Below, piece after piece: positions 1-64,000 of a stretch of DNA of 64,000 bases (the first letter of the stretch is position 1; every line of letters begins with the position of its first letter). The stretch comes from Phytophthora colocasiae (lineage: Eukaryota > Oomycota > Peronosporomycetes > Peronosporales > Peronosporaceae), in assembly GCA_018806915.1 (NCBI GenBank), contig JAGKQI010000090.1, positions 2,294,001 to 2,358,000 of the forward strand, given 5' to 3'. The notes under the pieces were generated by a model. The model saw only the letters and a list, made by a program, of their open reading frames with translations, made no database searches and was not told where the DNA came from. Made by a program: the position numbers and the translations under genes.

Positions 1-44
1 GTCAAATAAAAATGTTTTACGGCAGTTGGTTACCGTAGTTTCAA

Positions 45-1027
45 TTAGCCTTGTAGCTGCAGCTGGTTCTCCAGCCAAACATCACGCACGTCGCCTTCTT
101 CCATGACAACGAAAAGCTTCGCCTTGCGTTCATCCAACATGACATCAAAGGCGGCAGCCATCTTAACAGCAGCGAAGCGGTTTCCATAGTTCTTTTGAAG
201 AATTTTCACTGCTTTTTGAGATGGCTGGAGCACCTTGGGGCGGGTATTGCGGCTGTGCATCTCTCCGGCGATCTCTTTGATCGCATCAGCGATCATAACT
301 CCCCCAGATTCGCGACTGCGCTTCTTGGGGTTTTGCTGCGCTTGCTGCGGCGCCCTAGTTGAGGGGGCTGTAGTAGCCTCAACAACGTCAGCTGTGGCTT
401 CTTCCTCAGGATTTTCCGAACCAGTTGCTGGGGCATAGGGTCCCGTAACAAAATCCGAAGGACTGGGCTCATCGGAAGTTATTGCGTACTCTCCCGTAGC
501 AAAGGTGCCCTCAAATAACTCCTTGAGCTCGTCATAATACGGCAGCGGCGTTCTGCGAAAGTCGACGCACCTGGGATGTCCCTGACAGCGTACAACAAGT
601 ATTGTTAGTGTAGATGCGCGAGAATTTCGGGTCCTTAGGCAGTATACCATCACATATTCCGCCCACACATCGTCATGAACCAACACCACATTACGCTCGG
701 CATCCCACCCAAATCCCGAAGCACAAAGCATATCAGACACTGCTGTATACTTTGTTTTCAGCTAGACACCAGACAGTCACATATTAGAACACACCATCAA
801 TACCATGCTACTCCCGTGCTTGCCATTTGCAGACGACTCTTGATCTGCTGCTTGACGAGTTGAAGTCCAAATTTATCGTTCATTTCCTTGGTGGCGGCAG
901 CCCAAGCCTCTTTCTTGAAGCCAGAGTCAGAGCGCTTGCCGGCTCGAGCTTGATCTGTCATCGCATCTATCAGGAACTTGTCCTTCTCGGGGTCCCATGA
1001 AGCGCGAGGAGGTCCAGAGCCTGACAT
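45..1027 (-). CDS. Myb/SANT-like DNA-binding protein, two exons
   Basis: Predicted 306-residue protein. Exon 1 (824-1027) encodes a Myb/SANT-like domain (W-x10-15-F-x-A spacing, DKFLIDAMTDQ, FKKEAWAAATKEMN). Exon 2 (45-761) begins LKTKYTAVSDMLCASGFGWD, the usual second half of this plant-type domain, which confirms the join. The 62-bp intron (762-823) starts GCAAGC and ends CTAG, so it is a GC-AG intron. The join is in phase 0 and restores the conserved domain. A low-complexity Ala/Thr/Pro-rich middle and a basic stretch (KKRSRES) precede a C-terminal helical region. Proteins of this family act as transcription factors or as the accessory Myb-like protein of PIF/Harbinger transposons. A Tourist-like terminal motif lies 380 bp upstream, so a transposon origin is possible. 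I chose the Met at 1027 because the domain starts just after it. Confidence 0.72.
762..823 (-). other. GC-AG spliceosomal intron of the Myb/SANT-like gene
   Basis: On the minus strand the exon ends with an ATG (Met) codon at 824-826. The intron then reads GCAAGC at its 5' end and CTAG at its 3' end. Splicing at these points leaves the frame unchanged and joins RLQM to LKTKY, the expected family sequence. No GT donor nearby gives as good a protein join. Confidence 0.6.
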
Positions 1028-1557
1028 CCTTGTCAATCTAATACACGACAAGATGTGAAGCATTGAGCCCCGACAGCGGTGGCGCGTTTGCAAGCATCAG
1101 CAGCTAGAAGCAATCACCTTCACACGATGGTTTCCTAGTGACGTCGAGCTTTCCCGCGCTTTGCAATAAAAAAATTCTGCTCAGACCAGAATTTTCAGGA
1201 TCGAGAATTCATAGGCCAAACGCAAACTTTGCCAGGTCTGTTTGGATCCGCAATCGAAGCCGTGTATCGTGGTTAGATAATTGTGACCAAGAAGATCGCG
1301 TTTTGGATGTGTGTTTGGAACCACAATGAGACGGAAAATGTCGTTATGTTGTAAAGCACAATCTATTCCAATTTATTGCGATTTCGACGTGGATCCAAAC
1401 GGGCCCTAAACATTATATGTTAACTGAGCTTATCGGATTTAGATTGTCCAGATTGATTTCATGCCTCAAGACATTTTCTCAGTATTAGGAATTTCGCACC
1501 GGACAATGTTGAAGCAGTAAAGAAGATGGCTACGTAAAGCGTAAAGCCTTAATGTTT
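1028..1557. other. Intergenic region with inverted GTTTGGATCC motifs
   Basis: No convincing gene lies here. The stretch holds GTTTGGATCC at 1240-1249, a near copy GTTTGGAACC at 1313-1322, and the inverted copy GGATCCAAAC at 1391-1400. The last is followed by GGGCCC and then TAA. These are described as a separate repeat feature. Confidence 0.5.
1387..1409 (-). repeat. Candidate terminal repeat of a PIF/Harbinger (Tourist-type) element plus TAA
   Basis: Read inward on the minus strand from 1406, the sequence is GGGCCCGTTTGGATCC. This closely resembles the GGGCCTGTTTGG ends known for plant PIF/Harbinger and Tourist elements. It is flanked by TAA (1407-1409), the trinucleotide those elements duplicate. 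Similar motifs at 1240-1249 and 1313-1322 could be subterminal transposase-binding repeats. The Myb/SANT-like gene just inside fits the accessory protein such elements carry. The opposite end and any transposase would lie outside the window, so this is an inference. Confidence 0.35.
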
Positions 1558-4464
1558 TTATTCTGCAGTGTCCTCTGTTGCACACACGACTTTGGCATTC
1601 GTTTTTGCTCTCGGAGCGACACTCATGACTCCTCCCGTTCCGTTCGCTTCGTAGTACCATTTAACTGTTTTCAAGTGTGCATGAGACCCAGCAGCACAAT
1701 GCACAGCGACGAACTGGTGCATTTTGACCCCCGTGGGTTGGTCCACGACGAATTTCTTGAGTTTCCTGGCCAGTCTCGACTCTCCTTGCTGTCTCGTGCC
1801 GAACAGTTCGAGCTGTCGAGCGATTTGCGGTGTTGCACAGTGGTGAAGCACCGAATCCAGACCTCGAGTGCTCCATTTAGCCACGAAAGCACGATCATCC
1901 GACTCCCGAGTGGAAGCCTCGTGCCACGCAGCCATGGACGAGCGTCGACGGACCAAGTTTCTCAGTTTTTTCGTGTCAGTCGAAGCTAAATGCACAAAGA
2001 TGAAGCCAGAAGAAATGAGCAACGCCACTGCCAATCCACCGAAAATGGCGTACAGGTGTGGGTCGGAATGGAGCTCAGCGTTCCGAAGAAGTAGATCAGC
2101 TCCAACCTTACAGCTGAAGTGGATAATTAGCACTGCAATGGCGTTAATTGTCCAAAACCGGACAAAATCGTTCCGAGCAGCATGATCCAGACGCATCGCA
2201 AGTGATCGGGTCTGTAGTGTGACACGAATGACCCAGTAGCTACTGCTTAGAGTGGTGAAGACAAGTGTAAGGCTTCGTACAGGGATAGCAGGAGTACAAT
2301 AGATGACGATACTTCCTTCAGCTGTTGAGAGTTGTGCCGTACACCCAAGAGAGAATATGTTACTAAGAGCTCCAACTGCACCGAGGTAAAGCAACACCAT
2401 CGTTCCTGGATGCTCCAAGGCTCCGTCTGCTGGGTCGCATTGAAGCAATTCAAACAATCCGATGCGTAGTAAAGGAACGACCCCGTTGTTAAATGAATCC
2501 AGTGTTTGAAGACGCGACTGCATCTCTTGAACAGGACGGTAGATACTGTTCCGGATGAAGATCCATACGCTCTTGAGGATGTAAATGTACTCCATTGCGT
2601 AGTATGAGGCGCCAATCAGGTTGAGAATGAGCAGGAATGTACGAATCTGTCGACTGGTATTGTCTTGGATGCGGATACGTCGATTGATTAACGTCGTGTC
2701 GATCATAAACCACTCGATCTGCCGTAGATTCTCCTGGTTTGTGACTAGCGACGCACATGTAGGGAGTTCCATGAGGTCCCCGTCGAGATTTCGGAATAAA
2801 ACTTCATGTGGAGTCATGAATAACCTGCACAAAGTCTGGAGCTCGGTCTCTTGGGAGTCTCTAAACGCACAATTACCAAGTCCGTCCCCCATATAGGCCT
2901 GGTACTTCTGCACATTACGACCACTTTGATGCATAACAGAGTCGACGATCCCTTGACAGTCAGGTGTATACAGATAACCATAGGGGGTTGGTGGTGGTTG
3001 AGATGTCTCGTTGACACGATCTTTAGTCCACGCTGTGCCATCAATTGCCAATAAAGGGGAATCCGCCAACGTCTCCGGTAATACAAGTGCAACATAACCA
3101 GCGGTTGTTTCTCGACGTCGACCTAGAGTGTAAGTCGTTGTGTTATCCAGTTTTGTGTAGTCCCGTTCATCTTTTTGGAACAGAAACATCAAGTTGACTG
3201 CAAAAGTGGGGATGATTTTAGCTAGATCACTTCCACACTGTTTAATTGCACTGGCGTCTACATTTGCAACTGCAAAAGCTTTATCCATCGTCGTGTGTTT
3301 AATCGCACAGTTCCAGAACGGCGCCAAGTGCATTGTCGAGGCCAAATGCATCCCCACGGTGTTAATCAAAAAGTCCGACGTGAAAAACGAAGCTGCTGCG
3401 TGAGTCACTTCAGCCAGAATCGCAGCTTCTCCGTTAACATTAACCCCCATAGTAAGTTGTTGAGTCTCCAGGTAGAATGCGAGTAGTGCACTAACACCCA
3501 AAACGTCAACAAGTGCTACGTGATGTATGTCAAAAGACCCAGGTAACATCGCCACCACTTCCCCCAGTGAAATTCCATTACTGTATCGATCCACGATAGC
3601 GTTTGCCACGGTATTCGTATAGTCCGGGAGACTTAAATCCATATATCCTTCCTGGACGTTTTTCATGATTTTCCGCACGGTCAAAACGTCCGTAAAGTGC
3701 CGTAAGTAAACTTCCGACATGTTCACAACAGCGATAAGACCGAGTGTAACATCTCCGACGTCCGAGAGGTTTTTATCCGTTGGTGCTGTCGTTCCATGGT
3801 TAAAATATCGATCAAGTGGGAATTTATCGTGAAAATCGCGACAGAATTCATGGCGAATTTCAGGGAACCAGTTACCGAACAGAAGTTGCGCCTGTGTCTC
3901 CCACGACTTGATAGAATCCGTTACTGGTCCACACAATGGAGCCAACACATCCACCATGAGATCTACAGGTTGAGCGAGAATTTCTACCGGTAAACCGGCC
4001 AGGAGATCATCTCGACGAATATTCGCACGAACTAAAAAGTCTGTGAGTGAGATACTGGAAGCTGCCGAACGAGAAAGCTCTTTTTTAGTTTCCAAGTCGA
4101 TCAGAGGGAAAAGCGGTCGACTGAACGTGTCGTAGTAGTGTACTCCACTCATAACGATGCCCATTTGATTGAGTTTTCGAGCAGCGATCTCGTCCCTGAC
4201 TTCGTCAAACGGCTCGGTCTTGTAGCTTCCTAGATAATATTCCTTTAGAGGGATCATACTGACGCCCAGAAGAACAACCAGGAAAATCGCAATACAAGTT
4301 CGATACGAGATCTCGTAGTCTTGCAAGTGAAAAGCTGGTTCTTCCGGTTTTTTAGGGTGAGGTTGGATATCTGGAGGGAAGCGAGGGCCATCGTCAACAG
4401 ACAACCGGTTAACAGTGACAGTCTTCCCTTTACTCTCATTGACTTCCTCATCCAGAGCTGCCAT
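1558..4464 (-). CDS. Large multi-pass membrane protein of unrecognised family, intact paralog
   Basis: A 968-residue protein if translation starts at the Met at 4464. An upstream in-frame Met at 4512 exists, but a good oomycete initiator (GCTCATTCTCAACA) sits just before 4464, so the shorter form is preferred. The hydrophilic N-terminus is followed by one membrane segment (CIAIFLVVLLGVSMIPL). Next comes a long, probably extracellular or lumenal region with many Cys, NTTT/NVS-type glycosylation sites and several conserved Trp. Several hydrophobic segments lie in the C-terminal third (FLLILNLIGASYYAMEYIYIL, MVLLYLGAVGALSNIF, LYAIFGGLAVALLISSGFIFVHL), and a cytoplasmic tail ends the protein. It is closely similar along its whole length to the interrupted neighbour at 4602-13015, so the pair is a tandem duplication. 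I do not recognise a named domain and assign no function. Confidence 0.85.
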   Translation of the reverse strand: MAALDEEVNESKGKTVTVNRLSVDDGPRFPPDIQPHPKKPEEPAFHLQDYEISYRTCIAIFLVVLLGVSMIPLKEYYLGSYKTEPFDEVRDEIAARKLNQMGIVMSGVHYYDTFSRPLFPLIDLETKKELSRSAASSISLTDFLVRANIRRDDLLAGLPVEILAQPVDLMVDVLAPLCGPVTDSIKSWETQAQLLFGNWFPEIRHEFCRDFHDKFPLDRYFNHGTTAPTDKNLSDVGDVTLGLIAVVNMSEVYLRHFTDVLTVRKIMKNVQEGYMDLSLPDYTNTVANAIVDRYSNGISLGEVVAMLPGSFDIHHVALVDVLGVSALLAFYLETQQLTMGVNVNGEAAILAEVTHAAASFFTSDFLINTVGMHLASTMHLAPFWNCAIKHTTMDKAFAVANVDASAIKQCGSDLAKIIPTFAVNLMFLFQKDERDYTKLDNTTTYTLGRRRETTAGYVALVLPETLADSPLLAIDGTAWTKDRVNETSQPPPTPYGYLYTPDCQGIVDSVMHQSGRNVQKYQAYMGDGLGNCAFRDSQETELQTLCRLFMTPHEVLFRNLDGDLMELPTCASLVTNQENLRQIEWFMIDTTLINRRIRIQDNTSRQIRTFLLILNLIGASYYAMEYIYILKSVWIFIRNSIYRPVQEMQSRLQTLDSFNNGVVPLLRIGLFELLQCDPADGALEHPGTMVLLYLGAVGALSNIFSLGCTAQLSTAEGSIVIYCTPAIPVRSLTLVFTTLSSSYWVIRVTLQTRSLAMRLDHAARNDFVRFWTINAIAVLIIHFSCKVGADLLLRNAELHSDPHLYAIFGGLAVALLISSGFIFVHLASTDTKKLRNLVRRRSSMAAWHEASTRESDDRAFVAKWSTRGLDSVLHHCATPQIARQLELFGTRQQGESRLARKLKKFVVDQPTGVKMHQFVAVHCAAGSHAHLKTVKWYYEANGTGGVMSVAPRAKTNAKVVCATEDTAE

Positions 4465-4481
4465 TGTTGAGAATGAGCAAA
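4465..4481 (-). promoter_or_regulatory. Oomycete initiator (Inr) before the membrane protein gene
   Basis: The minus strand reads GCTCATTCTCAACA immediately upstream of the Met at 4464. This matches the oomycete Inr consensus (GCTCATTYYNCA). It places the transcription start only about 10 bases upstream, which argues against the upstream Met at 4512. Confidence 0.5.
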
Positions 4482-7356
4482 ATGAAAATAGAGAATGGTC
4501 AAGGCTGATCAAGTTTGAGTGGACTGATCTATCTTCGTGTCTTCAAGCTCAAGGCTATAATAGATTCTCGATATTTACGCAAGAAGAAAGAAATGCCTAA
4601 CCTAATTATTGGAATCTGGAGTTTTGTCAGTCGAATAAACTCGCGGATTTCTTAATGGTGGCTCAATAGTTGCCACCCCGCCACTTCCATCACTTTTAAG
4701 AATCCATTTAACACTCAGCAAGTGTAAATGCGCCCCACCAGCGCAATGAACAGCCACAAAATCGTTGATACGTATAGACGGAATTTGGCCACTGGTCATG
4801 GGTTCGCCTGACCTGCTGCCATTCTTCCAAACCCGAAGCTCGGCTTCCTCTGGCAGACTGGAAATCTGCAATTGCCGTGCGATTTGGGGCGTTGCACAGT
4901 GATAAAGCACCGAATCGAGGTCTTTGGTGCTCCATTTCCCCACAAAAGCACGGTAACTAACAGCTCGAGCCGTTGAATTTTTCCATAATGTCCTCGTCGA
5001 TCTGTTGTTCACTATCGTCTTCAATCGTTCTCTATCGGTTCCAGCCAAATGCACTAGGATAAAACCTGTGGAGATTGCTAATGCCAGACATAATCCACCT
5101 AGAATAGCGTAAATATGGGGATCCGAACTCAATTCCACGCGTTTAAACACCACGTCGGCCAGTCCTTTGCATGTAAAGTGGATAACCAAGACTGCGCATG
5201 CGTTAGTGAACCAAAAGCGGATGAAATTATCTCGAACAACATGATCCAGACGCATAGCTAATGATCGAGACTGCAACGTGACTCGAATGACCCAGTAACT
5301 ACTGCTTAAAGTCGTCAAAAGCAAGTTTAAACTGCTCACAGGAATGGCAGGAAGACAGTGGATAACGATCCCAGCGCCTAACGTCGAAAGTTCAGCTGTA
5401 CAGGCCGGTCGGAAGATATTACTCAAAGACCCGACAGCTCCGAGGTACATTAACACCATAGTAAGGGGATGTTCCAAGGCTCCATCGGCTGGATCACACA
5501 TCAAGAGTTCCAAAATCCCTAATCGCACAAGAGGAGGAGGTTTATAGTGAATATTTTCGGTAGTGGCAATTCGAGATCGCTCTTGAGCTGCAGGTTGGAG
5601 AATACTATTGCTGATGAACGTCCAGATGCTCTTGAGGATGTAAATGTACTGAAGAGCGTAGTGTGAGGCGCCGATAAAGTTTAGCATCAGCAGAAATGTC
5701 CGGATTTGGCGACTGGTATTATCCGTAATGCGGATTTTCCGAGTCAACATCGTGGTATCGATCATAAACCACTCAATTTGGCGGAACGATTCTTGCTCAA
5801 GCTCTTGGTCTTCTTGACTGGCGGATGAATCGACCAGTGAAGCACAGGATGGGATTTCTATAAGCTTACCATCGAGGTCTTGAAAAAGAACCTCATCAGC
5901 TGTCATAAACAACCGACAAAGCGTCTCTAAATCCGTTTCTTGAGAATCTCGGAGCGCACAATTACCCAGACCATCTCCTAAATACGCCTGGTACTTCTGT
6001 ACATTACGTCCACTTTGAGTTAAAGCTTGAGTCACGAGTCGTTTGCAGTCCGGAGTGTACAAATATCCGTATGGTGTTACTGGAATACTTGAAGTCGTGG
6101 ATTTATTCGATTTCTTCGACCAACTGGACCCGTCAATTGTCAAAAGACTCGAGTCTTCCAGTAGCATAGGAATGTCCAGCGGTATAAAATCGGAATCAGC
6201 TTCTCGTCGACGTCCCAGTGTGTAAATTGTACTATTATCCAGTGTCGAGTAGTCTCGGATTTTAGACTGAGAAAGAAACATGAGATTCACGATAAAAGCC
6301 GGGAGATTATTGCTTAAATCAGCTCCACACTGTCTTAAAACAACAGCATCAACATCACCAACACTCAGATTTTTAGCCATCGACGTGTGGCTGATCGAAC
6401 ATTTCCAATAGAAAGCCAAATGAGTCGTCGAAACGTAGTGCATTCCTGCTGTGGTGGACAGGAAATCGGAGGTGAAGAAATGAGCTGCTGCATGTGTCAC
6501 TTCGGCTGAAATTGCGGCTTCTCCGTTGACATTTTTCCCCATTGTCAGCTCTTGAGGCTCGAGATAATATTCCAACAGAGAGCTAATACCTAGAACGTCA
6601 ACGAGAGCTACGTGATCCTTGTCTATTGATGAAGGGAGCAATTTTACGACATCTGCCAAAGAAATTCCCTTACTGTATCGACTCACAATAGCGTCGTTTG
6701 TGTAACTTGATAAATCCAAATCCATGTATCCTTCTTGTACGTTTTTCATGATTTTTCGAATCACTTTTGCCTCGTTGAATTGGCGCAAGTAGACTTCAGA
6801 CATATTCACAATAGCGATCAATCCTAAGCTTGCATTGCCGACTTGTGCGAGATTTACATCGACAGGAGCGTTGGTCTCGTGGTTAAAAAATCGATCACGT
6901 GGAAATCTATCGTGAAAATCTCGACAGAATTCATGCCGAATAACAGGAAAATAATACCCAAATAGTTGTTGGGCCGGAGTTTCAGTGCTAGTAGCTCCAC
7001 AGAGCGGAGCCAGCCCGTCTACCATGAGATTAACTGGTTGGGATAAAATCTCCGCAGGTAAAGTAGCGAGAAGATCACCTCGTCTAACATTAGCTCGTAC
7101 GATAAAATCTGTCAAGGATAAATTGTCCGCAATCGAATGAGTAATGTCATCTTTTGTGTCAAAATCAACGAGTTTAATCTGTTTCCGCTCGAATGTGTCA
7201 TAGTAGTGTCCCCCACTGATGACAACGCCCAGTTGGTTGAGTCTCCGCGCTACAACTTCATTGCGAATATCGTCGAAAGGGTCGGTCACGTAGTTTCCAA
7301 GATAATATTCTTTAAAAGGGGTGAGGAAGGCGACAGAACCAAGAAAAAGAAAGACA

Positions 7357-7361
7357 ACGAC
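7357..7361. repeat. Target site duplication, left copy (ACGAC)
   Basis: ACGAC immediately precedes the 5' LTR. The same five bases follow the 3' LTR. Confidence 0.95.
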
Positions 7362-7786
7362 TGTTGCGCCCGATCTCCACTGGGGAGACCAGGCGCAGAG
7401 GGGAACCCTCTGTGGAGTCAGCTGTGTCGGTAGGCAACCGACACATCTGATCTCCAGATGGGTTCAGTGGCTACTGAGCCAACAGATTTGTATTTGAGTT
7501 AATTAAGGCTATAGTTTAGCTAAGGTTAATCAAGTGACGATACAGTCTGTGGGCAGTTGACAAGTACGTAGCCAAGCTGTGATTGGCTAGTACCGTCTCT
7601 CTGGAGAGAGGCACCATTTGTGCGATGAGGAACCGGAGGCAAGAGGGAGAGGATTCATTCCTCTCACAACCGCTTTTGCTTCGGACTGAGCACGTTCGTA
7701 AGGATAGCATAAGTTAGCGGTAGAGAGATAAAATCAATAAAGACAGTTGATTAAAGACATTCTCTAAGCGTTTATTCACTTTAACA
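7362..7786 (+). repeat. 5' LTR of the copia element
   Basis: 425 bp, starting TG and ending CA. It appears identical to the LTR at 12463-12887. It contains internal short inverted repeats such as CTCTCTGGAGAG near 7597-7608. Confidence 0.97.
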
Positions 7787-7808
7787 TTTCAAGTAAGAGT
7801 GCCAAGTG

Positions 7809-9352
7809 ATGACCAGCAACGCAGCCAGCAACGCCTTCGACAGGCTCGTCTTTCCGAGCGACCCGAAGCAATTCGGTGTCTGGAAGGATTTGATCATCGG
7901 TCATCTGCGCCAGAAAAGTGCTGCGCAACGACGTGACGCAGTGGTCAAGGGGCAAGATGAGCCAGCTTTCGCGTACGAGACGCTACTGCAGAGGCAGTGC
8001 ATTGTGCCACCCCTCCGAGACGGGTGCGACGACTCGTCGCCGACGAGGCAACGATTCGGGCCAACAAGTGGCAGCAAGTTGTGCTGACCGACCAGGATGC
8101 CTACATCCGGTCGATGTTAAGTCAGACGCTACCAAGGTCGTACCTTGAGGCGCTGCGCGTCTCTTTCAACGAAGAGAGTCTGCCAACCGCGTGGGCTCGA
8201 CTGGAGACAACGTTCGGCAAATCCAACGCGCAAGGAATGGCCACTCTGATTACAGAGTTCGACAAAGCTTTGTCGATGGATTTCAGCTCCGTGGGTGAGC
8301 TGATCCAGCGCTTCAAGGAGGCGCGTAATCGGGTCAATCGCCAGTCGCGTGAAACCCTGGGCAATCTGACGATGATCCCCAACCAGTATGCGGCCATGAA
8401 GGTCCTGGCTCTGTTTCCAAGCCAGTATTGGGGTAATCAAGTCGACTATAGCGCTCAAGGCTTCTGCCTTGACAAAGTCGAGGCCATGCTACGCAACGTG
8501 TTCATGAACAAGAGCAGTAGCGAGAATCAAGCGATGACTTCAATGTCGGCAGTACCGGTTCATCACGTGAAAAACCGGGCCAGCTTGGGCAAGCGCAAGA
8601 TTCCGAAGAGCGATGAGTGCTTCTACTGCGATGGAAGATACAATCGCAACGACAGGCCACACAGGAGGGTGGACTGTCCTGCGAAGCAACGTGACGAAGC
8701 CAGGGGCTGTCACCGATCCAACATCTTCCAGAAGGCCAAGGAAATCGGTGTTGCTCATGCGAAGAGCAAAAAGGGCGGATCGAAAAAGAAAGTCCGAGTG
8801 GAGATTCCGGTGGACGCGGCTTTCGTCAAGCCGTCCAGCAAGCCAACGCCTGTTGCTGCGGCACGTGCAGAAGATCCACTGTGGAACATGCTGACACCGG
8901 AACAAGCCAAGGCCGACATTGATGCGCTGATGGCATCTCCACCCCCAACCCCAGGATCGCCTGTGGTATCGGATACGCCGATGAGTGACGACGATGACGT
9001 CGATGACTTCGAACCGAAGAAGGTACCGGTGCTTACCGGAAAAGTCTCGGAAGCTTCCAGCAGCATCCAGAAGGCGTCTACCGACATCGAGAAGACGGTA
9101 AGAGCTTTGTACCCACAACTGATTGAACGAACAGTTACTGACGTGTCGTGTTGTGATTGGGTGTTAGACTCCGGCTGCGGCTACGGATTAACGGCCGACG
9201 AGTCGCTGTTTGTGCGCAAACAGCCAAGCCAAACGTTTAGTTTTACGTTCGGAGAAGGGAGTAAACTTAACAATACACACGTTGGCTCTGTTAAACTCTA
9301 TTTTTGGGTCCAGACGGTATTAAACCGTTTCAATTTGATAATATGGCATTAG
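7809..9352 (+). pseudogene. copia gag and protease region, frame interrupted
   Basis: Translation can begin at the ATG at 7809 (MTSNAASNAFDRLVFPSD), but that frame ends at 8087. The long gag frame continues one register over (about 7970-9352). It shows the copia gag body (WARLETTFGKSNAQGMATL, LIQRFKEARNRVNRQ) and a modified zinc knuckle (CFYCDGRYNRNDRPHRRVDC). An acidic linker and the aspartic protease motif WVLDSGCGYGLTAD follow. An indel somewhere in about 7900-8040 therefore separates the N-terminus from the gag body. The protease end then runs into pol in a different frame near 9295-9310. The element either was inserted already defective, mutated afterwards, or carries sequencing errors. 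Confidence 0.8.
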
Positions 9353-12300
9353 TTCCAAAGGCAAAAGCCAACATACTAAGTGAGTACTGGCTAAAAAGGA
9401 AAGGTTATCAAATTGTTGAGAGTGCAAATGGACAGTACAAGTTTGTACTGTGGAAGCGTAAGCTAGCATTTGTGGCTATTGCTGTGAATGGAGCTTACTA
9501 TGTACAAGGTCGTACACTTAGAGACAGACAGATATACTGTGCAGCAGTAAAGACAAGACCTGTGCAGCCGCTAAGAATGGCAGGTTGTACACAGGTCAAG
9601 ACTGCTTTGACTGAGTGGCATGTCAGACTGGGACATCTAAACAGAGACAAGTTGATCGATGTGATGAGTAGCAACCTGATACCAGGGCTCCCTAGTTACA
9701 GCAGGACTGCACTCACAAAAGTTCCATTCTTCTGTCACACATGCACAGAGATGAAGATGCGGAGGATGAGCTACAGGAACATGGTGGGCACGAGAGACAA
9801 TCGTCCCATAAGTACTATCCACATGGACACGAACGGTCCTATCAAAAAGCTCGGAGTATACGGGGCAGTTGGCTCTATCCGATACTTCCTCAGTATCATT
9901 GACGATCATACATCGTGGCGATGGACATTTGTCCTTCGCAAGAAAACGGAGGTGCAGGTCAAAGTAAAAGAACTGTTGACACGTTTAGAACGAGATGGAA
10001 AGTTCACAATAACACGCATCAGATCCGATGGCGGGACGGAGTTTGTGAACGAAGCACTTAAAACGTATTGCACAAGCAAAGGAATCAGCTTTCAAACATC
10101 AAATCCATACAGTCCAGAGGAAAATGGAGCAGCTGAGAGAGACCACCAAACCAAGATGGGAAAGGTACGGTGCGCTCTAAAAGATGCAGACATGCCGGCT
10201 AAGTGGTGGCCAGAAGCACTCAAATACATGACGTATGTGCAGAATTGCACGCCGATGAGTCGCCTAAAGAACCGAACACCATATGAATTAGTGAAAGGAA
10301 CACACCCGGATGCAAGAACGCTCCAAGTATGGGGATGTGTCTGCTTTGCATACGTGCCAGAAGCAATCCGAAAAGACAAGAAGTTGTCGGCACGAGCCAT
10401 AAAGTGCAGATTCTTGGGAATAGCCGAAGACACAAAAGGGTTTCGACTTCTGGATGTGCACAACAACAAGTTTATGGTCGCTAGATCAGTGACATTTGAC
10501 ACAGAAAATGCATCAGGAATCATCCAAAGATCCTTAGGAAAGGATCCAGATAAGTTGACGGATACTGAGTTGGAAGAGATCGACTCTCTTGACCAAATGT
10601 CAACGACGGAGGAAGTCACTTCCAAAGTTCCTGTCGCCGAGCAAGGCACGGAAAAGTTGTCCAAAGCAGTGGGAGTCAAGCGCAAATCAGCGACAACTAC
10701 TGAAGCAGTGGGAGTTCCTCGCAAATCACAGAGAGCAAAGAGAGCTCCTGTGGAGGTATCAACGAAGCCACAAAGGACAAGGAAACGTCCAGAACGATAC
10801 GAAGACTATAAGTGTTTTCAAACCCACATTGATAAGGAAATTGCTGTGGACCAGCTAAGCAATCATATAGCAGTACCTAGAAGTCTAAAGGAAGCTCTGA
10901 CTGGCGCACAAAGAAAACAGTGGCGCCAAGCACTAAACTTAGAGTACGAATCGCTGCTAGAAAATGACACGTGGAAACTGATACGGTTACCACCAGGCCA
11001 AAAAGCGCTGCCATGCCATTGGGTCCTCGCAGTAAAGTACAATGCGGATGGAACAATTGAGCCCTTTAATGCACGACTTGTAGCACAAGGGAATCACCAA
11101 GAATACGGTGTGGACTGCGATGATGTATACGCACCTGTGGCGCGGTTTGAATCACTCCGGCTAGTTCTGGCTATTGGGACGATCTTGGATTGTCACATTC
11201 ATCAAATGGATGTTAGCACTGCATTCCTCAATGGATCGATGGAAGGCGAACAGCGGGTGCTCATGCATCAACCTCCGGGCTACAGACAGGCTAGACATGA
11301 AGGACTAGTGTGTGAGCTAAGAAAGAGCATTTATGGGCTGAAGCAAGCGCCAAAGATATGGTACAGAGTCTTGCACAAGTTTTTCATGAGCTTAGGTTTT
11401 GTCCGATGCAACAAGGAGTATTGCATCTATGTCCAAAAAGTGGGAGAGCATTGGATAATTGTGGTGGTCTATGTTGATGACCTTACCATCATGTCTCGTG
11501 ACATGAGTTTAATCTACCAGTTAAAGAAAGATCTATCTTCGAGATTTAAGATGAAAGATCTCGGAGACATACACTACATCCTGAAGATGGAGGTCCGTAG
11601 AAATCGTGCACAGCGAAAAATGACAATTTCACAGCACAAGTATGTAACTGAACTCTTGAAGAAGTTCAATATGGAGAACTGTACTCCAGTATCTACTCCA
11701 CAACTCAGAGGAGTTGAACTAGTAGCAGAGACAGAAATGACAGCTAAAGAAATAGCTGATCAGAAATTTGATTTCCGAGGACTTGTCGGGTCTCTGCAGT
11801 ATCTAGTGAGAGGAACTAGACCAGACATTGCCAACGCAGTGAGAGAACTAAGTAAGTTTCTATCGTGTTACAACCACACACACTGGGAGGCAGCACGGAG
11901 AGTGCTCAAATACTTGAAAGGGACGTCAACGTACGGTCTCCTTCTTGATGGGAATTCGAGAACGGTGACGTATGAAGTGTACACAGACGCAAGCTTCGCG
12001 TGTCAACCCAAAGAACGTAAGTCGATTACTGGGTATGTGATCACTATGGCTGGAACCAGTATTTCATGGTGTAGCAGTAAGCAGGCATCAGTTTCTCTTT
12101 CGACAGCTGAGGCTGAACTAATTGCCCTAAGTGAAGGAGCAAAGGAGAGCGAGTGGTTATGGTATCTGCTGAGAGAAATGGGATTTCCTCAAAAGCAACC
12201 AGTGCAAGTATGGTGCGATAGCAAGTCGGCCATAAGCACAGTAAAGAATGCAGGAAATCACAAAGCAACAAAGCACATACAAATACGATATTTGTTTATA

Positions 12301-12456
12301 AGAGATTTAGTAGAGGAAGGAAGGTTAGATGTACATTACTGTCGGACCGATGACATGGCTGCAGACATCTTAACCAAAGCTCTACCAACAGGGCAGTTTG
12401 CAAAGCTTCGCGAACTCATTGGAGTCAAAGACCTAAAGACTACCATCGACACTTAG
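9304..12456 (+). CDS. copia pol: integrase, reverse transcriptase, RNase H
   Basis: About 1,050 residues open in one frame. Order of domains: protease remnant and GAG-pre-integrase zinc motif (WHVRLGHLN... CHTC), integrase core with its Asp and Glu residues (HMDTNGP, IIDDHTS, SPEENGAAERDHQ), reverse transcriptase (VSTAFLNG, VVVYVDDLTIM) and RNase H (VYTDASFAC, STAEAELIAL, WCDSKSAI), ending ADILTKALP. All catalytic motifs I can check by eye are present. The frame lacks a natural ATG at its start: the frame opens at a TTG in a T5G3 run. Expression therefore needs a frameshift from the gag-protease frame, or the original frame was broken there. Confidence 0.93.
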   Translation: MGPDGIKPFQFDNMALVPKAKANILSEYWLKRKGYQIVESANGQYKFVLWKRKLAFVAIAVNGAYYVQGRTLRDRQIYCAAVKTRPVQPLRMAGCTQVKTALTEWHVRLGHLNRDKLIDVMSSNLIPGLPSYSRTALTKVPFFCHTCTEMKMRRMSYRNMVGTRDNRPISTIHMDTNGPIKKLGVYGAVGSIRYFLSIIDDHTSWRWTFVLRKKTEVQVKVKELLTRLERDGKFTITRIRSDGGTEFVNEALKTYCTSKGISFQTSNPYSPEENGAAERDHQTKMGKVRCALKDADMPAKWWPEALKYMTYVQNCTPMSRLKNRTPYELVKGTHPDARTLQVWGCVCFAYVPEAIRKDKKLSARAIKCRFLGIAEDTKGFRLLDVHNNKFMVARSVTFDTENASGIIQRSLGKDPDKLTDTELEEIDSLDQMSTTEEVTSKVPVAEQGTEKLSKAVGVKRKSATTTEAVGVPRKSQRAKRAPVEVSTKPQRTRKRPERYEDYKCFQTHIDKEIAVDQLSNHIAVPRSLKEALTGAQRKQWRQALNLEYESLLENDTWKLIRLPPGQKALPCHWVLAVKYNADGTIEPFNARLVAQGNHQEYGVDCDDVYAPVARFESLRLVLAIGTILDCHIHQMDVSTAFLNGSMEGEQRVLMHQPPGYRQARHEGLVCELRKSIYGLKQAPKIWYRVLHKFFMSLGFVRCNKEYCIYVQKVGEHWIIVVVYVDDLTIMSRDMSLIYQLKKDLSSRFKMKDLGDIHYILKMEVRRNRAQRKMTISQHKYVTELLKKFNMENCTPVSTPQLRGVELVAETEMTAKEIADQKFDFRGLVGSLQYLVRGTRPDIANAVRELSKFLSCYNHTHWEAARRVLKYLKGTSTYGLLLDGNSRTVTYEVYTDASFACQPKERKSITGYVITMAGTSISWCSSKQASVSLSTAEAELIALSEGAKESEWLWYLLREMGFPQKQPVQVWCDSKSAISTVKNAGNHKATKHIQIRYLFIRDLVEEGRLDVHYCRTDDMAADILTKALPTGQFAKLRELIGVKDLKTTIDT

Positions 12457-12462
12457 TGGGAG

Positions 12463-12887
12463 TGTTGCGCCCGATCTCCACTGGGGAGACCAGGCGCAGA
12501 GGGGAACCCTCTGTGGAGTCAGCTGTGTCGGTAGGCAACCGACACATCTGATCTCCAGATGGGTTCAGTGGCTACTGAGCCAACAGATTTGTATTTGAGT
12601 TAATTAAGGCTATAGTTTAGCTAAGGTTAATCAAGTGACGATACAGTCTGTGGGCAGTTGACAAGTACGTAGCCAAGCTGTGATTGGCTAGTACCGTCTC
12701 TCTGGAGAGAGGCACCATTTGTGCGATGAGGAACCGGAGGCAAGAGGGAGAGGATTCATTCCTCTCACAACCGCTTTTGCTTCGGACTGAGCACGTTCGT
12801 AAGGATAGCATAAGTTAGCGGTAGAGAGATAAAATCAATAAAGACAGTTGATTAAAGACATTCTCTAAGCGTTTATTCACTTTAACA
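12463..12887 (+). repeat. 3' LTR of the copia element
   Basis: 425 bp and apparently identical to the 5' LTR. It starts directly after the purine tract that follows the pol stop codon. Confidence 0.97.
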
Positions 12888-12892
12888 ACGAC
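12888..12892. repeat. Target site duplication, right copy (ACGAC)
   Basis: ACGAC immediately follows the 3' LTR and pairs with 7357-7361. Confidence 0.95.
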
Positions 12893-13015
12893 GCATACTT
12901 TATACGAAACTTGGTGGTTGAGGAATTGCATCAGTTGATCTCGAGAGGCTGGAGGTGCTGCTGGAGTTGGGCTATCGGATTTTCCAGTAGAATTGGGTGC
13001 ATTCTGTAAGCTCAT

Positions 13016-13115
13016 TGCTTTCTGTGACCACGTACACTGTAACAGAGCATGAAAATTTTCATGCTCTGTATCGGTCGACTATTTTGGATGAAGACGTACA
13101 CTGGGAACTATTTTA
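13016..13115. other. Short spacer with a perfect 28-bp palindrome
   Basis: Bases 13042-13069 form a perfect palindrome with arms ACAGAGCATGAAAA and TTTTCATGCTCTGT. It lies between the start codon of the interrupted membrane protein gene and the mariner-like element, outside both. It may be a protein-binding site in the promoter of the interrupted gene. Confidence 0.7.
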
Positions 13116-14498
13116 CTACCTCTGTGCGGAAAATAATGAGCATTTTAAAAAAAAATGCGCAGCGCTCCGCCTCGTTGTTTTGGGGAGTTATTAGATTTGC
13201 AGAGGAGGCTATGCGTTTGTGTTGAACTGCTGACAAAACCAAAAAGAAATTTGTGAGCGTACGTGCTCCGCCACATTAGAAGTACTACTAGTAGTAAAAC
13301 GGATCAAACTCAGACGTCGTTGACGTCTCACGAGCAGTTAATGCGTCTGGAACATCCACAGGAGTTGTCAATACAGAAAAGGAGAGTGCTATAGCCGCCT
13401 GCTGTGCTATGGCAAGCGTTGATCCGTCGCAAGGCAGCGAAATCGGCAACTTATCGGCACGTATCAGCTTTTCCTTGTGCAAATGCCTGAGTCGATAGTT
13501 GTTGCGGCCTTCATTCTTAATCATCCAGCCATCAGAGAATCCTGCGTCGTTAACCAGCATCCGACGCGATATATCGCGTGTCATCGACACAGGACGCGTC
13601 TCCTCAACACCAGCCGGTCGATTGACACTCCGTCGCCGCGTAATGTACGTCTCCACTACCGGCCAAATGCCGACTTTGCCGTCCCAATCACCGCGTGGAC
13701 GCGCGACCGCACAGAGAAACATAACTTTAGTAATGTAACGCTTGCTTTGAACAGCTTGGACCGGAGGCTCTTCGGTAGGGCACCCATCTTTCCCTGTGAG
13801 CACATATACATGCTGCCCAACCTTCTTCACGTAAAACCACTTTTCGTCGATGTGGACCACGTCGTGCATTGCGTCGAACTTGTAGGTTCCATCAAGCTGA
13901 GGGATCACATGATCCATGCAGAACTGGATCCTCTTGAGGCGATGCGAAGCGGCGAGCGGTGGACGAGTTTGCCTTAGCGCACGACGTAGGAAGCCCTCCT
14001 TCACGAGTTGTTGCACGAGATATGAGCTCACGCCAGACCCCTGTTGTATAGCACGCTGGTGCTCACGGTTATTTACTGGCACCTCGGCGAGGCGCTTGCA
14101 CAGCTCCACGCGGTTCTTCTTCTTTCGCCCTCGGGAGTTTTTTCTCGACTTGACTACCGCTGCTACCCGGTCTCCCATTGACCTGATACCCTGTTCCCAA
14201 ATGCGAGAAACAGCGCAGCGGTTTACATTAAAGTAGGCAGCGGTCCGCCCGATATCGCCATGCCTAAGCACCCCTCCGTCGCTGTGAAGGAGCAGCATCT
14301 CCCACACTGCTTGGCGCTCTTCGTCAGATACCTGTGATCTTTCCATTGCCGCTCCGGTTTGAAAGTGATGGGGGGAGGTCCAGCGGGAAGATTGGGCGGG
14401 AAATTCGAAATTCAAAAGTTGATCAGATTTGCAAGGTATAGATTCTGAACAGGATGTAATACAATTGGAAATGCTCATTATTTTCCGCACGGAGGTAG
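13116..14498 (-). mobile_element. Mariner-like (plant MLE/Stowaway-type) DNA transposon, internally deleted
   Basis: Thirty-base terminal inverted repeats lie at 13116-13145 and 14469-14498. They begin CTACCTCYGTGCGG and differ at one base. Each is flanked by TA (13114-13115 and 14499-14500), the mariner target duplication. The ends resemble the CTCCCTCCGT ends of Stowaway and plant mariner elements. The element encodes a shortened transposase on the minus strand. Matching ends suggest it could still be moved if an active transposase were supplied. Confidence 0.92.
13288..14346 (-). pseudogene. Mariner-like transposase with catalytic core deleted
   Basis: An open frame of 352 residues from the Met at 14346. 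The N-terminal helix-turn-helix region, the basic linker (KNSRGRKKK) and the first catalytic Asp (VVHIDEKWFYV) are present. Next come KVMFLCAVARPR and DGKVGIWP, as in plant mariner transposases. After TRDISRRMLVND the sequence jumps to the C-terminal family end (NNYRLRHLHKEKLIRADKLP). The stretch that should hold the second and third catalytic Asp (usually a QQDNA-type motif and the PPNSPDLN region) is missing. The loss is in frame, so the shortened protein could bind the ends but could not catalyse transposition. Confidence 0.85.
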
Positions 14499-14559
14499 TA
14501 GTTTACAGGGAGGAAGTGGATGTATGTATTGTAGTAGGTATATAAAACGCCCCACCATT

Positions 14560-14596
14560 TTTTTTTTGTAGTGCTGGCCCAGCACTACAAAAAAAA
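14560..14596. repeat. Perfect T8-stem-A8 hairpin
   Basis: Eight T, then GTAGTGCTGG, a single C, CCAGCACTAC, then eight A. The arms match perfectly over 18 bases with a 1-base loop. It lies 62 bp outside the mariner-like element. It may be the remnant of a foldback element or an extruding cruciform site. Confidence 0.75.
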
Positions 14597-15034
14597 CGGG
14601 GGCTGTCGTTCCCAGCACTGCTGACAGTCAACTTGACTAGGACGTACAGTTCATCCCGGGACCAGATTCTGAATCGGTCAATCGGATTTAAGCAACGTAC
14701 GTGGTGAGTTATTTGATAAATAAAAGGTACATTCTCTTATAACTTAATATGCATCTTTAATTTTATGAGCTAATAATGCAACTGCAATATAATAAATCCA
14801 TCCTAAAACCTCTATCAATCAGTACATGTGGGCGAGATACGGATGAAAATGTCATTACTACTGTATTATGCCTCGAATCTCTTTCAGTGTTTCTGCTCCT
14901 CAACTGCAGCAGATGTACTGTGGCATGCAATTCCCATCGGCTTTGAACCGAACACTAATTGGAGATCAGATTCCAACATGATTGCAGGCTGCAATTTGCA
15001 CAGACTTTGGTGGTCCGCCGCCATCGGAAGGAGC

Positions 15035-15049
15035 CTCATTCTCCAATTC
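15035..15049 (+). promoter_or_regulatory. Oomycete Inr+FPR core promoter of the RXLR effector
   Basis: CTCATTCTCCAATTC, about 42-56 bp before the ATG at 15091, matches the oomycete initiator plus flanking promoter region consensus (GCTCATTYYNCAWTTT) at nearly every position. Confidence 0.65.
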
Positions 15050-15090
15050 GCCTCGTGCTTCAAAAACCTTCACCTGGTTACAGTTAAAAC

Positions 15091-15615
15091 ATGTCCAAGC
15101 TTTTCCTTCTCCTCGTCCTCTCGGTGTTCGCTCTCGTCAGTTGCGAGGCTCTTTCAGCTCCGGTTGGCAACAAACTCGCTCTGTCCAAGACGGAAGAGCT
15201 CAACACTCAGCCAATTGACGCTAAGCGTATGCTGCGTGCTCAAGAAGAACCGACGAACGCTGCTGATGAAGAACGTGGAATGACGGAACTCGCCAGCAAG
15301 TTCAAGGCTTGGGCTGCTGCTTTTAAGACGTGGGTCACCAACTCCAAGCTGGTACAGTCGATGAACAACAAATTGGCGTCGCTCACTCAGAAGGGCCGTG
15401 TGGGTCAGATCGAGAAGCTGCTCAAGCAGGACAACGTCAACGTCAACGTGCTGTACCAGAACAAGGTCAAGCCCGATGAGCTCTTCTTGGCGTTGAAGCT
15501 CGACCCTAAGCTCAAGATGGTCGCCGATACCCCTTCTGCTTGGGCCAACAACCCCGGTCTGTCCATGTTCTACCAGTACGCGCAGCACTACGCCAAGATG
15601 ACCACAAAGGCGTAA
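15091..15615 (+). CDS. Secreted RXLR-EER effector protein
   Basis: 174 residues. A signal peptide spans residues 1-18 (hydrophobic core LFLLLVLSVFALVS). It is followed by RMLR at 46-49 (R-x-L-R) and DEER at 59-62, which together define the oomycete host-targeting RXLR-dEER module. The C-terminal effector domain is helical with conserved aromatic positions (KAWAAAFKTWV, LSMFYQYAQHYAKM) and may hold a WY-type fold. Such proteins are secreted by haustoria or hyphae and act inside plant cells to suppress or alter defence; the host target cannot be seen here. The gene has no intron and has a good Inr+FPR promoter. I see no close copy in the window. Confidence 0.93.
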   Translation: MSKLFLLLVLSVFALVSCEALSAPVGNKLALSKTEELNTQPIDAKRMLRAQEEPTNAADEERGMTELASKFKAWAAAFKTWVTNSKLVQSMNNKLASLTQKGRVGQIEKLLKQDNVNVNVLYQNKVKPDELFLALKLDPKLKMVADTPSAWANNPGLSMFYQYAQHYAKMTTKA

Positions 15616-15815
15616 GTAGAAGGTAGTGAGTGTCGTGGCCGGACAAGGACACGGTGTGACTTTATAAAAACGAATCGCATTCCGTTTATCAGTACCCATG
15701 TTTGTTGGTTTTGGTTTGTGTCGGATGGTCGAGAAGTCTGCAAACTTGAAATTCAAACGATGTTCATTTATGACAAATTGTCATTAGCAGTTCTCTTTAA
15801 GAACAATTTCCATCT

Positions 15816-16678
15816 TTTACCACGGCAGTTCAAACACTGGATATTGTTCGTCAGCGTTGAAGAACTTTCCCGTGTCTTCCAGCTTCAAATTGACCATGGC
15901 TTCGGCTGAGGTGGAAGGTTTCATGTAGCCTTGGTGGTCGTTCATGTCGGTTGCAACGTATCCAGGATGCAACGTCACGAATCCGATGTTGCTTTGGCGT
16001 AGATGGACCGACATGGAGCGAGTGACCATGTTGAGAGCAGCCTTCGATGCGGCGTAACCGTACCCTTGACTGAAGAAATCCTCGAATTCGGGCGTGTTGG
16101 AGCCGATGCTGCCCAAAAGTGACGTCACCTGTGCGACGTAGGCAGATCCGTTCTTTTTGACTGCAAGTTCGAGGTTGGGTAGAAGCGCTCGGGTCACGAG
16201 GAAGGGGCCAACAGAATTCACTTCAAATTGGCGCATGAACGAGTCCTTGGTGGCCGATTTGAAGCTATCAGGTACCCAAATTCCAGCATTGTTGATGAGT
16301 AGATCGATGGGAATCCCTTCAAGTTGCCGAGCTGCGTCCAGCACAGATTCTTCGTTGCTTGTATCAAGTGTCACAATCTTGAGAGGTGAGAGGGTCTTGA
16401 GCTATAATGAAAAAGACAGAGTGTGTTGATAAGGGATTTTCGAAAATATAACATTCGTACGGAGGTAGTGGTGCTGTTAGCTCGAGCTGTGCCGATGACA
16501 TTCCAGCCTTCTTTGGTGTAATATTCGGCCAATGCGAGTCCAATGCTGCGTGTGCTTCCCGTGATGAGAACCGTTTTCTTGGTTTCGGCCATGGTGACAG
16601 AACTGGAAGTTGGTGGATGCTTACGCCGAGGTTTGTTTGGAAATGACTAACCGCGATGCAGAAGCTCCTATTGACTAC
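15816..16678 (-). repeat. Left arm of a large inverted duplication (SDR gene plus promoter)
   Basis: About 863 bp, near-identical in reverse complement to 17029-17903. The arms run from the stop codon of each gene, through the gene, to about 86 bp upstream of its ATG. At the outer ends similarity stops directly after the stop codon. Weaker inverted similarity continues inside the spacer (GACGTCATTAYTTGATC at about 16699 and its inverse near 16960). Confidence 0.9.
15817..16592 (-). CDS. Short-chain dehydrogenase/reductase, copy 1
   Basis: 238 residues in two exons (16461-16592 and 15817-16401) with a 59-bp GT-AG intron. It has the classical SDR layout: the Rossmann cofactor motif TGSTRSIG near the start, NNAG at the middle strand, and the catalytic pair in YAASK. 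It is an NAD(P)-dependent oxidoreductase, probably cytosolic; the substrate is unknown. It is the mirror image of the gene at 17115. Copy 1 lacks four residues near the C-terminus (SAEAMVNLK against SAEAMANIVANLK) because of a 12-bp deletion, and has F for L at EQYPVFELPW. Otherwise the two proteins are nearly identical. Confidence 0.92.
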
Positions 16679-17028
16679 CCAGGTACTGACGCTCGAGGAC
16701 GTCATTACTTGATCCACTTCGAACGAATGTTTGTGGCGAGTGTTTAGCCAACAATTATTTACAGTTAGAGACAACCCAAGCACAAGAAAATCGTCCACTT
16801 TGAGTTCATTTCAGGCAAAAAAAGTTAGAAGTGCCGTGAGAATCGGAGTAAGATCCCCGACAAGAAACCGGATCCAGATCCAGTATTAGTTATGAATTTC
16901 GTTGGGAGGTTCTCAGGTAGTGAAAATCGTAATGAGATGCTACAAGACAAGCGATCAAATAATGACGTCACCTAGCCAACACTCTTCACACATCATCAAT
17001 TACTATACAGTACTTTCGAAGTGAACAT
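16679..17028. other. Spacer of the inverted duplication, divergent promoter region
   Basis: 350 bp between the head-to-head SDR genes. No gene is seen. Both genes must be driven from this spacer and the duplicated 86 bp beside each ATG. Patchy inverted similarity suggests the duplication once extended further and was eroded by deletions. Confidence 0.7.
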
Positions 17029-17903
17029 GTAGTCAATAGGAGCTTCTGCATCGCGGTTAGTCATTTCCAAACAAACCTCGGCGTAAGCATCCACCAACTT
17101 CCAGTTCTGTCACCATGGCCGAAACCAAGAAAACGGTTCTCATTACGGGAAGCACACGCAGCATTGGACTCGCATTGGCCGAATATTACACCAAAGAAGG
17201 CTGGAATGTCATCGGCACAGCTCGAGCTAACAGCACCACTACCTCCGTACGAATGTTATATTTTCGAAAATCCCTTATCAACACACTCTGTCGTTTTCAT
17301 TATAGCTCAAGACCCTCTCACCTCTCAAGATTGTGACACTTGATACAAGCAACGAAGAATCTGTGCTGGACGCAGCTCGGCAACTTGAAGGGATTCCCAT
17401 CGATCTACTCATCAACAATGCTGGAATTTGGGTACCTGATAGCTTCAAATCGGCCACCAAGGACTCGTTCATGCGCCAATTTGAAGTGAATTCTGTTGGC
17501 CCCTTCCTCGTGACCCGAGCGCTTCTACCCAACCTCGAACTTGCAGTCAAAAAGAACGGATCTGCCTACGTCGCACAGGTGACGTCACTTTTGGGCAGCA
17601 TCGGCTCCAACACGCCCGAGTTCGAGGATTTCTTCAGTCAGGGGTACGGTTACGCCGCATCCAAGGCTGCTCTCAACATGGTCACTCGCTCCATGTCGGT
17701 CCATCTACGCCAAAGCAACATCGGATTCGTGACGTTGCATCCTGGATACGTTGCAACCGACATGAACGACCACCAAGGCTACGTGAAACCTTCCATCTCA
17801 GCCGAAGCCATGGCCAACATCGTGGCCAATTTGAAGCTGGAAGACACGGGCAAGTTCTTCAACGCTGACGAACAATATCCAGTGCTTGAACTGCCGTGGT
17901 AAT
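17029..17903 (+). repeat. Right arm of the inverted duplication
   Basis: Near-identical reverse complement of 15816-16678; it is 12 bp longer at the C-terminal coding difference. See the left arm for boundaries. Confidence 0.9.
17115..17902 (+). CDS. Short-chain dehydrogenase/reductase, copy 2
   Basis: 242 residues in two exons (17115-17246 and 17306-17902), with a GT-AG intron of 59 bp (17247-17305) at a phase-0 join (NSTTTS then LKTLSPLKIVTLD). It shows TGSTRSIG for cofactor binding, NNAG, and YAASK at the active site. It is an NAD(P)-dependent oxidoreductase of unknown substrate. This copy keeps the four residues lost in copy 1 and is probably nearer to the ancestral form. Divergently arranged with copy 1 across a 522-bp intergenic region. 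Confidence 0.93.
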
Positions 17904-18588
17904 CGGGGAAATCAATATCTCGGACACGACTGAATGCCGTGTCGAAAGCCAGATAAGGCCATAGCAGGAATCGCCACACCTTTGCGCCATCACTATCGAC
18001 ATTTTCAAATTGCAGCAAACAAATCTTGGAAACACACACACAAATCTTTATCAGTAAATGAATTGTTTCCCACTCTCGGGGCACTTGAAGCTAAGGCTCA
18101 GAAACGCATTATGGCTCGCAGTATGGGAAGTATCCTAAAAAGCCTGGGATGGTCCTTACTCAAAACTCACTTCGCAGCTCAGTTGTAGCCGATAGAAAGA
18201 AGAAAAAAAAAAACTCAAGCGCGGTAGCGATGTCGTCGTGCGTCAAGTGTTATTGCTGGCATATCCGCTTTAAGATCACTGCTTGGCCGCTTCCTTGAGG
18301 TGAGCTCTTCTTTGAGAACTTTCGCTTTTCTTGGATTTAGTCGTCACAGCGCCTGATTCAAAGCTTTGTGGCGAATATCTTCACGATTGCCAACTGTCCC
18401 ATTCGAGATGCTTCACTTACAATCTGCTTCTTGATATTCTACCGCTTGTACTTAGCTATTCTTAATTGCAGCGATAGCCGTGTTCTTAACCTCCTCCTTA
18501 GATCTTAGCATGAATTGTTTCACCCATTGTAATTCCCCCATTCTTGACACTGCATGCTTCTTCCTCTTGCTCCATTGTGAACTTGTCA
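17904..18588. other. Intergenic region, no gene supported
   Basis: About 685 bp between the SDR gene and the WRKY19-like gene. Only short open frames without recognisable features occur. It probably holds the 3' ends of both convergent transcripts. Confidence 0.5.
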
Positions 18589-19083
18589 CTAAAGCAGGAC
18601 TTCGGATACGATACCAGCAGCAGAGCTCTCCTTGATTTCTATGTCAGTTTGTCCGTGAATTGGTAAAACCATTGGTTGCTCCAGTAATGACACCAACGAT
18701 TCTGCTGCAGTTGATGTCGGTACTGAGGAAGTAATGTCTTTCTGGCGATTGCGACGTCTTTCAGGATGCCAACTGGGTTGTCCTCCTCCATGATCTCCAC
18801 ATTTCCCTTTCGATGCGACCTTTTTGTCACAACCTGTATGACTGCATACTCTTTTCCCACCGTGACCAGCGCACAGACCTTTGAACTGAGCTTGTTTCTC
18901 ACAGTCCGAATACGAGCACTTGCCACCTCTGGTATGTGTCCGACACTTGCCTTTAGTTTGCGCTTTGTTGATACATCCTGGATAGGAACACTCAATACCC
19001 CCTCCTTGTGGAGGACGCCCAATCTTCTTCGATTTAGCTTGAATCTTCGCTCCTCTGGTCTTCCGTTCGTCTGCAACCGCCAT
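18589..19083 (-). CDS. WRKY19-like cysteine-repeat zinc-finger protein, short paralog
   Basis: 164 residues. A basic N-terminus (ARGAKIQAKSKKIGR-like) is followed by three repeats of C-x4-C-x9-C-x2-H, as in CSYPGCINKAQTKGKCRTH. Related repeats are found in plant WRKY19 and in an oomycete-expanded family usually annotated as WRKY19-like zinc finger. A nuclear or nucleic-acid-binding role is suspected but unproven. The C-terminal half is short and low in complexity. The neighbour at 19373 is a longer paralog in the same orientation, so this is a tandem pair. Confidence 0.82.
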   Translation of the reverse strand: MAVADERKTRGAKIQAKSKKIGRPPQGGGIECSYPGCINKAQTKGKCRTHTRGGKCSYSDCEKQAQFKGLCAGHGGKRVCSHTGCDKKVASKGKCGDHGGGQPSWHPERRRNRQKDITSSVPTSTAAESLVSLLEQPMVLPIHGQTDIEIKESSAAGIVSEVLL

Positions 19084-19372
19084 ATCTCTGTGCCTGTCAC
19101 TTTATGTGTCTTGATCTACGCTGATCAATTCGGGTAATGCGTGCAGTTTCCTCGTCTTCAAGTCCTAAAAATCTGACCATCCTTTTTTAGATAGCTCAGC
19201 ACAGGAAGTTTTCACAAGACATCTTCAGGGGCAAAGAGAACAGTACGCTAGGACTACCTAGCGTTGGGAAAACTCTATAGGCGCCTGGTGTTTGTCGTTG
19301 ATATCAGAGACTTCCTGGAATTCTGGTATCCTTTCCAGGATATCGTAACAATCTTCAAAAGCGTTTTAAATT

Positions 19373-20470
19373 TCATATTAGTACGTCTAAAACAACGTCA
19401 TTTCTCCTGTGTACGCAGCAAAGCCCATTCGACTGAGCCTGCTTGGTACAGCCTTCGTGGGAGCATTGTTTCCCTCCTCCATGCTCGAAGCATTTACCAG
19501 CTGACCGAATCGTTTTACTGCAACCAGGAAATGTGCACATTCTCGCTCCTCCATGAGTAGTGCAAAGTCCTTGATACTGGGCACTTTTAGTGCAGCCTTC
19601 TTGAATACATCGTTTGCCTCCATGAGTGACACAACGTCCCTGTGATTGAGCAATCTTGGTACAACCTTCAAACGTGCATAATGCACGTTTCCGGATCTTG
19701 GAAGCTTTCCCCGTCGACTTGTCACTGTCTGGCGAGCCTACAGAGTCTCGTTCAGTGTTTTTCTCCTCTGTTTTAGATGGTTCTTCCGTCCACCCTCCAA
19801 GCAGCAGAGACATCATCGACCCACCACTCTGGTTCGTAGCGGGCACCACTGCAGCACTTGGAATCAATGGTGCCAGCTTAATATTCTGCTGACCTGTCCA
19901 AACCGGAAGAGCTTGTGACGTTGGCGTCGTTTCTGCTTGACTCACTGCTGTTGAAAACTTGGTATCTCCTACAGTCCACGTTGAAAGTCCGTTATAAGCC
20001 ATGGGTTCACTTGGAGCCACTGTCATTGGTGCTTGTCCTGTCCAGAAAGAAGGAGTTTGTCCAATGTCTGTAGCTCCTACATCCTGTGGCCACTCATTTA
20101 AAAGTAGTGACATCATGGATCTCCCGCTCTCTGTACTAGTAGAGCCGAAAGTCCCGCTTGTCTCCTGCTTGACGGACGGCCGTCGACCACCGGAAGGTTT
20201 ACGTCTGCCTCCCCCATGATCTCCACATAACCCCTTGGACGTTACCGTCTTGTTGCAGCCTTCCACAGTGCACACTCGGCGTCCTCCATGAGCCACACAT
20301 AGTCCTTTGTATTGAGCTTGTTTCTCGCATCCTGATTGGCTACATTGGCCTAACGTCCCTGTATGTGTCCTACATCGTCCACTAGCCTGTGCCTTGTTCG
20401 TACAACCAGCAGTAGAGCAGCGTTCGCCTCCTACGCCACGACCACGACCACGTCCGCCTGCGACTGCCAT
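19373..20470 (-). CDS. WRKY19-like cysteine-repeat zinc-finger protein, long paralog
   Basis: 365 residues with two blocks of the C-x4-C-x9-C-x2-H repeat. Three copies lie near the N-terminus (residues about 18-85) and four near the C-terminus (residues about 270-355, starting CTFEGCTKIAQSQGRC). A Ser/Thr/Gln-rich linker separates them and contains the repeated motif SMMSLLL(L/N). The conserved Cys and His suggest metal-stabilised small modules. The Gly/Arg-rich N-terminus (GGRGRGRGVGG) may bind nucleic acid. It starts 131 bp from the divergent macro-domain gene, so the two may share a promoter. Confidence 0.87.
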   Translation of the reverse strand: MAVAGGRGRGRGVGGERCSTAGCTNKAQASGRCRTHTGTLGQCSQSGCEKQAQYKGLCVAHGGRRVCTVEGCNKTVTSKGLCGDHGGGRRKPSGGRRPSVKQETSGTFGSTSTESGRSMMSLLLNEWPQDVGATDIGQTPSFWTGQAPMTVAPSEPMAYNGLSTWTVGDTKFSTAVSQAETTPTSQALPVWTGQQNIKLAPLIPSAAVVPATNQSGGSMMSLLLGGWTEEPSKTEEKNTERDSVGSPDSDKSTGKASKIRKRALCTFEGCTKIAQSQGRCVTHGGKRCIQEGCTKSAQYQGLCTTHGGARMCTFPGCSKTIRSAGKCFEHGGGKQCSHEGCTKQAQSNGLCCVHRRNDVVLDVLI

Positions 20471-20601
20471 TTAGAACTACAATCTGGTTATGACCACAGC
20501 TTTGATATCACCTTCTTGATCTAAATTTAGATTGGAGTCAGATGGTGAGGAAAAAAGCAGTAACCTGTATAACTTGATGTGCATGTTATTTCTGATCGAA
20601 G

Positions 20602-21273
20602 ATGGCTTCCTCGTCCTCAATGGAAGATCTTGGGGGTAAAGTACTTTTACAATGGAAACCCGTCCTCGACGGCCCAGAGCTGCTGGTTATGCAGGGTGAC
20701 TTGACTTCCTGTAAGGCTGATGCAATTGTAAATGCTGCCAATATCCACTTAATGCATGGAGGAGGCTTAGCTGGAGCAATTGTACGTAAAGGAGGGTCTT
20801 CTATCCAGAAAGAGAGTAGTAAATGGGTCAAGGAAAATGGGTCACTGAATGTCGGAGATGCAGTCACAACGGAGGCAGACAAACTTCCCTGCAAGCACGT
20901 GATCCATACTGTGGGGCCTAATGTTGGTGATATGGAACCGACAGACGAACACTCGGCTCAGCTACGTAGAGCAGTGTGGAGTGCGTTGATTAAGGCAGAT
21001 ACTTTGGGGATTGAGTCTGTAGCAGTACCTGGGATTTCAACTGGTATCTTTGGATACCCGAGAGATCTTGGGGCAAAGGAAATCGTCAAGGAATCGGTGA
21101 GATTCTGTAAGGAGAAGGACAAGACAAGTGTGAAGAAGATTGCGTTGATGAATATTGACGACCCTACCGTCAATAGCTTTATCAAGGCGTTAAAAGAGGA
21201 GAAGAAGAGAGATGAAGAGCAGGAAGAAAAAGATATTAGCGACGAGCTGGCTGAGTTGAATATCCACGAGTAA
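20602..21273 (+). CDS. Macro-domain protein (ADP-ribose binding or hydrolase)
   Basis: 223 residues. One macro domain covers residues about 25-190: QGDLTSCKADAIVNAANIHL, then HGGGLAGAIV, HVIHTVGPN, and the phosphate loop GISTGIFGYP. The Asn-Ala-Ala-Asn and glycine loop residues that bind ADP-ribose in MacroD-type enzymes are present. It may remove mono-ADP-ribose or deacetylate O-acetyl-ADP-ribose. A charged C-terminal tail (EEKKRDEEQEEKD) follows. The gene is divergent from the WRKY19-like gene with a 131-bp gap. Confidence 0.93.
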   Translation: MASSSSMEDLGGKVLLQWKPVLDGPELLVMQGDLTSCKADAIVNAANIHLMHGGGLAGAIVRKGGSSIQKESSKWVKENGSLNVGDAVTTEADKLPCKHVIHTVGPNVGDMEPTDEHSAQLRRAVWSALIKADTLGIESVAVPGISTGIFGYPRDLGAKEIVKESVRFCKEKDKTSVKKIALMNIDDPTVNSFIKALKEEKKRDEEQEEKDISDELAELNIHE

Positions 21274-21436
21274 ACACTTAGGAACAACATTCCATTGGGG
21301 GTAGCTACTCAAAGAACAACAGTTTCAAGTTCTTCTTTTGACGAGACAAGTCGACGTCTAGGCTTAGTAGCTACACAACCAAACAGATCCCTTTCTTCCG
21401 ATTCTTCGTAAAAGATCCCATCCACCAACCAATCGG

Positions 21437-22447
21437 ATGAACAGCTCTCTCATACTTCCAGTGGATGTCCTCCACGCGATCTGCAGCTTCCTCTCCGGCT
21501 TTGACGTTTTTCGCTTTTCACACACAAACTCGTGGGTTCTTACCGTCCTGTCAGACAATTTATACTGGCAGAAGCGAGGATCTGGAGGTGATAATCTGTC
21601 CATTCAAAGGTGGAAACAACGCTACATGCAAGAGAGATCATTGCTGTTTGTCGACGTACAATCAGCTAAGAAATACCTTCATGGAATGCTGCTGGGCGCC
21701 AACAGTTCTCGTTTAGGTTTTGCAAGACAAGAGAAACCTCCGTCACCTGGGAAATGGCGAAGCGAACGAATCGATTTAAGCTCTGTAAAGGACTGCAACT
21801 TCAGCTTCGACGTGTGGTTCTGCTTATTTCCTGGCACTGAGTATCAGTCTACCGGTGGAGTCATTTACGGACTGCAGTCGAGACCAGCAAGCTCTCGATA
21901 CCCAGGAGAGAAGCATGGTCACTTTATCATGGTGGATATGAAGAAGAACTTGTACTGTTCCGTCCTTGGGGATGCAAAGATCATCGCCCAAGACTTGAAA
22001 CCCAACTATTGGTACCATTTAGCTCTCACGTACGATGTCAAGAGCCAACAACAACAAGTGTATGTCCAAGGGAAGAAAATCTCAACTGAAGTTGGTCCAT
22101 TGAACAACGCATGGCCACTACTTAAGCACGAGCAGGTTGGCACAGGCTACTGTGACAACACAACGAGAAATCGAGGCGTTCACTTGCCTCACTCGCGACT
22201 GCATGGTGGATGGTACTCGTTCTATGGCCTCATCGACGAATTTCGCGTCTGGAAAGACATTTTGACTCAAGAAACGATAGCTGATCTTGCGTGCTGCAAA
22301 CAACCACAAGCCTGCTCTCCCCTATGGGAACTATCAAGCGTGATCACGATCGACGTGGGTGCTGGATCAACACGAAGATGGTTCGATGCACTCGCCCCGC
22401 GGAAGGGAAAAATGTGGTTGTTGAATAGCGCAAGACACGTCACGTGA
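21437..22447 (+). CDS. F-box plus LamG-like (concanavalin fold) protein 1
   Basis: 336 residues. The N-terminus (LPVDVLHAICSFLSGFDVFRFSHTNSW) is an F-box-like motif, which in SCF ubiquitin ligases binds Skp1. It is followed by a laminin-G/concanavalin-like domain (residues about 95-290) with FSFDVWFCLF, GGVIYGLQS, WYHLALTYDV and the family end motif GLIDEFRVWKD. The pairing of an F-box with a LamG-like module suggests a substrate adaptor that recognises sugars or a peptide. The same two-domain layout recurs at 51054, and LamG modules recur at 53786 and 36033. Confidence 0.8.
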   Translation: MNSSLILPVDVLHAICSFLSGFDVFRFSHTNSWVLTVLSDNLYWQKRGSGGDNLSIQRWKQRYMQERSLLFVDVQSAKKYLHGMLLGANSSRLGFARQEKPPSPGKWRSERIDLSSVKDCNFSFDVWFCLFPGTEYQSTGGVIYGLQSRPASSRYPGEKHGHFIMVDMKKNLYCSVLGDAKIIAQDLKPNYWYHLALTYDVKSQQQQVYVQGKKISTEVGPLNNAWPLLKHEQVGTGYCDNTTRNRGVHLPHSRLHGGWYSFYGLIDEFRVWKDILTQETIADLACCKQPQACSPLWELSSVITIDVGAGSTRRWFDALAPRKGKMWLLNSARHVT

Positions 22448-22466
22448 CTAGCAAATACAGCTCCAA

Positions 22467-23402
22467 TTATTGAGTAGCGAAAAGGACTCGGTAGCTTCCT
22501 GCTGTGGACATTTCTTCTTCAACTTGGCCACGTTCGAACAACTCGGTAATCTCTTCCGAGCTCAGCGTCGTCTGGTCTCGAATGTCCGACTCGTTCTCCA
22601 TCGCTGGTTTCGTTTTCTTCGTTCCTTTCTGAATAAAACCAACGATCTTCTCACTCTTGACTGAATTTGTGTTGCCTTGTACAACTCCAGTCCGTCTCTC
22701 AGTCACTTTGGCTTCAGCAGGTCGCAGCACGATCGGGATCTCCTTGACCACCTCAACCACCTTGTTCACTACTTTCGGCTGTAAATACGAGTCGATCACA
22801 GCACTTTTCAGTTCCAACAGCTCGCTCTGCAACGACTGCAGCTCTGATCCTCGCAAAAGTTGATCCTCTGACACATTCGACTTCGTTGCCTGTTGTACAG
22901 CCAAGTACTTGGTCACTCGGACATTTAACAGCTCCGCCGCCTGGTTGTACTGCGTCTGCTGGTCTTTAACAACAGCCAATAGTGCCTCCACTCTTGAGTG
23001 CATTCGTCGTCGATGTTGTGTCTTTTGGTTCTCGTGTTGAAGCAGCAACTGCTGCGTCTTCCTGCGTCGAAATTGCGCGTACCCAAAGCCCAGAAGCGCC
23101 AATAGCAATGTCACCAGTCCGTATTTCTTCACTATAAACTGCAGCAGCTTCACTGGTGACTTGGAGATAGTAGAAATTGATTCTGATGCGGTGACATCAC
23201 TCCTCACGAGTTCTTCAGCTGTACGTTTTGCTAATTGCGAGAGACCATTCCGTCGCTCCACACTCTTAAGACATTGGGTAATTTCCTCTGGAGAAAGCCC
23301 CTTCTTCTCCAGGAAATCAACACGTTGGGCCAGTGATAAGGCGCGGACTGTAGGGTGCAGCAAGAACTCCTCGCACTTGTGCAACAGACTCAGGTCCGTC
23401 AT
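22467..23402 (-). CDS. PEX14: Peroxin-14 (peroxisomal import docking protein)
   Basis: 311 residues from the Met at 23402. Residues 9-48 match the PEX14 N-terminal domain (EEFLLHPTVRALSLAQRVDF, then LEKKGLSPEEITQCLKSV), which binds WxxxF motifs of the PEX5 receptor. A membrane segment follows at about 94-110 (YGLVTLLLALLGFGYAQF) and then a coiled coil. This is the usual PEX14 order. It acts at the peroxisomal membrane in matrix protein import. An upstream in-frame Met exists, but starting there would add a non-conserved extension. The gene is convergent with the F-box gene, only 20 bp apart at their 3' ends. Confidence 0.88.
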   Translation of the reverse strand: MTDLSLLHKCEEFLLHPTVRALSLAQRVDFLEKKGLSPEEITQCLKSVERRNGLSQLAKRTAEELVRSDVTASESISTISKSPVKLLQFIVKKYGLVTLLLALLGFGYAQFRRRKTQQLLLQHENQKTQHRRRMHSRVEALLAVVKDQQTQYNQAAELLNVRVTKYLAVQQATKSNVSEDQLLRGSELQSLQSELLELKSAVIDSYLQPKVVNKVVEVVKEIPIVLRPAEAKVTERRTGVVQGNTNSVKSEKIVGFIQKGTKKTKPAMENESDIRDQTTLSSEEITELFERGQVEEEMSTAGSYRVLFATQ

Positions 23403-23645
23403 GATGTGGAGATGACAATAATGGCTTGCGTGAACAGTGATGGATGACAGCCTGTTATTTTCTATACTGTCGCACTGCATCAATTGTCAAAGTTACTCCG
23501 AAAGTTAATTCAAATTGATGTGTCGCACGTACGTTGAAGATGGTACAATGTACCACGTAGCGGGACCTTCCAAGCCTTTGGAGCTGCAGTTGGGCGATAT
23601 CCTCCAGCTAAGAGCTACTTGTGTCTGGAGAAGAGCAAAGGTGCA

Positions 23646-24647
23646 ATGCAGTCTACACTAGGGGATTATATGGAGACGTACTCAGTGGAGAGAGATCCGT
23701 TGGTTGGCAAGCAGCAAAGCAGAACCAGCAAACTGTCAACCAACAAGAAGGTAACAGAGACCATAGGCCACGTAATGCAGAGTGTTGGTCAGTATCAAAA
23801 TGTTGATCAATACCTGGAGAAAACGGTTGAAGACACGCCAGATCGCACATCGAGTGAGGACGAGCAGCGAGATCATCCAGTTGCTGTTGGATTGCCCCCG
23901 ATGGTACCTGCTAAGATGGCGGCCAAAGCTTCACCGATGACAGAAGGTATTGCAGCTAAAGAAGCTGTTGATATGAGGCGGAAAAAGAGTAAAGATCAAG
24001 GCTCTAAGGTGCTGGAGGAAGCTCGTCGAGATGTGATGAGGTCACCTGCTGTTGCGTCCAAGAAGTCGATTTCAGGCAAGATGAACGCCAAGTTGGGAAA
24101 GACTAAGATGCCGAAGAAAGTAGCTGCAAAGTCAGAGCGTCGAGATCGAAGGCGGAAGAGGGAAATGGAGACAGAGAAGAAAGCTACGAACATTTCACAA
24201 GCGTCCGCGAAGATGCTGTTCCAGTGTTCGTGTCAACTACTGCGTACGCAAGTGCTGGACTATGATGTACGAGCTCGTGAAATGCAGGAGCGGAATGCAA
24301 ATCAGGCGAAGGAGATTGAGGTGTGGGAGAAGAGAATTCGCAGTCTCCAGCGCCAATTGGAGGGGTATGCGGACGCGGAGACTGATGCACGGCCAATGGA
24401 GACCTCACGACTGGCTCTGATTGAAGCAAAATCTGCAACAGCAAGTGAAGCGACTGCGCAAGATGCATCTGCACTCACTCTTTCATCTGCTGCTGCTGCT
24501 GAGTCTTCACTGCCTCCTGCAATCGCCGCAGCGGAAGCAAAACTCCACGAAGAACTGCAGAAGCGGACGCAGAAGCTGCACGAGTTTTGCAAGAGCGTAC
24601 CTGGGTTCATTGACGCATTGGACGAACACTCTTCGTCCCCTTTTTGA
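23646..24647 (+). CDS. Basic coiled-coil protein of unknown function
   Basis: 333 residues from the Met at 23646. The frame is open 5' of this Met to 23538 without another ATG, so an upstream exon may exist. A different frame from the ATG at 23518 also stays open to 23661, so the true 5' end is unresolved. Visible features are a strongly basic tract (KSERRDRRRKREMETEKK), which could be a nuclear signal, a coiled-coil-like helix (MQERNANQAKEIEVWEKRIR) and an Ala/Ser-rich stretch. No family is recognised. Confidence 0.6.
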   Translation: MQSTLGDYMETYSVERDPLVGKQQSRTSKLSTNKKVTETIGHVMQSVGQYQNVDQYLEKTVEDTPDRTSSEDEQRDHPVAVGLPPMVPAKMAAKASPMTEGIAAKEAVDMRRKKSKDQGSKVLEEARRDVMRSPAVASKKSISGKMNAKLGKTKMPKKVAAKSERRDRRRKREMETEKKATNISQASAKMLFQCSCQLLRTQVLDYDVRAREMQERNANQAKEIEVWEKRIRSLQRQLEGYADAETDARPMETSRLALIEAKSATASEATAQDASALTLSSAAAAESSLPPAIAAAEAKLHEELQKRTQKLHEFCKSVPGFIDALDEHSSSPF

Positions 24648-25475
24648 AAGTTATCTATTCAGTCGACGTTATTTTTTTTATTCCAAGACAACATGCATGT
24701 TACCTCTCATGCCTATCAAAGTTTACCTGTAGTTCAACCAGGACAATACATTTCCCTAGTATAATCGCCACCCATGATCTTTCAGATGCACAAGGTATAC
24801 AGGAGTGATGGTCTTTATCCGCAACAAGAAAGTAGCGCAGCAGAAGAGGGCAGGAGCGGAGCTCCTCCTTGGCATCATCGCTTCTGGCCTCCTTGGCATC
24901 ATCAGTGGGAAAAACCTGTGCGTTAAACCAATGCGGGTGGAAGCTTTTTGTATACAGAATTCTAAGATGTCAGCTACTGATTTTCTCTCCGTTCATCCAA
25001 CACCAACAGTCTTCGCTGATGAGCTTTACAATGAGAACATACAGAGATTGACGTCAACAGAAACTTCGCTAATCGATGCTGCGGTACGGAGATCGAGAGT
25101 TTGGGCGATGAATACAGGTGCTGCTTCGGCCCGGTTTAATCTGTCGCCAATCCGACATGTAGTGGCAACATGACTTTGCTGCTGCCGTTTTGGTAGTTGT
25201 CCAAGGCCTGCCATCATCCCAAAGTCATCAGAGCCAACTGCACTTGGTTTCAGTATGCGAACCCAATTTCAACTGATTTCGGGTCATTTCGCTAATTTGG
25301 GCTGCCACGTTATCAGGTTCCTAAAACTTTATGCAAGTCGCTTGAAAAGTATTAGATTATGCAGGTGAGTTGATGGCAAGCATCCACTTCAACTTGTTAC
25401 AGGTACCGCCTTCTTTGTCGCCAATGACCGATATCAAGGGCAAAATGGAGGTTTTGCCATCCACTTAATCGCTGT
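24648..25475. other. Intergenic region upstream of the ABC transporter
   Basis: About 830 bp. A 122-codon open frame at 24805-25173 shows no family resemblance or promoter and is not called. The core promoter of the transporter lies at its right end. Confidence 0.5.
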
Positions 25476-25490
25476 TTCATTCTGCAATTT
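25476..25490 (+). promoter_or_regulatory. Oomycete Inr+FPR core promoter of the ABC transporter
   Basis: TTCATTCTGCAATTT matches the oomycete Inr+FPR consensus at all core positions. It lies 45 bp before the ATG at 25535. Confidence 0.7.
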
Positions 25491-25534
25491 CCTGTCTGCC
25501 GATCAAGTCGCACTCGAGTGGATCGAAAACAGCG

Positions 25535-28500
25535 ATGAACACCACGGAGCCGTCGTCCAATTCGGCCGTCGACGGTCCTGAGCTCAGCTATGAATCCGGC
25601 AAGACATTAATGGCCAAGGGCCCTCAAGCTTTCCACGATCTCATGGCTACCAAGCTCTCAGCTGCAACTGGCCGTCCGTTGCCAAGGATGGAAGTTCGTT
25701 ACAGCAATGTGTCACTTACGGCCGACATTGTGGTTGCTGATGACCACGCCACCAAGTACGAGCTACCAACTATCCCCAATGAACTCAAGAAAACTCTCAT
25801 GGGTCCCAAGAAGAAAAGTGTTCGCAAGGAGATTTTGAAGAATGTGAGTGGCCGACTCACCCCTGGCAAAATCACGCTGTTGCTGGGTCAACCTGGTTCG
25901 GGCAAGTCCGCGCTCATGAAGATCCTTAGTGGTCGATTCCCGATGACCAACATCTCAATGGAAGGTGACATTTCCTTCAATAACGTACAGAGAGAGCAGA
26001 TTGAGGATCGTTTGGCTCAGTTCGTGTCGTACGTGGAACAACGGGACAAGCACTTCCCTACTTTAACCGTGAAAGAAACACTCGAGTTCGCCCACACTTT
26101 CTGTGGTGGGAGACAGCTTGAACAAGGCCACGGGATGCTGACTATGGGCTCTACTGAACACCAAAGTGATGCTGAAGCTCTCAAAGAAATGGAAAACATC
26201 TTCGCGCACTATCCGGACGTTGTGATCCAACAACTCGGTCTACAAATCTGCCAGGATACCGTCGTTGGTGACAACATGCTGCGTGGTATCTCCGGTGGTG
26301 AACGTAAGCGCGTGACGACTGGTGAGATGGAATTCGGCATGAAGTACGTGTCTCTAATGGACGAGATCACGACTGGTTTGGATGCTGCAGCAGCCTACGA
26401 TATTGTCGACACGCAGCGTAGTATCGCTCATCGGATGCAAAAGACAGTGATGATCGCTCTACTGCAGCCTTCTCCGGAGCTTTTCGCGCTGTTCGACGAC
26501 GTCATGATCCTGAATGAAGGTGAACTCATGTATCATGGCCCATGCAACAAGGTGGAAGCGTGGGGTTCAAGTGTCCTCCAGGCCGTGACATTGCCGACTA
26601 CCTCTTGGATCTGGGCACCAAGCAGCAGCATCGCTATGAGGTTCAGCATCCGACTAAGCAGCCTCGAAGCCCTGCGGAATTCGGTGAGTGTTTCCGTATG
26701 ACGCAGATCTACCAGGAAACAATGCACATTTTGGAGTCTCCGTACGACCCAGAACTGGTCAAGAGCGTCAAGGACATCATGGACCCGATGCCTGCATTTC
26801 ACCAGTCAATTTTCGATAGCGTCTTTGCGCTCCAATGGCGAGCGCTATTGATCACATACAGGAACCAAGCCTTTGTCATCGGAAAACTGGCCATGGTTAT
26901 CATCATGGGACTGCTGTACTGCTCCATCTTCTACCAGTTCGACCCTACGCAGATCGCAGTGGTTATGGGTGTCATGTTCGCTGCTGTCATGTTCTTGTCC
27001 ATGGGTCAAGGTGCAATGATCCCAGTCTACATCTCCGGTCGAGCCATTTTCTACAAGCAACGGCGAGCCAATTTCTTCCGGACGGGCTCATACGTGCTCG
27101 CTACGACTGTGAGTCAGATCCCTCTGGCCATAGCGGAGACGTTGATCTTCGGGTCCATTTTGTACTGGGTTTGTGGCTTCGCATCCGACGTGAAGCTGTT
27201 TATCATCTTTGAGATCATCCTGTTCGTGTCCAATTTAGCAATGGGCATGTGGTTTTTCTTCCTGGCTGGTGTCTGTCCTGATGCAAATGTGGTGATGCCA
27301 GTGGGTATGGTCTCCATCCTCGTATTCATCATCTTTGCGGGTTTTGTGGTGACCAAGAGCCAAATCCCAGACTATTTGATCTGGGCCCACTGGATCAGTC
27401 CTATCGCATGGGCTCTCAAGGCGATGGCTATCAATCAGTACCGCTCAAGCGACTTTGACGTCTGTGTGTATGAAGATGTGGACTACTGCACGAAGTATGG
27501 TATGACGATGGGAGAATACTACCTCGACCTCTTTGATTTCGTCACAGAGAAGGAGTGGGTGGCGTACGGAATCATTTACCTGTTGGCAATCTACGTCGTC
27601 TTCATGTTCCTGTCCTATTTGGCACTCGAATACGTCCGCTATGAGACTCCGGATAACGTCGACGTCTCTGTGAAACCAATTGAAGATGAAAACTCGTACG
27701 TTCTAACGGAAACACCCAAGGGGAAGAGTCAAGTAGTTGTCGATCTACCAGTGGAGACTCGAGAGAAGAATTTTGTACCGGTAACTGTGGCGTTCCAAGA
27801 CTTGCACTACTTCGTACCGGACCCGCACAACCCGAAGCAACAGCTCGAGCTTCTCCGAGGTATCAACGGCTTTGCTGTTCCAGGCTCCATCACTGCGCTG
27901 ATGGGTTCTACCGGTGCTGGTAAAACTACTCTGATGGACGTCATTGCTGGCAGGAAGACTGGAGGTAAAATCACTGGCAAGATCATGTTGAACGGATATG
28001 AAGCAAGTGACTTGGCCATCCGTAGAGCCACTGGGTATTGCGAGCAGATGGACGTACACTCTGAAGCTGCTACGATTCGAGAAGCACTAACGTTCAGCTC
28101 ATTCCTACGTCAAGATGCGTCCATTTCTGACGCCAAGAAGTACGATTCTGTGAGTGAGTGCATCGAACTGTTAGGCTTGGAAGACATCGCCGACCAGATC
28201 ATCCGTGGCAGCTCAGTGGAGCAGATGAAGCGTTTGACTATTGGAGTGGAGTTGGCAGCTCAACCCAGTGTGATCTTCCTAGATGAGCCTACAAGTGGTT
28301 TGGACGCTCGTTCAGCCAAAATCATCATGGATGGAGTGAGGAAAGTGGCGGATTCAGGAAGAACGATCATCTGTACCATCCATCAACCTTCCGCTGAAGT
28401 GTTCTACCTGTTCGATCGTCTACTTCTACTACAACGTGGTGGCCAGACTGCGTTCTACGGAGATTTGGGGACGAATTGCCGCAATTTGATCGATTACTTC

Positions 28501-29635
28501 GAGAATATCCCAGGTGTAGCTCCTCTTCCGGAAGGCTACAACCCAGCTACTTGGATGTTGGAATGTATCGGAGCTGGTGTGGGTCACGGATCAGAGGACT
28601 CCACTGACTTCGTGAGCTACTTCAAGAACAGTCCGTACAACCAGCAGTTGGAGACTACAATGGCCAAGGAAGGGATCACGACGCCGTCTCCAGATCTACC
28701 TGAGATGGTCTTTGGTAAGAAACGAGCTGCGAACTCCATGACGCAGATGAAATTCGTCGTGACGCGCTACTTCCAAATGTACTGGCGGACACCGACGTAC
28801 AACTTGACGCGGATGTACCTTGCGATCTTCTTGGCAATTCTCTTTGGTTTGATCTTCGTGAGCAACAACGACTACGCTTCGTACTCGGGCTTGAACTCGG
28901 GTGTGGGAATGGTCTTCATGTCGTCCCTCTTCAACTCAATGGCCGTTTTCCAGAGTGTTATGCCTCTCACCTGTGCCGAACGCGAGTCTTTCTACCGAGA
29001 ACGTGCTTCCCAGACGTACAACGCCTTCTGGTACTTCGTGGCTTCAACACTGGCAGAGATCCCTTACTGCTTCGTCAGTTCACTACTCTTTACGGTGATT
29101 TTCTACTACTTCGTGGGATTCACGCTTCTCGATCATGATCATCTTCTGGCTTCAGTCCTCGCTCCTGGTGCTCATGATGGTCTACTTGGCTCAGTTCTTC
29201 GTGTTCCTGACTCCGAGCGAAGAGGTGGCGCAGATCGTTGGTATCTTGTTCAACTCGGTCTTCATGATGTTCGTGGGCTTCAGTCCCCCGGCCCACAGCA
29301 TTCCCTCGGGCTACACGTGGCTGTACCGGATCTGCATCTTCAGGTTCCCACTTGCCAACCTCATCGCCGTGATTTTTGCCGACTGCGACGAGCTCCCGAC
29401 ATGGAACGAGACTACGCAAGAGTACGAGAATGTTGGATCTCAACTGGGTTGTCAGCCTATGGCTGGAGCTCCGGAGAACGTCGGTCACAGCACGCTCAAG
29501 GAGTACACGGAGGAGTATTTCGGCATGAAGCACAGCCAAATTGCTCGCAACTTCGGCCTCACCATTGGTCTCATCGTGCTTTTCCGGATTTGGGCGGCAT
29601 TGGCGATGCGGTATGTTAACCACCAGAAGAAGTAA
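25535..29635 (+). pseudogene. Full-size ABCG/PDR drug transporter with two frameshifts
   Basis: The layout is NBD-TMD-NBD-TMD as in pleiotropic drug resistance transporters, about 1,360 residues in total. NBD1 has GQPGSGKSAL, ISGGERKRVTTGEM and SLMDEITTGLD. NBD2 has GSTGAGKTTL and a signature region with VEQMKRLTIG, followed by VIFLDEPTSGLD. Two breaks are seen. Near 26555-26570 the frame moves from GPCNKVE to GFKCPPGRD, consistent with loss of about 11 bp that would encode the usual YF-type linker. Near 29125-29135 the frame moves from FYYFVGFT to FSIMIIFW-type sequence, a 1- or 2-base change. The rest is open and well conserved, and the core promoter looks intact. So this is either a very young pseudogene or an allele affected by assembly errors. 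Confidence 0.85.
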
Positions 29636-29868
29636 GGACCTGTAGTTTCGTGAATTACAATACAAGCAAAAAAACATTGTTGGATAAAAGAGGATGGATT
29701 ATCTCTTGGTGATCTGTAGACTAGGCCAGTCACAGTCGAAAGATCTTGAAGAACTTTGGAGCCTCGATCGACAGCACAATTTCAACACCAAATGACAACC
29801 CCCTCTGTTGCTAAAAGAACATACAGAATCCGTAAACCTATCACGAAACATTTTCCAGACACCGCTGT

Positions 29869-31632
29869 TCATGGATTCATCAACTGGTGCACCACTTTGG
29901 CCAGTAGATCGATATTTTCCAGTGTCGAGTTGTTTCCATAGTTGACGATCAACTGCTCCAGCACAGGACCCAGAGCAGCTTCATAGTCGAGGCGAAGAAT
30001 AGATCGTGTAAGGATCGTCGCATCCCTGACTTTCGACTTTGCGGTCGCTTCCAACAGTTCCAGTACATGACGAAAAGGATCAATCCAAAGAAGTTTCCCT
30101 TCACTGACGATCACATTCTGCACGCGAGGATCTCCATGCGGAACCCCTTTGTTGTGGAGCAGCCATAACAGTTCAAAGAGCTGCTGCACCGCCTCGTGTG
30201 TCGTCGGGTGAGGCAATGGAGTTCCGACTGGAGACAGCAACAACGCTCCGCCAAGTCCAGTGTAATTTACGTCATCCGGTCCGTCAACCTCAATGCGAAG
30301 TACCTCTTCCACAGGACGTACGGTCAAGCCTGTATGCTGGCCATACGACAAGACTTCCTCCTCGCCATATAGTCGTGCAGCGTATTCTTCATCACAACTG
30401 ACCTTCAACGCCATAACCTGCTGTCGACTTGGTAGAGTCACCTTGAAAACGTAGCCGAATGCTCCACGACCCAGAAACGCGTCACCTTCCACCACATCAA
30501 CGCTCAAAGAAGAGCAAGCCTTTGCTAAGAATACCGGGCATGGACGCATATTCTTTCTGATGAAGTTCTGAAGAGATTCCTTGGAGCCCTTGCTGACCCA
30601 GGTCGACTTTTCAACTTTGAGGACAACTGAATTGTAGCTCTCGATCAGCCAGAAGGAACAGCGGTCAAAGAGAATGCCGTGGGCCATGTAGGTCAGATTC
30701 TCCAGGTACTGAATCATTTGACCAAATGCTTCGTCCGTTATGGTGAGCTGCCGTTCGAACAAGAAGACGCAGTCGTACAATTCTTCCACTGCTACCCCAA
30801 ATCGAAATTGTTGAACTCCATTGTTTGGCACAGGCTTCGCGCGATACATCCCCGCGTGAGTGGCAAATGCATCCGGTTTGAGGATTGTAGTACTCATGGG
30901 CACAACTTTCTGAGCCAGCCACGGTTCCGCGCTCTTGATGAGAACCATATCACAGCGGGCCAACACGTCGTTGAGGTAAGGAGCAATGAATGCGTCAAAA
31001 TCCGCCTCCTTAGTCATGGCATCCACGTCAGCCTGAACTTCTACCGACCAAAAGGCTTCTCCATTCTCCACTGGGGCAATTTCAAGCATCAGATCGTCCT
31101 TCTCCAGTCTCAGACGTTCTTGAAGTCCAATCCACGCAGTCGTGTAGGATTTTGGAGCTTTGTGTGGCAATTCAGCTGTAGCCCTAGTCTGTTGTTGGTA
31201 ATAGTAGCCGTTGATAGCTCGACGTTGACGCTTGAACGCTTCTCGAATCTCCACGAATGATTCATGATACGTTTGAGGAGTTGACAATTGACGCTCCCGT
31301 GGGACCACCATCAGTACGTGAACCGTCTTGTTCATCGGGCTATTGCTAAACAAGTCGCCAATTCGGTCGGAGGCTTGCATCTCCACGTACGGAGTGACAT
31401 CTCCACTCCTCTGCACTGCCTTCAGAACGGAATTCGAATTCGAATTCAGTTTTAACCACGTATTGCCCCGCTTTGCTAGGTAAAGTTGTAGTCGGTCTGC
31501 CGCGCATGTGATGGAGTGGAGATTCTCCTTCTTGATCGCCTTCTTCAAGTCATTCACCGACAAATTCTCGTTGATATCGACGGAGATCACATCACATGCC
31601 CCACCAATCTTCGCACAAAAGAGCTTGACCAT
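29869..31632 (-). CDS. Crinkler (CRN) effector with kinase-like C-terminus
   Basis: 587 residues. The N-terminus (MVKLFCAKIG... SVDINENLSVNDLKKAIKKEN) is the ubiquitin-like CRN header domain. LQLYLAK at residues 48-54 is the LxLFLAK-type motif and HVLMVVP at 105-111 closes the header region. The C-terminal domain is kinase-like, as in the CRN8/D2 class: glycine loop LGRGAFGYVFKV near residue 387, then MALKV, HGDPRVQNVIV for the catalytic loop near 498, and LLWIDPF in place of DFG. CRN proteins are translocated into plant cells and act mostly in the nucleus. There is no classical signal peptide, as is common in CRNs. Two decayed relatives lie at 46018 and 52240. Confidence 0.92.
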   Translation of the reverse strand: MVKLFCAKIGGACDVISVDINENLSVNDLKKAIKKENLHSITCAADRLQLYLAKRGNTWLKLNSNSNSVLKAVQRSGDVTPYVEMQASDRIGDLFSNSPMNKTVHVLMVVPRERQLSTPQTYHESFVEIREAFKRQRRAINGYYYQQQTRATAELPHKAPKSYTTAWIGLQERLRLEKDDLMLEIAPVENGEAFWSVEVQADVDAMTKEADFDAFIAPYLNDVLARCDMVLIKSAEPWLAQKVVPMSTTILKPDAFATHAGMYRAKPVPNNGVQQFRFGVAVEELYDCVFLFERQLTITDEAFGQMIQYLENLTYMAHGILFDRCSFWLIESYNSVVLKVEKSTWVSKGSKESLQNFIRKNMRPCPVFLAKACSSLSVDVVEGDAFLGRGAFGYVFKVTLPSRQQVMALKVSCDEEYAARLYGEEEVLSYGQHTGLTVRPVEEVLRIEVDGPDDVNYTGLGGALLLSPVGTPLPHPTTHEAVQQLFELLWLLHNKGVPHGDPRVQNVIVSEGKLLWIDPFRHVLELLEATAKSKVRDATILTRSILRLDYEAALGPVLEQLIVNYGNNSTLENIDLLAKVVHQLMNP

Positions 31633-31962
31633 CTCTCAGCAGATTCTGGAATGAAGGATGCTACTTTGCAACCCACTTCTGCAGATATTGTGGGACACAT
31701 TTTATTCGAAGTCGGCACCCACACCTTGCTACAATGTAGAGCCATTCTTAATCTCAAGTTGCTGCTGCTAGCTAGCAACGTCGACATTACCATCGTTGCG
31801 AAAATAAAATCAAACGCTTCTTCTTCTTCTTCTCAAGATTTTCTTGTTCTCCTTCTCAAGATTTTCTTCTTCTCCACCCACACCTTTCATATATGTATGC
31901 GTTTCAATAGGATTACAGGAGTGATGGTCTGTGTCCATTCCCCAGTGCGGAATCCATTCGCA
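31633..31962. other. Divergent promoter region between CRN and the PNK/2H gene
   Basis: 330 bp. It holds the CRN initiator (minus strand, 31641-31655, TTCATTCCAGAATCT) and a long pyrimidine run of CTT repeats at about 31819-31880. On the plus strand TCCATTCCCCAG and ATCCATTCGCAATGG precede the ATG at 31963. Confidence 0.55.
31641..31655 (-). promoter_or_regulatory. Initiator of the CRN gene
   Basis: TTCATTCCAGAATCT resembles the oomycete Inr+FPR consensus and is 9-23 bp before the ATG. The same element, with flanking sequence, is kept in front of the CRN relics at 45996 and 53552. Confidence 0.55.
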
Positions 31963-34900
31963 ATGGCTTGGGGCAAGAATCGTCGCTCTTCTTCGTCGTC
32001 TTCTGGCCGTCGCCGCCCTCCTGGGGAGCTCACAGAGCAGGATATATTGCGCAGCATCCAGCAGAGTCCCGTGCGTGTGCGTGTGTCCCTCCAATTGGGA
32101 GCTGAAGACGATACTGAGCCTCTAAAGGATCTTTTGAGTCGGTTTGAGCAGCAATTTGAAGCGAGACGAAGAGATGCAGTGACGCAGAGTCATCATATTC
32201 GTGTGAGCTTGCTGGAATGTGGATTGAATTCGTGGCAGCATCTGCTGGAGCTTCAACGCGTGTTAACAGCGCTGAAAAGACCCATAAATCAAGGAGAAGA
32301 GGCGCAATTGATGTCTAAAACGCGGTTAAAGCATGATGCTAAATACGACGAGTGGATGTTGAGCTTAAGTTTCAACAGAGCATCAGAGGACGAGTTGTGG
32401 AGATTCGCAAGCAGTTTAATGTTGAGACTGAAGAGCTGTGGGGTTCTATCAAGAGTTTTATTAACTTCACATAGACTGACAGTGCCTCTGGAGACAGCAT
32501 TTGTGGAGTGGGGGAGTATGGAGGTTGACAAGTTTACGTGGGAAGGAAAACACACTTGGAGTCAAGTGGTGGTGCAGCTGGAGGATGAAGGCAGAGAGGA
32601 AATTCAACGGGTGTTTTTGCCTTCAATTTGTTCCGTGAATGACGATCCTCTCGCTGAGCTGAGATACCCCGAGTTGATACCTCTTGTGGATAATATGTTG
32701 AGTGGGAATACCGATGTGAAGAAGCCTGTAGTGGTGATTTTAAGGGGAATTCCGGGCAGTGGGAAGAGTACTCTTGGACGAGAGATTGAGGTCATTTGTC
32801 GTCAGCGTGGAGTAGCGTTTACGGCATGTTCCGCTGACTTTTTCTTTGAGACGCCAAAGGGGTATGTGTTTGATGTCAGCAAGCTTGGATCTGCCCACAG
32901 CGAGTGCAAGGCAGGGTTCACTAAAGCTATTCACGGAGATATTCCTCGTGTTGGTGGTGGAAGAGCTACACAGCATGTCGTGCTGGTCGACAACACCAAC
33001 ACCCAGCGGTGGGAATATGAGACGTACGAAAATATTGCGATGTCTCGTGGAAGCCACATACATATCGTTGAAATGAAGAGTGAGGATGCTCTTATGGCAT
33101 ATCGAATGGGTCAACGCAATTCGCATGGAGTACCTCCTGACAAAGTTGTCAGCATGTTCATGCGATGGGAGGAGGATCCACGTGCATACAGCTTCACCCC
33201 GCAGTTCGAACATGCTAGGCTCACCCGAAACCCACTATCGGATGGGGACGTCGGTGGGTTAACATATCTCGGCCTCTTTTTGGACAGCGACTCCCAGCGG
33301 GAGTTGCTGTCAGAGATACCCTCAGTTCACAAGAGTACGCTTGCTGACCATATTACATTGTTTTACCGGCCGAACAAGCAGTATACCCGAGATGCTGAAC
33401 TTGGTGCGTCATTTACAGTACGTGGAGTTGAGGTGGTACAAGATGGCAGTGGCCAGACTCTTCGTGTTGAACTGGATGATGACTTACCCTTGCAAGTGCG
33501 AAACAAAATCCCACACATTACTATATCGACGGTGGACGGAGTGAGTGCGTCTTATTCCAATGATCTCTTGGATAGCGCTTCAGCTAAGCGGACAGTGCTT
33601 GACCCGCCCATTGAGCTTACAACGTATCTCGGCGCTGCTCTTTTTATCCAGAACCAGCGGGTGATCTCGACGTCTTCACCGTTTGGTGTAGATATATGCC
33701 CATCCAAGAACGTGGATGAAGATGCCAAAAAGTTTCAGGCTGACACAATCTCAAGGTTATTTGTTTTGTACGTCAGCGAAAGTGACCTGGCGGGCAGCAC
33801 CGGAGAAGATGCAACCAAACTGTTGTGGCAAGGTCAGATCCTACGCAGCATGGCTTCTCACGTTAGATCACGCCGGTTACTTTGCGTCCAAAGAGAGGAG
33901 GTATCGTCTTCATCGTCTCTTCATAGCATCCTGAAAACCCACTCCCTTTTCCTACCAGCTCAATACTTCGATGACATGGTGATGATTGAACAGTCTCCAT
34001 CTTTTCAAGGGTTTGAGGACACTGTATCGAAATACTTACTAGCACCCAGTTTTGGTCGGATTGCTCAGTTCACGCTTATGACATCGGTGGCAGAATCGAC
34101 GCAGTGGCCTCTGCACAAGATGATCTGCCTTCGGGATGCCTCACTCAGCGCTACGCGTATTGATCTCCAGGAACAAGTGGCGCAGACTACCACCACACTG
34201 TCGCCAGCGTGCACCACGATCTTACTAGATATACTCGGCATCAACATTCAAGAGGAAGCACGAAGCACAATCGTTACTGGCATAGGTTCCGTGCGTGATG
34301 CTTGGACTCTCGTTGCTGGAACTGATGATCGGTATGCTGTGCAACGGATGGACACTACGTTGCTTGGATTGAGCTCAAGTGTCGTCGAGCTAAGCTTAAC
34401 GTTACCACACAATACTACCTCTACCGACCTAGAGATACTCGAAACGAAACTCGTGAGAGCGCTGAACAGCTCTCAAAGTATCTGGCACATCGTTCGATCA
34501 TGCGATCCTGGCCAGTTCTACTTCAGTTTGAGTACTCTTTCAAGTTGTGCTCTCAATTTCTGCGTGCGAATGACGAGTCACCCCCATAACGATGGCAGTG
34601 ATGGCATCCAACTGAAGTTTTTCGAAACCCAGCTACGGGCGAGCCGTGCGATATGCGATATTGAAGCATACACTGTGCTTGTTGCACTTCTGCGTGCTAT
34701 CCTCTTGCGTTGTTGCAGTTTACTGCCAAGCACGTGCCGTTTATCGTCGCTGATCAACCTCACGAGTGAGCGGTTGATACTGCACTATCTTGAAAATATC
34801 GGCGGAGAGCATGCGATACCAACTGCAGACGAAGTAACCTCCGGTCGCATCATCTTCTCACTGTACGACCTCCTGGCCTTACTGTCCAAGTTGAGTCCGA

Positions 34901-35466
34901 CAGAGTGGTCTACTGCTTTCGGAGATTCACTGCTGAAGCTACAAGGCAGCGGAAGAGCCCAGACAATGTGGCGGCAAGCGCTTGAAAACGTAGCACGAAG
35001 CAGCACGACCATCCTGGCCTCCCATCGCTGTGTTAACTTGAAGCAGACAACCCAGTTGAACCCAAAAGATCATGTCCAGGTGGTTGTTGATCTCATGAAG
35101 GTAAGTCCAACCGGAAATGGCCACGAGTCACCCACGCGCGCATACATAGAGGTGTCGAGCCGATCTACATGGAGCTCGTTGCATTCGCTAGCGTGGTGCG
35201 ACAAGCTGAGGAGCGCGGCCGCGATGGTGTTGGCTCAAGACGACGACAAGAACAATGGCGACAGGCTTGAATTTTTCACCTGTGCGCCAAGTTTGGTGTC
35301 TCGCCGCGTGGACATGATGTCTTCGTCGCTTGATCTTCTGCGCGATGTCCTGAGTAAGGTTGACGCTGTTGAAAGTGGTTCTGAGGGTGCGCTTTCCGGT
35401 GACTACACGATTTGTATGGAAGAGACCGACGAAGAAATTTTCGTTGATCTTCCTGGGTCAGGCTGA
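31963..35466 (+). CDS. P-loop polynucleotide kinase plus 2H phosphoesterase protein (N4BP2-like)
   Basis: 1,167 residues from the ATG at 31963. The N-terminal 250 residues are not recognised. A P-loop kinase domain starts near residue 259 with RGIPGSGKSTL. It has the N4BP2/polynucleotide-kinase trait VLVDNTNTQRWEYETY and a following ARG-rich lid region. It is followed at about 430-540 by a domain with two H-x-T motifs (DHITLFY near 462 and PHITIST near 516), as in 2H-type RNA cyclic phosphodiesterases. Kinase followed by phosphodiesterase is the order of the two end-healing domains of fungal and plant tRNA ligases, but I see no ligase lysine motif (KxDG or KxNG). The last 600 residues are of unknown type. 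RNA end repair is inferred. The gene is single-exon. Confidence 0.75.
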   Translation: MAWGKNRRSSSSSSGRRRPPGELTEQDILRSIQQSPVRVRVSLQLGAEDDTEPLKDLLSRFEQQFEARRRDAVTQSHHIRVSLLECGLNSWQHLLELQRVLTALKRPINQGEEAQLMSKTRLKHDAKYDEWMLSLSFNRASEDELWRFASSLMLRLKSCGVLSRVLLTSHRLTVPLETAFVEWGSMEVDKFTWEGKHTWSQVVVQLEDEGREEIQRVFLPSICSVNDDPLAELRYPELIPLVDNMLSGNTDVKKPVVVILRGIPGSGKSTLGREIEVICRQRGVAFTACSADFFFETPKGYVFDVSKLGSAHSECKAGFTKAIHGDIPRVGGGRATQHVVLVDNTNTQRWEYETYENIAMSRGSHIHIVEMKSEDALMAYRMGQRNSHGVPPDKVVSMFMRWEEDPRAYSFTPQFEHARLTRNPLSDGDVGGLTYLGLFLDSDSQRELLSEIPSVHKSTLADHITLFYRPNKQYTRDAELGASFTVRGVEVVQDGSGQTLRVELDDDLPLQVRNKIPHITISTVDGVSASYSNDLLDSASAKRTVLDPPIELTTYLGAALFIQNQRVISTSSPFGVDICPSKNVDEDAKKFQADTISRLFVLYVSESDLAGSTGEDATKLLWQGQILRSMASHVRSRRLLCVQREEVSSSSSLHSILKTHSLFLPAQYFDDMVMIEQSPSFQGFEDTVSKYLLAPSFGRIAQFTLMTSVAESTQWPLHKMICLRDASLSATRIDLQEQVAQTTTTLSPACTTILLDILGINIQEEARSTIVTGIGSVRDAWTLVAGTDDRYAVQRMDTTLLGLSSSVVELSLTLPHNTTSTDLEILETKLVRALNSSQSIWHIVRSCDPGQFYFSLSTLSSCALNFCVRMTSHPHNDGSDGIQLKFFETQLRASRAICDIEAYTVLVALLRAILLRCCSLLPSTCRLSSLINLTSERLILHYLENIGGEHAIPTADEVTSGRIIFSLYDLLALLSKLSPTEWSTAFGDSLLKLQGSGRAQTMWRQALENVARSSTTILASHRCVNLKQTTQLNPKDHVQVVVDLMKVSPTGNGHESPTRAYIEVSSRSTWSSLHSLAWCDKLRSAAAMVLAQDDDKNNGDRLEFFTCAPSLVSRRVDMMSSSLDLLRDVLSKVDAVESGSEGALSGDYTICMEETDEEIFVDLPGSG

Positions 35467-36032
35467 GCAACAAGAACGACCGTGCGATGAGAGGAGTGGG
35501 CCACGGCTCGATGGTTGGATTACGATATGCATTACGCGGTCTTCGACGTATCTCAAGGGCGGACAAACGGCAAGTGCATGCACTTGGAAGCTCGCGCCTT
35601 TAGCAATGCTCCTCGGATGTGCCGTGGCATCAACAGCATGGCAGTATTTAGTGCAGACAGATTAAAAAGACAATGCATGTGTCGCCGATACTGGTACTGT
35701 ATGAAGCTGCACGACAATCAACTCCAAGGCACCACCGACAACTGGAACACCATTACGAACAGAAAGCAGGATGACCATGACCCGTTTGTGCGAGTTACAC
35801 ATCGCTCAACCAGCTTCAAGATGAGAGCCACAACCGGTCGACCCTCTACGTACCGATATACCGATGGAACGGTCAAGTCTCCTACGGGTCGCATCTCACG
35901 ATCATCCGCCCGCTCCATATTCCGAGCCGCGCGCAGGTCCCCCCGCTCGTTCGATCTGTCAGCCACTCCTGCTTCTCTTCCCGCGTCCGACCGGCATAAC
36001 GGAATACTCAAGTTCAGGCTCGAAGAGCGACG
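35467..36032. other. Intergenic region, no gene supported
   Basis: 566 bp between two plus-strand genes. Open frames here lack family resemblance. It probably contains the terminator of the first gene and the promoter or leader of the second. Confidence 0.5.
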
Positions 36033-39008
36033 ATGGAGCCGGCGTTGATGGCGATGCAGACGCTTTGCGAGCGCTCCTGGGAGCTGCGACCTCTGTGCGA
36101 GACGCTGCTGGGACGACTCGTAGCCATCTGCGGCTATACGGACCATTTTCGGCAGCAGGACCCCTCACGGACGGACAACTCGGCAGAGAAGGAGCTGCAG
36201 TGGCCCAAGCAAGTTGACGAAGCTTTATCGCGCTTTACACTGCTGCTGGAGAGTGTAGCAGCCACGGAGAGTGCCGTGTTTCGACTGGCAGTAGCTCCTT
36301 CTCCTGTTCGAGAGCTGCGGTCGCTGCACGTGTGGCTGGACGCGTCATTTCGTGGGTTACATGCTGAGCACGTGGATCCAAGTGCTTCCTGGGCTCAAGA
36401 GTGGGAAGAAGAGCTGGAGCGTGTGGAACAAGCGCTGCAACTGGCTGCTCGAGCACAAGTGGACGCAGCGGCGGAAAGTTCTGCTGATGAACAGCTCGAG
36501 ATGGTCGCAGTGGTCAAGTTCGCCTTCAAGCAAGTGCAGGACGTGAGTAGACGATCCAAGAAGAAGAGATTAAGTCGAAGTTACGCTGGCAGTGAGGAAG
36601 CTGGTGAGATGCAGAAGGAAGATGGAGCAGCGCTTTTCCCGGACCACGAAGAGTCCCTGCGCGTGCTATTCCGCAGACTGGTTCGTGTCTGCGGGGTTCA
36701 AGTGCCCGTGCTGCCGTCTTGGTTTCTTTCCCCTGCTGAGGTTGCCCTGAATCCAACCACTTGTTTTCGTAGCGGCCCGCAGTGCCAGATCACGAGCGCT
36801 AGTTGGATGCGCAGTCGTGGCCAGAGGAAAAGCGGGGTGCAACAACTTCTCATCAAACAGCCTGTTATAGGCGATGGAGCGGATGCGAAGGAAATCATCG
36901 AAGCGGTGAAGCGCGAGACTGAGTTATTGCGAGATGTTGTCGTTCACCCGCACGTGCTACAGCTAGCAGGTGCTTCGACGTTTGGCTCCCATCCGTTTGT
37001 GGCGTTCGTGAGTCCATGGGCAGCTCCTGAGCCTGGTTCCGCGACAGTAACGTCGTTGGAGGACTATCTTAACCTGTCTGTGGACCATAGACGGCAATTG
37101 TTTCGCCTGCTAGCTCAAGCTGCTACTGGTCTGCAGAGTCTTCATGAGGCATCATTAATCCATGGTGATCTCTGCTGCGCGAACATTGTTGTTGGAGACG
37201 ATGGCCAAGCCAGACTTGCCAACCTCCGATCGTTTTCACTGTCTCGTTGTTCTTCAGAAGAGGATATCGATACAGCCCCCGCTCGCTACGCAGGGTCTCT
37301 AAGATGGCAAGCGCCCGAGTTGCTGAAAGAGGAAGCCAAGGCGGAACTCGCCTCCGATATTTATGCGTTTGGAATGACCGTATTGGAGGCTCTATCGGAA
37401 GAACTGCCGTGGGGTTTCATGGCAGATGATGAAGTTCGTGAAAGGGTGTTGGCAGGCAAGATGCCAGCTCCTCCTGTTGGAGTGGAAGAGAACGTGTGGT
37501 CGCTCGTCGAGGCCATGTGCGACCCCGACCAAGCCGCTAGACCTGAAATCAATACTGTTGTTGAGGAGCTGCAGGCTTTAGCCGAAGAAGAGCGCGCGCG
37601 TGACGGTGACGACAAAACCCTTGAAGATGATGCAACTCGTGCGCTACCGTTGCATCGAGTTTCAAGCGCTGATTATCTAAACAGAGTGACAGCTTCTCCC
37701 TTCGCTACGCCATCAAAAATTGCTTTGACTCAACCAGAGTTGGTACGTCGACAAAGTAGCCCAACAGGCCACCCGCCAGTGAAACAACCTACGGCCATCG
37801 GAATTCCTGTCCGTGATCTACCGGCTTCACCTCATGAGCCTCATTCACCTGTCGCAAAGGTAGCTGTAGTTGAGCTCCGACAGAAGTGGTTGGGTGTCAA
37901 GATCAATTCTATCGGAAACCACGTAGTAGTGAGCAAATTCTTGCGAGCGGAGTCAGGTGCGGCTGGAGAGATTGAAGCTTCCGGTCGTGTGGAGCGTGGC
38001 GATATCATTGTGGCAATCAACGGCCAGAGCGTACGCGGTCTTGATCGTCTCCAGATTGGTGCTATCGTCCAAAGTTCTCCACGCCCGCTGGAGGTTTCGT
38101 TTAAGCGGGAGCCTCAGCTGCTTACAGACTCGTTCCGATTTCGTGGCCTCGCGATGGATCCTCGTTGGCGTGACCGTGGCTCGGCTCTGCCTCTGCCGGG
38201 ATCGTTGAGTACTATGCTTGTCACCAGACGAGAGGAAGGGAACTTTGAAGCTGGGAATGCAACTGATCCGTTCTCAATTGAGATGTGGTTCTCGCTCGCT
38301 GAACATGGAGACACATTCCTGGGAGGAATTCTCTTAGGCGCACAGGACTTGCCTTTCCAAGAGACGAGTGACGCAAGCGGCTGGCCTTATGTCCACCAGC
38401 AACTTCTATCTATCGACCCCATGGGCAACCTCTGGTGCTCGTTCCTGAATCGCCCAACGCCGATTTGTGTGGCTCGTGAACTCTCGACAAACCACTGGTA
38501 TCACCTCGTAGTTACATACGGCGGAGATGCTGACTCGGACTGCACCAATTTCTCCAGGAATGACCAGCCTGAGCAACTCTTGACTGTATATCTGAACGGA
38601 GAGCAGCGCATCTCAGACGCTGGTGCGTTGCTTGCTGATTGGGAGAAGCTACGTCACGTGAACGTTGGCTCCGGTTGCATCAGTGGTCTCGCCCCAGCCA
38701 AGCCAGAGTCTCACTTCTCCGGCTGGTTTGGTTTCAGCGGCCTGGTATTCGACATGCGCGTGTGGCGTCGTAAAGAACTTACCAGCTCCCAAGTTCAGCT
38801 TCTCTTCCGTGGCAGTAGCGACTTCGTAGACGACGCCAATTACTCGCTCCGTCGCGATCTCCTAGGTGATGCAGTTGACCAGATCTCGGATCGGAGTCGA
38901 AGGAAGCGCTCAAGTTCTGCCCGTGCTGCCAAGTTGCAAGGACCACCATTTGCCGAACTCGTTCACACAACGTGGCCTCGTCAGGTTGGCGCACAAGTGT
39001 ACAGCTAG
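36033..39008 (+). CDS. Pseudokinase-PDZ-LamG multidomain protein
   Basis: 991 residues. The N-terminal 240 residues are helical. A protein-kinase fold lies at about 265-520: LLIKQP for the ATP lysine, HEASLIHGDLCCANIVV for the catalytic loop, RWQAPELL for the APE region and SDIYAFGMTVLEAL for helix F. The DFG position reads ANLRS, so the metal-binding Asp is replaced, and the HRD position is HGD. This predicts a pseudokinase of the tyrosine-kinase-like group. A PDZ domain follows at about 609-693 (KWLGVKINSIGNHVVVSKF, GRVERGDIIVAINGQSV). A LamG-like domain lies at about 740-925 (SIEMWFSLAEHG, WYHLVVTYGGD, FSGLVFDMRVWRRK). A scaffold role is inferred. The fusion is unusual. Confidence 0.85.
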   Translation: MEPALMAMQTLCERSWELRPLCETLLGRLVAICGYTDHFRQQDPSRTDNSAEKELQWPKQVDEALSRFTLLLESVAATESAVFRLAVAPSPVRELRSLHVWLDASFRGLHAEHVDPSASWAQEWEEELERVEQALQLAARAQVDAAAESSADEQLEMVAVVKFAFKQVQDVSRRSKKKRLSRSYAGSEEAGEMQKEDGAALFPDHEESLRVLFRRLVRVCGVQVPVLPSWFLSPAEVALNPTTCFRSGPQCQITSASWMRSRGQRKSGVQQLLIKQPVIGDGADAKEIIEAVKRETELLRDVVVHPHVLQLAGASTFGSHPFVAFVSPWAAPEPGSATVTSLEDYLNLSVDHRRQLFRLLAQAATGLQSLHEASLIHGDLCCANIVVGDDGQARLANLRSFSLSRCSSEEDIDTAPARYAGSLRWQAPELLKEEAKAELASDIYAFGMTVLEALSEELPWGFMADDEVRERVLAGKMPAPPVGVEENVWSLVEAMCDPDQAARPEINTVVEELQALAEEERARDGDDKTLEDDATRALPLHRVSSADYLNRVTASPFATPSKIALTQPELVRRQSSPTGHPPVKQPTAIGIPVRDLPASPHEPHSPVAKVAVVELRQKWLGVKINSIGNHVVVSKFLRAESGAAGEIEASGRVERGDIIVAINGQSVRGLDRLQIGAIVQSSPRPLEVSFKREPQLLTDSFRFRGLAMDPRWRDRGSALPLPGSLSTMLVTRREEGNFEAGNATDPFSIEMWFSLAEHGDTFLGGILLGAQDLPFQETSDASGWPYVHQQLLSIDPMGNLWCSFLNRPTPICVARELSTNHWYHLVVTYGGDADSDCTNFSRNDQPEQLLTVYLNGEQRISDAGALLADWEKLRHVNVGSGCISGLAPAKPESHFSGWFGFSGLVFDMRVWRRKELTSSQVQLLFRGSSDFVDDANYSLRRDLLGDAVDQISDRSRRKRSSSARAAKLQGPPFAELVHTTWPRQVGAQVYS

Positions 39009-39463
39009 GAAGTTGCAGCTGCTAATTGTCCAGAGTCTCCAGTGTTTTGTTGTGCGTAAAGGGAAATCCATCGATGTTGTTGCTGTTGATCACGCACTTG
39101 GTTAGCTGTCACCTCGTCACATATTGGTGTTTCACACACTATGTATCCATCGATTGCCTAAGCTTAGATCAGTCATGCAACCAGTAACTGTTCTAACTTT
39201 AATCCAAGATATACATCAACAACCGGTATAAACTGTCCATCCTATGTTAGGCAGTAATCCCTATAGCCGCCTCCCAGCATTTTCGCATCTGCGAGATCAG
39301 TGTGAGCCCTTGTTGCGTTCTCTGGGCGATAACTTGCCCCCCAGACGTCCTCTGTCGCCACGTAGCAGCTCGACGTGTTCTACGTCGCTCCCTCTCTCTA
39401 ACTAACTGCGTTTTTCTCTCCAATTCGCTGTGAAACCCACGATATCTACGTTTCTGTGGCGGT
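39009..39463. other. Intergenic region, no gene supported
   Basis: 455 bp, AT-richer than its neighbours. A pyrimidine-rich stretch with TTTTTCTCTCCAATTCG near 39411 may be the core promoter of the following gene. Confidence 0.5.
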
Positions 39464-42400
39464 ATGGTGACGATGCCTCGTTTGGACGAGCCAACGGCTC
39501 TACGGCGCTTCCTACAATCGCAAAGTGTGGCAACAATGAGTGGTGATATGATGTCGACGTTACTATCTGAATTGCGGCGTATGTCGACTCCTGGAGACGC
39601 AAACAGTCCTAATTCAGTACCTTTAGAACAAGTCTCTGCATTCCTGGATGCTATTCTACTGGCACATGCAGATCGGTTAATGCTTCAAGATAATTCTCAA
39701 GACATGGCTACACTACTGCAGAATGAAGATCAACTTCCTCCAGTGACTAAAGATGCCTTCTTTGAGCGATTCAAGCCTAAAAGCAGCACCCAAGTGCTCT
39801 GTGGCTATCTGTTCCAGCGAAACGACATTGTGTTCAACTGCAAGACGTGCCAGTCCGATGAGACTTGTGTTCTGTGTCTAAAGTGCTTCCAAAACGGCAA
39901 TCATGAGGGTCACGACGTATTTTTCCACCGCACAAGTCCCGGAGGAGTCTGTGACTGCGGAGACAGCGAAGCTTGGGCTCCTGACGGCTTCTGTGTCTAT
40001 CACGGACAAAGGGATGGAGACACAACAGCCAATTCCAATAGTGAACACGCAGGAACGTTGCCAGATGAGATCGTGCAAGTGGCTGACGCTTTGTTCTCGG
40101 CTATTGTGGATTTCTGTGTGGATATGGCCAAGAGATCCATGCAGGTGTTCGACGCTGAGTATGTGGATACACAGGGACGTCAGACACTGCATGAATTACG
40201 GCAGAACGTACAGGAGCGAGGATATACGATGGAGGACGTGCAGGCGATGGAGAAACTGTTTCACGTCCGGATCTGCAACGATGACGTTCATTCTGACGAG
40301 GATTTAATCCGCTCGTTATCGCAGAAGCGGATCCCACGACCTGAAGATCTCGTGCGAGCTATCGACTCGAATGGATCGGAGATTGTGGCACAGAATTTGA
40401 CGCTAAGAGATGCGCTGACGCTCATGCAGGCGCTCAAGAGCGAGGGCTGGCACGTGTGTGTTGTCCAGGACAAATTTATTCACGATGAGGACGTGCTATT
40501 ACGTGTGACGCAGTGGGTGAAAGCGATCTGTTCGTTATCGAAGCAACTTCACGTTCTATTTTGTGACAAGCTCTTCGCGACGAATGGACAGAGCAAGGAG
40601 CCGATTCAGGTGATGTTCCTCTCAGACCCTTATTTCCGGAAGGATATCGTGCTGGAACTCTATGAATTGTATTTGAAACTACAAGGAGATAAAGACCCCA
40701 AGTTGCAGTTCTCTATCGTGTTCCTCAAGGTCTACAATCGGATGATGCTGAAATATTTTTGTGGAGTTGGCACCCGTGAAGAATCGCTTTTCCAGTACGG
40801 TGTGCAGATCCTCACGACGCCATCCATTGTGCATCACTTGGCCAGTCTTGGGCTGTTGGATATGCTGTTGGATACAATCAACACGGCGCTGGAGATGGCA
40901 CGTTCGCCTACGTTGCCGCCACATCAGCATCAAGGTGTTCATCACACTCTGGACTGCGATCATCCTCTGTTAAAATTCAAACGGTATCATTTCGTGATTG
41001 AAAACTTTGGCTATGTGCTCGGGATCCCTGCGATGTCCAGTGCTCTTCTCCTCCGCTCGAATTTGCTGGAGAAATGGCTGGATGCACTGGCAGAGATCCA
41101 GGGGCTGGACCCTCAGGTGAGGATACAGGATGGACGTGCACACGTCACGTATGAGACGCAGTCGTGGCTCACAGCATTTGCGTTCCACGCCAATGTGAGT
41201 AAAATTTTGACATTTATCTCGAAAGGTCTTCGCTACCATGAAGCTGTCGACACGGTTGTTCGCAATCGGGATCGGGAGCAAATGGTGTTTAACATGCTCG
41301 AGGGCTTCTGGGACCAGTTAGACAGAGCAGGAATGGCTACAACTCGATTGCAACTGTACATCCCGCCGTGTGGGAGACTTATGGGATCTTCTTCTACGGA
41401 GCAAATTGTCAAGTATGATGTATCTACACAGCCAGTTTCTTTCCACAACCCACTACACGGCTTGCTAGCCAGTTTTCTCATCGAGAGTCTGTACTACGGA
41501 CCGCCCCCGGTTCCTGGAAGTGCTGTGCCGTGGATTACCGATTGGAGCGCACTATTTGAACGCTCAATGGCCAAGGTCTTGCAGTTGGATGGGGTAGAAG
41601 GCGAGACAAAGAACGAGTTTGTCCGACACAAGAAGACGATGCTGATCTACGGGATGATGGAGTACCCGCTTCGGTCATTGGTATTATGTGCGCAGATCAG
41701 CTGCGGTTTGTGGATTCGTAACGGCCAGAATATGCAGCGTCAGATGCTCAACTATACGAGCCCACCATGGTGCAGTGAGTTACGAGACCTGGACCTCTTC
41801 CTGGTGCAGGTAAGTGCGACAATCGTTGGTTTCCCTAAGTTCTTGACAATTTTCTTCGACCGCTTTGGGCTGTCCGAGTGGCTCCTCACATGGTCTAATG
41901 CTCGCAACGCGAGTGACGAGAGCTCCGGAATCTCTGCCCGTGAGGCGCAATCCACAACTGCGGAAGACGAGAAACTCGTTGGAGTTTTAGAGGCGGCGCT
42001 GCTGCAGTTGATCTGGACTGTGACTGAGCTTACGCCGCCTTTAGACGCTATTGAGCAGCAAGATACGGTGCTTCGTCGTGAAATTATCCATCGTTTGAGC
42101 CAGCACCCGTGCCGTTTATCCGAATTACTGGACCAAACTACGTTCGTTGTTTCCACACCTTTCGGAGGAATTTCTGCTCGTCAAGAGAAGCAGCATCTTA
42201 CCCGTTTGGAACGCATTTTGGACGAAGTAGCGGATGAGCAGGTAAAGCGCTCGGTTATGGTGGCACCGTTAGGTGACGGCGCAGGAGATGACTCAATGGG
42301 TGACGGGGCTATGGAGCCTACCAAATTCACTTTAAAGAAGGAGTACTTTAAAGAGTACGACCCGTCGTTCTACCACTTGAGTCGATCCAGCCATGAAAAA

Positions 42401-45400
42401 GCTCAATTTGCAAGGCAAGAAGCTCTATTCAAGACGTGGAAGGTAGAGGACCCTCCAGTTCCACTTGTAGCTCAAATCCCACCTCCGCACGTATCCTTGG
42501 GCTCAATGCGTTTCCTGGTGCTGGAAAAAGGACTGTTAGGCGTCTTGAGACTTGTTTTGGAGGACGCCTGTGCTGCTGATGGCCTGTGTCAGGGAAAAAG
42601 CGGTACCCCTGGAGTGAAGAGGACAAATGTCATGGTGGTTTTGCGTACTATTCACCTGATTAATCTTATTGTGCTCGTGCTGAAGCGTGGTGCAAGTGGA
42701 GCTACTCTACGCGTAGAAAATGAAGTTGTTCTATCCGAGAGCAAGAGACGCCAATCGCTTGCGTTGTTGCGTAATGGTCCTGAGGCGTTTGGAGAGTCTG
42801 AGACGAGCGTTCGAGGCAAAAAGCGCGTCAAGAGGCAACCAATGTCCAGTGAAGATGGCGACGTGCAGATGAGCAGTGACAGTGACCAGGGAGACTGCAG
42901 CGAGGTGAAGGAGCTGAGTATCGTCGCTTTGCTGGTGGCTCTTTCAAAGGATATGGTGAAACACGACTTCGAGACCTCCAAGTCAACAATCTCAGCCATT
43001 TACTGGATCCTAAATGAATTGGCAGCCTTGGATCGAGTCATCCACGCTTACGTGGAGCTTAAAGTGTGGAGTGGGATGAAGAAGCATGAGGAATTAGTGG
43101 CGGAGAACGGAATGTCCAAGGTTGAACTGAAGAAACTCCACCAACAGCGTGCTATTGCTGCAATGATGGCACGACAGAAGGCTTTCGCACAGTCTAGTGC
43201 TTTTGCTGATATGGACGATGAGGACGAAGATGAAGATGACGCCGGGTCTGGGGCTGGGAAGGACCTGGACGATCCTAATCATGAACTTCCTGGTCATACT
43301 GTCGTTTACCGTCCGCCCCCACCGCCTGACTGCATTATTTGCTCGCAGAAGGAGAAGGACGAGCCGATAATGTACATTGGACATGCGCAGATGAGTCGAG
43401 TTAACGTCCACGCTTACGAAAATCTCCCTGGTGATGTGGAGACTGCTGTAGCTGAAGGAAACAAGAGCAGTGACTCCAGCAGTACCTCTGCTTCTCCGGC
43501 TTTCCCTCCTCAAATTCATATTTCGCTCTGTGGCCACGCTGTCCATCTGCATTGCTGGCAGAAATACTTCGAGTCGGTCAAGGCGCAGTCTCGCTTCAAT
43601 CTTGAGCATAGCCAGACCAACATCGCTTTTGACGCGCACTTTGGCGAGTTCCTGTGCCCATTATGTCAGGCACTGAGCTCTATGCTGGTCCCGTGTCTGC
43701 CGATTTGTGAGCCGTTAACGTCCGCAGACCAGCAACGCGACCGTGACGCCATGGAGCGAGTATTCCAGTCCAAGCAAGATACGTCCAGCATTTTATCCTG
43801 GCTCTCGGATGGGTTACCCAGTAGATTGGAGGCCATAGACGAGAGTATGAATGACGACGACGAAGAAGAAGGAGACGAACGGACCCAGCTAAAGCGTCAA
43901 GATAATATCCGAGCGATGAATCAGTTCGCTGTTTCGTTTTTGGAGGCGACGCTCCGTTTTCAACCAGAGATGACGCATCTTGCTACAGCGATAAGTGCTC
44001 TGAAGAAGGGATTCTTCTCTACGGGACCTCAGTTGGCGCACTTGATCTGGAGTTCAGTGGCTTCGACCATCACGAGCACTCAGTTGAGTGGTATTTCGTC
44101 TGCAATCTTCTCACTGGAAACGTATTTATCATCAACGAAGAACGGGAACAAGGGAGGTCAATGGCGATCCAGTTCTTCATCGACTCGGACTAATGGAACC
44201 GCTGGGCCTGCAACGGCTGCGTCTTCCTTCTCTTCGCTGAGAATCACCAACATCTTAAACCCAGCAGTTCCGTGTTTGAAAACTCGAGTCGCTGTGTCTC
44301 TACCAGAAGCTTTGGACCCTCAGCTGGATCAGTTCACGCCAAAGGACGATAGTAAGCTGAATGTGCTGCTTCGCTCTCTGCGACGAATGCCGTTGCTGTT
44401 TACGAACCGACGTCGAGGCTTCTACCAGAGTTTGTGCTTCCCTATTGCGCAGAGCCTTCGACTCGCGTTGTCACCTGACCAATGGTTGGATACGTTGTCT
44501 CAAGGCCCTCCACTGCAGCTGGGAATGCCTATCCTGGGCCAGGACTTGTTTTACTTGTGTGTAGCCATCTGCAGCAGTATGTTGACTAGGAAAGCTGACA
44601 TCCTGCTTACGATCCGGTCTCTGTGCGTCCTGTACATGGCCCAAGTGCTGCTTCAATTGTCCCAACTGGAGGCTGAAGACGAAGACGATTGCACAGAAGA
44701 AGAAGAAACTGACATAGGAGGAAAGAGATCAGCCTCGGCTGACGATGCGTCTCCGGAGCAAATGGAGGAAATGCAGCGAGGCCTTGCGGAGCTCATGGCG
44801 CGGCTCGCAGAAGAGGCGGGGGTGGAGATGGCTACTAGTTCAAGAGAAGGCGATGGATCTTCTCGACGTTCGCCCCCTCAAGGCCGTCAACTCCAACTTT
44901 TGTTCAAGTCGTCGTGTTTGGCGTTCATGCGGCAGGTGACGCTCTTGTGTCGAGCATTTTTCAGAGGTGAGCAAGATCCCGATGCGTCCTGGAGCGCCAA
45001 CTTTGTGAGCTCTCTACGCCTCAGTACCAACTACCACGACATGTGTCAGCAATTGGGACTACCCAGAATCTCCCAGTTGTTAGCAGACGAAGCTCTTGTC
45101 GATTACCTCTTACAAGCTGCTCGTGAGCTGCGTACTCGACCTACCAGCGCAGCAGTTTCTGAAGAAGTCCAGCTTCGCTATAAGCAACACGGTCACGTTG
45201 ACCCACTGGTGACTGAACTGCAAGAGTTGATCTCCAGTGAACAAAAGGACGGAGACAAGCTCTTCGCTCGTAGCAACTTATCAGAGATTCCGAAGCTCCC
45301 ACTTCGACTGGAACCCGACGCGCAGCAGCACAAGAGCTTGTTCCACTTCGCTAACACTCGCCTGGTCAAACTGGCGTCGTCGTACACAGATCTGCACTCG

Positions 45401-45817
45401 GAGGTGCTGGGCAAGAGCAAGTGCAAGCAGACGTGGAAGACAGTGGAGAACCCTGCGATCTGCCTCGTGTGTGAGCAAGTGCTGTGTGCTGGGACTGAGT
45501 GCTGTCGTCGACGCAGTGACAACATGGGCGCGTGCACGCACCACGCCATCACGTGCGGCGCTGGCGTGGGGCTGTTCTTCCTCATGCGCTCGTCGTCGGT
45601 GCTGCTGGTCTTCGGTCCTCGCAGTTCGTACTTCGGATCGCCGTACCTCGACATGTTCGGAGAAGAAGACATCAACGTGCGTCGAGGACGACCTTTGTAC
45701 CTGAATGCCAAGCGCATGAAGGCGCTGCAAGCTTTGTACGCGAACCATCAGCTGGCGAACGAGGTGGCTCGCAATCGACGCACGTCCGACCAATACATCC
45801 GCAATAACTATTACTGA
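39464..45817 (+). CDS. UBR-family E3 ubiquitin ligase (N-recognin)
   Basis: 2,117 residues in one uninterrupted exon. The UBR box lies at about 112-180 (CGYLFQRNDIVFNCKTC, HEGHDVFFHRTSPGGVCDCG, GFCVYHG), with the Cys/His set for three zincs that binds type-1 N-degrons. A ClpS-like region follows at about 265-350 (VRICNDDVHSDEDLI), which in UBR1/UBR2 reads bulky hydrophobic N-termini. A RING-H2 is split across about 1290-1400 (DCIICSQKEKDE, then LCGHAVHLHCWQKYF and FLCPLCQA). The C-terminal UBR autoinhibitory region has CLVCEQVLCAGTECC and ends with RRGRPLYLNAKR. It would ubiquitinate N-degron substrates in the cytosol. The order and length fit the UBR1/UBR2 class. Confidence 0.95.
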   Translation: MVTMPRLDEPTALRRFLQSQSVATMSGDMMSTLLSELRRMSTPGDANSPNSVPLEQVSAFLDAILLAHADRLMLQDNSQDMATLLQNEDQLPPVTKDAFFERFKPKSSTQVLCGYLFQRNDIVFNCKTCQSDETCVLCLKCFQNGNHEGHDVFFHRTSPGGVCDCGDSEAWAPDGFCVYHGQRDGDTTANSNSEHAGTLPDEIVQVADALFSAIVDFCVDMAKRSMQVFDAEYVDTQGRQTLHELRQNVQERGYTMEDVQAMEKLFHVRICNDDVHSDEDLIRSLSQKRIPRPEDLVRAIDSNGSEIVAQNLTLRDALTLMQALKSEGWHVCVVQDKFIHDEDVLLRVTQWVKAICSLSKQLHVLFCDKLFATNGQSKEPIQVMFLSDPYFRKDIVLELYELYLKLQGDKDPKLQFSIVFLKVYNRMMLKYFCGVGTREESLFQYGVQILTTPSIVHHLASLGLLDMLLDTINTALEMARSPTLPPHQHQGVHHTLDCDHPLLKFKRYHFVIENFGYVLGIPAMSSALLLRSNLLEKWLDALAEIQGLDPQVRIQDGRAHVTYETQSWLTAFAFHANVSKILTFISKGLRYHEAVDTVVRNRDREQMVFNMLEGFWDQLDRAGMATTRLQLYIPPCGRLMGSSSTEQIVKYDVSTQPVSFHNPLHGLLASFLIESLYYGPPPVPGSAVPWITDWSALFERSMAKVLQLDGVEGETKNEFVRHKKTMLIYGMMEYPLRSLVLCAQISCGLWIRNGQNMQRQMLNYTSPPWCSELRDLDLFLVQVSATIVGFPKFLTIFFDRFGLSEWLLTWSNARNASDESSGISAREAQSTTAEDEKLVGVLEAALLQLIWTVTELTPPLDAIEQQDTVLRREIIHRLSQHPCRLSELLDQTTFVVSTPFGGISARQEKQHLTRLERILDEVADEQVKRSVMVAPLGDGAGDDSMGDGAMEPTKFTLKKEYFKEYDPSFYHLSRSSHEKAQFARQEALFKTWKVEDPPVPLVAQIPPPHVSLGSMRFLVLEKGLLGVLRLVLEDACAADGLCQGKSGTPGVKRTNVMVVLRTIHLINLIVLVLKRGASGATLRVENEVVLSESKRRQSLALLRNGPEAFGESETSVRGKKRVKRQPMSSEDGDVQMSSDSDQGDCSEVKELSIVALLVALSKDMVKHDFETSKSTISAIYWILNELAALDRVIHAYVELKVWSGMKKHEELVAENGMSKVELKKLHQQRAIAAMMARQKAFAQSSAFADMDDEDEDEDDAGSGAGKDLDDPNHELPGHTVVYRPPPPPDCIICSQKEKDEPIMYIGHAQMSRVNVHAYENLPGDVETAVAEGNKSSDSSSTSASPAFPPQIHISLCGHAVHLHCWQKYFESVKAQSRFNLEHSQTNIAFDAHFGEFLCPLCQALSSMLVPCLPICEPLTSADQQRDRDAMERVFQSKQDTSSILSWLSDGLPSRLEAIDESMNDDDEEEGDERTQLKRQDNIRAMNQFAVSFLEATLRFQPEMTHLATAISALKKGFFSTGPQLAHLIWSSVASTITSTQLSGISSAIFSLETYLSSTKNGNKGGQWRSSSSSTRTNGTAGPATAASSFSSLRITNILNPAVPCLKTRVAVSLPEALDPQLDQFTPKDDSKLNVLLRSLRRMPLLFTNRRRGFYQSLCFPIAQSLRLALSPDQWLDTLSQGPPLQLGMPILGQDLFYLCVAICSSMLTRKADILLTIRSLCVLYMAQVLLQLSQLEAEDEDDCTEEEETDIGGKRSASADDASPEQMEEMQRGLAELMARLAEEAGVEMATSSREGDGSSRRSPPQGRQLQLLFKSSCLAFMRQVTLLCRAFFRGEQDPDASWSANFVSSLRLSTNYHDMCQQLGLPRISQLLADEALVDYLLQAARELRTRPTSAAVSEEVQLRYKQHGHVDPLVTELQELISSEQKDGDKLFARSNLSEIPKLPLRLEPDAQQHKSLFHFANTRLVKLASSYTDLHSEVLGKSKCKQTWKTVENPAICLVCEQVLCAGTECCRRRSDNMGACTHHAITCGAGVGLFFLMRSSSVLLVFGPRSSYFGSPYLDMFGEEDINVRRGRPLYLNAKRMKALQALYANHQLANEVARNRRTSDQYIRNNYY

Positions 45818-45995
45818 AGGAAGGAGATAATTCAAGAAATCTCCTCAACACTACTAATGTATTAACCTTGCAGATGCATTGTGGGGCCACGTTAACGGAG
45901 CACAATGTAGTGATGAAGGTCTGTCACAAGCTTTTGTGATACCGTGTCTTATAGGTTGGGCTTCGAATAATGTTCTGGTTGCAACGTGACATCCT

Positions 45996-46009
45996 TCATT
46001 CCAGAATTT
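45996..46009 (+). promoter_or_regulatory. Retained initiator of a CRN relic
   Basis: TCATTCCAGAATTT differs from the oomycete consensus at one or two positions and matches the element before the intact CRN gene. It lies about 9 bp before the relic ATG. Confidence 0.5.
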
Positions 46010-46017
46010 GCTGAGAG

Positions 46018-46290
46018 ATGGTCAAGCTCTTTTGTGCAAAGTGGGGCAGGTATATCAACGAGTACCTGACTTGAAGAAGGCGATCAAGAGGGAGAAGCTC
46101 TACTCCATCACATGGGGCACCAAGTGGATAAAACAGGATTCAACTCTGAATTCAACACTGGACGTTGCCTCTACCATTGCTAGAATGGTTCGAGTCCATG
46201 GAGATCCTCACGTACTAAATTCAGGACTTAAGCTTATGACAAATTCCACGTTGTTGCGCTTTGAGAACGATTAAGGAGTAGCTTCACTCG
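46018..46290 (+). pseudogene. CRN effector relic
   Basis: Starts with the CRN header (MVKLFCAKWG) and a stop 18 codons later. In a shifted frame it continues with DLKKAIKREKLYSI, as in the intact CRN. It then jumps to a fragment like the kinase catalytic loop (VHGDPHVLN, compare VPHGDPRVQNV). Most of the gene between header and kinase is gone. Its promoter and leader still resemble those of the intact copy. It is on the opposite strand to the other two CRN copies. Confidence 0.75.
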
Positions 46291-46342
46291 TACCCCATCA
46301 AACTCGGCTGAAATATTCTTCTTCGTATTATTGCCCGGTGTG

Positions 46343-49300
46343 TTATAACTTGTGTGAGCGGAAGGTTGTGTCCCCCATCTTGAATTTGAACTTCTTGCCA
46401 CGAAACTGCTCGAGTGCTGCATCTGCAGGGCTACTGGCGGACGACGAGAAAGCTCGTTTGCGGTCATCATCAGATTTTCTGCCAAGTCCATTACTCCCGT
46501 CACCACTGTTGCCAGCACGCCCTCCGTTCATCATTAACCGGTTCTTGCTCTCCTCCATCATGAGGCGGAGGCTTTCATAGCCCCCAGCCCAGTTCGCAGG
46601 CTTGTCTTGGACGATGTGGGCGACGGAGATCGGAGTCGTTTCACCCCAAACTTTTCTGTACAGCACAATCAAAGCCACGCGGAGCCTCTGGTCCATTGCA
46701 GCTGTTGAGTTCATTAGGTTCCACAGCGCCTCCACTATGCGCTTGGCAGAGCTACTGTCGTCACGTAGCTTGGTGAGGTTGGGGCGATCGAACAACTCCA
46801 GAATTTTGTCCTTCTCGGGGCTTTTGAGCACAAACGACGTCGGCTCCTTCATCTCGATGTAGTTCATCAAACCCAACGTGTAACTGTGATCCCACGTAGC
46901 TAGTACTTCTTTTCCAACGTGCGGCGGGAACCCACGCATGCAGTTTAGACACACTTGGACAGCGAACAGCCGGACTCCAGGAGACTGCTCTTCCTTCAAT
47001 AACTCGCATAGCCAAAGCATCGCTGCAGTAGCTCCATAGCTGTTTGCCAACAATGAAGTCGCTCCCCGATTAGAAATTCGACTGGTCTTTTGGTGCGAGC
47101 TTGAGTAATTCATCCCCATTGTCGACGAGTTACCGTTTGCAGCAGTGGGACCACTCGGATCTTCTGCGAAATACAGACGCAGAATACTTTCGATCGCAGC
47201 TTTCCGGACGAAGTTCGAGTGCTTCGGCGATGCGAACGAGTGGAAGTTGACGAGTTTCTCCTCACATCGTCCAGCCAAAATCAGATTACACAACGCTTCC
47301 AGACAGCACACAGTGATGGTCTTGTTGTAACTGGGTTGCACTTGGTCGTAGTGAAGGTAGCGAAGAATCTCACGCACTACCGCATCTCCGTCATCCGAGC
47401 GGGTAGGACGATCCAAATTTAATACGGAGAGAGACAACACAAGGTTTCCAATGTAGTAACAATCGTCGGCCACTTGTGACTGGTCGTCCATCTCCACGTA
47501 ATTCTTAGAGTTGTCGTTCTCAGTGAGTAGCTGCAATAAGAACGTTTCAATCTCTGCTGGTGACTTGCCGTTTTGAGCACGAATCATCGCTAGCGCCTTG
47601 GGAATACTCTTTTTAATCTCGTACTCACCCGCAGCATAGTCTTGAACCTGGATCTGCTTACTAGATATTGACGCCTGCTGCGCTCCAAGTGCTTCAAGGA
47701 TGACCTTACCACCAGAAGGCAGGAAGTAGTTGGGTAGTGGCATATCCGTCGCGCGATCGAAGAAATGCTCTTTGAAAATACGCACGAGGTTGTGCATCGC
47801 CTTCCAGATCGGTAGTTGCGTGTTCGCGTTGGTGAGAGGTGCGTGAATTGACTGCCAAATTCCAAGCGATTGAGCAGCTTCTGCACGAAGCCGCCGCGAG
47901 TGAGTGGTAAGTCCACTCATGCATTCCGTAAGCACACGGCACGACATAACATTGGGCTTCTCGTGTGGGCGATGGAACAGCGCTAACGCTCGAGCAGCAT
48001 GTACACGCGAGCCAACCTTTTTGTCGGACAGAAGCTGTTCCATCCAATTGAAATCTGGCTGATGCATCACTACGTGTCTAAGCCATGCACAGCCAGTGTC
48101 AATTTTCACCCAGAAGACTGGTGTGTCATTCAAACCCATGCCAGGGCCACCAACAGATACCGAGTCATCAGGGTCTGCAAGTCCCTGACGTTTTCGACGT
48201 TTCTTTCGGACCTTGGAGTGGCACGGGAAGTCAAATTTGTGCCGTTTGTGTTCAATTCGCTTCTGGTATGTGTATTCACTTGTATCCTCGACAATTGTGA
48301 TTGTGATAGGGCCGGTATATAATTTACCTCCAGGAGGTATCTCCTGCTGCAACACCACTTCTGCCTGCGTTTGTTTACGGTTGTACCAGTATCCGACCGT
48401 AAAGAAGGGCATTCCAGGCTCAATAATCCATGACGTGAGAAACGATTTTGTGAGGTCCTGACCGGCAGCACCGGCGATTGTTTTCACAGTTTTCAGAAAT
48501 GAGAGAGTTGTCAGAGGCTCGGTCGAAGCAGTGCCGTTAGGTGTCTTCCCAGCTGCACCACCAGTAGTATTCTCGCCGTTGGGATCGCCTCCTTCGTCGT
48601 CTGCACTCTTCTTATCTTCGCTGGCCTTATTGTTTTCCTCCTCCTTGTTTCCTTCGGCATTGTTTGAAGTTTCCCCTCCGTTTGCAGCATTGTTAGCAGC
48701 GCCAGCACCTCCACCTGACACAGCACGCTGGATAGCAATACTCAAATGCTTAGGGCCGACTCGCTGTTCAATCATGTGCAGCACTAGAGGAGCCTTAACT
48801 TCGAGAAGCGTCAATGATAATGGGTCGTACTCCGAATACACATCCACCTCAGAAGACAGCAACGCCGGAGACTGCTGATCCGTTGTCAATTCCATTGTCG
48901 TCAAAGCATCCATCGCCAGCTGAATTCGGTACCCGTACTCCTCTTCACCGTAGATAGACCGCACGTAAGTGTTCACAAGGTGGCCAATGACACCAATCAG
49001 CACCCAGGCATCCTTCGTACTCTGGATTCCAACAGCCCCACCAATCCAACTACCCACTAGCCCCTTCACCTGTGCGAGATGCGATGGCAACTCACGATCA
49101 ATAATCCGTGCCCCATGTAGCAAGTTCTGGTCCAAAATTGCTCCTCCAGCTATATACTGAACCTGATCCGGTAAGTCCTCGACAAACACCTGCTGGTAAG
49201 TCTTGAATGGGTAAGAAGCTCCCAGTGCTCGTTCAAAGTACGTCATAGTCGATGCTAACTTGGATGTGCAATACACGAGGTCTTCGAAACATTCTGGAAG

Positions 49301-50203
49301 TGCAAAGTGCGTCATCCTTGGCATCTCCGACGGCACATAAAGCCTGAATGGTCCTACCGCAAAACCAATGGACGAGCAGTTAGTTTTGGGGTTCACAACG
49401 TATCTAAAACTTCTCCACTGCGTTCCATCAGCGTCTGGTTCAGGATTCAGTACTTGTTGCACCATTTGTCCACTGCAAACAGCCACACACCAATCTGGAA
49501 CTGTCAATTCAATCCGAAAAGTGCAGGCATCTCTCAAAGTATCTCGACACGGCATCCACGAGCGTGCTCCATCACAAAGTCCGCCGAAAGGTCCACAATA
49601 AGTGTACATATGAGGACTTCTCTTGGGCTGGTACTGTTCATCAGGTAGCACGAACCTCAAGCCTCCAGTAGGTTCTTCAATATCGTATTCCACTCTAACA
49701 ATCACTGGTTTAAATCCCGTGGAGCTCTTAGGAAGACGATCCAAGTCCCAAGCATCAAGTACCAACTTCTGTTCTTGTCGTGTACCCACTTCAGTCTCTT
49801 CATCATCTTCATCTCCATCTTCTGACAAAAGTGGGTCCCTTAAGTTGCTGGAGTCTTCCTCGTCTTCCTCGTCCTCCTGGAAAGCCATATCTCTCGGAAT
49901 CTCGATAATAAGCTCTCCTTCTTTAGAGGCAACAATTGCACCACGATAGAACAGGTCAAAGGTAGCCAAGTCGCGGTAACTTTCGTCCACAACTTCTCCC
50001 AGAAAATTAAGTTGCTCGAAGGTCGCTTGAACGCCATTGATGCTTACACTCCGCACCTTCAGCTGACGCGCGTGTAGTCTCAGTACACGCAGCTCCGCAG
50101 CTCTAGGGGCCAGCACTACCTCTGCAACACCTGCTATTTGCTGGCGCATGACGTCCACACGCAGCGCCACGCGCTGCTGCAGGTACTCGAAGTCCCCAAT
50201 CAT
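46343..50203 (-). CDS. TAF2: TFIID subunit TAF2
   Basis: 1,286 residues with the aminopeptidase-like fold of TAF2 (CIF150/TSM1): YCGPFGGLCDGARSWMPCRD, FRIELTVPDWCVAVCSGQMV, FALPECFEDLVYCTSKL, YPFKTYQQVFVEDLPDQVQY. The region that in M1 aminopeptidases carries HExxH reads RELPSHLAQVKGLVGSW, so the zinc site is absent, as in known TAF2 proteins. A long HEAT-like helical region follows. The mid-protein Asn/Glu/Gly-rich insert (NNAANGGETSNN..., GDPNGENTTGG) is low complexity. TAF2 binds initiator DNA in TFIID, which is of interest because oomycete promoters rely on an initiator. Single exon. Confidence 0.93.
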   Translation of the reverse strand: MIGDFEYLQQRVALRVDVMRQQIAGVAEVVLAPRAAELRVLRLHARQLKVRSVSINGVQATFEQLNFLGEVVDESYRDLATFDLFYRGAIVASKEGELIIEIPRDMAFQEDEEDEEDSSNLRDPLLSEDGDEDDEETEVGTRQEQKLVLDAWDLDRLPKSSTGFKPVIVRVEYDIEEPTGGLRFVLPDEQYQPKRSPHMYTYCGPFGGLCDGARSWMPCRDTLRDACTFRIELTVPDWCVAVCSGQMVQQVLNPEPDADGTQWRSFRYVVNPKTNCSSIGFAVGPFRLYVPSEMPRMTHFALPECFEDLVYCTSKLASTMTYFERALGASYPFKTYQQVFVEDLPDQVQYIAGGAILDQNLLHGARIIDRELPSHLAQVKGLVGSWIGGAVGIQSTKDAWVLIGVIGHLVNTYVRSIYGEEEYGYRIQLAMDALTTMELTTDQQSPALLSSEVDVYSEYDPLSLTLLEVKAPLVLHMIEQRVGPKHLSIAIQRAVSGGGAGAANNAANGGETSNNAEGNKEEENNKASEDKKSADDEGGDPNGENTTGGAAGKTPNGTASTEPLTTLSFLKTVKTIAGAAGQDLTKSFLTSWIIEPGMPFFTVGYWYNRKQTQAEVVLQQEIPPGGKLYTGPITITIVEDTSEYTYQKRIEHKRHKFDFPCHSKVRKKRRKRQGLADPDDSVSVGGPGMGLNDTPVFWVKIDTGCAWLRHVVMHQPDFNWMEQLLSDKKVGSRVHAARALALFHRPHEKPNVMSCRVLTECMSGLTTHSRRLRAEAAQSLGIWQSIHAPLTNANTQLPIWKAMHNLVRIFKEHFFDRATDMPLPNYFLPSGGKVILEALGAQQASISSKQIQVQDYAAGEYEIKKSIPKALAMIRAQNGKSPAEIETFLLQLLTENDNSKNYVEMDDQSQVADDCYYIGNLVLSLSVLNLDRPTRSDDGDAVVREILRYLHYDQVQPSYNKTITVCCLEALCNLILAGRCEEKLVNFHSFASPKHSNFVRKAAIESILRLYFAEDPSGPTAANGNSSTMGMNYSSSHQKTSRISNRGATSLLANSYGATAAMLWLCELLKEEQSPGVRLFAVQVCLNCMRGFPPHVGKEVLATWDHSYTLGLMNYIEMKEPTSFVLKSPEKDKILELFDRPNLTKLRDDSSSAKRIVEALWNLMNSTAAMDQRLRVALIVLYRKVWGETTPISVAHIVQDKPANWAGGYESLRLMMEESKNRLMMNGGRAGNSGDGSNGLGRKSDDDRKRAFSSSASSPADAALEQFRGKKFKFKMGDTTFRSHKL

Positions 50204-50425
50204 CTTTTTCGAGTAATTTATATTTAAAAGAAATAAATTGATTGTGAACCTTCAGACAACATTTTATGAGTGATGGTCATTTTCGTGCAACATTATGTTG
50301 AAGTTAGATGGCGCGATATGCTTGATCTTGTGATAGGCTGATGTAGCGATAATAAGCGATGGTATTCAGTGTTTAATTTGCTTCGTGCATACCAGTATCC
50401 AAATCAATTCAATTGTCAAGAGTTC

Positions 50426-50902
50426 ATGCGTGTCGGATATTTCCTCCTGCTACTAGCCGCCTTCACCGTCGTCAACAGCAAAACTGTTGCCGCGTTGAGA
50501 GGGACTCAAGAGACTGAAGAGGAGAGAGCGTCCTTTTCGAACAGCGTCACGGGGCTAACTGGGAAGTTGAAAAAGGTATTTGCTACAAGCGACAAGAAGA
50601 AACTCGAACGGGCAGCCAAGCTGGTTGCAAAGCGTGCGGACACTCGAGCATTTGCTAAGGCCAAGGTTTCCCCCGAGTACATGTATCAGGCCATGGGACT
50701 CGAAGCTTCACTGGGGAAATATGCGGATTGGCAAAAGCTGAGCTTTGCAGAAAAAACGCAGCAGTTGTACAAGGCCCGAGGGAGTGCTAACCAGCAACTG
50801 ATAAGCAAGCTAGACCAATGGGATGGATACGAACTTGCCTGGGCTAATGGTATCTACAACAAGGTCTACAAGAAGAAGGGGCCTGCATTTGCTGCTAAGT
50901 AG
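50426..50902 (+). CDS. Secreted RXLR-like effector candidate
   Basis: 158 residues from the Met at 50426. Signal peptide residues 1-18 (YFLLLLAAFTVVNS), then AALR at 22-25 with EEER at 31-34. The first Arg of the RXLR motif is replaced by Ala, but the position and the EER tract fit the class. The C-terminus is helical with conserved Trp and Tyr (KYADWQKLSF, WDGYELAWANGIYNKVYKK), as in WY-lite domains. An upstream in-frame Met would hide the signal peptide, so it is not used. Confidence 0.75.
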   Translation: MRVGYFLLLLAAFTVVNSKTVAALRGTQETEEERASFSNSVTGLTGKLKKVFATSDKKKLERAAKLVAKRADTRAFAKAKVSPEYMYQAMGLEASLGKYADWQKLSFAEKTQQLYKARGSANQQLISKLDQWDGYELAWANGIYNKVYKKKGPAFAAK

Positions 50903-51018
50903 ATCGTTTGTAGCCATCTCATATACATACTCTTTTTTTTTGTCGACGCGTATGCATCACACTTTGAAGTTGTATCCACGGTCTCTACATGGACATGTAG
51001 CGTGTCAACTCTGCGACC

Positions 51019-51034
51019 ACCATTTTCCCATTTA
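51019..51034 (+). promoter_or_regulatory. Oomycete Inr+FPR core promoter of the second F-box/LamG gene
   Basis: ACCATTTTCCCATTTA matches the oomycete Inr+FPR consensus well. It lies about 20 bp before the ATG at 51054, which supports that start rather than the upstream in-frame Met. Confidence 0.65.
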
Positions 51035-51053
51035 CATCCAAGACCGAAAGGCA

Positions 51054-52103
51054 ATGCCAGAGCTACTTCACATATTACCCACGGACATGTTACACGCTGT
51101 TAGCGAGTATTTGACCGGCTGGGACCTTTTCCAGCTCTCCCATGTCAATAGTCAATGTTTGAAGCACTTTTCAAGCTCCGGATACTGGAATACCCGGCTA
51201 ACAACACCGGAATTCAACACAAAGAAAAGCTACAGCCAAGCTCGGTCTTTCCTGTGTCGAGGTCTCAAGCTGCAGGAGCGATTGAGTCACGGTGGTGGAT
51301 CGACCGGATACGGAGCTCTAGTGCTCGGTTCAATGACTCGAGAGCCATTCACTGAGACGTTCTCTGATGATTCGTGCTTTGCTATGGATATCTGGTTCAG
51401 TCTACTGGATGGAGAACAGGACGGAGTGTTGACTGGAGGAGTTCTACTAGGTGGACAGTCTCCGTTGATGCAGAATTGTATGTGGACCAACCACCACGTG
51501 GCCTTGATGGCAGTCGACGCAGGTCGAAACTTGTTTTGCTCATTGCTCGACGACGGAGCTAACTGTGTGGCAACGAATCTTGATTTCAGTCGCTGGTATC
51601 ACCTCGCTCTGTCATTTAATCGAGGACAACAGGTCGTTTATCTTGATGGACAAGTGGTGAGTGAATTGCGGGGAACACTGCATCATTCATGGCTTGAACT
51701 CTCGCAGGTTCAGGTTGGAACGGGCTTTGTATCGTCATTTTGGAGTCAGAAGTCGAGTTTTCGCTGTGATACGAGGACTAGAAGCGTTCGGACGTTTTGC
51801 GGGTGGCACAATTTCCATGGAGTTGTCGACGAGTTCCGTGTTTGGAGGAAACCTCTGAGTCAAGAAGAAATTGGGGAACTGGCAGAATGTCAGGACGAAC
51901 TGCTCTTGGAGAAACCATGGTACTCGCTGCAAGATTCTACTGCTCCATCGAAACTCAAGAGAATACTCTGTACACGACCATCGGAACATGTTGTTGACTT
52001 GCCCAATCCATCTCTGTCTCATTGGACGCTTGAGACAACACTAGAGGAATGCTGGCAGAGTGTACGTAGCTGTTTGGAGTGGCTGCCTTCACTTGTACAG
52101 TAG
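51054..52103 (+). CDS. F-box plus LamG-like protein 2
   Basis: 349 residues from the Met at 51054. The N-terminus (LPTDMLHAVSEYLTGWDLFQLSHVNSQCL) is F-box-like. It is followed by a LamG-like domain: CFAMDIWFSLLDG, TGGVLLGGQSPL, WYHLALSFNRGQQVVYLDG and VVDEFRVWRKPLSQ. It shares domain order and several exact motifs with the gene at 21437. The C-terminus includes a short hydrophobic tail with CLEWLPSLVQ. Function unknown; a ubiquitin-ligase adaptor is inferred. Confidence 0.8.
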   Translation: MPELLHILPTDMLHAVSEYLTGWDLFQLSHVNSQCLKHFSSSGYWNTRLTTPEFNTKKSYSQARSFLCRGLKLQERLSHGGGSTGYGALVLGSMTREPFTETFSDDSCFAMDIWFSLLDGEQDGVLTGGVLLGGQSPLMQNCMWTNHHVALMAVDAGRNLFCSLLDDGANCVATNLDFSRWYHLALSFNRGQQVVYLDGQVVSELRGTLHHSWLELSQVQVGTGFVSSFWSQKSSFRCDTRTRSVRTFCGWHNFHGVVDEFRVWRKPLSQEEIGELAECQDELLLEKPWYSLQDSTAPSKLKRILCTRPSEHVVDLPNPSLSHWTLETTLEECWQSVRSCLEWLPSLVQ

Positions 52104-52239
52104 GTTACTTCTGGGAAAGAAAGAGAACGTGTATTCACGTTAGTTGCCAATTATGCATTCAAGAAATTGCTAAAGACGTAACTGAGTTGTCTTGGTGCGT
52201 GACGTCATAAGTCTCGTAGGTATCCCTTTACCGGTTCTT

Positions 52240-53535
52240 TATGGATTCATCAACTGGTGCACCACCTTGGCCAACAGATTGATATTATCCAGCGTCGAGT
52301 TGCTGATCAACTGTTCCAGTACAGGACCTAGAGCAGCATCCATAGCCGAGGTGAAGAACAGATCAATCAAGGATCATCGCATCCATTTCTTTCAGCTTAG
52401 CGTTGAATCCCAGAAAGGCTCCACAAGGGAGCAGCTTCCCTTCACTGACGATCACATTCTGCACGTGAGAATTATGATGTAGTATGTCATTGTTGTGGAG
52501 CAGCCATAGCAGTTCAAAGAGCTGCTGTACTTCCTCGTGTGTTGATGGGTGAGGCAGTGGAGCCCCAGCAGGAGACAGCAACATGCCGCGAACCGGCTCA
52601 TCAAGTTCAATCTCAACGAATTTTCCTACTGGACAAACGGTCAAACCTGTGTCCTGGGCGTCCGCCAAGGCGGGGTATCCGTCAAACTCGAGACGCCCAG
52701 CACAGTCTTCCCCCTCTGCGATTTTCAGTGCCAAAACCTCTCCGTCTGACCGAATTACCTTGAAAACAGAGATATATGCGCCACGACCCAGAAATGCGTC
52801 GCCTTCTACCACATCAACACCCAAGGACGAGCAAGCGTTCGCCAAGAACGCCGCACCTGGACCCATATTCTTTCTGATGAAGTTCTGAAGAAATTCTTTA
52901 GAGCCCAAAGCCGACTTTTCAACTTTGACGACAACTGAATTGTAGGTCTCGATCAGCCAAAAGGAATGCCGGTCAAAGAGAATGCCATAGGCAGAGGCGA
53001 TGGGGTTCATATTCTCCAGGTACTGAATCATTTGACCAAATGCTTCGTCCGATTTTGGAGCTTTGTGTGGCAATTCAGCTGTAGCCCTAGTTTGTTGGTA
53101 GTAGCCATTGATAGCTCGTCGAGCTAAGCTCGACGTTGACGCTTGAATGCTTCTCGAATCACCACGAATGATTCGTGATACGTTTGAGGCGTTGACAATT
53201 GACGCTCCGGTGGGACCACCATCAGTACGTGAACCGTCTTGTTCATAGGGCTATTGCCAAACAAGTCACCAATTCGGTCGGAGGCTTGCATCTCCACGTA
53301 CGGAGTGACATCTCCACTCCTCTGCACTGCCTTCAGAATTCGAATTCGAATTCAGTTTTAACCACGTCTTGCCCCGCTTTGCTAGGTAAAGAGTAGTCGG
53401 TCTGCCGGACAACTGATGGAGTAGAGATTCTCCTTCTTGATCGCCTTCTTCAAGTCACGACTGACCCTCGTTGATTTCAATAGAGAATGCACCACCGGAC
53501 ACTGAACCAACCCTCGCACAAAAGAGTGTGATCAT
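52240..53535 (-). pseudogene. CRN effector pseudogene
   Basis: Degraded copy of the CRN gene at 29869. The start at 53535 reads MITLFCARVG, with a stop in the header (INEGQS then TGA). The HVLMVVP segment is in another frame (53124-53327). A deletion then joins HKAPKS directly to DEAFGQMIQYLEN, removing about 130 residues of the region before the kinase. The kinase part (52363-53073) keeps LGRGAY and ALKI, but the catalytic HGDP has become HHNSH. The 3' end still matches the intact gene to its stop (QLMNP). Confidence 0.9.
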
Positions 53536-53551
53536 CTCTCCTCGGACCAGC

Positions 53552-53566
53552 AGATTCTGGAATGAA
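53552..53566 (-). promoter_or_regulatory. Retained initiator of the CRN pseudogene
   Basis: TTCATTCCAGAATCT, identical to the element before the intact CRN gene. It lies 16-30 bp before the decayed ATG. Confidence 0.5.
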
Positions 53567-53785
53567 GGAGCGAGCAGAAACCCATATCTATCGACAAGGA
53601 TTCTGATAATGATTGCAGGCTGTAACATTCCCGTCGTGAATTTCCCGAGACATCAGAGGTACGTGCCATGTATTCGGCTTCCATTTTTGAATAGTTCATG
53701 CAGACCCCAGATGCACAAAGGAGCTCTGGAGTCGGTTGAATATTTCGAGAGTCACGAGCTTACCGTGAAATGCTGTTGGTCAAAC

Positions 53786-54607
53786 TCACGAGTGGAATTG
53801 TACGTGTTTTCCTTCAGTTGGACGAGAGCATCGAACTGATTTCGTGTTGATCCACTGATTTCGCCTTCCATGAGATGGTTTGATCGTAGAAAGTAGGGAG
53901 AAATTCTCCCCCAGCCCACCGAGAGCAAGTTCCTCGACAGCACACAGAGGTAGTACGCCATTCCACACGCGAAAATTGTCAATGATACCGTTGAACGAAT
54001 ACCAACCTCCGTTTGGATTCTGAATTGACGTGGTTCCATAGAAACCCGTACCAATTTTCTCATGGCGGAATCGCTGCAAGTCCCTATGCAGCTCCCCAGT
54101 CACACTCCAAACGTTTTCCCCGTCAACGAAGACATCTTGGCGATTGACTTTCACGTCATAAGTCAGCGCTACATGGTACCAGCAGGAAAGCTCTAAATTC
54201 TGGGCAATAGATTTCTTTTCTTCAATTACAGAGCAAAACAACGTGCGATTTACGTCAACAAGAACAAAGTTTTCCGCTATCCAGGGAGATAACTTGTTGT
54301 TTCCCTGTAGACCATAAATGACTCCACCACAAGGTTGCTGAGACGTAGCTACAGACAAACAGAACCAAACGTCGAAGCTGAAGCTCTGTTGACTGTGATT
54401 TCTAAGGAGAAATTGACTGTTAGCCCAGAATACGGGAAGATCTGGTCGTTCCAATAAAGCGTACGCTAACTGAGTTGTTTTCGAGATGATGTAGCTTTTG
54501 TAAACGTCAGCGATCGTGATCGCAAGTTGCGTTGCTTCTGAATCTGTTGAGGGAGATCGCAAAAATATCCTCCCGTTTCTGTCCACACAACACTCATCAT
54601 CCCTCAT
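53786..54607 (-). CDS. LamG-like protein, possibly a truncated F-box/LamG paralog
   Basis: 273 residues. The LamG-like domain has the same motifs as the gene at 21437: SFSFDVWFCLSV, GGVIYGLQG, WYHVALTYDVK, GGWYSFNGIIDNFRVWNG. No F-box is seen, since the N-terminus (MRDDECCVDRNGR...) is unlike the paralogs. This may be a 5'-truncated copy with a new start, or a gene with an upstream exon not found. It lies between the CRN pseudogene and the aminopeptidase gene, with its own strand. Confidence 0.65.
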   Translation of the reverse strand: MRDDECCVDRNGRIFLRSPSTDSEATQLAITIADVYKSYIISKTTQLAYALLERPDLPVFWANSQFLLRNHSQQSFSFDVWFCLSVATSQQPCGGVIYGLQGNNKLSPWIAENFVLVDVNRTLFCSVIEEKKSIAQNLELSCWYHVALTYDVKVNRQDVFVDGENVWSVTGELHRDLQRFRHEKIGTGFYGTTSIQNPNGGWYSFNGIIDNFRVWNGVLPLCAVEELALGGLGENFSLLSTIKPSHGRRNQWINTKSVRCSRPTEGKHVQFHS

Positions 54608-54770
54608 TCGTCCACAGATGAAGGGGTGTCACGAAAATATCTTCATCTCACTATACATATCTCTTCAACGCAAATGCCCTCCGTTCTATCGATTTGCAAT
54701 CTTCCATTAAAGTTGTCAGTCTCCAACTCGCCTCCAAGCACCAAGAACTCCTAAAAATCTTCTCGTCCTT

Positions 54771-56372
54771 ATGGTGCGCTTCTCCGCCCTCTCTTCGCTC
54801 CAGAAGCGCGTGAACCGCGTCTTAGTCGTCGGATCCATCGAGATGTTGCAGACGCAGGGAACAGCCGACAGTTTCCTGCAGCAAACGCTCGTCTCTGCGT
54901 CCTCTAGCGCCGTTAAATTCGCAGGAGTTAACCCTTTGCTACTTCAGCACGCACTGGACTCTCTTAATCCCAGTAGTGACAGTGGCTCGACTTCCGAGCT
55001 GCTTTTAGCGCACGAGACGGGCGCGGACGCTCTTCACGTGACGCTGCACGCTCTTCCCACTCAAGTCTCTCGCTCTAACAGTTTGGCACGTCCGCATTCC
55101 ATCTCGAGTTTCGTCAAGAGCCACAGCCAACTCGTCACTAAGAGGGGAGAAGCCAAGAAGGATGAGGTTGTGCTCGTGGTGCTCATGCTACCAGGACACA
55201 CCGACACGTGGTTCGCTGCTGGAGCTGCTGTGGCTCGAGCTGCTCCTCTGTACGAGCACAAGCTCAAGAGAACGAATGGTCTACCAGTTACAGAGAAATC
55301 TCAGACGGAGACAGATAAACTCGAGGTGATCTATGAAACTCCGTTGAGTTCTGAGCAATCGACGCTCGTGCAGCATACAGCTAATGCCATTCAATTGGCT
55401 ACCAGACTGGTGGATGCTCCTCCTAATGAACTACACTCTGATGCGTTCATTGCTGAAGCTCGTGCAGTGGCTCAACGTACCAACTCCAAGATCACTGTCA
55501 TTCAAGGTGAAGAACTCCGTGAAAAGGGATTCGGAGGAATCTACGGAGTCGGAAAAGCTGCGGAACACAAACCTGCTCTTGTGTGCTTGAGTTACGTGCC
55601 TGAAGGGGTTTCTCCTGATGCTAAGGGCGTTGCAATGGTCGGCAAGGGTATCATCTTCGATACTGGAGGTCTCTCCATCAAGACGGGAGGCATCATGGTC
55701 GGAATGAAGCGTGATATGGGCGGAGCGGCGTCGCTACTAGCGGCATTTGAAGCTGCGTGTCTATCTAAGAACACGACGGACAAGACTCCACTGCACGCGG
55801 TGCTTTGTGTCGCTGAGAACTCAGTGGGTCCGGAATCTATGCGTGTCGACGATGTGCTCGTCATGTATTCGGGGAAAACTGTGGAGGTTAACAACACGGA
55901 CGCAGAAGGTCGTCTGGTGCTTGGTGATGGAGTTGCTTATGCTGTAAAGCACCTGAACCCGAAGGTGATCGTGGACATGGCTACGTTAACTGGTGCACAG
56001 GGGATTTCAACAGGTAACCGTATCGGAGCCATCTACTCGAACGATGGAGATCTTGAGAGTATGGCTGTCAAGGCTGGAAAGGTATCAGGAGATCTGGTGC
56101 ACCCAATGCCGTATGCGCCGGAGTTCCACCGCCCTGAGTTCAAGAGCACCATTGCTGACATGAAGAACTCGGTGAAGAACCGTGCCAATGCCCAGGTTTC
56201 GTGTGCTGGTCAGTTCATCGCGAACCACTTGGGCGACTTTGAACAGACGGGCAAGTGGCTGCACGTTGACATGGCCTTCCCAGTTTTCACGGGCGATGAT
56301 GAGAGGTCGACAGGTTTTGGTGTTGCCTTCATCCAGTCGTTGTTGAAGGAGATTGACGGTGCAGGATGGTAA
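54771..56372 (+). CDS. Leucyl aminopeptidase (M17 cytosol aminopeptidase family)
   Basis: 533 residues. The C-terminal catalytic domain has the M17 metal and bicarbonate motifs: VGKGIIFDTGGLSIKTGG near residue 290, MKRDMGGAASLLAAF, and the family signature NTDAEGRLVLGDGVAY near 374. The N-terminal domain (residues 1-180) is diverged but of normal length. It removes N-terminal Leu and other residues from peptides, using two divalent metals, usually as a hexamer in the cytosol. Single exon. Confidence 0.96.
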   Translation: MVRFSALSSLQKRVNRVLVVGSIEMLQTQGTADSFLQQTLVSASSSAVKFAGVNPLLLQHALDSLNPSSDSGSTSELLLAHETGADALHVTLHALPTQVSRSNSLARPHSISSFVKSHSQLVTKRGEAKKDEVVLVVLMLPGHTDTWFAAGAAVARAAPLYEHKLKRTNGLPVTEKSQTETDKLEVIYETPLSSEQSTLVQHTANAIQLATRLVDAPPNELHSDAFIAEARAVAQRTNSKITVIQGEELREKGFGGIYGVGKAAEHKPALVCLSYVPEGVSPDAKGVAMVGKGIIFDTGGLSIKTGGIMVGMKRDMGGAASLLAAFEAACLSKNTTDKTPLHAVLCVAENSVGPESMRVDDVLVMYSGKTVEVNNTDAEGRLVLGDGVAYAVKHLNPKVIVDMATLTGAQGISTGNRIGAIYSNDGDLESMAVKAGKVSGDLVHPMPYAPEFHRPEFKSTIADMKNSVKNRANAQVSCAGQFIANHLGDFEQTGKWLHVDMAFPVFTGDDERSTGFGVAFIQSLLKEIDGAGW

Positions 56373-56715
56373 ATTCTGTGCTGAGCAAGAGCTAGTTGTT
56401 CGTGCTTATTGTATCTATGGCTAGATACTTCAATATACCTGCAAGTTACTAACAGCAATTGTCCACAAAAATGCTCGATCAAAAACAACGTACGCTAAGA
56501 AGTGCATTATGAAAACAAGAAGGAGATGAGGAAACTGTTGCCTGGTGAAAATATTCTCTAATTACAGTAGTCGGAAACGGAACCCGATCCTACCTACACC
56601 ACCACGTCCACATAAACAACGTAATACATAATCATAGGCATTGTGTACATGTACTACATGTGCAGTATCGATTTCGCTCTGTAGCGAACCGATCCTAATC
56701 AAAACCGGGTTAACG

Positions 56716-57099
56716 ATGCGTTTGAGTGTTGTCGTAGTTTTGGCAGCAACTGCTGCGATTCTTGCCAGCGCAAGTGCCGCTCCACCAATTGACAACAGAC
56801 TTCGTTCGGTAGATGGATTGAGGAATCTCAAGAATCGCGACAAGAAGGATCTGTCAGCCGACACTTTAACGGACGAAGAAGAGCGAGGACTCTTTAGCTG
56901 GATGCTGTTCCAGGGTGGTAAGTCATCAAAAAAACTGGAGAAGCTGGCGTCAATGGAGAAGTACGGGCCGCCTCGAGTTAATAAGCCTCTTCGTGTCGAG
57001 AGTCTTCCCGACGGCAGAAAGATGGTTATCAGCGAGAAAATGTACCAAGCGAAACTCGCCAAAGAAAAACTCGACAAAGCGAAGATGTTCACGAATTAA
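56716..57099 (+). CDS. Secreted RXLR-like protein, family member A
   Basis: 127 residues from the Met at 56716. Signal peptide about 1-21 (VVVVLAATAAILASASA). NRLRSVDGLRNLK at 27-39 sits where RXLR is expected and DEEER lies at 53-57. The short C-terminal domain begins GLFSWMLFQGGKS and shares GL-x2-WM-x-FQ-x-GKS and KKLEKLASMEK with the gene at 58875. Classed as an RXLR-like effector candidate with a degenerate first motif. The family has a third, decayed copy at 58174. Confidence 0.75.
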   Translation: MRLSVVVVLAATAAILASASAAPPIDNRLRSVDGLRNLKNRDKKDLSADTLTDEEERGLFSWMLFQGGKSSKKLEKLASMEKYGPPRVNKPLRVESLPDGRKMVISEKMYQAKLAKEKLDKAKMFTN

Positions 57100-58173
57100 T
57101 CGAAGCTTGTCGAGGAGAAGGTGACACGATACTAAAGAGAGAACACGATGTCTTTATTGTCAATTCCGGGCAAATTTGCCGATTTAGCTCGGTTATACCG
57201 AGTCTTTTCATCTCCACGATTCTCTCTACCTACGTCCACATGAAGGTCTCCATCCTTCCAGCAATCCTTCTGCACTTCGGCTCGGTTGCGGGAGGAGCAC
57301 CACTCCTTTGCATTTTCGAAGCTTGAGCAGACGGTTTACCCGATAGGCAAAAGAGATTGGTGGTAACTTCGAGCAGAACTTGCTCATCCTGAACTTCGTC
57401 CATGGAGACACACTGTAACGCGTGCTTGCCTCCGCTCGCGTGTAGTTCATCCAGACGTCGATCTCAAAGAGAGAGTAGCTGGTTGCGTGAAATGCGGCTT
57501 GGCATTGCACTAGAAGGAAAGTAATAACGCATCCAAGTGTGCAAAGTCTCGCGCTTTATTTCTTCATTCCAACACTTACATGCTTATGCCGGCGAAGCCT
57601 TCGTCGAGGAGACCTGTCTATCAGCGGAGTTACTAACAATAACACCGCTGATGGAGTGGTCTCCACGACGAAGGCTTCGCCGGTAGTAGCATGGGAGTGC
57701 TCTACAGAAAACCCATATTCTCGTGATCGTCGTTCTCGAGATTTCGCTTCGTGGATGTTACTTGGTCTTTATCCGTGGCCGATTTGAGGGTGGGAACTCC
57801 ATTCACTAAGCGTCCGTCAACGTCTGGGACGACAGCAAACAGCACGCTGACCAGCTTTTGATGCATGTCGTAGGCGACTCGCACCGCCTCCCGAGACGTG
57901 TCATGGGCCGTTGAGAGATAGTTGTTTGGTTGACGAGGCGTGCTGCTTCTTGGTAACTTGGCAAATCCAGAAGTGAGTTTTTCTCACTCCCCCTCCCGAA
58001 ACCCACCACTTCTTCGAATCAGCGTCAGCAACTGGAGATGAACCCCGTACCATGCGTGAGAAGAGTTGCCTGTCAGACTCTGAGACAGTATATCGTGATG
58101 ATGCAGCATTGACATCGCGCTAACCGCCGACATTACAGTGAAAAACAGCTACAAGCTCGAATTCATTTTTAGC
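57100..58173. other. Gene-poor stretch with a foldback and possible minus-strand relics
   Basis: No complete gene is supported. On the minus strand, two open stretches look somewhat coding-like. One reads MDEVQDEQVLLEVTTNLFC and continues toward 57230; the other reads MHQKLVSVLFAVVPDVDG (57702-57884, extending upstream to about 57975). They are in pieces without clear splice joins. On the plus strand a 28-codon signal-peptide-like frame (MKVSILPAILLHFG) lies at 57240-57326. A 95-nt foldback lies at 57589-57683. Confidence 0.35.
57589..57683. repeat. 95-nt foldback (long imperfect inverted repeat)
   Basis: The arms are 57589-57627 and 57645-57683 with a 17-nt loop. The outer 18 bases (CCGGCGAAGCCTTCGTCG) pair perfectly, and the inner parts pair with about five mismatches including GGAGACC and ATCAGCGG. 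It may be a small MITE, a hairpin RNA, or the 3' hairpin of a minus-strand transcript ending near 57702. Confidence 0.8.
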
Positions 58174-58377
58174 AATTGAGTTTGTATTACTGACCACTGT
58201 TGCTGCAATTCTTGCCGCTGTAAACGCCAGCTCTCAGCCTAATAGGCACGAGTGCCATTGAATCAAGCAGCGGTAGACTTCGCACACAGGAGGATGCGGG
58301 GAAGCGGAGAAGAAGGACCAGTTGAAGACGCTCATGAAGAATTGCAAAAGTCTGCTAAGGCGAAGAAATCATCATGA
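58174..58377 (+). pseudogene. Relic of the RXLR-like secreted protein family
   Basis: The signal peptide is recognisable (LLTTVAAILAAVNASSQP) and matches the core of the gene at 56716 (VLAATAAILASASAAP). The ATG is gone and a stop follows 8 residues later. In a shifted frame GRLRTQEDAG, an RXLR-like motif, survives; then the sequence decays. It lies between the two intact family members. Confidence 0.6.
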
Positions 58378-58874
58378 GAATAACATTCACTGGGAGGAAC
58401 AATAAGAAGCAGACAAAGTTGGCTGCTTGTTTGTGATAACACTCGAACGAATACAGCAACAGATCACAGTACTTCTTTTAGAACATGCTCAACTGGTGTA
58501 GAGTTCCAGGGGTCCAAAGTTTACCGACGAAACAAGCGTTTGCGAGCTGTTTGGTCCTGGAGGACAGTGCTTTCGGCAAATTATCACGATGCCGCGGCGG
58601 CATTGCCGCCTTCAATTTTGAAGATGCAGATAAAGGAAAACGGCTGGTAAAATGACAAGTAGATGCATGAAATGCAGATCATCCAGTAATTCCCAGATTA
58701 CTTGTCGATTACGCTCTGTTGATGCCTTAATGATTTGCGTTGTAGTGAGGTTTCAGTAGTACTGGACCAGTACCATTGCACTTGGTCTCAAGGCGAACGA
58801 ACTATAGACCGTGCACAATCGATTTCTCCAGCTAGTACTCAAGTGCTCGACTTCAAAAGCCTCAGATTACCATC
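58378..58874. other. Intergenic region, no gene supported
   Basis: About 500 bp between the relic and the next family member. It contains GC-rich GCCGCGGCGGC near 58592. No open frame with features is seen. Confidence 0.5.
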
Positions 58875-59246
58875 ATGCGTTTGAGCTCTCTATTGCTATC
58901 ACTTGCACTCGTAATTCTCGCCGTCCAAGCTACTGATGAAGTAGTTACAAGACTTCGCTCAGAAGGAGATGTCAGAAGTCTCAAGGAGAAGAACACCGGT
59001 ACGACCACCAAGCTGTCCGCTGCGGATTTATCGACGGAGGAGCGAGGAGGACTTATCGCCTGGATGATGTTCCAGAACGGCAAGTCTAAGAAGGTTTTGG
59101 AGAAGCTTGAGTCGATGGACAAGGTGGAAAGAATGGGAAGACATCGCATTATCAAGCCCTTTAACATCGACGACATTGACGAAACTAAAGTCAAAGCTGT
59201 CGTCGAAAAAGTGGCAGCCGCGAAGAAGAAGGCGTCAACGTCGTAA
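58875..59246 (+). CDS. Secreted RXLR-like protein, family member B
   Basis: 123 residues from the Met at 58875. Signal peptide about 1-19 (SSLLLSLALVILAVQA). TRLRSEGDVRSLK lies at 25-37, with RSLK as a likely variant RXLR, and TEER at 54-57. The C-terminal domain GLIAWMMFQNGKSKKVLEKL is clearly related to the gene at 56716. Lys-rich C-terminus (AAAKKKAS). An RXLR-like effector candidate. Confidence 0.78.
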   Translation: MRLSSLLLSLALVILAVQATDEVVTRLRSEGDVRSLKEKNTGTTTKLSAADLSTEERGGLIAWMMFQNGKSKKVLEKLESMDKVERMGRHRIIKPFNIDDIDETKVKAVVEKVAAAKKKASTS

Positions 59247-59478
59247 GAAATGGAGATGGAATCGTCGTCAAGTAGAGAGGAGGAGTGGGCTGTTAGACAC
59301 ATGCATATGCAAGACATCGTTCCTGTAATAAAAACTTGGATGAAGCCATTTGAAGGTACATGGCTACATTTGTATCACTTCACTTAAGTACGATCCCGAT
59401 TTCGAATCGTCTCTTGACTCGGTTCCAGTATGCTCTCGAACATTCGCGATTCAGTCTGGAACGTCCCAGACTGTCTCA

Positions 59479-59491
59479 TCATTTTCACAAA
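59479..59491 (+). promoter_or_regulatory. Initiator at the start of the BAG-Hsp20 gene
   Basis: TCATTTTCACAAA ends exactly at the ATG at 59492. It fits the oomycete Inr (TCATTYY) and argues that translation starts there rather than at 59360, with a very short leader. Confidence 0.5.
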
Positions 59492-60661
59492 ATGAGCTCA
59501 CTTCAACTTTGCTCATTATTCAATTTGCCAAGTGACCAGCAAGCAACAATACTATCGACCTCCCAACTACAAAGACAAATGGAGGCCCAGACATCCCAGG
59601 AGAGGAACAACCTACAGACCATCAAGGCAAAAGTTGAGGATGTGCAGGAGAAGCTCAACAGGCGACTTCCAGCCCAGTACCGACAAATGGTCGCTATGGT
59701 ATGCGGCGCCAAGTGGCGACTGCAGACTTTGAAGTCTCAAGACGCCGCTCAGACCGTCAAGAAGATGCGACTGGAGCTCGGAGCTTTCGACTACCGCGTG
59801 AAGGAGCAGGCGGAGCTGCTGACGCGCTACCTCATCGATTTGGACGGGGTCTTGAGCTACGGAGACGCAGAGATCAAGAGTGCTCGTAAAGCTTTGGTGG
59901 TGTTCGTACAGGAGCTACTGCCACAAGCTGACACATTTAAGGAGCGCAGTGCTAAATTGAAACAGTTCGGGGAGCAATTGCTCAGTGGCTTTAAAGACCA
60001 AACGCCTGCCACACCTTCGACATCTAGTGACAGTGGCTTCGAGTCGGACGATATGCACGTGAAAGCTCTGTTCGAGGAAAGTGAAGAGGAAGAGAGCGAG
60101 TCTGAGGTTGAAGAGGAGCCTACGGAAGATGAAGAGATGGAGGAGGTTGCAGACGCCAAGCAGGACGAATCGATGGAGAGTGAAAATAAAGCTGATGAAG
60201 AAGAAGAACCGGTTGCTCCGCCGAAAAAGTCGCCAAAGCTCCAACCGGCTTCGGACCAGCAGACTCTAGATGTCGACATCAACGTGCTGCCAGTGTGGCG
60301 GCCGTACTACCAGCTGCAACGCCGTCAGGACGGCATTTACCTCATTGCACGTCTGAGAAACGTCGATCCGGAGAATGTTCGAGTGCAGTGGAACGAACAC
60401 AGTGGAGTCCTCCGCGTCAGTGGCTTCCGCTGGCCCACACAAAAGGACATCATGATGTCGCGCCTCAGTGGCGCACCAACCTTCGGCCGCTTCGAGATCG
60501 CCGAGCAGTTCCCGCGGAATATGCTCAACATGGAGGAGGCCACCCAGCAGATTTTCGAGGACGGCACCCTGCAGATACGCATGCCGTACTACAGGGCGCA
60601 ACGCCCAGTGCGATACCATCCGACGTCATTCTTCCAACCGCAGGACTGCTTTGTCTGGTAA
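59492..60661 (+). CDS. BAG domain plus Hsp20-like fusion protein
   Basis: 389 residues from the Met at 59492. Residues about 30-150 form a BAG-type helical bundle (KAKVEDVQEKLNRRL, AELLTRYLIDLDGVLSYGDA, KSARKALVVFVQELLPQAD), which in known BAG proteins binds the Hsp70 ATPase domain and promotes ADP release. A very acidic linker follows (about 185-245, rich in Glu). The C-terminal part (about 275-375) resembles the alpha-crystallin/Hsp20 or p23 beta-sandwich (DGIYLIARLRNVDPENVRVQ, SGVLRVSGFR). A single protein linking an Hsp70 exchange factor to a small-heat-shock-like domain would act in protein folding; this is inferred. Single exon. Confidence 0.75.
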   Translation: MSSLQLCSLFNLPSDQQATILSTSQLQRQMEAQTSQERNNLQTIKAKVEDVQEKLNRRLPAQYRQMVAMVCGAKWRLQTLKSQDAAQTVKKMRLELGAFDYRVKEQAELLTRYLIDLDGVLSYGDAEIKSARKALVVFVQELLPQADTFKERSAKLKQFGEQLLSGFKDQTPATPSTSSDSGFESDDMHVKALFEESEEEESESEVEEEPTEDEEMEEVADAKQDESMESENKADEEEEPVAPPKKSPKLQPASDQQTLDVDINVLPVWRPYYQLQRRQDGIYLIARLRNVDPENVRVQWNEHSGVLRVSGFRWPTQKDIMMSRLSGAPTFGRFEIAEQFPRNMLNMEEATQQIFEDGTLQIRMPYYRAQRPVRYHPTSFFQPQDCFVW

Positions 60662-60801
60662 ACAGATTGAGAAACGGGTATGTACAATAGAATACACAAG
60701 AAAATATATACTTCATCTTTTGAAAAAGAAAACATCATGGTCTTGCTCTGGTCGTTGATATGAGCTTAAAACTCGCTGCAGAGAGAAACGTCGTCGTTAA
60801 T

Positions 60802-62456
60802 TTACTGTCCGAATGCCATGAAAATGTCTGTTGTACCTTGCATATTTTCCAACGTAAACTCCGTTGAAGTGGTCAAAGTCACCCCTTTCGCTGCCATTTC
60901 CCGCAGAAATTGCTTCACCGACACAAACCAACACCCTATGAGTCAATTGATACCAAAAACGCGGACACATCGTTAACCACCTTTGCAGGTTCCTCGAATC
61001 CTAGGTCACTCCGTCTCTTCTTCGGCCACGCAGATACGAGGTCGCGCACGGTGTAATTCACACAATGCGAGAGTGCCTCCTCACCCACGACAACGACCTT
61101 CCCGGCGCGTTGCAGTGTCTTGATCAAATCCGTATTGAGACTGTGGAAAGTGATCCTTATTAACCATTCCTAACCACAACTTGATCCGATTTCAGCAGGG
61201 ATAGGAAAAATACAATATCATACGGATTGGAGGCCTTCATCCAAGCCAATAAATAATTGAGTTATTGCCACATTTTTCGACAATGTCAACCAAGTCAGTA
61301 GGTCACATGAATATGTGATACTTTTCTCATGAGTTTTTGAACGAGTTGGTTGCTGTCGATGCGTCTGGATTCAGGAGGGGGGAGTTACCTCGAGAACCCT
61401 CCCACCGCGTCCAACCTCTCCAACCAACACACACAAGTCATAGTCCGAATTCCTCGACATCATACATACAACACACAAATCAACTGATATAATATAATTC
61501 AGTTAGGAAATGACAAGCAACTGTAATAACCCGTGTGCCCTGTGTGCAAACGTGGCCACACAACCGGTTTGGCGATAGTTCTCGCTACCATCCTTTGCCA
61601 AAACAACCACACATGTCAACGACATTTGGCTATAGCCAAGATTGACCTGTATAAAAAATTGCATGTTATTGGGGTTGAGGAGCAATAAATTATGGCAATA
61701 TGACATTGCCAATATCGGCAATAGTTACGGAAAATTACCAAACCCTGGATTTCAGTACATTACCTGGTCGATGGGTCGTACGGCAGTTCGTACTCTGCTT
61801 TCAGTGCTGAATAGTGTTCCGTGAACGGATTACTGCCTTTCATCACGTACTGAATTGGTTTCAACGACTTTTTCGTCCATTCCAATGCTGAAGCAAGTAC
61901 ATCCGGCACGATATTGTGACCTATGACGCAGTGTTCTGGCCAAATGGTGAGAGAAAACTTCCCACTCGCTTCTAGCGACTTCGTGTACTCTAAAACGTAG
62001 TCTTTCAAGCTTGAATCCCGTGGTTTCCAGCGTCCATTCTCGATATCCTTGGCTGAAATCGTCGTAAATGGCTGCGGTGACACACCGGTATCGTTCGTCC
62101 AGAAGATCCCGTGGGCGATGTGGTATCTCTGATGGGAATCCATGGTTAAAACCACTTGAGAGAGCTCAGACGTGTGGTTCGAGATGAATGCGGCGATTCG
62201 AGCTGCGTCTTCGTTGGCAGTTGGAATCGCCAAAGAACCACCAGGGTGGAAACTCACTTGTTGATCGATTACGAGAATTGCTACTCCACCCGAACGAATC
62301 GATCCAGCTCGCTGTGCATCTTCGGTTACGCCATGCTTGATGATATCGTTGTAAATGATCTCGATGGCTGATGGAATAGCTGCTGGGGGATAAAATTGCA
62401 GCCTAAAGATTGAGTATCAGAGCTAACCACGTAAGGACTGTAGTGATCTGTGTCAT
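60802..62456 (-). pseudogene. Isochorismatase/nicotinamidase-like hydrolase, long intron and probable frameshift
   Basis: Exon 1 (61764 to about 62400) carries AILVIDQQVSFHPGGSLAIP, VVLTMDSHQRYH and WPEHCVIG. Exon 2 (from 61140) gives LNTDLIKTLQRAGKVVVVGE and ALSHCVNYTVRDLV, with the catalytic Cys in SHCV. The join AG|GTAATG ... CACAG|T (intron 61141-61763, 623 bp) restores DPSTSLNTDLI. After LVSIDS a stop appears at 60936-60938. One base over, the frame resumes as CWFVSVKQFLREMAAKGVTL and reaches a stop at 60802, so a single-base loss is likely. A signal-peptide-like start (MTQITTVLTWLALILNL) at 62456 is out of frame with exon 1, so another short intron or shift is needed. The substrate is unknown. 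Confidence 0.7.
61141..61763 (-). other. Unusually long (623 bp) intron
   Basis: Bounded by GTAATG and CACAG on the minus strand. It is ten times longer than the 59-62 bp introns seen elsewhere in this window. No coding sequence or clear repeat was seen inside it, although it has A/T-rich runs and short ATTGCCAATAT-type repeats near 61700. Confidence 0.5.
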
Positions 62457-62689
62457 GGCTGGACGGCAGATTGGAAAGTAACAAAAGAGATCTTCTTTTG
62501 AAAAGAAGATTCTCTTAGGATAGTTGAGACCTTTCGAACGGGGTAGTGGACAACGAGCCACAGCCGCAGAATGGTTGGATCTTTAGTGTTGGGCAGTGTA
62601 GGAATGGAATTAATTTGTTGTTTGATCAGATACGATACAAACGTTAGCTTTAACTACGCTACCGTAGTTTTCTTACTGCGAGTTCTGTC

Positions 62690-63211
62690 TTACTGTCCGT
62701 CTAGTTGGTGCCAGGTAACGACCTCCAAGATGAGGCCGATGGTGAGCAGAACGAGAAAGTTGCTGGTGTCTTGCGTTGTCGCCAAGCCAATGAGGAGGTT
62801 TTCACTGGTCAAGTTGGCATCACCGTCGATTTCATGCTCGAATTCTCCATTACTCCTGGAACTTGAGCCAACGTCTTGATCCAAGGAGATCGACGCATTC
62901 TCATCGCCAATTGCCGAGCTCAAAGGTGTAGTGAAGTTGCTGTCGAAGTCTTCGAACACATCGCCGTCACTGGACCGATTGTCGTTCCTCGACGCCAGAG
63001 CGTCGATAAAAGCCGCGAAATCCTCGCCTGTATCATTCACTAGAGTAGCGGCGGAGACTTGGGCCAGAAAGGCAGTTGTTACTGGGTCGGATTCGTCCTT
63101 GTCACGTTGGAGAAGGCGATGGATAGAGTTGATGCGATCCTCGTCGACAAGTTCGGCAGCTTCCAACGACACTAGACAGAGTAGAAGGAGGATCTGGACC
63201 ACGTCGTTCAT
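62690..63211 (-). CDS. Secreted acidic protein of unknown function
   Basis: 173 residues. Signal peptide 1-19 (VVQILLLLCLVSLEAA) followed by RLLQRDKDESD. The body is acidic and Ser/Asn-rich with four or more N-glycosylation sites (NDT, NRS, NFT, NAS). It ends with a hydrophobic segment (FLVLLTIGLILEVVTW), which may be a membrane or GPI-type anchor. No family is recognised. A core promoter at 63272-63286 supports the gene. Confidence 0.65.
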   Translation of the reverse strand: MNDVVQILLLLCLVSLEAAELVDEDRINSIHRLLQRDKDESDPVTTAFLAQVSAATLVNDTGEDFAAFIDALASRNDNRSSDGDVFEDFDSNFTTPLSSAIGDENASISLDQDVGSSSRSNGEFEHEIDGDANLTSENLLIGLATTQDTSNFLVLLTIGLILEVVTWHQLDGQ

Positions 63212-63271
63212 GGTAATTTGGATTTTCTTGGGTGGAGGTGGTTTTGTCGGAGCTCTTGCTGGCTACAGGGT

Positions 63272-63286
63272 GGATTGGAGAATGAA
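63272..63286 (-). promoter_or_regulatory. Oomycete Inr+FPR core promoter of the secreted protein
   Basis: On the minus strand TTCATTCTCCAATCC matches the Inr+FPR consensus well. It is 61-75 bp before the ATG at 63211. Confidence 0.6.
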
Positions 63287-63430
63287 CGGTGTGGTGAATT
63301 GTCAGATTTGCTAAAGCGAGAAAGTGCTGCTGTTGTTTAAATATCGGTCGGTTCGTTGGATAGTGGAAATTATCCGAACAATACCAGAAGGATGGAAGTA
63401 TCTCTAGGCAAGAGACTCTAGCTACCTCAA

Positions 63431-63860
63431 TTACGGGAGCTGCACGATGATCTTACCGATGTTCTTGTGCGCGTACATGTGATCGATGGCGTCCGGTACT
63501 TGTTCCAGTCCGTGGAACTCCGTGGGGTCCACGCCAGCGACCAGTTTGCCCTCCTTGATGAGTTTGAAGAGGTTTTCCATGTGCGTCGGGATGATGTCGC
63601 TGTACGTCCGCAACAAGAACCCACGCACTGTAATGGCTTTCATCAGCAGAACCTCATTCATCGCGCTAACAGTGAAAGGTGAGCGTGGTGTATCTCCTCT
63701 GTACTCTGAGATGTGTCCGAAGACAATGATTCGACCACGAATGGCCATGTTGTCGAACACCGTCTTGAACATCTGACCACCGATGGTCTCAAAAGCGATG
63801 TCGATGCCCTTCGGGTACTCTTTTCTTCAGGACTTCTTCGATTTGTAGTTGATCACTCGA
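63431..63860 (-). pseudogene. Quinone oxidoreductase-like (PTGR3/ZADH2-type) gene, damaged 3' part
   Basis: The C-terminal 113 residues (63431-63772) match the medium-chain dehydrogenase family of ZADH2/prostaglandin reductase 3: GRIIVFGHISEYRGD, MENLFKLIKEGKL, VDPTEFHGLEQVPDAID and the end HKNIGKIIVQLP. Upstream the frame reads YPKGIDIAFETIGGQ but is preceded by a stop. The expected VINYKSEEVLKKEYP is recovered only with two one-base shifts within about 30 bases. The sequence further upstream, to the window edge, is not clearly coding. The gene is probably decayed, but the 5' part lies outside the window. Confidence 0.6.
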
Positions 63861-64000
63861 TTACATACGTACAACTTGACCGGTACTCACACCGGTACGA
63901 AAGTGAGCCCCTTTCTTCGAAAGGTACCAATGCTACGAACCTGTTATCCATGTCAACAGTGCTAAGGAAGATCTGCGCGAGAGAATGGAACACCCAGCTC

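What the first reader, a model, noticed from the sequence alone, without database searches (positions are those of the whole stretch)
4602..13015. A recent copia insertion splits a tandem membrane-protein paralog in its first membrane segment
The LTRs look identical, the target duplication ACGAC is perfect, and the host frame is otherwise undamaged. Excision on paper gives an open 960-residue gene colinear with its intact neighbour. The break may therefore be segregating as presence/absence among isolates or between haplotypes.
Basis: seen in the sequence. Interest (0 to 1): 0.75.

Follow-up and report, generated by a model that had tools for sequence, protein, structure and literature searches.

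The report
Recent jumping gene breaks membrane-protein gene
In a Phytophthora genome (a plant-pathogen genus), a copia-type retrotransposon has landed, apparently recently, inside one of two neighbouring sister genes for an uncharacterised membrane protein and cut it in two; this is an ordinary kind of mutation, cleanly documented here.

Summary
A 5,526-bp Ty1/copia element with identical 425-bp LTRs lies between perfect ACGAC duplications and splits a minus-strand gene (13015 to 4602). The two host pieces (41 and 919 residues) abut exactly, in the first hydrophobic segment; 10 of 10 relatives aligned read straight through, the nearest (P. citrophthora) at 96% identity. So the break belongs to this lineage. 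Recency rests on LTR identity (pair divergence under 0.7% at 95%), a young family, and protein change no faster than in the intact P. citrophthora gene (12 v 17 polarised changes, 12 v 12 on the stricter count). The frame is otherwise undamaged, apart from a private 3-residue in-frame loss. New here: this element copy is itself defective in gag, and a Tc1/mariner-type element sits about 100 bp upstream of the gene's start. Segregation is untested: the assembly appears to hold one haplotype, so the missing empty allele says nothing. Ordinary in kind; the effect is unknown because the protein family has no identified fold or function.

The parts
7362..7786 (+). 5' LTR, 425 bp
   Evidence: identical to 3' LTR; TG...CA
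12463..12887 (+). 3' LTR, 425 bp
7357..7361 (.). target site duplication ACGAC, left
   Evidence: exact 5-bp duplications at 12 of 14 sites of this family with both outer flanks in hand
12888..12892 (.). target site duplication ACGAC, right
7797..9349 (+). gag and start of protease, in two frames (7797-8084 and 7961-9349); broken in this copy by a private 14-bp insertion
   Evidence: frames; private insertion; Retrotran_gag_2 and Pol_BBD hits below their cut-offs
9295..12453 (+). rest of pol: GAG-pre-integrase, integrase, SH3-like, copia reverse transcriptase; 1,053 codons open
12893..13015 (-). N-terminal piece of the split host gene, 41 codons
4602..7361 (-). C-terminal piece of the split host gene, 919 codons and stop
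1558..4464 (-). intact tandem paralogue, 968 residues
   Evidence: 95% identical to P. capsici DVH05_002566
13116..14498 (-). Tc1/mariner-type DNA transposon about 100 bp upstream of the split gene's start; 400-codon transposase-like frame 13288-14490
   Evidence: 32-nt inverted arms (TA included) 97% complementary; DUF7769 and a sub-cut-off HTH_Tnp_Tc3_2 hit; its left end recurs at 33 or more other places

Best explanation
A Ty1/copia LTR retrotransposon of a low-copy, recently expanding family integrated into a functioning gene without introns after this lineage split from P. citrophthora. It made a 5-bp staggered cut, in the codons of the first transmembrane segment, in opposite orientation to the gene. 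As the genome stands the gene's start reads 41 own residues plus 25 from the duplicated site and LTR and stops; the remaining 919 codons have no ATG before codon 113, so the membrane anchor is lost and the gene is most likely a null allele (inferred). The family's enzymes probably copied the element (inferred); whether this copy was mobilised in trans or lost its gag frame after landing is open.
For: LTRs identical and duplicated target. Both host pieces match one orthologue with no residue missing or added at the junction; 10 of 10 relatives aligned are continuous there. Window v P. citrophthora: 38 differences in 960 residues; 12 polarise to the window and 17 to P. citrophthora (p = 0.46), 9 not polarised; five of the 17 rest on P. 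capsici alone, and without them the count is 12 v 12; 2 v 3 at columns invariant in the other relatives. Two LTR bases (alignment columns 41 and 192) are shared by both window LTRs and by none of the other 20 LTRs of the close set, as expected for one template. Truncated frame and lack of a start codon.
Against: LTR identity could come from gene conversion or from polishing, though other pairs in the same assembly show 0 to 8 differences. No transcript data. The relative-rate test has little power over a short time. One 3-residue in-frame loss is private to the window.
Confidence: 0.93

Rival explanations
1. Old insertion into an already dead paralogue, made to look young by gene conversion between its LTRs.
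For: LTR identity alone cannot exclude conversion; a second transposon sits upstream of the gene.
Against: No stop or frameshift in 960 codons and no excess of protein changes.
Confidence: 0.04
2. Assembly artefact that places a repeat in an intact gene.
For: 1-2-nt indels in two units of the C48 array that have no private substitutions suggest imperfect sequence in repeats.
Against: A perfect target duplication and LTR bases private to this copy are not expected from a misjoin.
Confidence: 0.02
3. The element is removed from the transcript like an intron, and the gene still works.
For: A copia element within the alpha-SNAP gene of soybean rhg1-a is reported (PMC6712407, title and start of abstract in the listing; that this gene still works is recalled).
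Against: Here the element lies antisense within codons of a gene that shows no intron, and leaves a 5-bp duplication; no RNA data either way.
Confidence: 0.03

Closest known systems
Ty1/copia LTR retrotransposons of Phytophthora (e.g. the derepressed Ty1-copia clusters of P. ramorum, PMC3329494, passages read)
   Same: class of element in the same genus, with groups of closely similar copies
   Different: no sequence comparison with the P. ramorum clusters was made; this family is small (42 LTR match rows, a lower bound)
Phytophthora 'transmembrane protein' family (P. citrophthora P3T76_015207, P. oleae V7S43_009889, P. capsici Phyca11/120700)
   Same: the split gene's C-terminal piece is 96, 89 and 87% identical to these
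   Different: they are uninterrupted at the site
Transposon insertion alleles in coding sequence, in general
   Same: clean disruption with target duplication
   Different: nothing in kind

Membership tests
Ty1/copia LTR retrotransposon | direct LTRs with TG...CA ends | tested here: met
Ty1/copia LTR retrotransposon | integrase before reverse transcriptase; copia-type RT | tested here: met
   rve 187-271, RVT_2 554-801 (E 1.1e-69) in the 1,050-residue frame
Ty1/copia LTR retrotransposon | 5-bp target duplication | tested here: met
   met at the window site. In the family: exact at 12 of 14 sites with both outer flanks in hand; not exact at solo LTR L041 and at the C19 array (4 of 5 bases) (re-lists the 12 that matched). 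Not counted: opposite-facing LTRs L036, and L044-L047, which lack an outer flank or an LTR end
Ty1/copia LTR retrotransposon | intact gag-pol frame (autonomous copy) | tested here: not met
   broken in this copy; 0 of 9 copies examined has one open frame. Bears on autonomy, not on class
Ty1/copia LTR retrotransposon | tRNA primer binding site | not tested
   no tRNA comparison was made
Phytophthora transmembrane-protein family | full-length homology and conserved N-terminal hydrophobic segment | tested here: met
Tc1/mariner DNA transposon (upstream element) | terminal inverted repeats, TA target, DDE transposase | tested here: inconclusive
   repeats and TA met; transposase only a sub-cut-off HTH_Tnp_Tc3_2 hit

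The most novel reading that the evidence does not exclude
The insertion is still segregating: a young, active copia family is producing natural knock-outs, and this one gives a same-species intact/null allele pair of a tandem membrane-protein duplicate whose function is unknown.
Probability: 0.4. Interest if true: 0.4.

Novelty: new member of a known kind. Interest (0 to 1): 0.25.

Why it matters
It places recent copia activity in a Phytophthora lineage after its split from P. citrophthora and offers a likely natural null of a conserved oomycete membrane protein. It changes no general view of transposon biology.

Tried and rejected
Allelic empty site in the own assembly: the C-terminal flank occurs once plus the neighbour paralogue at 67%; the flank on the start side occurs in full once, its other matches being the end of the upstream transposon, apart from a self-match of the palindrome. 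A one-haplotype assembly would explain this: the Rpb1 domain of RNA polymerase sits at 3 loci and a gene elsewhere in the window occurs once plus an 82% partial relative.

Species: not settled. Nearest proteins are P. citrophthora for the broken gene (96%) and P. capsici for the neighbour (95%); hits are cluster representatives, so closer ones may be hidden. P. citrophthora and P. theobromicola assemblies are 45.6-48.5 Mb (PMC10751748, PMC12774592, passages) against 92.5 Mb here, so the window is probably neither (inference).

Age in years: not attempted, as no rate for oomycete LTRs and no DNA of the sister species was at hand. Literature: six searches, rows listed 20 of 222, 12 of 12, 6 of 6, 12 of 40, 12 of 20 and 9 of 9; no title or abstract start among them reports this insertion. 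Only passages of PMC12774592, PMC10751748, PMC3329494 and PMC11139960 were seen.

Full report
What was checked. The LTRs (7362-7786; 12463-12887) agree in 425 of 425 bases, the element is 5,526 bp, and ACGAC flanks it on both sides. Integrase precedes the copia-type reverse transcriptase, so it is Ty1/copia and not gypsy (the order that divides the two is textbook knowledge, not a call).

The host gene. On the minus strand the gene starts at 13015 and ends at 4602. Its first 41 codons lie right of the element and its last 919 left of it. In an alignment with ten Phytophthora relatives the two pieces meet with no residue lost or gained, and all ten relatives are continuous there (I chose the ten from the hits, many of which are partial gene models; P. 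capsici Phyca11/120700 itself lacks the first residues but spans the site). The nearest is P. citrophthora P3T76_015207, 96% identical and 963 residues long. The site lies between residues 41 and 42 of that protein, within its first hydrophobic segment at 36-54. The family has three members in the assembly: the split gene, its intact neighbour, and a third on contig C33, 68% identical to the neighbour. The tandem pair looks old: P. pseudosyringae and P. ramorum have consecutively numbered homologues of both genes (PHYPSEUDO_007877/007878 and PRIC1_012748/012749).

Is it recent? With 0 differences in 425 columns the 95% upper bound on pair divergence is 0.7%. Of the 42 LTR match rows in the assembly (a lower bound) 33 were compared and nine, eight of them fragments, were not. 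Among nine colinear elements or arrays with exact target duplications, LTR substitutions were 0 (window), 1, 1, 1, 0, 2, 8, 1 (outer LTRs of the C48 array) and 4; three of the pairs also differ by one or two indels. Left out of that list: the opposite-facing pair L036 (2) and the C19 array (3 between two of its LTRs). LTRs of different elements are often identical too, so much of the family is young. Independently, the broken gene has not changed faster than the intact P. citrophthora gene: 12 changes polarise to the window and 17 to P. citrophthora (binomial p = 0.46), with nine not polarised; five of the 17 rest on P. capsici alone, and without them it is 12 v 12; 2 and 3 fall at columns invariant in the other relatives. 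The gene was therefore probably under normal constraint for most of the time since that split. Against this, a 3-residue in-frame loss is private to the window, and the test would not notice a short spell without constraint.

State of the element. It is not. Its gag region changes frame, with a 14-bp insertion found in none of nine other copies aligned, and a one-base length difference near the gag/protease junction divides the copies. None of nine copies examined, this one included, has one open gag-pol frame. Some of this may be sequence error: two units of the C48 array carry 0 private substitutions but 9 private indels of 1-2 bases, with the caveat that near-twins lower each other's private substitution count. 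The window copy, with 22 private substitutions and one 14-bp insertion, does not look like that. So either it was copied in trans or it lost gag after landing.

Effect. As it stands, translation from the gene's own start would give 41 own residues and 25 more from the duplicated site and the antisense LTR. The downstream piece is open for 34 codons into the other LTR without an ATG, and its first ATG is at 7025. The likely outcome is a null allele; this is inferred, as no RNA was available.

Second element upstream. A 1.38-kb element with inverted ends and TA flanks occupies 13116-14498, about 100 bp from the start codon. Its left end recurs at 33 or more other places in the assembly. Whether it arrived before or after the copia element, and whether it disturbed the promoter, is unknown.

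Segregation. The claim that the insertion may be polymorphic is plausible for an insertion this young but untested. The assembly appears to be one haplotype, so neither the presence of the filled site nor the absence of an empty one bears on it.

Prior work. Recent Ty1/copia activity in Phytophthora is known: in P. ramorum most over-expressed transposon transcripts of derepressed isolates were Ty1-copia (PMC3329494, passages), and in P. sojae centromeres are rich in copia-like elements, with more recent insertion times on fused than on non-fused chromosomes (PMC11139960, passages). The finding fits that picture.

Verdict. A correct and well-described observation of an ordinary kind of event; interest 0.25.

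Noticed in passing
window 13116-14498: Tc1/mariner-type element about 100 bp upstream of the split gene, transposase-like frame of 400 codons on the minus strand.
   Followed up: partly
window 13042-13069: Perfect 28-bp palindrome 26 bp upstream of the split gene's ATG; the only match in the assembly at up to 2 mismatches.
   Followed up: partly
window 15817-17902: Inverted duplication of a short-chain-dehydrogenase-like gene: arms of 789 nt, 99% complementary, and 80 nt, 96%. The enzyme name is from reading the frame, not from a search.
   Followed up: partly
window 15091-15615: Small secreted-protein-like frame that resembles an RxLR effector by eye (label recalled, no call).
   Followed up: no
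window 29869-31632: Frame with a Crinkler effector N-terminal domain (PF20147, E 1.3e-20).
   Followed up: no
G000:C48:1242770-1258451 (L034, L035): Tandem array of three units of the same copia family sharing four LTRs, with one outer target duplication ATGTC; a similar array with three LTRs on C19.
   Followed up: partly
L036 (G000:C32:259200-269100): Two LTRs of the family face opposite ways, yet their outer flanks share CGGTG when read in element orientation: an element perhaps split by an inversion.
   Followed up: no
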